The notes beneath the pieces were generated by a model. It did no database searches. It worked only from the letters and a program-made list of their open reading frames with translations, and was not told the DNA's origin. Below are positions 1 through 35,559 of a DNA stretch of 35,559 nt, piece after piece (within the stretch, counting starts at the first letter, position 1; the number at the start of each line of letters is the position of its first letter). The DNA is from Chthonomonadaceae bacterium (GTDB lineage: Bacteria > Armatimonadota > Chthonomonadetes > Chthonomonadales > Chthonomonadaceae), in assembly GCA_025054835.1 (NCBI GenBank), contig JANWZQ010000047.1, positions 1 to 35,559 on the forward strand. Reading direction: 5' to 3'. The translations under genes and the position numbers were made by a program.

Positions 1-322
1 CTACAAACGCGGGTACTGCCTGCCGCGCACCCGAACTGGCCTCCGTCAGCACGAAATACCCGATTCGCTGCAGGGGCCCGAGCACAGCACCGGCCTCCTC
101 CAGCGCTTCACGCCGCGCCGCCTCCTCCGGAGTCTCACCCGGCTCAATCTGCCCCCCCGGAACGCACCACCCGCGCCCTGCGATGTCGGCGACCACCAGC
201 CCATCCGCATGTCGTGCGAAGACCAGCGCGGCGGTAACCGGAAAGCCCATCGGCACAGGATCTCCGGAGAGATGGAAGCAAACGCGTTGTGTTCCCCACA
301 CGACTTCCGGAAATTTCGACAT
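1..322 (-). CDS. NUDIX hydrolase, 3' end cut by window edge
   Basis: Reading the minus strand from an ATG at 322 gives 107 codons that run off the left end with no stop. The protein contains a complete Nudix box: GGQIEPGE, seven residues, then REALEEAGA, which satisfies G-x5-E-x7-REUxEExGU. The Glu residues of REALEE are the expected metal ligands. Family members hydrolyse nucleoside diphosphates linked to another moiety (oxidised nucleotides, ADP-ribose, dinucleotides); the substrate cannot be told from this fragment. The first 30 residues precede the core beta strand (VTAALVFAR). A GTG lies three codons upstream of the chosen ATG and no strong ribosome site is visible, so the exact start is uncertain. 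The gene lies 118 bases downstream of signal peptidase on the same strand. Confidence 0.88.
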
Positions 323-440
323 CTTGCGCACCGATGCGGGGAGACAGAGGCTCCCCGCAGTCGTTTACACGACACCGGGAACGTGCTACAATACACTGTT
401 TTGCCAGGATCTCAGGCAGACGTGCGGAGCAGAAAGCCCC

Positions 441-968
441 TCAACTGTTCTGGGACGCCGTGCTCCCGGAAGTGGGATCTGGCGGTGGAGGCGCGGCGAC
501 AACAACGCCCAGCACGTCCCGCAGAGGAATGGGACCGAACTGACGGCTGTCCTCGGAAGCTGGAAGATTGTCGCCCAGTACGAACAGAAAGCCTTCCGGT
601 ACTACGTAGCGCGGTCCACTCTGCGGCGATTTTCCCGGGAGATGTTCCAGGTAGTCGTCAATCCGATTGGGCCGACCCATGACGCGGATGTACTGCACGA
701 GCGCGGCATCCCGGATCTCATCGCCCGGCAGGTAGCGCACGCGCTTGATCAGCACCTCGCGTCCGCGCCGCAACAGCACCACATCGCCGCGTCGTGGCCC
801 CGGGAAAAATCCGTGACAGCGCCGCACCAGAACGACCTGCCCGTCACGATAGGTCGGTAGCATCGAGTCGCCGCGGACGACGCCCATGCGGAATGTGGTC
901 ACGAAGAGGACGACAACCGCCAGAAAAACTCCGACTGCGAGGGCCTGACGGCGCACAGGAGGTGGCAT
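441..968 (-). CDS. lepB: Signal peptidase I
   Basis: This 175-residue type I signal peptidase removes signal peptides from exported preproteins on the outer face of the cytoplasmic membrane. One N-terminal membrane anchor spans about residues 9-27. The catalytic Ser35 is in GDSMLPT and the general-base Lys75 in VLIKRVRYLPGDE. Box E is seen as GDN followed by DSRQFGPI. The length suits the compact Gram-positive/thermophile type with one anchor. The C-terminus is Pro-rich (PPPPDPTSG). An AGGGAT ribosome site precedes the ATG. It is divergent from the DUF4446 gene, with about 80 bases between the two starts. Many exported proteins in this window (GH44, FG-repeat protein, M48) are potential substrates. 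Confidence 0.95.
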   Translation of the reverse strand: MPPPVRRQALAVGVFLAVVVLFVTTFRMGVVRGDSMLPTYRDGQVVLVRRCHGFFPGPRRGDVVLLRRGREVLIKRVRYLPGDEIRDAALVQYIRVMGRPNRIDDYLEHLPGKSPQSGPRYVVPEGFLFVLGDNLPASEDSRQFGPIPLRDVLGVVVAAPPPPDPTSGSTASQNS

Positions 969-1047
969 GACAGATGATCCCTTCTGCGGGTACGAGCGCG
1001 CACGGTCGTTGCCTGTGAGAGTATACCCAACGTCGAGGTCATGATCG

Positions 1048-1551
1048 GTGTGGCAAACCCTTCTGAATAACGTGCAGCGGCCCGATGTGTTGCCCGGCCT
1101 GCTACTGGCTCTGGTTCTGACGACCGCCGTCCTGTTTGTGACTGTCGTATTGCTGGCGTTTCAGACGCGGCGGTTGCATCGCCGTCTGCACACCCTCACC
1201 CGGGGAACGGACGGGCAGAACCTGGAGGAGACGCTGCGCGCCTGCATGGATCGCGTGGACGCGGCAGATCGTCGTATGGAATTGATGGAGCAGGCTATTG
1301 GCGTTCTGCAGGCTCAGGTTCCCCTGTGCCTGCAACGCGCCGGGCTGGTACGCTATGACGCCTTCGAGGACATCGGAGGGGAGCAGAGCTTCTCTCTGGC
1401 CCTGCTAAACGGACAGGGCGACGGGCTGGTGTTGAGTGGCGTGCATAGCCGGAACGATGTGCGCGTGTACGCCAAAGAGATCCGCCATGGGCGGTCGAGC
1501 CACGGTCTTTCCGACGAAGAGAAGCGTGCCCTGCAGGCCTGCTACCAGTGA
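1048..1551 (+). CDS. DUF4446 family membrane-anchored protein
   Basis: This 167-residue protein has one N-terminal membrane segment (about residues 15-38), a coiled-coil-like helical stretch (about 40-90) and a C-terminal domain matching DUF4446. The diagnostic run is RYDAFEDIGGEQSFSLALLN, followed by GDGLVLSG, then VYAKEI and LSDEEKRAL. No biochemical function is established for the family; it is common in Firmicutes and related thermophiles. The start is a GTG, because the in-frame sequence begins there and no better ATG gives the membrane segment. The stop is 25 bases before the ECF sigma ATG, so the two are probably co-transcribed, which may link this protein to envelope stress signalling (inference). 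Confidence 0.85.
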   Translation: MWQTLLNNVQRPDVLPGLLLALVLTTAVLFVTVVLLAFQTRRLHRRLHTLTRGTDGQNLEETLRACMDRVDAADRRMELMEQAIGVLQAQVPLCLQRAGLVRYDAFEDIGGEQSFSLALLNGQGDGLVLSGVHSRNDVRVYAKEIRHGRSSHGLSDEEKRALQACYQ

Positions 1552-1576
1552 CCATCACAGGGATTTCGATACAACC

Positions 1577-2164
1577 ATGACGCCGGCAGAAGAGAAGCTG
1601 CTGATCGAACGGTGCAAGCAGGGCGATCAGGCAGCCTTCGACAAGTTGATCCGCGCCTATGAGAGACGCGTCTACAACCTTGCGTACCGTCTGAGTGGCA
1701 ACTACGACGAGGCGAACGACATCAGCGTCGACGCGTTCCTGCGCGTCTTTCAGGCGATCCGTCTCTTCCGCGGCGATGCCAATTTCTCCACCTGGCTCTT
1801 CCGGATTGTCACCAATGTCTATCTGGACCGGCGCAAGCGCATGAAGAACCGGCAGCACCTCTCGCTGGAAGAGTACATCGAACTGGAGGAGAACAGCGTG
1901 GCCCGACAGGTAGAAGACCCCTCCCCCGGCCCACAGGCAACCATTGAACAGACCGAACGCTGGGAGAAGTTGCAGGAGGCGATCAACGCCCTGCCAGACT
2001 ATCAGCGGGCCATGATCGTCCTCTACCACACCGAAGGTCTGTCCTACGAAGAAATCGCACAGGTCATGTCGCTTAATATCGGTACCGTCAAATCGCGCCT
2101 GAACCGTGCCCGGCTGCTGTTGCGCGAAAAACTGGAGCCGATCAAGGAACTTTTTGGCAGCTGA
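1577..2164 (+). CDS. ECF (RpoE-like) RNA polymerase sigma factor
   Basis: This 195-residue group 4 sigma factor directs RNA polymerase to a small stress regulon. Region 2 runs from about residue 25 to 90 (YERRVYNLAYRLSG, then the -10-binding helix ending STWLFRIVTNVYLDRRKR). Region 4 is near residues 135-185 (INALPDYQRAMIVLYH, then the helix-turn-helix GLSYEEIAQVMSLNIGTVKSRL). The ATG at 1577 begins MTPAEEKLL, the usual beginning for the family; the frame stays open upstream into the preceding gene but that extension has no sigma homology. The linker between regions 2 and 4 is acidic (YIELEENSVARQVEDP). An anti-sigma gene follows after 83 bases, which is the usual sigma/anti-sigma pairing. 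Confidence 0.93.
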   Translation: MTPAEEKLLIERCKQGDQAAFDKLIRAYERRVYNLAYRLSGNYDEANDISVDAFLRVFQAIRLFRGDANFSTWLFRIVTNVYLDRRKRMKNRQHLSLEEYIELEENSVARQVEDPSPGPQATIEQTERWEKLQEAINALPDYQRAMIVLYHTEGLSYEEIAQVMSLNIGTVKSRLNRARLLLREKLEPIKELFGS

Positions 2165-2247
2165 TACAGTCCTACAAGACAGATCGGGACATCCCGTCGC
2201 ACGAACGGCGCACGCAGGACGGGAAGGGCGGCACCGGAGACACGATC

Positions 2248-2958
2248 ATGCAATGTCAAACTGCTCAGGAACTGTTTTCAGACTACATTGCTCAGGAACT
2301 GGACCGGGCGATGACGCTGAGCCTGGAGCATCATCTCTCGGCGTGCCCGGCATGCCGCGATGAGGTAGCAGCCCTGCGGCGCACATGGCAGGCGCTTGAC
2401 CGCATGCCCCGGGTCGATCTACCCCCCTACTTTCACGAGAACCTGATCAGTCGGATCGTAGCGGAGCAGGCCCGGGTAGAACAGGAAGCTGCCGCGCGCC
2501 GTGCCGCATGGGACTGGCGCTGGCTGTTCCGTCCCCGCCAGCTGGCTTTTGGCGCGGCCGCACTGGCGCTCGTGCTGGCCAGCGCAGAGGTAATCCAGAC
2601 GCAGCGTGCCGCTCTGGGCCCCGTTGGATGGGTCACCAGTCTCTTCCGCCACCCGTCACAGCAACCGCACATCCGTGTGGAATGGGCTCCCGAGAATCCG
2701 GCCGATCCTGCGCGCAGAGGCACTCTTATCGTCCGCTGGTACGCTATGCCTGCCACGCCCGACTCCGGCCTGACCTACTCCGTGTTGACCGGGCCTCAGG
2801 ACACCTCTGTGAGCACCGGCGTCCTGTTTCAACCGGATACCGACGCACGCATCCAGCTGGAACAGCGCCCGGAAACAGTGCGCATTCGCGTCACAGGAGC
2901 AACTACCCGTTTCCGCAGAGAATGGTCTCTGACGCTTCCGAAAGCTTCAGGCCCCTAG
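2248..2958 (+). CDS. Anti-sigma factor with zinc-finger (zf-HC2) N-terminus
   Basis: This 236-residue single-pass membrane protein is predicted to hold the upstream ECF sigma factor inactive. The N-terminal anti-sigma domain has the H-x3-C-x2-C zinc signature (His29, Cys33, Cys36 in HHLSACPACRDE). A positively charged stretch is followed by a membrane helix at about residues 97-115 (LAFGAAALALVLASAEV). The extracytoplasmic C-terminal part (about 120-236) looks beta-rich with Thr-rich strands and could be the sensor; I recognise no named domain in it. Position and order (sigma first, anti-sigma second) support the pairing. The signal that triggers release cannot be told from sequence. It converges with the rhomboid gene, with 45 bases between the stops. 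Confidence 0.88.
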   Translation: MQCQTAQELFSDYIAQELDRAMTLSLEHHLSACPACRDEVAALRRTWQALDRMPRVDLPPYFHENLISRIVAEQARVEQEAAARRAAWDWRWLFRPRQLAFGAAALALVLASAEVIQTQRAALGPVGWVTSLFRHPSQQPHIRVEWAPENPADPARRGTLIVRWYAMPATPDSGLTYSVLTGPQDTSVSTGVLFQPDTDARIQLEQRPETVRIRVTGATTRFRREWSLTLPKASGP

Positions 2959-3003
2959 AAGCGCTTTCCACCATGGCCATGCTACTGTGAAGTACCTGCG
3001 ACT

Positions 3004-4365
3004 CTACTGTAGGAGTACCGGCCATGGGCCCCGCTGGCCCTGTCCTTCCATCAGGACAGGACGAATGATCCGTATGCTGCCGAGAATGCGCCCGATGTCG
3101 CGCGCTGTCTTCTCCGGTAACGCGACCGGGCGTGTCAGCACCACGGCCAGCTGTCCACCATCTGCGGGGATCAGATATGTCTCCTGCACCCGCAAAGACG
3201 ATCGGGACACCACCTGTTGTGCCTCTTTGCCATCTACCAGAACGCTCGTCACACTGCGCTCTCCGGCATGCGCCCCCACCGCGGCCCGGGACACCGCCTG
3301 GCTGAACTGATCTGGATTGCCGACACTGTCCACAATGCGCAACGTGATGCCATCCGGCCCGCGCCAGTACCCCGTTCTGCCGTCATACTGCCAGTGGGCA
3401 GGCACCTGCACAGTCCACCAGGGATGCTCGCGCGCTGGCCCGTATGTCTTCACTGCTACCGGAGCCAGTGTTCCCGCCCATTGCCACTGCGCCCATGCAG
3501 CCCATCCGGTTGTCGCCAGAGCCAGCACAGCCAGCAACGTCACGATTGCCTGCTGAAAGCGCCCCGGCTCCCGATCCTCCAGCGCATCTGGAACAAGCAC
3601 CAGCGCACAGAGCGCGCCTCCGACCATCCCCCCCATGTGATTCCAGTTGTCGATGTGCGGCACAACGAACCCCAGTCCCAGGTTGGCGGCCGCGACGAAC
3701 AGCAGCTGCGTCAACACGGCCTGACGCGCCCTCTCATGGATCAGGGCGCGGAAGCGGATCGGAAAGATGAGACCGGCGCCCAGAAGCCCGAAAAGCGCGC
3801 CCGACGCGCCAATGGAGATCTCTGGCGTCCGCAGGTAGCTGACCCCGTTGCCCATGATACCGCCCAGCAACCACAGGATCAGATACTTGCGCCATCCGTA
3901 GAACCGCTCCAGCTGTCCGCCAAACCAGTACAGAGAGAGCGCGTTGGTGAGCAGATGCAACTCGCTCCCATGCAGAAAGATGGGCGTGATCAGGCGCCAG
4001 TACTGCCCGGTACGGATCAGATCGTTGTCCTTGGCGCCAAACTCCCGGGCCACGCGCGCCGGGTCGCCATTCCCGGCAGACCACATCCAGAGGAAGAGCA
4101 CCGTGATGATCCCCAGCAGAAGGTAGGTCACAATCGGAGGGGGGACGGCCCGCGAGGAGACAGGGTCCGGATCGTTCTCCGAAACCGGGCCTGTATCATC
4201 GGGTTCTGAGGTCAGCGCACCCGGAGGCGCTCCATGGGGAGCCAGAGAAGACGCAAGCCATCGAGCCCGCGTCTTCTCCAGCAGGTACAGGGGCTCTGAC
4301 AGCAAGCGAATGCCCTTCATCGAGGAACGAAATTGTTCTCCAATACCCGCACCTCTGGATAACAT
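3004..4365 (-). CDS. Rhomboid family intramembrane serine protease with C-terminal extracytoplasmic domain
   Basis: This 453-residue protein has the rhomboid core at about residues 77-300. The H-x3-N motif in the second membrane helix (His137, Asn141), the catalytic Ser188 in GASGALFG and the catalytic His243 in HIDNWNHMGG are all present, so an active protease that cleaves transmembrane substrates is likely. The first 75 residues are hydrophilic and acidic. After the last membrane helix, about 140 residues (about 310-453) form a soluble domain that usual rhomboids lack; I cannot name it. Its ATG directly follows the TGA of the upstream gene with no bases between, which argues for translational coupling. 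An internal Met16 is an alternative start. Confidence 0.9.
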   Translation of the reverse strand: MLSRGAGIGEQFRSSMKGIRLLSEPLYLLEKTRARWLASSLAPHGAPPGALTSEPDDTGPVSENDPDPVSSRAVPPPIVTYLLLGIITVLFLWMWSAGNGDPARVAREFGAKDNDLIRTGQYWRLITPIFLHGSELHLLTNALSLYWFGGQLERFYGWRKYLILWLLGGIMGNGVSYLRTPEISIGASGALFGLLGAGLIFPIRFRALIHERARQAVLTQLLFVAAANLGLGFVVPHIDNWNHMGGMVGGALCALVLVPDALEDREPGRFQQAIVTLLAVLALATTGWAAWAQWQWAGTLAPVAVKTYGPAREHPWWTVQVPAHWQYDGRTGYWRGPDGITLRIVDSVGNPDQFSQAVSRAAVGAHAGERSVTSVLVDGKEAQQVVSRSSLRVQETYLIPADGGQLAVVLTRPVALPEKTARDIGRILGSIRIIRPVLMEGQGQRGPWPVLLQ

Positions 4366-4938
4366 TCATGCATGCCGTTGCGCCTGCATCTGCTGCCACT
4401 CCCGCCGGACCAGGTTGAGCCCGTACATGCAGAGCTCGAACTCGCGGGACAGTTGCCGGAACAGTCCAGCGTCCTGCGCGTAGCGTCCATACTGGAATGT
4501 GGAGACAATGTAATAGGATTGTTTGCCCTGACGCACATAGTCGATCAGGTGATCCGTCATAACCGGCGCGCGCATCTGCCGCAACGCCTCCGGGTAGATG
4601 CCTGTCCAGAACAGGGTAAAATCCCCAATGTGCTTGTGCACGGCGCGCTCCCGATCGAACGAGGTGGCGCTGGCCGCCACATCGGCTTCCAGCAACATTT
4701 CTGCCACACTCTGGAGCCGGTCACCCAGCGGGTTGCGCAATGCAAAGATGTTGTCCCGATGTGCGAAGTTGACCAGCAGTTCCGCAATGTAATCGCAGAT
4801 TTCCTGTTGCGTCACTCCAAGGCGCTCCTGAAAGGCGCGGATCACACTCTGGCGCACCAGCGTGCGCAGGGGATGGTCCTGCGGGATCGGCGCAGGAGAC
4901 AGAGAGGATGCTGTTGGTGCTGGATCGTAGTCCTGCAT
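4366..4938 (-). CDS. Unrecognised soluble protein, coupled to the rhomboid gene
   Basis: This 190-residue protein has no signal peptide or membrane segment and is largely helical. I do not recognise the family with confidence. Conserved-looking segments are LGVTQQEICDYIAELL, FDRERAVHKHIGDFTLFWTG and KQSYYIVSTFQY. The ATG at 4938 is preceded by an AGGGTGAT-like ribosome site; a TTG two codons upstream is less likely. The stop codon abuts the rhomboid start, so the two genes form an operon and the proteins may act together. Apart from that there is no clue to function. Confidence 0.75.
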   Translation of the reverse strand: MQDYDPAPTASSLSPAPIPQDHPLRTLVRQSVIRAFQERLGVTQQEICDYIAELLVNFAHRDNIFALRNPLGDRLQSVAEMLLEADVAASATSFDRERAVHKHIGDFTLFWTGIYPEALRQMRAPVMTDHLIDYVRQGKQSYYIVSTFQYGRYAQDAGLFRQLSREFELCMYGLNLVRREWQQMQAQRHA

Positions 4939-5476
4939 ATGCAATCACCCTTCAGTAAACAACGGATCAGGCGTTCACCGTCGTCGCCTTATCGGGAGAT
5001 TATTGACTAAGACTACGCGAAACATCAGTGTTGGGTTCCGAACCGCACTCCCGGGAGGCATCACTGCTAGGCTGCCCTTCAGGAACGCTCCATTCTATCC
5101 GACAATGAGGCGGTCCATCGCGAAGTGTGTTCTGGTTCATCATCGCGCAATCCGTTTCCTGCCCGCGCGGAGGCCTTTTTACCGTGCCGCCCCGGATCAG
5201 GAAGCAGGCGATAACCGCAGGTCCTCCCCGATGCAGGACACCGGGTGGTACGGTACCTCCGGACGGTCCTCCCGGGCAGGGAAGGAAATACGCGTTGTTG
5301 GCACAGATTGTGCACCCAAGGAAAACAGGTTCTGGCCCGCACTATCGCCCGGAACCCCCGGGGATATCCGTCCCGGGCAAGGCAATTATGACCGTGCAGA
5401 GCACACATCGCTAATGAGCGCGGCAGACGGAGGCGTCCCTTGAACGACGCTTCCAGTGATGAGGAGGTTTTGCAGG
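4939..5476. other. Long non-coding leader between divergent operons
   Basis: About 540 bases separate the start of the unknown/rhomboid operon (leftward) from the first EPS gene (rightward). Short open frames here have poor composition and no homology I can see, so I regard them as chance. Small stem-loops are visible: GCACA-GAT-TGTGC at 5301-5313, GTCCT/AGGAC around 5220-5239, and GCCCGG/CCGGGC near 5347-5378. I could not match a named riboswitch such as GEMM. It should hold two promoters and possibly a structured 5' UTR for the EPS operon. Confidence 0.5.
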
Positions 5477-7000
5477 ATGCGAGTCTACGGCTCATCGCCG
5501 CTGTACAACTATGTGGAGCTGGTCTTTCGCTCCAAAAGGCTGTTCATCGTTTCCATTGTGCTGACGACTCTGGTAGTCGCCACAATGGCCGCGATGCGCG
5601 CCGGAACGTACACGGCTCGAGGGATCGCGCTTCTTTCCGGTACTCCTACCACCCGGGAAGACAACACAGAAGACGCCGCGCAACGAGGCAGCGTGCGCTA
5701 CAAAATCAACGTGCTCAACATCGTCACGAAGGATCCGAACTTCTACAAGCAAGCCTTCAAAGACGCCGGTTTGAACGAAGGCATGAGCGATGAGGAGTTC
5801 GAGGAGTTCTGCAAAGAGGCCCGCAAATCGCTGAGCTTCGCCACAGGCGAAAACATGCTTCAGATCACCTGTACATGGAGGGACCCGCGCGCGGCCAACA
5901 TCGTCAAAGCGTTCTACGATGCATACGCGCGCCGTGTCTTTGAGGAAGAAACCGTCCTCAACCGCGTCACTACCAAGACGCTGGAAGACATGTACAAGGT
6001 GTACGTGGAGAAGGTCGCCGCTCTGGAGAAGAAACTGGCCAAATACCAGAAGGAGCACGTTGGCACGGACATGCTTCAGGCCACAACAGCTGCCAACCAG
6101 AAGTACCTGCAACAGGAGGAAGTGGTCAAAGGCCTGCGCTCCCAGTTGAACACCGCACGCACCATGCTGCAGGAAATCGAGCGGCAGCTGGCCAGCACTG
6201 AACGCATGATCGAAGACGTGCGTGAGATCGAGAGCATCACCCGGAGCCCGCAATTCCAGGCACAGATCAACCAGCTCTACACCCAGAAGAGCACACTGGA
6301 AACCCAGCTGGAAGACCTGCGCAAGACCAAGACCGAAGAGCATCCTCTGGTCAAGCAGGCTGTGGCCGCCCTCGAACAGGTTCAGGAACGCATCAAGAGC
6401 CTGGAAAATATGACCAGGTCCAGCAAGCCACAACCCGGTAACGAGGTCAGCCGTCGCATGGCGCTCAATCCCCAGTGGCTGATGCTGGACAGCAAACGCT
6501 CTGAACTGGACATTCAGGTACAGGACCTGGAGATGCGACTGGCCAACGCGATCAAGGAGCGAGACGAAGCGCTGCGCCGGGCACAGACCATGCCGGAAGA
6601 ACTGCTCAAATACAAAACCCTGACGGATAACCTGCCGCTCTACACCTCCGTCAAGCAGAACCTGAGCGCCAAGCTGGAGCAAGCCCGCATCGATGAGTTC
6701 CGCAACGAAAAGATGAGCCTCTCCCAGATGAAAATGGTGGTGGAACCGATCGCCGAGCCAGAAGACGTGCGCAAGAGCATGCTCTTCTACGCCGCCGGTC
6801 CCATCCTCGGGCTGGTTGTCGCGTTTGCGTTCTCGCTGCTGGCCGAAACACTGGATCACTCGCTCCGCACCCCGGTAGAGGTCGAAAAGTACCTGGGCAA
6901 GCCCGTGCTCGCGGTGCTGCCTCGCATGGATACACCGAAGGGAACACGGCCGGTCCTGCCCGGCGGAGACAGCAACAGTCCACCGGTGCTACCGTCATAA
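5477..7000 (+). CDS. Polysaccharide co-polymerase (Wzz/GNVR chain-length determinant)
   Basis: This 507-residue inner-membrane protein controls length and export of an exopolysaccharide. The Wzz layout is plain: a membrane helix at about residues 21-41, a long extracytoplasmic coiled coil (about 150-400, with heptad-rich stretches such as EKVAALEKKLAKYQ), and a second membrane helix near residues 440-462 followed by the typical tail (ETLDHSLRTPVEVEKYLGKPVLAVLP). The cytoplasmic tail ends in a Pro-rich segment. It is not fused to a kinase; a separate CpsD-like ATPase gene follows, the split arrangement of Firmicutes CapA/CapB. The ATG at 5477 is chosen because AGGAGG lies nine bases before it; an in-frame GTG at 5456 lies upstream of that site. 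Confidence 0.92.
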   Translation: MRVYGSSPLYNYVELVFRSKRLFIVSIVLTTLVVATMAAMRAGTYTARGIALLSGTPTTREDNTEDAAQRGSVRYKINVLNIVTKDPNFYKQAFKDAGLNEGMSDEEFEEFCKEARKSLSFATGENMLQITCTWRDPRAANIVKAFYDAYARRVFEEETVLNRVTTKTLEDMYKVYVEKVAALEKKLAKYQKEHVGTDMLQATTAANQKYLQQEEVVKGLRSQLNTARTMLQEIERQLASTERMIEDVREIESITRSPQFQAQINQLYTQKSTLETQLEDLRKTKTEEHPLVKQAVAALEQVQERIKSLENMTRSSKPQPGNEVSRRMALNPQWLMLDSKRSELDIQVQDLEMRLANAIKERDEALRRAQTMPEELLKYKTLTDNLPLYTSVKQNLSAKLEQARIDEFRNEKMSLSQMKMVVEPIAEPEDVRKSMLFYAAGPILGLVVAFAFSLLAETLDHSLRTPVEVEKYLGKPVLAVLPRMDTPKGTRPVLPGGDSNSPPVLPS

Positions 7001-7024
7001 ACATGTCATGATCTGTAAGATGAT

Positions 7025-7084
7025 CCGGTCCGGAAGGCATCCGGGAAGCAGCCCGCACTGACTCCGGCAGACCTTCCGGACCGG
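7025..7084. repeat. Perfect 13-bp inverted repeat between co-polymerase and ATPase genes
   Basis: CCGGTCCGGAAGG at 7025-7037 is exactly complementary to CCTTCCGGACCGG at 7072-7084, with 34 bases between. In RNA this would make a long stable stem. It ends four bases before the AGGAG of the next gene (7115) and begins 24 bases after the co-polymerase stop. There is no U-run, so it is not a classical terminator. It may tune the ratio of the two proteins, stabilise the upstream mRNA or bind a protein (inference). Confidence 0.7.
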
Positions 7085-7114
7085 AACAGGAGTAACAAGG
7101 AACGGAATCGCAGT

Positions 7115-7837
7115 ATGGCTGACAAGACCCAGATCCAACGTGGAGGGATGCTGTCCCGCTTCCGTGGCAACGGTTCCACCAATGGCCACAGTCGGAACGG
7201 GGACGGACGGATCCTGATCCCGGAAGAGTACGCCCGACTCCACGCCGACATCGAGCGTGCCTCCAGCCCATCCCGCTGCTTCGTGGTTGGCGTGACGAGC
7301 GCAGTGTATGGCGAGGGCAAAACGACGGTCGCGATGAACCTTGCCGGTACCATCGCACAGAACTCCACGCAGCGCGTGATCCTCGTAGATTGCAACCTGC
7401 GCAACTGGGACCTGCAGATCCGGCTCAATCTGCCCTCCTGCCTCGGCCTGGTAGATGTCCTGGAAGGGGGCGAGGACGATCTGACGAATGTGATCCAGAA
7501 GACCGAGCTGGAAAATTTCACGATCCTGCCCGCAGGCCGCGCCGCCGCCAATCCGGCCCGTCTGGCGCGTTCTCCACGCCTCACCGAGGTGATGGAGTCC
7601 CTGCGCATGACCAACGACTTCATGGTCGTGGACATGGCACCGGTTCTGCCCGTAGCCGATACCCGGGTGCTTGCCCGCTCTATGGATGGCATCGTTATGG
7701 TCGTGCGCGCAGGAGTGACCCCGCGAGAGATCGTGGCACGCGCCATCGACGCAGTCGGCAATGATCGGGTGCTGGGCGTGGTGCTCAACGGCACCGAAAC
7801 CGCCATGCCGAAGTGGCTCCAGCGCTATTTCTCATAA
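7115..7837 (+). CDS. CpsD/CapB-like P-loop ATPase of the BY-kinase family, atypical
   Basis: This 240-residue cytoplasmic ATPase partners the preceding co-polymerase in chain-length control. The Walker A motif is GVTSAVYGEGKTT (residues 59-71), the Walker A' is VILVDCNLR (88-96) and the Walker B is FMVVDMAP (169-176). Two hallmarks of active bacterial tyrosine kinases are missing: the second Asp of the A' motif (D-x-D-x-R) is Asn94, and the C-terminus has a single Tyr (Tyr238) instead of a tyrosine cluster. It may therefore work as an ATPase switch rather than an autophosphorylating kinase (inference). The N-terminal 30 residues are Gly/Asn-rich and probably flexible. Ribosome-site-like AGGAG and AAGGAA stretches precede the ATG. 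The GT2 gene starts nine bases after its stop. Confidence 0.88.
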   Translation: MADKTQIQRGGMLSRFRGNGSTNGHSRNGDGRILIPEEYARLHADIERASSPSRCFVVGVTSAVYGEGKTTVAMNLAGTIAQNSTQRVILVDCNLRNWDLQIRLNLPSCLGLVDVLEGGEDDLTNVIQKTELENFTILPAGRAAANPARLARSPRLTEVMESLRMTNDFMVVDMAPVLPVADTRVLARSMDGIVMVVRAGVTPREIVARAIDAVGNDRVLGVVLNGTETAMPKWLQRYFS

Positions 7838-7846
7838 GGCCCGAAG

Positions 7847-9187
7847 ATGTTTCTGCAGATACCGGTGCCGGGAGTGGTCAGGTCCGTTTTTGTCTCTCCT
7901 GCGGAACTGGCCTTCGTTCTGATTCTGCTCCCGTTGACGGCGTTCTTCGGCCTGTGCGCACTCTACCTGTGGCGCCTCCTGCTGGCCGCAATGGCCGTCA
8001 GGAAACGCCTGTACACCGTACCACCGAGTGAGATGACCGGCGGCCCTGTGTCTCCGTTGCCGCGTTTCGTCCTGCTGATCCCGGCGCACAACGAAGAACT
8101 GCTTCTGGGAGCAGCCCTCGACTCGTTGCAACAGCTGGACTACCCGCGCGATGCCTGCACCATTGTGGTGATCGCAGACAATTGCACCGACCAGACAGCA
8201 CGTATCGCTCGAGAGCACGGCGCCATTGCTCTCGAGCGCTTCGATACAGAAAAGATAGGCAAGGGCTACGCTCTGGAGTGGGCTCTGCACTTCCTTCTGA
8301 ACCCTGCCGATAATAGTGTATCCACCGCAGTGTTGCATGCATTTGATGCGGTAGTGATACTGGATGCAGACACGCAGGTCTCGCCGAACCTGCTCGCCGC
8401 CTTTGCCCGGGGTCTTCAGGCCGGCGAACAGGTGATGCAGGCACATTACGACGTGCTCAACGTCCACGAGAGCTGGCGTACGCGCCTGATGGCCTGCGCT
8501 CTGGCACTGGCTCATGTCGTCAAGCCGCTGGGGCGGGAACGTCTGGGGCTTTCCGACGGTCTAAAAGGCAACGGCATGTGTTTCTCCCGTGCTGTCGTGC
8601 AGTCTGTTCCCTGGTCTGGAGAGTCGATCACCGAAGATATCGAGTACACACTGCGCCTGTGCCGTGCCGGATACCGGGTCGCATTCCTGCCGGAAGCTCG
8701 CGTGCAGGCACAGATGCCAGCAACGGGCGCACAGGCGGTCAGCCAGCGCAAACGGTGGGAAGGGGGGCGCTACCGCCTGCTGTTCACCGTGGTTCCGGAC
8801 CTTCTCCGGGAAGGGTTGCGCCGCAGAAGTCGTATCCTGTGCGACCGGGCGATGGAGCTCATCATCCCGCCTTTTGCGGAGATGTTCGCCGTACCTCTTG
8901 CGCTGCTGGCGATCTGTCTGGCAGTCGCCGGGACGTGCCGGTGGCCCTGGGCATGGGGGTTGACGTGGGCATGGGCGGTCATTCTGGCCCTGCAGGCCGG
9001 TTACCTGATCGCCGGTCTGTGGGTGGCACGCGTGCCCGCACAGGTCGCTTTCTCGCTGCTGTACGCACCGGCCTACATCGTCTGGAAGCTGGGAGTGTAC
9101 CTGGTTATGGCGTTAACGCGCTCGGCCGGAGGTTGGAAACGTACGGAAAGACATCAGTTGAGCAACAACCCGTCCTCCCGCTCTTGA
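7847..9187 (+). CDS. Membrane glycosyltransferase family 2, EpsO-like
   Basis: This 446-residue GT2 enzyme has membrane helices at the N-terminus (about 18-50) and three or four at the C-terminus (about 335-430). The cytoplasmic GT-A domain starts at FVLLIPAHNEE (75-84), has the nucleotide/metal motif LDADT (172-176), the acceptor-side TED (262-264) and QRKRW (300-304). The D, DxD, TED, QxxRW set is that of membrane-bound beta-glycan synthases and of the EpsO-like group of exopolysaccharide transferases. It probably adds a beta-linked sugar from a nucleotide sugar during EPS synthesis; sugar and linkage are not readable. It lies nine bases after the ATPase gene and is clearly in the same operon. 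Confidence 0.9.
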   Translation: MFLQIPVPGVVRSVFVSPAELAFVLILLPLTAFFGLCALYLWRLLLAAMAVRKRLYTVPPSEMTGGPVSPLPRFVLLIPAHNEELLLGAALDSLQQLDYPRDACTIVVIADNCTDQTARIAREHGAIALERFDTEKIGKGYALEWALHFLLNPADNSVSTAVLHAFDAVVILDADTQVSPNLLAAFARGLQAGEQVMQAHYDVLNVHESWRTRLMACALALAHVVKPLGRERLGLSDGLKGNGMCFSRAVVQSVPWSGESITEDIEYTLRLCRAGYRVAFLPEARVQAQMPATGAQAVSQRKRWEGGRYRLLFTVVPDLLREGLRRRSRILCDRAMELIIPPFAEMFAVPLALLAICLAVAGTCRWPWAWGLTWAWAVILALQAGYLIAGLWVARVPAQVAFSLLYAPAYIVWKLGVYLVMALTRSAGGWKRTERHQLSNNPSSRS

Positions 9188-9330
9188 TCCCGGCGAAAGG
9201 GAACAGGAGGTCATGTGCATCGGGCCCGACAGATGACATCGAAAACACTGCGCAAAACAGCATGCTTTTGAGTCCGGGCTCTGCGCCGGGCAATGCCCGG
9301 TAAAGCGTAAGAACAGCAATCAAGACGCCT

Positions 9331-10926
9331 ATGCGGAATACAGTTGGGATCCTTGGCGTTCCTATCGACAAATTGAACATGGAAGAAGCCCTGGAGCGCA
9401 TGGAGTACTTCATCGCCACGGGCCGCTTCCACCAGGTAGCGACGGCCAACACTAACTTTCTGGTGAACGCCCTTTTCGACCCGGAGCTACGCCACATCCT
9501 GCGTGTGGCCGACATGGTGGTACCGGACGGCATGCTGGTAGTACGCGCCGCCGGAGTGCTCCGCTCGCATCTGGAAGAGCGCGTTACAGGCGCCGATATT
9601 GTCCCCCGGTTGGCCCGGATCGCTGCGTTGAAAGGCTATCGCATCTTCATGCTGGGCGGCAAGCCTGAGCATGCACAACGTGCCCGCGAACGGCTGGTGG
9701 AAACCTACCCCGGCCTCAACATCGTCGGGTGTCTCTCGCCGCATCTGAAATCTATTCTGGACACGGAAACCAACGAAGCCATCCTCGCGGAGATTGAGGC
9801 CACAAAGCCGCACATCCTGCTGGTTGCGTTCGGCAACCCCAAGCAGGAAAAGTGGATCTATCTCCATCGTGATCGACTGGCTCACGTACCGGTCTGTATT
9901 GGAGTCGGAGGCACATTTGACTTCATCTCAGGAGCCGTGCCTCGCGCCCCGGCATGGATGCAGGAAATCGGCCTCGAGTTCTTCTGGCGCTTCATGCACG
10001 ACCCGGTCCGACTGGGCAAGCGCTACGCGCACGATTTCTGGCACTTCCTGCCCGGGCTCCTGCAACAGTACCGCGCCATGCGCGTTCGCCCCAGCACGGA
10101 CCCGTCGGAGGTCTTCGCCACTCCTGTGGTGGAGGGCAGCGTGATCCTGACCATCCAGGGGCACTTTGATAGCGCGCTCTCGGAACAATTTGCCACGCTG
10201 GCCGAACAGGCCATTCGCGCGGAAAAGCACCTGATCCTGGAGTTCCGCCCGGGCACCACGTTCGATGCGCATGCGCTTGGCAAACTATTCAACCTGCCCA
10301 AACGCGCCGCATTCAAGCAATGCCGGGTCTATCTGGTCACGCCACCTGCGGATGTGTATCGTCTGCTGCAGAAGAGTCGGCTGGACGCCGACCTGTTCCG
10401 CGCGTTCCGCACGGTCTCCTCTATCACGGAGGCACTCCGAAGCGATGGCGAGGACAAGCCCTGGGAGATGGACTGCCAGCACGAACGCACCATCGTCACT
10501 CTGCACGAACATACCGGCCTGAGCCACTCCACGCTGGTGCGCATGATCGCAGCCTGTCTGGATCTGCTGAAGCATGGGGCCTCCATCGACCTGGATGTAC
10601 GCAACATCGCGCATATTGACTCCTTCCTCCTGCTCACGCTACGTCAGCTGCAGGAGGCTGCACGGCAGGCAGAAAGCGCAGAAGTTACCGAACATCCCCG
10701 TCTGCGTGTCGCGCCGAGCGAAGCGCTGCAGCAACGCCTGATTCAGGAGAACCTGATCCGGGAGCTGGTGCTGATTTCGGGAGATCAACTGGGTTACCAC
10801 AACGGCATGGCGGGTGCTACGACGCCCCGGGAACCTGTCCTCCCTGCAGTAAATGCAGAGAGCAGCACGGGGATCACGACACCGGCCAGCGAGAAGAAAG
10901 ACGCGGGTCCGGTCGTTCTGTACTGA
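9331..10926 (+). CDS. WecG/TagA/CpsF glycosyltransferase fused to two STAS-like domains
   Basis: Residues 1-245 are a complete GT26 WecG/TagA domain. It has TANTNFL (38-44), the DG with the probable catalytic Asp66 (VVPDGMLVV), GADIVPRL (87-94), FGNPKQEKW (167-175), and GTFDFISGAVPRAP followed by GLEFFWRFMHDP. This family moves N-acetylmannosamine-type sugars onto lipid-linked acceptors at the membrane. Family members are usually about 250 residues long; this one has 531. Residues 265-370 and 385-483 each have STAS order (beta strand, strand, helix, strand, helix) but lack the phosphorylatable Ser: the DSSG position reads FDAHAL in the first and IDSFLL in the second. The last 45 residues are Pro/Thr-rich. 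An in-frame stop shortly upstream fixes ATG 9331 as the first ATG, yet it lacks a ribosome site. The 143-base gap before it contains CCGGGC-AAT-GCCCGG at 9286-9300. Confidence 0.9.
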   Translation: MRNTVGILGVPIDKLNMEEALERMEYFIATGRFHQVATANTNFLVNALFDPELRHILRVADMVVPDGMLVVRAAGVLRSHLEERVTGADIVPRLARIAALKGYRIFMLGGKPEHAQRARERLVETYPGLNIVGCLSPHLKSILDTETNEAILAEIEATKPHILLVAFGNPKQEKWIYLHRDRLAHVPVCIGVGGTFDFISGAVPRAPAWMQEIGLEFFWRFMHDPVRLGKRYAHDFWHFLPGLLQQYRAMRVRPSTDPSEVFATPVVEGSVILTIQGHFDSALSEQFATLAEQAIRAEKHLILEFRPGTTFDAHALGKLFNLPKRAAFKQCRVYLVTPPADVYRLLQKSRLDADLFRAFRTVSSITEALRSDGEDKPWEMDCQHERTIVTLHEHTGLSHSTLVRMIAACLDLLKHGASIDLDVRNIAHIDSFLLLTLRQLQEAARQAESAEVTEHPRLRVAPSEALQQRLIQENLIRELVLISGDQLGYHNGMAGATTPREPVLPAVNAESSTGITTPASEKKDAGPVVLY

Positions 10927-10980
10927 CCCCATCACCTGTCAGAGGTTATTGTCCGTGCGACCGGCATGCGGGAAAACACC

Positions 10981-11115
10981 ATGAAGTTTGAACTACAGAT
11001 CCTGTTTCTGTTTCTGGTCATTGGCTTGCTTATCAAGCGTATCGACTGGCGCGGGCAGTTCTTCCTCTTTCTGTTTCTGTGCACCTGGATCTACTTCAAC
11101 TGGAGGCGGGGGTAG
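10981..11115 (+). CDS. Small two-helix membrane protein (44 residues)
   Basis: An open frame from ATG 10981 to TAG 11115 encodes 44 residues: MKFELQ, a hydrophobic helix (about residues 7-18), a short polar loop KRIDWRGQ, a second hydrophobic helix (about 27-40) and a basic end WRRG. It fits the gap between the WecG-STAS gene and the acyltransferase and is in the same direction. Its last codons GGAGGCGGGGG look like the ribosome site for the next gene, whose ATG comes eight bases after this stop. I do not recognise a family. Its position suggests a small accessory subunit of the EPS membrane machinery, but this is inference from place and topology alone. Confidence 0.6.
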   Translation: MKFELQILFLFLVIGLLIKRIDWRGQFFLFLFLCTWIYFNWRRG

Positions 11116-11123
11116 ATCGGGCC

Positions 11124-11744
11124 ATGCTGGAGGAAACCCGTTCTGCAGAACACCTGCCCGCAGCAGAGAGGGCGCCTGCAACGCCACCTCTGCCGGGCAG
11201 GATTGCGCAGGTCTGGAAGTCCGAAACAGAAGGCGTGCACCTGCGGGTGTTGCTGGCAAGCCGGCTGGCTGGCCTCCTGCCACACTTCGGTCTGAGCCGG
11301 CTGCGCACCGCGCTCTATCGTCTCTGTGGCGTACGGATCGGCCCGCGCTCTCTGATCCTGGGAGCCATGGAGCTTGCAGGACCCGGCCCTATCCAGTCCC
11401 GCCTGACAATCGGGGCCGACTCGCAGATCACCGCACCACTCTATGCTGATCTCTGCGACACTATCACCATCGGAGACCGAGTGTTCATCGGACACCACGC
11501 GGTCCTCATCACTACCAATCATGAGATCGGCCCTCACTGGCAACGGTGCGGCGGATGGAGGAGCGCCCCGATCCGTATCGAGGATGGGGCCTGGCTGGGC
11601 GCGCGTGTCACTGTGCTACCCGGTGTCACCATCGGAAAGGGCGCGGTCGTTGCCGCAGGTGCGGTCGTCACCCGGGATGTTCCCCCTGACACGCTTGTCG
11701 GGGGCGTTCCTGCCAGAGTCCTCCGTCAGCTGGAAACCGGGTGA
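11124..11744 (+). CDS. Left-handed beta-helix acyltransferase (hexapeptide repeat, WcaF/maltose acetyltransferase-like)
   Basis: This 206-residue enzyme most likely O-acetylates the exopolysaccharide or its precursor using acetyl-CoA. After a helical N-terminus (about 1-75), hexapeptide repeats follow: VRIGPRS, LTIGADSQI, ITIGDRVFIGHHAVL, the catalytic-His loop TTNHEIGPH, IRIEDGAWLGARVTVLPGVTIGKGAVVAAGAVVTRDVPPDTLVGGVPARV. The ending VGGVPARVL is typical for the family. A GTG at 11079 would add 15 residues but lies inside the small membrane protein; ATG 11124 follows that gene's stop and has a GGAGG-type site, so it is preferred. It forms a tight operon with its neighbours on the left. Confidence 0.88.
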   Translation: MLEETRSAEHLPAAERAPATPPLPGRIAQVWKSETEGVHLRVLLASRLAGLLPHFGLSRLRTALYRLCGVRIGPRSLILGAMELAGPGPIQSRLTIGADSQITAPLYADLCDTITIGDRVFIGHHAVLITTNHEIGPHWQRCGGWRSAPIRIEDGAWLGARVTVLPGVTIGKGAVVAAGAVVTRDVPPDTLVGGVPARVLRQLETG

Positions 11745-11814
11745 CATCCGGTCTCGCACCGGCTAACGTCCCCTCTACGCCACAACGTTCCCGCTCTCCT
11801 GCACCTCCACGCAG

Positions 11815-11915
11815 CAAAAACAGAATTTACAGATCCGCACATACATAATCAAAAATTAGCACAAATTTAATACCGGGTTAAACCACACAGGTCCGATCCG
11901 ATGGTACCCTGTGTG
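11815..11915 (+). promoter_or_regulatory. AT-rich promoter region and leader hairpin before the pilin-like gene
   Basis: Bases about 11815-11880 are sharply AT-rich against a GC-rich background, including TTTACA at 11826-11831 and several A/T runs, though I cannot fit a good -35/-10 pair. Just after it, CACACAGG (11884-11891) pairs with CCTGTGTG (11908-11915) around a 16-base loop. The stretch probably carries a separate promoter for the pilin-like gene, with a hairpin in its 5' leader. Confidence 0.4.
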
Positions 11916-11970
11916 CCGGATGCTCTGTCCTGCTGGGCCCCTCAGGACATGGCTGGAAAGGAGACGAACC

Positions 11971-12933
11971 ATGAGCACACGCACGTCGAGACGCGTGAAA
12001 CGTTCGTTGCACGGTTTCACTCTGATCGAGCTTCTGGTTGTTATCGCAATTGTTGCCATTCTGGCGGCCATCCTGTTTCCGGTATTCGCGCAGGCACGGG
12101 AGAAAGCGCGACAGGCCTCCTGCCTCTCCAACGTCCGGCAGATCACGCTGGCGAACATCCTGTATCGTCAGGACTTTGACGAGACCGTTGCGTTCAACCG
12201 CACCTGCTCTAATCCGGGCAGCCTCCCGTGTCTGCCGGGATATGCGGCGATGGGATGGATTGACCTGCTCCGCCCCTATGTCAAGAACTACGGCATCTTC
12301 AAGTGCCCTTCGGACCCCACCAGGCCAGTCCCGATCCCGCCGACCGTTACCCAGTACTTCGATGGCTCCCCGGTAACCGATCCACAGCAGGGTTTCGTCT
12401 GGGCTGCTATCACAGGAGGAAGACAGCAGGGTGGAGAGAACCGGTGCTCCTACGCGCGCAACAACAATCTGGCCAACAACGGTAACTCCACGGCTACCGA
12501 CGCGATGATCCAGTATCCCGCCACGACCATTCTGGTGTACGATTTCGCCCCCAACACGGGCTCCGGGGCCATTGGCTACTGGGAGCGCTCCTTCGGCAGC
12601 TCGTGGAGCATCATCCGCTACCCCCACATTGTTCCGGATCCGGGCACCTGCACCACGTGGAACCGCTACCCGGGTGAGAACGCGACCACACAGAACAACC
12701 GCGCCAACTTCATCTTCGCGCTTCAGGCAGACACGCCCGACCTGTACGCCATGGAGGCCGCTCGCCCGTCCTCCACACGGCATAGCGAGGGAGCCAACTA
12801 CGGCTTCTGGGATGGACACGCTAAATGGTTCCGCCCGGAACGGGTTAACGGGCAGTGTGGCGGCCGGCCGCCCGGTTTCCGTGGCGTGGTAGAACCCGGT
12901 AACAACGGGCAGGACCCGGACTTCCGTATCTGA
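11971..12933 (+). CDS. Type II secretion/pilin-like protein with H-X9-DG domain (DUF1559 type)
   Basis: This 320-residue protein carries a class III signal: basic leader, cleavage between Gly15 and Phe16 in [14 protein letters not shown], and Glu at position +5. The long hydrophobic helix runs on into [16 protein letters not shown], a signature seen over and over in Armatimonadota. The C-terminal H-X9-DG motif is His271 to Asp281-Gly282 ([12 protein letters not shown]). Such proteins are probably processed by prepilin peptidase and form or decorate surface pseudopilus-like structures; they are multiplied in these genomes without known individual roles. ATG 11971 follows AAAGGAG at proper distance; the frame is open for 60 bases upstream but that part is not needed. 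It sits inside the EPS cluster, before a secreted glucanase, and may help surface attachment (inference). Confidence 0.92.
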
Positions 12934-12965
12934 TCCCCCATATTGCACGGGCCCTCAGGAACAGC

Positions 12966-13003
12966 GGCCACAGGAGAGCAGATCCGGTTGCTCCCCTGTG
13001 GCC
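12966..13003 (+). terminator. Strong stem-loop after the pilin-like gene
   Basis: GGCCACAGG (12966-12974) pairs exactly with CCTGTGGCC (12995-13003). Inside, after one mismatch, GAGCA pairs with TGCTC. It starts 33 bases after the pilin-like stop. No U-run follows, so it may end transcription weakly or protect the mRNA 3' end. Confidence 0.45.
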
Positions 13004-13193
13004 TGCGGTCGCTCTCCTATGGTTCGCACGCACGAACACACTCCCCGCTCCGTTCCCATGGAAAAAGAAGCGAACCCGGGGTAGGAAACAGGTGCTTTTC
13101 TGACGAAAATGTACAGGATGGATTCCTGTGCAGAAGCCTGACCCGGAAAGCGCGCTGCGACAGCTCGCACGGGTCCGATCAGGAGCCAGTGCT

Positions 13194-15377
13194 ATGTCCG
13201 GAATAAGCAACGGAATACGCGGAGTTCTCGCCTGGGGAGGCGCGCTGTGTGGCCTCCTGCTGATTGCCCTGCTGTCACGCCAGACACCGCTTCAGGCCGT
13301 GGCGGCTGAAACGGAGGCTGCACAGGAGGACCTGATCATCTTTCAGGAGAAACTCGCTCCCGGGTGGCAGGACTGGTCGTGGACCAATCGCATGCTCGGC
13401 TTCACGGGAGTACGCCTGGGTAAATTGCCTTCAATCATGATGGTCCCGGAAGGGTGGAAGGGGCTGTTTCTGCACCACCCGACTTTCTCCACCCGGGGCT
13501 ACCGTGCGCTCACCTTCTGGATCCACGGAGGTACCACCGGGGGGCAACGCCTGAACGTATGTGCAGTAGGCCCCAACAACCAGTTCGGTAAGCCCGTCCC
13601 CGTGTCCGATTTCCTGATCGGCCGCACCATTCCCGCCGGTAAGTTTACGCTCTGCACCATTCCCCTGGAACGCCTGAATGCGGCCAACGCACAGATCTCC
13701 GGTTTCTGCTTCCAGGACGGTAGTGGGAGATCTCAGGAGGCCGTCTACCTGGCCGATATCCGGCTATCCGCACCGCCACAACAACGTTCTGCCGGGGGTC
13801 CCATCCGGGTCATCGTGCATCCCGGTCAACGTATCGGCCCGATCAGTCCCTACATCTACGGCATGGCCACGCCCACCGCAGAGCACTTCCGGGAACTCCG
13901 CCTGAAGCTCTGGCGCTGGGGCGGCAACCCGAACACCCGTTACAACTGGGAAAAGGGCAACTGCTGGAACGCCGCGCGAGACTGGTACTTCCGCAACGGC
14001 AACTACGGCAACACATCCCCGCAGGACCGGCAACCCTCTGGAGTCGCAGACAAGGCGATTGCGGCGGGCCGCGCGGCAGGAGCCGATGCATATATCACGG
14101 TGCCGACCATGGGATGGGTAGCCCGGGACGATAACAACGCCACGGCCTCGGTCGGTGTTCCGGATCAGAGCGGGCCTCCTGTCGCGCCAGGCTCCGAGGC
14201 GATTGCCGGGTACGACCCTACCGAGAACCGTCGGCGCGTCTCCGTACGTTCTCTGCCACGCAAAGGTCGTCCCTTTGCGGACCCACCCGACCTGACGGAT
14301 GACGTCGTCTATCAGGATGAGTGGATCTACCACCTGACGCGCAAGTTTGGCAGGGCCAGCGAGGGAGGCGTGCGCTTCTACGCCATGGACAACGAGCCGG
14401 ATCTCTGGGATGTGACCCACACCGATATGCATCCGGTGCGGCCGGGCTACGATGAAATCCTGCGGCAGTTTCTGGACTATGCGAACGCGGTCAAGGACGT
14501 CGATCCCTCGGCACAGATCGGTGGCCCTGTCTCATGGGGATGGACCGGGTATTTCTTCTCCCCTCTGGACCGGGGCAACGATAACTACCGCACGCACGCC
14601 GACCGGAAGGCGCACGGCGACGTCCCCTTCCTCCCCTGGTTCCTGCAACAGGTTGCTGCGCACGACCGGAAGAAAGGGCGACGCACTCTTGATATTCTGG
14701 ACGTGCACTACTATCCGCAGGCCAGTGGCGTCTACAGTGGAAGCACCGACCCGCAGACCAACGCGCTCCGCCTGCGCAGCGTACGCTCGCTCTGGGACCC
14801 GAACTACACAGACGAGTCCTGGATTGGCACGGCGGTGCAGCTGATCCCGCGGCTCAAGCAGTGGGTTAGCCGCTACTATCCCGGCACAAAAATCGGGATC
14901 ATGGAGTGGAACTGGGGCGCCGGACACACGCTCAATGGCGGTCTGGCGGTCGCAGAGGTACTGGGCGTCTTCGGCAGAGAGCAGCTGGACATGGCCTGCT
15001 ACTGGGCAATCCCCGGCGCTGGCACTCCAGCCTTCTTCGCTTTCAAAATGTACCGTAACGCAGACGACCGCGGGAACGGGTTCGGCGACGTCGCCGTGCA
15101 GGCCTCCTCCAGTGCACCCGACCGGATCTCCTGTTACGGCAGCATCGACGCAAAGACCGGGGCGGCCCGCATCCTGCTGATCAACAAAATGCCCGCAACT
15201 GCCGCTCCAATTACACTGGAGATACAGGGCACTGGCGGAACCCGAACGCTGGAAGTCTACCGCTACAGTGGGGCCGATCTCAAGAAGATCGTACGATTAC
15301 CCGATCTTATCGTACCGGGCGGGAAGACGCAAATGGAACTACCCCCCTACTCCTTGACGCTTCTGAGACAGAAGTGA
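13194..15377 (+). CDS. Secreted glycoside hydrolase family 44 endoglucanase
   Basis: This 727-residue enzyme has a signal peptide (hydrophobic core GALCGLLLIALLS, probable cut after AVAA near residue 41). About 160 residues of beta-sandwich character follow (carbohydrate-binding-like, about 50-210), then a GH44 barrel (about 225-640) and a C-terminal beta domain (about 645-727). GH44 marks are LWRWGGNPNTRYNWE, the acid/base Glu401 in AMDNEPDLW and the nucleophile Glu571 in IMEWNWGAG. GH44 enzymes cut beta-1,4-glucans and xyloglucan by a retaining mechanism. ATG 13194 has AGGAG eight bases before it; a GTG at 13128 would add 22 residues before the signal peptide. It lies between the pilin-like gene and the O-antigen ligase, so it could trim the exopolysaccharide itself. 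Confidence 0.9.
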   Translation: MSGISNGIRGVLAWGGALCGLLLIALLSRQTPLQAVAAETEAAQEDLIIFQEKLAPGWQDWSWTNRMLGFTGVRLGKLPSIMMVPEGWKGLFLHHPTFSTRGYRALTFWIHGGTTGGQRLNVCAVGPNNQFGKPVPVSDFLIGRTIPAGKFTLCTIPLERLNAANAQISGFCFQDGSGRSQEAVYLADIRLSAPPQQRSAGGPIRVIVHPGQRIGPISPYIYGMATPTAEHFRELRLKLWRWGGNPNTRYNWEKGNCWNAARDWYFRNGNYGNTSPQDRQPSGVADKAIAAGRAAGADAYITVPTMGWVARDDNNATASVGVPDQSGPPVAPGSEAIAGYDPTENRRRVSVRSLPRKGRPFADPPDLTDDVVYQDEWIYHLTRKFGRASEGGVRFYAMDNEPDLWDVTHTDMHPVRPGYDEILRQFLDYANAVKDVDPSAQIGGPVSWGWTGYFFSPLDRGNDNYRTHADRKAHGDVPFLPWFLQQVAAHDRKKGRRTLDILDVHYYPQASGVYSGSTDPQTNALRLRSVRSLWDPNYTDESWIGTAVQLIPRLKQWVSRYYPGTKIGIMEWNWGAGHTLNGGLAVAEVLGVFGREQLDMACYWAIPGAGTPAFFAFKMYRNADDRGNGFGDVAVQASSSAPDRISCYGSIDAKTGAARILLINKMPATAAPITLEIQGTGGTRTLEVYRYSGADLKKIVRLPDLIVPGGKTQMELPPYSLTLLRQK

Positions 15378-15449
15378 CATTATTACAGAATTACAGAGCG
15401 ACATTCTGAGTCCCGATGGGACAGAACGCGAAAGGGATTGCGTGCGCGT

Positions 15450-17138
15450 ATGATCGAGACTTCCTATCGGCGAGTCGAACTGCTGGACAGTGTGGAGAGC
15501 TACCGCGAGCGGATCCGTGCTCGCTGGACCCGGATCTGGGGTCTCATGCTGGTAACCCTCGGCGCATCCATGGGGGCGATTATCGTGATCCGCTTCCTCG
15601 CGCCGAGCGCCCTGCTCTACTCCCCTCTGGTCGCTCTGGCCGTCCTGTTCGTGATGGCCGTTCCGGTGATCGTCTGGAACAATCCACGCGCCGGGCTCTA
15701 CCTGCTGACCCTGTTTGCCTGCATCTGCGTGCAATCCCCGGAACGGCGCCAGCGGGACCCGCTGGAGTGGCTCCCGTTCTACTGGAGCGGTAGCGTGATC
15801 TCCGAAAACTATATGGGCAACCCGAAGGCTCTGGACTTCATCAACTTCAACTACGCGGAGCTGGTCATGATCATGACTGTGCTCTTCTGGCTGACGCGCC
15901 AGATCACCCTGCGCGAGTTGAAGTTCTACCCGGGCGCGTTCTTCCCATGGTTGGCGCTGTTCGCCGTGTGGGTTTGCTGGGGCATGTTCCGCGGCCTGAC
16001 TACCGGCGGCAGTCTGGTCGTGGCGCTCTGGGAAATGCGCGCGCAGGCCTATTTCTTCATCGCCTACCTGATGGCGACCCATCTGGTCACGGAGCGCGGG
16101 CACGCGATCACTCTGCTCTGGATCATGCTCGTCGGCATCAGTATGAAGAGTTTCGTGGGCACAGCCAACTGGATCAAAAACCCGAACGTCACCCCGGATC
16201 AGGGGGTGCTGTCGCATGAAGACAGCCTGCTGATGAATCTGATCTTCCTGGGGGCGCTGGTGTTCTGGCTGGCCCGACAGGAACCCCAGTTGAAATGGGC
16301 CTTCCTGCTGATGATCCCTACCGCGCTGATCAGCAGCCTGGCCAACGGCCGCCGCGCCGGCATTGCTTCTTTCATCGTGGCCTTCCCGGCCGTGGTGATG
16401 CTCAGCGCCGTCCTCCTGAAGGAGCGACGCAAGGCACTGATCCGCTTCTCGGTCGCCTTCGGCCTTCTGACCGCGATCTACCTGCCCATCGCCTGGAACG
16501 GGCAGGGCGCGTGGGCGCTTCCCGCGCGCGCCATCCGATCGCGCACCTCGCCGGATGCGCGCGACGCGGCCTCCGACGCCTACCGGTATGCCGAAAACGC
16601 CAACCTGAAGCTGACCCGCGATACCTCGCCGTGGCTGGGGTACGGGTATGGCAAACCCTACATCGTGGCCCATACCCAGTGGGGACGCGTTGACCCGTTC
16701 GCCAACGTTCTGCCACACAACGGGATCTACTGGGTCTGGATGCGGCTGGGGCACCCCGGCTTCGTACTCTTCTGGATGTGCGTGGCCAATGTGCTCATCC
16801 AGGGTCCCATGCTGATGAAACGCGTGCAGGACCCGCGCCTCCAGGCCATCGGCATTCTCTCCATCGCCGCACTCCTGATGCTGATCATCTACGGAGAGTA
16901 CGACCTGAGCTTCGCCAATTATCGCCCCATGTGGCTCACGGGAACGCTGCTGGGCGTCCTGGCCGCTCTGCCCCGCATCGATGCCGGTCAGGAGGCCGCA
17001 AAGCAGACCGTGAGCAACACAGGAGACAGTCCGCCTCCCCCGGAACCACCCGAAGCACCGGATAGCACGCTGCCGCCCCGCAGGCGCCTGCCATGGCAGC
17101 GACAGATCCCCGGGTGGAGCCCCGGCACGGACTGGTAA
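15450..17138 (+). CDS. O-antigen ligase/polymerase-type membrane protein (Wzy_C)
   Basis: This 562-residue protein has about ten membrane helices. A large extracytoplasmic loop lies before the C-terminal helices, as in Wzy polymerases and WaaL ligases. The loop contains the WaaL-type signature H[NSQ]-x9-G-xx-[GTY]: His423-Asn424, then nine residues, then GHPG. Before it stand LGYGYGKPYIV and an Arg-rich stretch (RAIRSRTSPDARDA). It would polymerise or transfer lipid-linked glycan units outside the membrane. The last 50 residues are a Pro-rich, basic cytoplasmic tail. ATG 15450 is chosen; TTG 15438 also has an open frame. It is the last gene of the EPS cluster and converges with the GH42 gene, six bases apart. 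Confidence 0.87.
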   Translation: MIETSYRRVELLDSVESYRERIRARWTRIWGLMLVTLGASMGAIIVIRFLAPSALLYSPLVALAVLFVMAVPVIVWNNPRAGLYLLTLFACICVQSPERRQRDPLEWLPFYWSGSVISENYMGNPKALDFINFNYAELVMIMTVLFWLTRQITLRELKFYPGAFFPWLALFAVWVCWGMFRGLTTGGSLVVALWEMRAQAYFFIAYLMATHLVTERGHAITLLWIMLVGISMKSFVGTANWIKNPNVTPDQGVLSHEDSLLMNLIFLGALVFWLARQEPQLKWAFLLMIPTALISSLANGRRAGIASFIVAFPAVVMLSAVLLKERRKALIRFSVAFGLLTAIYLPIAWNGQGAWALPARAIRSRTSPDARDAASDAYRYAENANLKLTRDTSPWLGYGYGKPYIVAHTQWGRVDPFANVLPHNGIYWVWMRLGHPGFVLFWMCVANVLIQGPMLMKRVQDPRLQAIGILSIAALLMLIIYGEYDLSFANYRPMWLTGTLLGVLAALPRIDAGQEAAKQTVSNTGDSPPPPEPPEAPDSTLPPRRRLPWQRQIPGWSPGTDW

Positions 17139-17144
17139 CGACGT

Positions 17145-19121
17145 TCAAACCAGAACGCGCACGCCATACCCGGGCAGGATAACGGTGCCAGCGCACGTCT
17201 CGCCGGTCAGAACATCCTGCCCGGTGCCGGGCAGCACCACGGAAGCCTCCTGCCGGTTATGGTTGATGACAAAGGTCACAGCACACCCATCCGATGTGTA
17301 CCGCCGCAGTACTTCAACCCCTGGTGGCGCTTCGATGGGTTCTGGTGTCACGCCAGCGGCCTGCACCAACCAGCGGGTCAACGCATCCTGCAACGCCTCC
17401 GAAAGCCACGTGCCAACCAGAACTACCTGCCCCCCGTCCGTTCCCACAGGATGTCGGGTGATCGCCGGGCCGTTGTCGAGCCACCCGTTGGCCAGACCAA
17501 ACCGGGCTATCACCTGCGTGCGCTCCGATAGTGGGCGCAACCGCTCGGCCCAGATCCGCCCCTGTCCTTCCAGCGATGCCTCCCACTCCCCGTACACCGG
17601 CACCGGCTCATCCAGTGCAAAGAACTCCTCGACCTCCGCGCCCGCGATCTCCCGCAACGGCCCCGGCTGGAGCACCGGGAACAGAGCGTTATGAACATCC
17701 TTCTGACCGGTGCGCACCGTGAGTACCAGAGTCCCCTTCTGCTCGGTAACGAACCGGGTCAGCTGCGCAACCGTTGCTTCTGAGAGCACAAACAGGGCCG
17801 GCGCTACCACCAGCCGGTAGCCGCTCAGATCCGCCTCAGCGTGCACAATGTCAACCCCGATGTTCCGGGACGCAAAAGGCCGGTAGTAGTGCAGAAGATG
17901 CGCCACCGGATCGAAATCCCGGTGGTGCCGTTGCGCATCCAGAGCCCACCGGGCATCATAGGAATTGAGGAAGGCCACCTCGTTCCGCGGCGTGGTATCG
18001 CGCAGCACGCCTGCTGCCCGCGCCAGCTCCGCTCCAATCTGACAGGCCTCCTGATAGAAGGGGCGCGGTCGCCCATCGGCCCCGATCAGAGAGCCATGCA
18101 GCTGCTCCTGCCCTCCCGGCGCACTGCGCCACTGCCAGTAGAGCAGGGCATCGGCTCCGTGCGCAACTGCGTGCCACGCCATACATCGCGCCTCACCACG
18201 GTACAGGACGTTATTGACTGGCGCCCAGTTCACACTGCCCGGCTGTGTCTCCATGACCCAGAAATTGCGGCGCTTGAACCCCCGTGTCAGATCATGTGCT
18301 GCGCCTGTACGCGTGTAATCATGATGGCCGGTACCCACGTACCAGTCCCATGAGGCCAGATCCAGATCCTCACACAGCACATAATGATCGAAGCCGTCAA
18401 ACCAGCCCATGAAATTGTGCGTGATCCATTGTTCGGGCCGGCTGTACATCCGGATCGATGCGATCTGCAACTGCTGGAACTCCTTCCAGACCCGGGTGAT
18501 GAATCGGCGGAAGGCCAGCATCAACCCCGGATTGTGTGGCCCGATGGGCAACGGGATCTCATCAAAGTCCGTGTAGGTCTGGCTCCAGTAGGCCGTGTGC
18601 CAGTGCGCGTTCAACGCCTCGATGCTCCCGTACTGCTCCTTGAGGTAATGCTGGAACTGACGATGGGTGTTCTCCGAGTAGTCTATCCGGTTGTACTCGT
18701 TGTCGATCTGCCAGCCAATGACCCGGGGGTCCTGCCCGAAGCGACGCGCCATATGTTCCACAATCCGGCGCACATATTTGTGGTAGGTCGGGCTGGTAGG
18801 CGAGTAGTGACAGCGATTGCCGTGCTGCGCCGGGCGGCCATCGGGCTCGATCGCGAGCGTATCCGGGTGATGGTGCGTCAGCCACGCTGGTGGTGCAGCG
18901 GTAGGCGTGCCCAGAACCACCGCAATCCCGTTATCCGCCAGCAGAGCGATGGCGCGCTCCAGCCAGTCAAACTCGTACTCTCCCTCCAGAGGCTCCAGAG
19001 AACTCCATGCGAACTCCGCGATCCGGCAGACGTTCATGCCGGCCTCACGCATCATGCGCACATCCTCCGGCCACCGCGTCTCCGGCCAGTGCTCGGGATA
19101 CCAGGCAGTGCCAAAGTACAT
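17145..19121 (-). CDS. GH42 beta-galactosidase
   Basis: This 658-residue cytoplasmic enzyme has no signal peptide. The N-terminal barrel (about 1-370) starts with the hallmark FGTAWYPEHWPE. Its acid/base Glu142 is in GWQIDNEYN and its nucleophile Glu291 in VMETQPGSVNW. The trimerisation domain (about 385-590) and a small C-terminal beta domain (about 600-658) follow, so the protein is full length. GH42 enzymes remove terminal beta-galactose from oligosaccharides, often of plant or host origin. GGGGAG is found about nine bases before the ATG. The gene is followed on the same strand by nothing (it converges with the ligase), and DUF1015 lies 58 bases upstream of its start. It may recycle galactose-containing fragments, possibly including ones from the EPS (inference). 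Confidence 0.94.
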   Translation of the reverse strand: MYFGTAWYPEHWPETRWPEDVRMMREAGMNVCRIAEFAWSSLEPLEGEYEFDWLERAIALLADNGIAVVLGTPTAAPPAWLTHHHPDTLAIEPDGRPAQHGNRCHYSPTSPTYHKYVRRIVEHMARRFGQDPRVIGWQIDNEYNRIDYSENTHRQFQHYLKEQYGSIEALNAHWHTAYWSQTYTDFDEIPLPIGPHNPGLMLAFRRFITRVWKEFQQLQIASIRMYSRPEQWITHNFMGWFDGFDHYVLCEDLDLASWDWYVGTGHHDYTRTGAAHDLTRGFKRRNFWVMETQPGSVNWAPVNNVLYRGEARCMAWHAVAHGADALLYWQWRSAPGGQEQLHGSLIGADGRPRPFYQEACQIGAELARAAGVLRDTTPRNEVAFLNSYDARWALDAQRHHRDFDPVAHLLHYYRPFASRNIGVDIVHAEADLSGYRLVVAPALFVLSEATVAQLTRFVTEQKGTLVLTVRTGQKDVHNALFPVLQPGPLREIAGAEVEEFFALDEPVPVYGEWEASLEGQGRIWAERLRPLSERTQVIARFGLANGWLDNGPAITRHPVGTDGGQVVLVGTWLSEALQDALTRWLVQAAGVTPEPIEAPPGVEVLRRYTSDGCAVTFVINHNRQEASVVLPGTGQDVLTGETCAGTVILPGYGVRVLV

Positions 19122-19179
19122 CCCTCTTTACTCCCCGGACACAGCGTACTCTGCGCCCGTCAGGTCATCCACGGAACAT

Positions 19180-20487
19180 TCAGGAGAGCAGGCGCAGGAT
19201 CAGCCCGCTCCAGAGTTTCGGATAGAAGAACGTGGACTTCTGCGGCATCCGATCGCCTGCAGCCGCCACATCACGCACCTGCGTCACCGTCGGGCTCTGC
19301 AACAGACAGGCCACCTGAAACACGCCCGACTGCACCTGCTGTACCGCCTCCTCCGCATCACGGGTGTAGGCTACGTCCGGCGTGTGCGCCAGCGTTTCCC
19401 AGGAGATCCCCAGAGCACGATCCAGCACCAGAAACTGCAGGATAGTCACGTCCAGCTGTCGCCATGCCGGGCAGTGCGTTGCCCCTGCCACGGTATCCAT
19501 TACAGCAATATCCCGCAACGTCAGCGCCAGAGCGTGCTCCGGGCGAACCAGCACAAAACGCCTCTCTCCCGGCACCTCCTGCTGGATCCACGCACGGGCC
19601 TCGGGAACGCTCACAGAGCGTACGTCGAAGTGCTCCTCCAGCAACGCCCCCAGCGCATCCAGCCGCTCTGCAGCCACGTTCCGCACCAGACGATGCGTGG
19701 GCAGCACCACAAGCCCCGGGTCCTGAAACGCAGAGAGCCCGATCAGCAGATAATCCCAGGGATACTGCCCATCCCCCGCACCCCGCTCCCTCTGGTAATT
19801 CAACGCGGTCTCATACCGGTGATGCCCGTCTGCAATCCAGATCCGCAGGGGTGCGAAGAACTCCTGCAGCTCACCGATCAGGCAGGGATCGGTATGGTAG
19901 TAGACGACATGCTCGTCCCCCGGCGCACCTTCCACCGGAACACGCACGTGCAGCAGAGGAGCCCTCCCCCTGCGCGCCTGCGTCAGACTGCCAGCAACGA
20001 CTCCTCCGGGGTCCTCGTAAAGACCATGGATCGGTTCCGGGTTCGCCCCGGTAGCGCGCATCAGCAGCAATCGGTCCGCTTTCGCCCGGGAATGCGTCTC
20101 CTCATGTGGAAGCACCACACCGTTCGCGTAGGGCTCCAGGCGCAGGGCAACGAACAGAGCGCGTCGCTCACACACCTGCTCCGGGGCGAGCGGGTGTGCA
20201 AACCGCTGGATGTACTCGTAGAACCCCGGTGTGTCGTCCTGCACCAGCGTGCCATCACTCAGGTTCTCGCGTAGATACGTGGCAGCACGGGTATATCGGT
20301 CGTCCGTGCTGGCATCTCCCATCTCCGCACGGCTCAGGATCAACCGGATGATGTTCCGCGGATGGCGCGCGTAGAGCGTCTCCTGTAACTCCGGGGAAAT
20401 CACATCGTAGGGTGGAGCGATCACGTCCTGCAACGGAACACGCTCGGGGTTGAAGTGAACCCCTTGGAAGGCGGCGATCCGGGCCAT
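19180..20487 (-). CDS. DUF1015 family protein
   Basis: This 435-residue cytoplasmic protein shows the whole DUF1015 pattern: VIAPPYDVISPE near the N-terminus, HEETHSRAKADRL (about 127-139), IADGHHRYETAL (about 218-229) and the ending MPQKSTFFYPKLWSGL. The family is widespread, ParB-fold-like in part, and an archaeal relative is a serine kinase, but no activity can be given to this member by sight. The ATG has AAAGGAT upstream. It lies 58 bases before GH42 in the same direction, so the two may be co-transcribed. It is divergent from the Cys-cluster gene. Confidence 0.9.
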   Translation of the reverse strand: MARIAAFQGVHFNPERVPLQDVIAPPYDVISPELQETLYARHPRNIIRLILSRAEMGDASTDDRYTRAATYLRENLSDGTLVQDDTPGFYEYIQRFAHPLAPEQVCERRALFVALRLEPYANGVVLPHEETHSRAKADRLLLMRATGANPEPIHGLYEDPGGVVAGSLTQARRGRAPLLHVRVPVEGAPGDEHVVYYHTDPCLIGELQEFFAPLRIWIADGHHRYETALNYQRERGAGDGQYPWDYLLIGLSAFQDPGLVVLPTHRLVRNVAAERLDALGALLEEHFDVRSVSVPEARAWIQQEVPGERRFVLVRPEHALALTLRDIAVMDTVAGATHCPAWRQLDVTILQFLVLDRALGISWETLAHTPDVAYTRDAEEAVQQVQSGVFQVACLLQSPTVTQVRDVAAAGDRMPQKSTFFYPKLWSGLILRLLS

Positions 20488-20536
20488 CGGGGCGCAGCAT
20501 CCTTTCTGATCGTGACAGATACATGCAACGCCTAGA

Positions 20537-20542
20537 ATTATA
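20537..20542 (-). promoter_or_regulatory. Candidate -10 element for DUF1015/GH42
   Basis: The minus strand has a perfect TATAAT at 20542-20537, 50 bases upstream of the DUF1015 start. No good -35 is found at 17-18 bases. On the plus strand the same spot offers TAGAAT/TATACT for the divergent gene at 20619. Confidence 0.35.
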
Positions 20543-20618
20543 CTCGGAAGTCCGCGCAGATCGCGGCCATACGCCTGGAAACAGGGTAGAATTCCTGTGT
20601 AACCCGCGGAGGAAGATC

Positions 20619-21143
20619 ATGCCCGGCCCTCTGGAGGCTTACCGACATACGCAACGCGCCCTGCGCCAGGCCTTCGACGCCTTCACGCGCACGCACTGTC
20701 CGAACTGCCCGACCCCCTGCTGCCGCCGGCCAGCACGAATTCTACCCACCGACATCCTGCTGGCAGAGAGTACCGGGTGGCGGGCACATCTTCCGGGCCA
20801 TACCCGACAGGATCCGGTCATCCAGACAGGTGCCAGCTACCTGGAGGCCCTGCGCACCCCGGTGCAGACCGCGGACAGTAGCCCCGACACGCCCGACCTG
20901 CCCTGTGAGTTCCTGGGTCCCCGGGGATGCACGTTCCCACCGGACCTGCGCCCCTTCGGATGCACCACCTATATCTGCCAGCATATGTACGCGCGGCTGC
21001 CCCGACGCGAGCTGGCCCGGATCAAGCGCCTGGTGCGCACACTGGAGCACCAGCATGTTGCGCTCCTGCGTGCCCTCCGACCGATCTCCTGGAAAGACAG
21101 CGATCCCGGAACAGCAGATCGGGAGCCCGCACAGGCTCCCTGA
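20619..21143 (+). CDS. Cysteine-cluster protein (YkgJ/UPF0153-like)
   Basis: This 174-residue protein has two Cys-rich patches: HCPNCPTPCC (Cys27, 30, 34, 35) and, further on, CEFLGPRGC, FGCTTYICQHM. The spacing resembles the YkgJ-type cluster, thought to bind zinc or an iron-sulfur centre, but this is a loose match. The centre and role are unknown. ATG 20619 follows GGAGGAA closely; a longer frame from 20523 adds 32 residues that overlap the divergent promoter zone, so I prefer the shorter form. AroA starts 12-42 bases after its stop, so the two may form an operon. Confidence 0.7.
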   Translation: MPGPLEAYRHTQRALRQAFDAFTRTHCPNCPTPCCRRPARILPTDILLAESTGWRAHLPGHTRQDPVIQTGASYLEALRTPVQTADSSPDTPDLPCEFLGPRGCTFPPDLRPFGCTTYICQHMYARLPRRELARIKRLVRTLEHQHVALLRALRPISWKDSDPGTADREPAQAP

Positions 21144-21185
21144 TCCCACACCCATATGTCCGATCTCTCACAGGAATACCCTGCC

Positions 21186-22547
21186 ATGCCCGCCAGTTAT
21201 CCCGATATGATGACAATCGCCCCCGCAGCGTACCCCCTGGAAGGCACCGTGCGCGTCCCCGGGTCGAAAAGCATCACCAACCGCGCCCTGATCCTCGCGG
21301 CACTGGCCGACGGCGTCTCGGTGCTGCGTCAGCCATTGGACTCAGAAGACACGCAGATCATGATCAATGCGCTGCAACATCTGGGCGTTCGCGTGGAGCG
21401 CACTGCAGGAGCGCTCCGTGTCACTGGATGCGGCGGAAACATACCCGCCACAGAGGCGGAACTGTTTCTGGGCAACTCCGGAACGTCGATGCGCTTCCTC
21501 ACTGCACTGTGTGCGCTGGGCCATGGCCGCTACCGGCTGGACGGCGTGGAGCGCATGCGCCAGCGACCACAGGCGGACCTGCTCGACGCCCTGCAACAAC
21601 TGGGAATTGACGCAACCGCAGAGGCCGACAACGGTTGCCCCCCTCTGCAGGTGATCGGCCGCGGGCACCTCCCCGGCGGAACCGTACGTCTGCGCGCAGA
21701 GGCCAGCAGCCAGTTCCTCTCCGCACTGCTGATGATCGCCCCCTGCGCCCGGGAGGACCTGACCATCGAGGTGATCGGCGCGTTGCGCCCGCTCTACGTG
21801 GAGATCACTCTCCGCATGATGGCACAGTGGGGTATCACAGTTGAGAGGCGAGAGCCACAGCAGTTCCTCATCCCTGCCGGACAACGCTACCAGCCACAGG
21901 ACTACACGATAGAGCCCGACGCCTCCAGCGCATCCTACTTCTTCGCTGCAGCAGCACTGACCGGAGGACGGGTTACAGTCCCGGGATTGAGCCTGAACGC
22001 CCTGCAGGGCGACGTGCGCTTCGCCACCGAAGTGCTGGCAGACATGGGGTGCACGGTAACAGCGGACGTGCAGGGGATCACCGTAGCCGGCAGGCCAGAC
22101 ACCCCTCTGCAAGGGATCTCGCGTGACATGAGCGCAATCTCCGACACCAGTCTCACTCTGGCTGCTATTGCCCCCTTTGCCGCCACACCCACCACGGTAC
22201 GCAACATCGCGCATACCCGGTTGCAGGAGTGCGACCGGATCCACGCCGCCTGCACCGAGCTCTCGCGCCTCGGCGTGCGTGTCGAAGAGTTCCCCGACGG
22301 GTTCACAGTCCACCCGACCGCGCGCATCATCCCGACAGTTGTGGAGACGTACCGCGACCACCGCGTCGCGATGAGCTTCGCACTAATTGGCCTGCGCGCC
22401 CCCGGAATTGTGATCCGGGACCCCGGGTGCGTGGCCAAGACGTTCCCTGAATTCTGGCAGCACCTGGCACAGCTTGGAGCCGACATCCGCCCCGGTGGCC
22501 CCCCGTTCCCTCACGACGGGACCGCAGCATGCTCACAGAGCGCCTGA
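21186..22547 (+). CDS. aroA: 3-phosphoshikimate 1-carboxyvinyltransferase (EPSP synthase)
   Basis: This enzyme joins phosphoenolpyruvate and shikimate-3-phosphate in the aromatic amino acid pathway. It is full length (453 residues from this start). It has PGSKSITNRALILAALA, LFLGNSGTSMRFL (PEP loop), QFLSALLMIAP, ISDTSLTLAAIA with the catalytic Asp, LQECDRIHA with the catalytic Glu, TYRDHRVAMSFAL and PGCVAKTFPEFW. The residue lined up with E. coli Pro101 is Phe (GTSMRFL). ATG 21186 has AGGAA nine bases before it; ATG 21156 would add ten residues without a ribosome site. The last 37 bases overlap the end of the convergent ECF sigma gene. Confidence 0.96.
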   Translation: MPASYPDMMTIAPAAYPLEGTVRVPGSKSITNRALILAALADGVSVLRQPLDSEDTQIMINALQHLGVRVERTAGALRVTGCGGNIPATEAELFLGNSGTSMRFLTALCALGHGRYRLDGVERMRQRPQADLLDALQQLGIDATAEADNGCPPLQVIGRGHLPGGTVRLRAEASSQFLSALLMIAPCAREDLTIEVIGALRPLYVEITLRMMAQWGITVERREPQQFLIPAGQRYQPQDYTIEPDASSASYFFAAAALTGGRVTVPGLSLNALQGDVRFATEVLADMGCTVTADVQGITVAGRPDTPLQGISRDMSAISDTSLTLAAIAPFAATPTTVRNIAHTRLQECDRIHAACTELSRLGVRVEEFPDGFTVHPTARIIPTVVETYRDHRVAMSFALIGLRAPGIVIRDPGCVAKTFPEFWQHLAQLGADIRPGGPPFPHDGTAACSQSA

Positions 22548-23131
22548 CGCAACAGATGGCGTGCACGGTGCACCCGGGAGCTGACAGTACCGATCTGACA
22601 CCCCAGCGCACCGGCGATCTCACGGTAGCTGAGACCGGCCACATCGCACAGGATCAACGCATCCCGGAAGTCCCGAGGCAACGCCCGGATCGAACGATCC
22701 AGCCACTCCTCCAGAGTCCGATGCATCAGGATCTGCTCTGGATTGTAGGTATGGTCCGGCACATCTGCGACCATTGGCGCATTCCCATCCGGGAGCTCTC
22801 GCAAAGCATCCAGCGACACGGTAGCCGGCGGGCGATGCAGGCGCAGATTATCCAGAAACACATGGTAAGCGACACGCCGCAACCAGTAGAGGAACGGCCG
22901 CGAACGATCGTAGGTCCCGAAACGGCGAAAGGCACGCACCATGGTCTCCTGTGTCAGATCGCTTGCCTGATCCGGGCAACGCGTTAACGACAGGGCGTAG
23001 CGATACAGCGCCGCGTAATACCGGCGCGCCAGTGTATCAAACAGCGCGATGTCAACAGGCGCGGCCGCGTTCGGATCAGACAGCCGGGCCTCCTCCGACA
23101 CCAGCGCAGTGTCAACTCCCAGGATCGACAT
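22511..23131 (-). CDS. ECF RNA polymerase sigma factor (second)
   Basis: This 206-residue group 4 sigma factor has region 2 at about 30-95 (YYAALYRYALSLTRCPDQASDLTQETMVRAFRRF is the core of it; RPFLYWLRRVAYHVFLDNLR ends it). Region 4 is at about 140-195 (IRALPRDFRDALILCDVAGLSYREIAGALGCQIGTVSSRVHRAR). The ATG at 23131 follows GGGAG; a longer frame to 23158 is less likely. Unlike the sigma at 1577, no anti-sigma gene is beside it: downstream its last 37 bases overlap aroA. Upstream, on the same strand, lies a small putative secreted protein with a good promoter, so the two may form an operon. N-terminal 25 residues are extra to the family core. Confidence 0.92.
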   Translation of the reverse strand: MSILGVDTALVSEEARLSDPNAAAPVDIALFDTLARRYYAALYRYALSLTRCPDQASDLTQETMVRAFRRFGTYDRSRPFLYWLRRVAYHVFLDNLRLHRPPATVSLDALRELPDGNAPMVADVPDHTYNPEQILMHRTLEEWLDRSIRALPRDFRDALILCDVAGLSYREIAGALGCQIGTVSSRVHRARHLLRQALCEHAAVPS

Positions 23132-23270
23132 CGTGACATCTCCCAGTGAAAAACACAATCAAACAAAAGGATGTACTAGGAACACAATCGCGGCGGATCA
23201 GCGGGCTCGCAGAGCAACGCAGAGCACCGGGATCACGCGTCTGGATGCACACGCTCGTTCAGAAAAAGCT

Positions 23271-23615
23271 TCAGGCGGAGCAAGGGGGATCTCGCGGAGA
23301 GGCAGGAGAGCCACGCAGATAGGAAGAACCGGTGAACGTACGCCGGCACATCAGAGCACGGGAACGCGCTGGCGCCCGCTGCTGCAAATTCGCCTCCGTG
23401 CGCACCGCCCGGCACAGGCGCCGGGCAACACGCCGCGGCTGCCCCCGACGGTCCACACAGGAAGCAACCGGGTCCTCCTCAACCGGGCAGAAACCCGCCC
23501 CCTGCGCCGTCCCCACAGGTAGCAAGCAAAACACCCATGTGTCCACCTCGGAAGCGGGTGCGCTCAGAAAGAGAACCAGCAGCAGTATCCGTGCCAGAGT
23601 AGCTTTGAAGGACAT
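23271..23615 (-). CDS. Possible small secreted Cys-containing protein
   Basis: This 114-residue frame begins with a classical signal peptide (MSFKATLARILLLVLFLSAP, probable cut near ASE). The mature part is short, basic, with five or six Cys. I recognise no family. Support for a real gene: the signal peptide, and a strong extended -10 promoter 73 bases upstream on the same strand. Against it: no clear ribosome site before the ATG and an Arg-rich mature part that could be GC-rich chance reading. The ECF sigma gene follows after about 140 bases in the same direction. Confidence 0.45.
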   Translation of the reverse strand: MSFKATLARILLLVLFLSAPASEVDTWVFCLLPVGTAQGAGFCPVEEDPVASCVDRRGQPRRVARRLCRAVRTEANLQQRAPARSRALMCRRTFTGSSYLRGSPASPRDPPCSA

Positions 23616-23949
23616 GGTGCGTCAGCCGGCTCGAGCGCCTTCGAAACCGTGACGTATCGCTGCGAACAGAGGCGCTCGTGCATCCCCATTATATCACGCC
23701 GCGCACCGTTGCGCAATCTGGTAGAGTGAACTGCTTCCCTCACCCTCCGCGCAAGGCACACAGGATTTTCTCCGGACATGCAATAATTTTGATGCCGGTT
23801 TCACAGGCCGCTCAGTAGTATATGACGGGACATCGCGGGAAGGCGCAACGCTCGCTGACGCAGGAATGCATACAGACTGGCTCCCCATGGTCCGGGTGCC
23901 AGAGCTATCGGGCAGACCAGCCAGCCCCCGCCAGGAGACAGGCCCTGAA
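23616..23949. other. Intergenic region between divergent units
   Basis: This stretch holds the minus-strand promoter at 23688-23716 and probably the plus-strand promoter for the gene starting at 23950 (AT-rich patch around 23781-23794 with TTGATG; TAGTAT at 23816-23821, spacing too long for certainty). The open frame from 23866 adds 28 residues to the next gene and may be partly coding. Nothing else is seen. Confidence 0.4.
23688..23716 (-). promoter_or_regulatory. Extended -10 sigma-70 promoter
   Basis: On the minus strand TTGCGC (23716-23711), a 17-base spacer, then TATAAT (23693-23688), preceded by TGA to give the extended -10 TGnTATAAT. It points at the small secreted protein (start 23615) and the ECF sigma gene behind it. 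Predicted transcript start is near 23681. Confidence 0.65.
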
Positions 23950-24396
23950 ATGAACAACTATGTCTTCAGCACCGCAGGAAGCTGGGAAACCACCACCCTG
24001 TTCAATCACGGCCAGGAGGTGTTCGCCGTGCAGCTCTTCGTAGAGCTGCACGCTGGACGCGATGAGTGGGACGACCCGGTCAACGGCGGCATCTCCCGGG
24101 GCGGAGAGATGACTGCGCTGGTCCGCCCACAGGACAACCCTGCAGAGGAATGGCCCATCTTTCCCGGCCGTCTGGAGATGAACTTTCCGGGTCACCAGAT
24201 CGTTGTGGAGAACACGCACCCGGCCTTCGCGTTCGAGTACACACGGGTGTGGTACAACGGCCGCGAAGTCACAAACAGCATCATGGATGTTTACGTAGAT
24301 ATAAATGCTGCGGATAACGTCGTCCGTGCATACGTCACGATCTACAGAGATCGCTGGCTCGGCACCGATGAGGTAGCAACATACAACATTCTCTGA
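23950..24396 (+). CDS. Unrecognised soluble beta-rich protein
   Basis: From ATG 23950 the protein has 148 residues: MNNYVFSTAGSWETTTLFNHGQ at the beginning, then alternating hydrophobic strands (VFAVQLFVELHA, LEMNFPGHQIVVENTH, FAFEYTRVWYNGREV, VVRAYVTIYRDRW). There is no signal peptide or membrane helix. I do not recognise the family. The frame is open back to an ATG at 23866 (176 residues); AGGAG at 23933-23937 favours the shorter form, spacing 12. It precedes the FG-repeat protein by 115 bases in the same direction. Confidence 0.65.
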   Translation: MNNYVFSTAGSWETTTLFNHGQEVFAVQLFVELHAGRDEWDDPVNGGISRGGEMTALVRPQDNPAEEWPIFPGRLEMNFPGHQIVVENTHPAFAFEYTRVWYNGREVTNSIMDVYVDINAADNVVRAYVTIYRDRWLGTDEVATYNIL

Positions 24397-24399
24397 GCT

Positions 24400-24440
24400 A
24401 GCGAGATCGCTCCCGCAGGCACGCGATCGTCCGCCCTGCG
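24400..24440 (+). terminator. Tandem small hairpins, possible terminator
   Basis: AGCGA-GA-TCGCT (24400-24411) is followed by CGCAGG (24414-24419) pairing with CCTGCG (24435-24440). They lie just after the stop at 24396. There is no U-run; weak evidence. Confidence 0.25.
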
Positions 24441-24511
24441 TGATGGTCACTCCCGGGTTGCAGGATGTTCTCTCCCCTGCGACCTCAGGGCATACGTAAG
24501 GATGCAGATCG

Positions 24512-25363
24512 ATGAAAATGAGCACACATCTTCGCATGACCCGGTGGATGCGCACTGGTGTTGCAGTACTGCTGGCAACCGTGCTGCTATTTGAAGGTCT
24601 CAGCGCTCTGGCGCAGCGCCGGGGTAGTTTCGGTGGTAGCTCTTTTGGTGGAGGGCGATCGTTCGGAGGCTCTTTTGGACGTTCCGGCGGGTCCTTCGGA
24701 GGCTCTTTCGGCAGTGGACGCTCGTTCGGAGGAGGGAGCTCTTTCGGCGGAGGAATGTTTGGTGGAAGCCGCTCCTCGGGCTCCTTCGGCAGCGGGCGAT
24801 CGTTCGGAGGCTCCTTCGGCGGCAGTCGATCCAGCGGATCGTTCGGCGGGTCCTTCGGCAGCAGACGCTCAAACGATGCGGGCAGCTCCTTCGGGGGCTC
24901 CTTCGGCAGCGGGCGATCGTTCGGAGGCTCCTTCGGTAGTGGCGCACCGATGCCCGGACGCAGCTTCGGAAGCAGCGGTTCCTTCGGACGCAGCGGGTCG
25001 TTCGGCAGTGTGCGCACCGCAACGCGCCCACCGGCCTACTACGGCCAGCGCCCGATCAGCTCGCGCACCTACTACATCAACGGCACCCCCTACATCGGCC
25101 ACTCGTTCAGCTTCTGGAGCGGCTTCAGTCTGGGTTGGGCGCTGGGAAGCCCGCCATGGTACTTCTACACACCGTTCTCCCCCTACTTCTACTTCCATCG
25201 CCCGGTGCTCTACAACGGCGAACTGTACCCGGGCGGATTCAACTGGCTGAACTTCTTCATCGGCCTGCTGTTTTTCGCGTTCCTCATCTGGGTCATCTGG
25301 ATGGTGTTCCGCAATCTCTCCGGAGGCGGACGGCGTAAGATCCGTTACACAACGTACAACTGA
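24512..25363 (+). CDS. FG/SFGG-repeat secreted or membrane protein
   Basis: This 283-residue protein has a signal peptide (TGVAVLLATVLLFEGLSALA, cut near residue 35). A 130-residue low-complexity zone (about 36-168) follows, built of SFGG, SFGS and RSFGG units, with 20 SFG motifs and nearly no acidic residues. Next is an aromatic stretch (about 170-240; RPPAYYGQRP, SRTYYINGTPYIGHSF, PPWYFYTPFSPYFYFHRP) and a C-terminal membrane helix (FFIGLLFFAFLIWVIWMVF, about 247-265) with a basic tail. Similar Gly/Ser-rich proteins with a C-terminal helix exist in cyanobacteria (DUF1517-like), but I cannot claim homology. It is probably anchored with a disordered, sticky extracellular or periplasmic part. 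AGGATG precedes the ATG. Confidence 0.85.
   Translation: MKMSTHLRMTRWMRTGVAVLLATVLLFEGLSALAQRRGSFGGSSFGGGRSFGGSFGRSGGSFGGSFGSGRSFGGGSSFGGGMFGGSRSSGSFGSGRSFGGSFGGSRSSGSFGGSFGSRRSNDAGSSFGGSFGSGRSFGGSFGSGAPMPGRSFGSSGSFGRSGSFGSVRTATRPPAYYGQRPISSRTYYINGTPYIGHSFSFWSGFSLGWALGSPPWYFYTPFSPYFYFHRPVLYNGELYPGGFNWLNFFIGLLFFAFLIWVIWMVFRNLSGGGRRKIRYTTYN
24778..24936 (+). repeat. Two exact 42-base direct repeats inside the FG-repeat gene
   Basis: Bases 24778-24819 and 24895-24936 are identical over 42 bases and start 117 bases (39 codons) apart, so they are in frame. Each encodes a piece around SFGSGRSFGGSFG. Identity at silent sites points to a recent duplication or gene conversion rather than only protein-level selection. 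Confidence 0.9.
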
Positions 25364-25371
25364 CTGAAGCG

Positions 25372-25407
25372 GCACGTGCAGGCACGTCATCCAGTGCCTG
25401 CACGTGC
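25372..25407 (+). terminator. 14-bp perfect stem-loop after the FG-repeat gene
   Basis: GCACGTGCAGGCAC (25372-25385) is exactly complementary to GTGCCTGCACGTGC (25394-25407) with an 8-base loop. It begins eight bases after the stop at 25363. No U-run follows, but the stem is the strongest in the window and lies where a terminator is expected. Confidence 0.6.
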
Positions 25408-25501
25408 GCACCATGCACGGCTCCGAAACACAGGCATCCCTGCCCCGCATGTCACCCGGCGCCTCATGTGATGTGCGCTTCCGTCAGAAGGGAGCAACAC
25501 A

Positions 25502-26020
25502 GTGTTCAGCAAGCCCAATCCGAACTGGAAAGCAGCACAACCGCCACGCCCCAAAGCAGCCGATGTGGCGCGAATTCAGGGAGGTGGCCTGGTGCAGATC
25601 GTCATCACCAGTGTCTCCCCTCTGAACTACTACCTGTTCCTGAACGACAGGGCGGTCCCGCAGGAAGACGTGGAAAGCCTGACCATCTCCATCGACGCGC
25701 CAGCCCCGGAAAATCCCACCGGCGGCATCTACGCCACGCTTGCCTACCGTGCCCTGCAGGTCACCGGCGAAAAAGCCATGCAACGCGTCGCGCTGTTCCC
25801 CTGCACCATCGAGATCGTCGGTCTGGGGCGGCGCATCTCTGTCACCGCCATGCACGCCAACTCCCTGGAAGGCCTGTGGGTCACCCTCGGCCTCAAGCCC
25901 GACGGGACCGGTGCCGAACTCACAGGCCTGCGCGCCCTGCGCGTGCTCATCACCGATGGCATCGTGGACGCCAAGCTGACCTGGGAAGATGGCGAAACCG
26001 AAGACATCCTGCCGCAGTAG
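25502..26020 (+). CDS. Unrecognised soluble protein
   Basis: This 172-residue protein has no signal peptide and no membrane segment. The N-terminus is Pro/Lys-rich and likely flexible (MFSKPNPNWKAAQPPRPK). The rest alternates strands: GGLVQIVITSVSPLNYYLFLN, ESLTISIDAP, RVALFPCTIEIVGLGRRISVTA, GLWVTLGLKP, RALRVLITDGIVDAKLTWEDG. It has the look of a compact beta-sandwich. I do not recognise the family. The start is a GTG with AAGGGAG upstream. It lies between the FG-repeat gene's hairpin and an M48 protease gene 74 bases on, all in the same direction. Confidence 0.72.
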   Translation: MFSKPNPNWKAAQPPRPKAADVARIQGGGLVQIVITSVSPLNYYLFLNDRAVPQEDVESLTISIDAPAPENPTGGIYATLAYRALQVTGEKAMQRVALFPCTIEIVGLGRRISVTAMHANSLEGLWVTLGLKPDGTGAELTGLRALRVLITDGIVDAKLTWEDGETEDILPQ

Positions 26021-26094
26021 CGCCCGCAACCACCGTATGGTAACATAACAGCAGCGCGCAGACCATAGCAGGTTGTGGGAAGGACTCGGTTCTC

Positions 26095-27390
26095 ATGAGA
26101 AGCGCTGGCCAGAACTGGCCTTCAGAATTCCGCGGCTTCCTCTCAGCGGGCGCCCGATACATCGGGTGCCTGCCACTCCGCATGCTGGCCCTGGTGTTCC
26201 TCTGCACACACACCATCGGCTTCTCCGTGCCTGCCGCTCCCTGCTCCGAACCCCCTGCCAGACGTACTGAAGGCCTCGCAGTCATCCCCCCTGCAACCGA
26301 CGACGACAACGAAGTCCGCCTGGGCCGTCAGAACGCCGAGGAGCACGACCGGCAGGTCAAACTGATCACCGACCCGGCCATCGTAGAACGGGTCAATCGC
26401 ATCGGGCAGGAGATCGCCGCGATCGCCAATACCGTCCCCATTCCCGCGCGCTGGGGAAGCTCACAGCTCAAGCAGTTCCGCTACTCCTTCAAAGTGGTGG
26501 ACGATAAAGACGTCAATGCCTACTCCCTTCCGGGTGGATTCATCTACGTCAACAAAGGCCTGCTGGACTTCGTGCGCTCGGACGATGAGCTGGCAGGCGT
26601 GCTGGCCCACGAGGTTGCACACGCCGCGCACCACCACATGATGAAGCTCCTGCGCGAACAGAGCCGCATCGACCGGGCCACCCTGCCCCTGCGCCTGCTC
26701 GCCATGGGCCTGCTCATCGGAAAACCCGGTGCCAACGCCAACGACGCACAGAACCTCCTGCTGGCCACCCAGCTCTACGCCATCGCCCGGATCAACTCCT
26801 ACGGCATCGAGGCAGAAAAGGACGCCGATCACATGGCCATCCACCTGCTCCTGCGCACCCGGTACAACCCGGTCGGACTGTACAGCTTCATGTCCCGTCT
26901 GGCCCTGCTGGAGCGCAGCAAAATTGCCGTGGACCTGGGCATCTTCCGCACACACCCTCCCGGAGAGGAAAGGGTGGCCGCCGCGCAGGAGCTCCTTGCG
27001 GACCTGAACATCCCCATCCGATTGAGCGAAGTCGATCCCACGTTGCAGGCCACAGTCACCATGGTACCGGGGCCCGATGGCGACACCCGGCTGGCCGAGA
27101 TCCGGTTCCGGGATATCGTCCTCTGTCGCGTCGCGGCAGACAGCAAATACTCGGCGCAGGAACGGGGACAGCAGATCGCACGCCGCCTGACCGCTCTGAT
27201 CGATACCCGCCTGATGCCGTTCGAAGTTCGGACCAGCGCCGACCAGACCCGCGTACTCGTTCGGGGCACCCCCCTGCTGACGGCAACCGACGCACGTGCC
27301 CAGAACAAAACAGTGCCGCAACTCGCTCGCGAGCTAGCCGACGCAATCCTGCAGGTCACACAATCGCGTCTGCTCCTCTCCGCACAGTAA
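26095..27390 (+). CDS. M48 family zinc metalloprotease, secreted or anchored
   Basis: This 431-residue peptidase has an N-terminal hydrophobic segment (about residues 25-48, LRMLALVFLCTHTIGFSVPA) that can act as signal peptide or anchor. The M48 domain spans about 70-310. Zinc ligands are His172 and His176 in HEVAH (preceded by DDELAGVLA) and probably Glu241 in EAEKDADHMA. VNAYSLPGGFIYVNKGLLD is typical of BepA/YggG and LoiP relatives, which care for outer-envelope protein quality. The C-terminal 110 residues form a further mixed domain without TPR signs. GGAAGGA precedes the ATG. It is 209 bases before rpoB, which has its own promoter. Confidence 0.92.
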   Translation: MRSAGQNWPSEFRGFLSAGARYIGCLPLRMLALVFLCTHTIGFSVPAAPCSEPPARRTEGLAVIPPATDDDNEVRLGRQNAEEHDRQVKLITDPAIVERVNRIGQEIAAIANTVPIPARWGSSQLKQFRYSFKVVDDKDVNAYSLPGGFIYVNKGLLDFVRSDDELAGVLAHEVAHAAHHHMMKLLREQSRIDRATLPLRLLAMGLLIGKPGANANDAQNLLLATQLYAIARINSYGIEAEKDADHMAIHLLLRTRYNPVGLYSFMSRLALLERSKIAVDLGIFRTHPPGEERVAAAQELLADLNIPIRLSEVDPTLQATVTMVPGPDGDTRLAEIRFRDIVLCRVAADSKYSAQERGQQIARRLTALIDTRLMPFEVRTSADQTRVLVRGTPLLTATDARAQNKTVPQLARELADAILQVTQSRLLLSAQ

Positions 27391-27535
27391 CAACTCCACA
27401 CAATGCAACAGCCATTGCGCACAACCAGAACAGAACGGTTGCCCGCCTTCACAGGAAAACCTGCAACTTTCCCTGTCCCGTCGCTGTCATATCCGTGAAT
27501 CCCTCGGAGATTTTTCGAAAAAAGCAGCGAAACGC

Positions 27536-27565
27536 TTGACAGATCGTAAAAAAATGTGGTATTCT
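27536..27565 (+). promoter_or_regulatory. rpoB promoter
   Basis: TTGACA at 27536-27541, an 18-base spacer with an A-run, and TATTCT at 27560-27565. Predicted start of transcription is near 27572, leaving a leader of about 28 bases with AGGAGG (27587-27592) before the TTG start. The upstream stretch 27391-27535 holds no gene. Confidence 0.85.
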
Positions 27566-27599
27566 GGCGTTTCGTGTTCAGGCATAGGAGGGCGCTCCC

Positions 27600-30500
27600 T
27601 TGAGAGAAATTCAGCACGCAGCCAAGCGCACCACGCACGTCATCGACATCCCGAACCTCGTTGAACTGCAACTGAACTCCTACAAGTGGTTTCTGGAAGA
27701 AGGACTGCAGGAACTCTTCAATAGCTTCTCCCCGATCTACGACTTCACCGGCAACATCTCCATCTCCCTGACGGACTTCACACTCGGGGAGCCCAAATAC
27801 TCCGTGGAAGAGTGCCGGGATCGGGATATGACCTTCGAGGTTCCAATCAAAGCCCGCGTCCTGTTGAAACAGGCCAACAAAGAAGAGATTGAGAGCGAAG
27901 TGTACCTGGGCGATCTGCCCCTCATGACGGACAAGGGCACGTTCGTCATCAATGGCGCCGAACGCGTGGTCGTCAGCCAGCTGGCACGTTCCCCCGGAGT
28001 CTACTTCAAGGAAGATCTGGACTACTCCGGCAAAAACCTCTACGAGGCTACCATCATCCCGCAGGAAGGCGGATGGGTGGAAATCGAAACCGACAACAGC
28101 GATCAGGTCACGGTCAAGATCGGGCAGAACAAAAAGTTCCCCCTCACCACCCTCCTGCGCGCCCTGGAAGCGTTCGATCAGGCCAAACCCGCCATCGAAA
28201 TGAAAATCCAGGACGTCCTCGATCGCTTCTGGCTCTACAAAGCGGTCCAGATCACCAATGATCAGGGCCGCGTGCTCTCCGTAGAGACCCGGCCGGACAT
28301 CTTCCTCGCCTACTACCTTGCCGCGCCCGTCATCGATGACCGCACCGGAGCAATCATCGCCGAAGAAGGCACAAAGGCAACACGCGAGTTCCTGCAGCAA
28401 CTCGCCGAAAAAGTAGGCCCGGAAAAAATCATCCACCTGCGCTCACGCACCGAACGCACCGAGGACATCCTCGATATGTTCTCGTCTCGCAAAGTCCTGC
28501 AATCTCCCACCGCAGAGATGCTCCTGCACAAACGCCCGGTACAGGACATTGTCGACGATCGAGGCAAGGTGCTCGTCAAGGCCTACGCCCGCATCAACGA
28601 TAAGACCACAGCCAACGCGGTCGCCCGGCTCAAACTGCCCTCCATCGAGGTACTGGAAGTTAACAACTACGTGGAGGCCACCCTGGAGCAGGACGCAGCT
28701 ATCGACGCCGAAACAGCCCTGCTCGACATCTACCGCAAAATACGTCCCAGCGATCCGGCCAGCCAGGAGTCTGCCAGAAACCTGATACAGTCCACCTTCT
28801 TCGATCCACGTCGCTACGATCTGGCCAAAGTAGGGCGGTACAAGGTCAACAAGAAGCTCGGCACCGAACTGCCCCTCACCGTGCGCACGCTTACCAAAGA
28901 GGACTTCGTCAGCATCCTGCGCTACATCATCAACCTGAACGCAGGCGAAGGCCGGGGCCCCGATGGCAAGCCCATCAACCCCGTCTCCACAGACGACATC
29001 GACCATCTGGAGAACAAACGCGTGCGCAGCGTAGGCGAACTGCTCGCCTCCCAGCTCCGGCAGGGCTTCCTGCGCATGGAGAAAGTCGCCAAAGAGCGCA
29101 TGACCAGCGCCGACTCGGATAACATCATCCCGAGCATGATCCTCTCCATGAAGCCGATCAGCTCGGCCATCAAAGCTTTCTTCGGCTCCTCACAACTCTC
29201 CCAGTTCATGGACCAGACCAACCCGCTGGCAGAGCTGACCGCCAAACGGCGCGTCTCCGCGCTCGGGCCCGGAGGCCTCTCCCGACAGTCGGCCAAGCTG
29301 GAAGTCCGCGACGTCCACCACAGCCACTACGGGCGCATCTGCCCCATCGAAACCCCGGAAGGCCCCAACATTGGCCTGATCGGATCCCTCGCCGTATACG
29401 CCCGTGTGGATGAGTACGGGTTCATCAAAACCCCCTTCCGGAAAGTCGTCCTCGAGAAGGACGCTAACGGCGTCGAAAGAGCACGCGCCACCGACGAAAT
29501 CGTCTGGATGACCGCCGACGAAGACCACCGGCACTACATCGCGCCCGCCAACCTCAAGCTGGACGAGAACGGCTTCATCCTCGACGAAACCGTGCAGGTG
29601 CGCTACGAGGAGTCGTACCCGATCATCCCCAGCAAACGCGTGGAGTACATGGACGTCGCGCCCGTACAGCTGATCTCCATCGCCACGGCGATGATCCCGT
29701 TCATCGAAAACGATGAGGCCACGCGCGCGCTGATGGGCGCCAACATGCAACGGCAGGCCGTACCCACCCTGCGCCCGGATGCCCCGATCGTCAAGACCGG
29801 TCTGGAGCGACGCACCGCGCTTGACTCCGGCGCCATGGTCCTGGCCCGACGGTCCGGCGTCGTCACACGCGTTACGGCCGAACAGATCGACGTGCGCACC
29901 GACGACGGGCGCATCGACAGCTACCGCCTGATCAACCTGCTCCGATCCAATAACTCCACCTGCATCACCCAGCGCCCTCTGGTCCACAAAGGACAACGCG
30001 TCCGGCAAGGACAGGTGCTCACCGACGGGCCCTGCACCGATCAGGGTGAACTCGCCCTCGGACAGAACGTGCTCGTCGCCTTCATGCCCTGGGGTGGCTA
30101 CAACTACGAGGACGCCATCCTCCTCTCCGAGCGTCTCGTCAAGGACGACGTGTTCACATCCATCCACATCGAAGAGTTCGACACAGAAGCACGCGACACC
30201 AAACTCGGGCCGGAAGAGATCACCCGGGACATCCCCAACATCGGCGAGGACATGCTCAAAGATCTGGACGAGAACGGGATCATCCGCATCGGCGCCGAAG
30301 TCCGCCCGGAAGACATCCTCGTCGGGAAAGTTGCCCCCAAAGGACAGGGTGAGCTCACCGCTGAAGAACGCCTGATCATCGCCATCTTCGGGAAGAAAGC
30401 AGAAGAAACCCGCGACGTGTCCCTGCGTGTCCCTCACGGCAACGGCGGACGCGTGGTCGACGTCAAAGTCTTCAGTCGCTTCAAATATCAGGGCTCCCGC

Positions 30501-31829
30501 GACAAGCGGATCTACCACTTCTGCCGGCGCCCCGACCCCAACCAGCGCGACATGGAAGACGGTGAGCTGATCCGCCTCCAGCCCGATGAGCTGAGCGCGG
30601 GCGTCAACATGCTGGTGCGCGTCTACATCGCGCAGAAGCGCAAGATCATGGAAGGCGACAAGATGGCCGGACGCCACGGCAACAAGGGCGTCATCTCCAA
30701 AATCCTGCCCGTAGAAGACATGCCCTTCCTGCCCGATGGCACCCCGGTCGACATCGTGCTCAACCCACTCGGTGTGCCCTCGCGTATGAACATCGGCCAG
30801 ATCCTGGAGACTCACCTCGGCTACGTGGGCAAGCACCTCGGATGCTCCTTCATCAATCCCGCCTTCGAGGGCTCCACAGAACCCGAGATCCTCGGCGAGA
30901 TGGAACGTCTGGCAGCGCACCTGCGTCGCCGCACACTGGAGAACTATGTCAACAGTGAGCTGCGTCTGGGCATGCAATTCCGCGACAGCGACACGCCCGA
31001 GCAGATGCTCGATCAGATCCGGGAACAGCTCAAAACGCTGGACGCGCTCCGCCTGGAAGAGATCAGCCGGATCGTCGCCGCGCCCCCTGTCATCTCCCCG
31101 TTCGAGCAGGAACGCATGGCCGGCAACGGCGACGGCACCGCCATGCTCTCCACGCGTGAGACCGAAACACCCGGTGCCGACGCCACACCGATCCCGGTTC
31201 CGGAAAACTACGACTACGAGCAGATCATCGCACGCATCCGGCAGAACGCATGGCAACGCGCCGGCTACGACCCGAGCACTGGCAAGACCTGGTTGCGCGA
31301 TGGCCTCACCGGCGAACTGTTCAACATGCCCGTGACCGTCGGAGTCATCTATATGCTCAAGCTGGCCCACCTGGTCGACGACAAGATCCACGCGCGCTCC
31401 ACAGGCCCTTACTCCCTGGTCACACAACAACCTCTGGGAGGTAAGGCCCAGTTCGGCGGACAACGCTTCGGCGAAATGGAAGTCTGGGCCCTTGAGGCCT
31501 ACGGCGCAGCCTACACGCTCCAGGAAATCCTCACCATCAAGTCCGATGATGTGCTGGGACGGGTCAAAACCTACGAGAGCATTGTCAAAGGTGAGAACAT
31601 TCTGGAACCCGGCGTGCCCGAGTCGTTCAAGATCCTCGTGAATGAACTGCAGAGCCTGGGCCTCAAGGTCACTGTTCTGGACGAAAACGACCGGGAGATC
31701 GACCTGCGCGATCGGGACGACGACGTAGACCCCCGCGAAGACCCGGTCAACGCCGCCAATCGCCGGCGCCAGAAAGCACTCGGCCTGCCCGCTTTCGAGG
31801 AAGAGTCACCCTACTCCTCTTCCTCCTGA
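27600..31829 (+). CDS. rpoB: RNA polymerase beta subunit
   Basis: This 1409-residue protein is the complete beta subunit. It begins at TTG 27600, eight bases after AGGAGG. Clear landmarks are [20 protein letters not shown] near the N-terminus, the rifampicin region from residue 529 ([20 protein letters not shown]), [32 protein letters not shown] and [17 protein letters not shown] with the active-site lysines. The C-terminus has the clamp contact [26 protein letters not shown]. Residue 548 is Ala where E. coli has His526, a main rifampicin contact; neighbours equivalent to Asp516 and Ser531 are kept. The tail after about residue 1370 is charged and Ser-rich. rpoC follows after 143 bases. Confidence 0.98.
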
Positions 31830-31891
31830 TCCGCACGCCGGATCGGGTCCGAAGCGCACCGGCCCCCTGATGTCTGTCCTACTGGATCGCC

Positions 31892-31945
31892 GGGGTTGAG
31901 ACCGGCATCGCCCGCGCAACGGTCAGCAGCACACGGTCTCACCCC
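31892..31945 (+). other. Stem-loop in the rpoB-rpoC spacer
   Basis: GGGGTTGAGACC (31892-31903) pairs with GGTCTCACCCC (31935-31945): eleven pairs with one bulged T and a 31-base loop. It lies between rpoB and the GGAGG ribosome site of rpoC (31957-31961). It could be an RNA processing site or affect rpoC translation (inference). Confidence 0.5.
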
Positions 31946-31972
31946 CGCTTCCTTCTGGAGGAAATACCGAAC

Positions 31973-34900
31973 ATGGCTGATGCCAGCACGTTTGCCAAAA
32001 TCCGCATCGGGATCGCGTCCCCCGACGAGATCCGTTCCTGGTCCTACGGCGAAGTCAAGAAGCCGGAAACCATCAACTACCGGACGTTCAAACCGGAGCG
32101 CGATGGCCTCTTCTGCGAGCGCATCTTCGGCCCGGTGAAAGACTGGGAGTGCCACTGCGGGCGTTACAAGAAAGTCAAGTACAAAGGCATCAAGTGCGAA
32201 CGATGTGGCGTGGAGGTCACCCGCAGCAAAGTGCGCCGCGAACGTATGGGACATATCGAACTCGCGGCACCGGTCTGCCACATCTGGTACCTGAAAGGCG
32301 TCCCCAGTCCCCTCGCACTCATTCTGGACATCACGCCCCGCTACCTGGAGAAAGTGCTCTACTTCTCCTCCCACATCGTGACTCACGTGGATCGCCAGCG
32401 CATCAACAACGCACTGGGTGACATCCGCGCCGCAGTCGCCGAGGAGATCGAAGAGATCCAGCAACGCAAGAACACCATCGCCGAACGCCTCCGGCAGGAA
32501 TTCGCCCTCGAACTGCAGGAACACCAGCGTCCTGCCAGCCCCGAAGAGGAAGACGAAGAACGCGAGTACTGGGACGCAGAAGTCATCGCACAGAAAACCG
32601 CACAGAACGAGGAACGCATCCGGCAGGAAGAGCGCGACGCGCAGGAACGGATCGACGAACTCACCAATTCCCTGAACCTGCTGGAGAAAATCGAGAAACG
32701 CCAGCTGATCACCGAAGAACAGTACCGCGCCATCGCCAGCCTGCTGGAAGTCCTCACCGATCGCCTCGACGAGGACTGGACTACCGCGGTAGAAGCCGGC
32801 GTTGGTGGTGCCGCCATCAAGAAACTGCTGGAAGAAATCGACCTGCAAAAGCTGAGCCGCGAGCTCCGCAACGAGATCGCCAACACTCAGGGCACCCGAC
32901 GCCTCCGGGCAATCAAACGTCTGGAAATCACCGAGGCGTTCATCGCATCCCGGGCGCGCCCGGAATGGATGATCCTGGAAGCCGTCCCCGTCATCTCACC
33001 GGAACTGCGCCCGATGGTGCAGCTGGACGGTGGCCGCTTCGCCACTTCGGACCTCAACGACCTGTACCGCCGGATCATCAATCGCAATAATCGGCTCAAA
33101 AAGATCACGGAGATCCGCGCGCCCGAATCCATCGTCAATCACGAGAAACGCCTCCTGCAGGAAGCCGTGGATGCCCTCATCGACAACGGCCGTCGTCAGC
33201 GCCCGGTAGTTGGCTCCAACAACCGGGCCCTCAAGTCCCTCTCCGACATGCTCAAAGGCAAGGAAGGGCGCTTCCGCAAAAACCTGCTGGGCAAGCGCGT
33301 CGACTACTCCGGCCGCTCCGTGATCGTGGTCGGGCCACACCTGAAGCTCCATCAGTGCGGCCTGCCCAAAGAGATGGCCCTCGAACTCTTCAAGCCGTTC
33401 GTCATGAAAACGCTGGTAGAGCGCGGCTACACGGGCAACATCAAAACCGCCAAACGCATGATCGACAAAATGCGCCCGGAAGTCTGGGACGCGCTGGAAG
33501 AGGTCATCCGCGAACACCCGGTGCTCCTCAACCGCGCACCCACCCTGCACCGCCTCGGCATCCAGGCGTTTGAACCCATCCTGATCGAGGGCAAAGCCAT
33601 TCAGATCCATCCCCTGGTCTGCCATGCGTTTAACGCCGACTTCGATGGCGACCAGATGGCCGTACACGTGCCCCTCTCCGCCTATGCACAGGCCGAGGCA
33701 CGCATCCTGATGCTCTCCTCCCACAACCTGTTCAGCCCGGCCAACGGAGGACCTATCGTCGCGCCCGTTCAGGACATCGTCCTCGGCAACTACTACCTGA
33801 CCATGATGCGCGAACCCCGGGAAGGCGAGGCCCCCAACCCCCACATCTTCGCCAACCCCGAAGAAGCGATCCTTGCCTACGACCTCGGGCAGATCGGTCT
33901 GCACGACCCGATCAGCGTCCGATTGGACTTCCGGCCCGACATGGAGGCCAGCACCGAACGTGTCTGGCGCATCTACGGTGCCAAGCTCCTCTACAACGCC
34001 GAAGCCGGACGATGGGAACGCATCGTCTCCAACGGACATGCCGGCAACGGGCAGGTCGAGACCGTACCCTTCGACTACGTGCGTGAGGCCGCGGACACCT
34101 TCACCACTGTCGGACGCCTCATCTTCAATCAGATCCTGCCCGAACGCCTCCGGTACACCCACAAGTACCTCTCACGCACCATGGGCAAAAAACAGATCGC
34201 CGAGGTGATCTCCGACGTCTACGAAACGCACGGCAAAGAAGTCTGTATCAACTTCCTGGACGAACTCAAAACCATCGGCTTCCGCTACGCTATGCGCGGC
34301 GGCATCACCATCGCCATGACCGACATGGACGTGCCCGGCGACCGCGATCGAATTATCCGGGAAGCCGAAGAGGCCGTGCGACGTGTCAACGCGCAGTTCA
34401 ACCGCGGCGCGCTGACCGCGCCCGAACGCAAATCCCGCGTTCTGGACCTCTGGCTCAAGGCCTCCGACGACGTCGCCAACGCGATCATGAAGGGGCTCGA
34501 CCAGTACAACCCCATCTTCATCATCACCGATAGCGGCGCGCGCGGCTCCAAGAAACAGGTCACGCAGCTATCCGGAATGCGCGGACTGATGACCGACCCC
34601 TTCGGCAACCTGATCGAAGACCTCCCCATCAAGTCCAACTTCCACGAAGGGCTCTCCGTGCTCGAGTTCTTCGTCTCCACGCATGGCGCGCGCAAAGGCA
34701 TGGCCGATACCGCACTCCGCACCGCCGACGCCGGATACCTCACCCGCCGTCTGGTCGACGTGGCGCAGGATGTCATCGTGCGCGACCTGGACTGCGGCAC
34801 CAACGAAGGCATCACGGTGCAGGAGATCCTGGACGGTACCGAGGTGCTCGAATCCCTCAGCGAACGCATCCGGGGCCGCTACCCCACGCAGGACATCCTC

Positions 34901-35559
34901 CACCCCATCACCGGAGAAGTGATCGTCCCGGCCAACACGGACATCAGCGACGCCGCCGCACGCCTGCTGGACGACTTCCGTATCGCCAGAGACGACATCA
35001 TCGACGTCGCCACCGGAGAAGTACTGGCCCGCAAGGGCGAGGCCATGACTGTCAAAGACGCACAGGAATTGCTGGCCCGCTCCGTACGACGCGCCGGCGC
35101 CTCCCAGCGCGCCGACCGCACCTACAAAATCTCCGAGTCCATCTACGACATCACCACCTCGCTGGCAGTCACCGTCCGCTCCGTCCTCACCTGCGAACTG
35201 CGGCAGGGCGTGTGCGCCAGATGCTATGGCCGCGACCTGGCCACCGGCAAGCTCGTGGATATCGGCGTGGCCACCGGCATCATCGCAGCCCAGTCCATCG
35301 GAGAACCCGGCACGCAGCTGACCATGCGCACCTTCCACACCGGAGGCGTGGCCGGCAAATACCTCACCGGCGTCGCCAACGTCAAATCCAAACGTCAGGC
35401 CACCCTGCGCGAACTCCACAACGACATCCGCTCCGGAGTGGTGGACTTCGGAGAAGCGGAAGGCTCCGAACGCGAGCGCGTCCGCTCCATTCAGGCCGTC
35501 ATGAAAGTGCTGGAAGATCAGGTCAGCGGCCTCCTGCGCGTGGTGGACCTGTTCGAAGC
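31973..35559 (+). CDS. rpoC: RNA polymerase beta' subunit, 3' end cut by window edge
   Basis: ATG 31973 with GGAGGAA upstream opens a frame that runs to the window end (1195 codons, no stop). The first zinc site is Cys60, 62, 75, 78 ([19 protein letters not shown]). The catalytic Mg loop [12 protein letters not shown] has Asp556, 558 and 560. The second zinc site uses DLDCGT and [11 protein letters not shown]. The bridge helix/trigger loop area [18 protein letters not shown] is intact. Between about residues 150 and 250 there is a charged, coiled-coil-like clamp insertion ([18 protein letters not shown] and following), similar to that of Firmicutes and relatives. The fragment lacks only the C-terminal part. 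Confidence 0.98.

Follow-up and report, generated by a model that had tools for sequence, protein, structure and literature searches.

Why would an enzyme of polysaccharide biosynthesis carry two STAS domains, the fold of the RsbV/SpoIIAA antagonists, in its own chain? The question is raised by a gene on contig JANWZQ010000047.1 (GCA_025054835.1) of a Chthonomonadaceae bacterium, whose forward strand of 35,559 nt is the window analysed here (Table 1); its own genome is labelled G000, and L- and G-numbers denote loci and genomes in the comparisons. An earlier note on this DNA had described a WecG/TagA glycosyltransferase with two degenerate STAS domains, and had suggested that these tie an EPS glycosyltransferase to a kinase partner switch or serve as a docking or scaffolding element. 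The reading that we prefer, at about even confidence, is that the protein is an EPS glycosyltransferase in working order, and that its two STAS domains form a docking module, inherited from a switch-controlled lineage and now unphosphorylatable and probably constitutive.

Table 1. Features of the fusion gene and its EPS neighbours in the window
Feature	Coordinates	Strand	Basis
Wzz-like chain-length/export protein, two TM ends, coiled coil	5456..7000	+	named by sequence pattern; ORF
CpsD/BY-kinase-like ATPase	7115..7837	+	AAA_31 8.6e-9
Family 2 glycosyltransferase (GT2)	7847..9187	+	PF13641 5.1e-27
WecG/TagA-STAS-STAS fusion gene, 531 aa	9331..10926	+	intact ORF; Pfam; AlphaFold pLDDT 89.2
WecG/TagA/CpsF (GT26) catalytic domain with C-terminal membrane appendage, residues 1-250	9331..10080	+	Pfam; phmmer; Foldseek
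STAS domain 1 (STAS1), residues 260-372	10108..10446	+	PF01740; homologue matches; alignment
His314 codon, aligned with the SpoIIAA phosphorylatable Ser	10270..10272	+	alignment, 87 fusions
STAS domain 2 (STAS2), residues 376-487	10456..10791	+	homologue matches; hhalign to STAS1; modelled STAS topology
Disordered C-terminal tail, residues 492-531	10804..10923	+	pLDDT <50
Hexapeptide acyltransferase	11079..11744	+	PF00132 4.2e-15
O-antigen ligase/Wzy-like polymerase (Wzy_C)	15438..17138	+	PF04932 4.1e-8

A glycosyltransferase fused to two STAS domains in an EPS locus

The protein is a WecG/TagA glycosyltransferase followed by two STAS domains and a disordered tail, as had been read from the sequence; Pfam and hhalign profiles, 40 homologues, AlphaFold and Foldseek all agree on this architecture and thereby confirm it. 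The unusual length of the chain also held up, the gene being a complete ORF with an ATG start, and the repeat limits proposed earlier (265-370 and 385-483) lie near those that we find. A frame error or chimaera is ruled out by the identical architecture in many independent assemblies. In the AlphaFold model of the full-length fusion (pTM 0.87) the final 40 residues are disordered.

The Pfam families of the neighbouring genes place the fusion gene within an EPS (polysaccharide biosynthesis) locus, in the order Wzz-like, CpsD-like, GT2, WecG-STAS-STAS, hexapeptide acyltransferase, pilin-like DUF1559, GH44 and Wzy_C. No specific Pfam family was found for the Wzz-like protein, and relatives of the GT2 (cluster c1) occur near WecG-STAS in 50 loci. 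Elsewhere in the window, an ECF sigma factor and zf-HC2 anti-sigma gene pair lies upstream of the EPS cluster (1436-2958), and a protein with a long Gly/Ser/Phe-rich repeat (FGGS) followed by a hydrophobic C-terminus is encoded at 24512-25363.

The enzyme part matches Glyco_tran_WecG (PF03808) over residues 60-232 (3.9e-59, 199.7 bits against a cut-off of 27.4) and shares its fold, catalytic residues and membrane appendage with Thermoanaerobacter italicus TagA (5wb4, 7mpk), which is found by phmmer (7mpk, 5.9e-42) and by Foldseek (target-normalised TM 0.96). In the alignment to 7mpk, T38, D66, R220 and R227 correspond to T37, D65, R214 and R221, which belong to the active site of TagA (PMC6493773), and TagA R224 pairs with K230, adjoining an invariant R231. 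Because the TagA active-site residues are matched, the enzyme part looks active, a prediction made from sequence. The same genome encodes a second WecG that is unfused and of ordinary size, about 256 aa.

TagA stops at about 244 aa, whereas the window protein adds two STAS domains beyond the appendage, attached straight after it. In TagA, inactive dimers have a disordered appendage, which becomes folded at the membrane and so completes the active site (PMC6493773). Partner binding at the STAS domains could, we infer, influence this folding step.

Both repeats are STAS domains that lack the phosphorylatable serine

STAS1 is matched directly by PF01740 (residues 264-363, 8.2e-11, 42.1 bits against a cut-off of 22.6), and the corresponding stretch matches STAS in 40/40 homologues. 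The second repeat of the window protein on its own gives a weak match (STAS_2, 0.015), yet the corresponding stretches match STAS_2 in 36 and STAS in 34 of the 40 homologues (best 1.5e-15). Chance similarity is therefore ruled out for STAS2, its homologues being clear STAS domains. Aligned profile to profile, the repeats match one another (hhalign 99.6%, 1.3e-24), and both match PDB STAS proteins including SpoIIAA, RsbV and TM1442 (best 8.1e-22 for STAS1, 3.2e-18 for STAS2), as well as MlaB and SLC26 STAS domains. The structure check advised for this region likewise returned a STAS fold: the tandem alone was modelled at pLDDT 90.7 and pTM 0.66, and Foldseek matched STAS proteins at a target-normalised TM of about 0.8. 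The Foldseek matches are pooled over domains, so that the fold search alone is no proof of STAS2, which is proved by the profiles.

The alignment confirms the observation that both repeats lack the serine of SpoIIAA. The phosphosite position is His314 in STAS1 (D-A-H-A-L-G) and Phe432 in STAS2 (D-S-F-L-L-L), and neither STAS domain of the window protein has a phosphorylatable Ser/Thr after the conserved Asp. STAS1 does keep D312 and G317, both invariant across alignment A2. The curated RsbV/SpoIIAA families TIGR00377 and TIGR02886 score 22.6 and 21.0 bits, below their cut-offs of 53.5 and 114.8. The window protein thus shares with the RsbV/SpoIIAA antagonists the STAS fold of its two repeats and differs from them in being fused to an enzyme and in having lost the phosphosite, whereas its Chloroflexota relatives retain a DS[S/T] site and adjoin a kinase and a PP2C.

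Some STAS domains bind nucleotides or acyl carrier protein. Allosteric tuning of the enzyme by the pair, in response to a small ligand or lipid (a nucleotide, acyl carrier protein or a lipid-linked sugar), is accordingly a further reading, and Foldseek did match the YchM-ACP structure 3ny7; but no ligand-binding residues were identified in the window protein, and we regard this as very improbable.

Distribution, conservation and a lineage-specific helix

The search for further WecG-STAS fusions that had been proposed was productive: scanning genomes and searching for relatives brought up about 85, in three phyla, namely Chthonomonadales (Armatimonadota), Chloroflexota and Acidobacteriota, the Armatimonadota including one family outside Chthonomonadales. 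Chains with two STAS domains (about 470-560 aa) occur in Chloroflexota and most Chthonomonadales, and single-STAS chains (about 365-430 aa) in Acidobacteriota and a few Armatimonadota. In a tree of the glycosyltransferase part, whose unfused rows were drawn from Armatimonadota only, a branch with 100% SH-aLRT separates the fused WecGs from the unfused Armatimonadota WecG, and Chthonomonadales group with Acidobacteriota (95). Three loci from other Armatimonadota families (L021, L024, L030) encode WecG behind a polytopic membrane domain, WecA/TagO-type-like by pattern, in ORFs of 600-630 aa.

Might the STAS domains of the window lineage simply be functionless leftovers that are drifting? At matched glycosyltransferase identity of 55-65%, STAS1 and STAS2 are 28% and 21% identical among Chthonomonadales against 35% and 36% in Chloroflexota, conservation of STAS2 across Chthonomonadales is low (mean 23% identity), and single-STAS versions exist within this order (L012, L040, L043, L063). 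However, the tandem persists in genera that have diverged, D312 and G317 do not vary, and the helix after the STAS1 site carries a conserved N-L-x-K-R-A pattern specific to the Chthonomonadales lineage (NLPKRA in the window protein; N321 in 12/17 and K324-R325 in 12/17 sequences, some of them closely related). Given this helix, the pair does not appear to be simply decaying, and drift is improbable in our estimate. The K-R pair is also found in 13/18 Chloroflexota STAS-only proteins, described below. On the equivalent helix of Vibrio fischeri SypA, K67 and R68 are essential and have been proposed to bind an unknown partner (PMC4517449, PMC8256260); the pair stands at +10/+11 from the site in the window protein and at +11/+12 in SypA, and the likeness is only a lead.

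Partner-switch genes in the operon of Chloroflexota relatives

We defined the contents of the Chloroflexota operon from gene clusters across loci and from Pfam on L061 and L067. In Chloroflexus islandicus (L061), a Bac_transf gene (7044-7982) precedes WecG-STAS-STAS (8001-9518), followed by NTP_transferase+Hexapep+Bac_transf (9518-11215), a STAS-only gene (11298-11639), GAF+SpoIIE (11655-13175), HATPase_c_2 (13175-13603) and Response_reg (13579-14016). Both a kinase and a PP2C were found in 25 of the 29 Chloroflexota loci whose downstream sequence extends for 4.5 kb or more; the full downstream set is missing in L046, L049, L075 and L081. None of the operon's genes was recognised as a sigma factor. 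The triple fusion of NTP-transferase, hexapeptide and sugar transferase directly after WecG-STAS recurs in the Chloroflexota equivalents and at L166:6482-8080, and in Candidatus Chloroploca (L046, L049, 3719-7631) WecG-STAS lies outside the usual operon, with an FtsZ-family gene and an amidase nearby.

The STAS1 site is Ser/Thr in 33/39 Chloroflexota, the STAS2 site is Ala in 33/38 of their two-STAS chains, and the STAS-only protein has Ser/Thr at the site in 17/18. Because the genes for the STAS-only protein, the SpoIIE-type PP2C and the HATPase_c_2 kinase adjoin the fusion gene, the proposed link between EPS glycosyltransferase and kinase switch is strongly suggested for these relatives. It lacks support in the window organism, where we found no linked genes, only weak genome-wide matches, and no phosphosites. 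Phosphosite and switch genes go together as one contrast between clades, unreplicated; a test on independent pairs yielded three pairs and no support, the independent changes being too few. Four Chloroflexota loci in this test (L042, L050, L066, L070) have the switch module and a STAS1 without Ser/Thr, which suggests that the real, or main, substrate of the kinase may be the STAS-only protein, with the fused STAS as a competing partner.

These data also bear on whether the STAS pair was ever a signalling element at all, or is purely structural, serving oligomerisation or membrane positioning as in MlaFEDB or SLC26. Such a role would suit the loss of both phosphosites in the window protein, the predominance of Ala at the Chloroflexota STAS2 site and the profile matches to MlaB and SLC26, but as an account of the whole family it leaves the operon's switch genes and the Ser/Thr of STAS1 in Chloroflexota hard to explain. 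We consider it unlikely, although the most serious of the alternatives to a docking module of switch-controlled ancestry.

Switch genes in Armatimonadota and in the window organism

Partner-switch genes are absent from the window. No kinase or PP2C gene lies beside the fusion gene in the Armatimonadota loci scanned, several of which have short flanks, or in 29 Acidobacteriota loci. The Armatimonadota STAS1 site is Ala, Glu, Gln, His or Gly, with Ser/Thr in 2/19 (both Ser). The search advised earlier, for co-occurring SpoIIAB/RsbW-type genes, found no typical ones in the genome: across G000, an assembly about 97% complete, family searches gave only eight weak matches to HATPase_c_2 (PF13581), the best being a STAS-HATPase fusion protein at 32.1 bits, and only two weak partial matches to SpoIIE (PF07228).

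Could the window enzyme still answer to an unlinked kinase? The candidate is a chain on contig 179 that combines STAS with HATPase_c_2 (L144:1360-2364), and binding does not require a phosphosite. Yet this protein reaches just 30-32 bits on HATPase_c_2, a SpoIIE-type phosphatase is limited to the two partial matches, and both STAS sites of the enzyme lack Ser/Thr, so that control of this kind seems improbable, if a shade less so than drift. The gene that follows the contig-179 candidate (L144:2458-3045) encodes a small protein that is DUF4325 STAS-like by pattern, and contig 26 of the same genome (L145:970-1812) encodes a STAS domain, its site without Ser, with a universal stress protein-like domain (by pattern).

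Related genomes are more varied. Strong PP2C/HATPase matches occur in large ORFs of three Chthonomonadales genomes (G006, G013, G015) despite a degenerate STAS1; G030, whose STAS1 (L043) keeps Ser, encodes elsewhere a PP2C-HATPase protein adjoining a STAS-like frame; and another Armatimonadota family (G045, L166) retains the gene order PGT, WecG-STAS, NTP-transferase/PGT, STAS-only. The gene pair of G030 and the gene order at L166 make it plausible that the operon is ancestral and was lost later; the opposite direction, a gain of the switch genes, is conceivable too. Near the G045 operon, L166:4428-5621 encodes a CBS protein with an HATPase-like C-terminus, RsbT-like by pattern.

A proposed mechanism

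From the domains, fold, catalytic residues, operon contents, Ser loss and weak kinase/PP2C matches, we infer a scheme in which catalysis, every binding event, phosphorylation and the effect on enzyme activity are conditional. The window enzyme would be a membrane-peripheral WecG/TagA-type transferase acting on a lipid-linked EPS precursor, to which it attaches a sugar, and its STAS pair directly follows the appendage that in TagA turns an inactive dimer into a membrane-bound active monomer. In Chloroflexota, the pair is most likely the output, or a competing partner, of the RsbV/RsbW/RsbU-like switch encoded in the same operon: the kinase would bind and phosphorylate STAS, the PP2C would reverse this, and STAS occupancy would change membrane engagement or enzyme activity. 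In the window lineage, whose locus has no switch genes and whose STAS1 has lost the phosphosite but keeps the N-L-x-K-R-A helix, constitutive docking is probable, with another EPS protein or the STAS pair itself as the partner. Of the two roles that the earlier note had offered, docking or scaffolding thus fits the window protein better than a kinase switch, given that switch genes were not found and the phosphosites are lost.

STAS domains and polysaccharide loci

A glycosyltransferase chain with a STAS domain has been mentioned before, and STAS control of a polysaccharide locus is known from SypA and SypE; the papers searched describe neither WecG-STAS fusions nor the Chloroflexota operon, nor EPS partner switching in Chloroflexus. 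SypA of V. fischeri is a STAS protein encoded in a polysaccharide locus and controlled by Ser phosphorylation with SypE, the unphosphorylated form being active, and its direct target is reported as unknown (PMC4517449, PMC8256260). The window protein resembles it in having STAS domains in an EPS locus. By contrast, SypA is a separate protein whereas these domains are a covalent part of a glycosyltransferase, and the serine that SypA control requires is absent from the window protein, its site being present in most Chloroflexota relatives. Anabaena all4160 also has a glycosyltransferase and a STAS domain in one chain and is linked to envelope polysaccharide; as described in PMC8256260, which cites it, its STAS domain is N-terminal, where that of WecG-STAS is C-terminal.

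What, then, might these fusions mean? It is a tentative proposal, held at a little under even confidence, that a kinase/phosphatase partner switch widespread in Chloroflexota acts directly on an early EPS glycosyltransferase via its built-in STAS domains, and that the switch-free versions of Armatimonadota and Acidobacteriota are derived. If this is true, partner switching would control an enzyme and not transcription, and the type of target on which SypA-like STAS proteins act would be suggested. WecG-STAS, together with the STAS, kinase and phosphatase genes of its operon, names a candidate target for the STAS regulators of polysaccharide loci, and in the Chthonomonadales fusions nature supplies a switch-free form with which to compare it.
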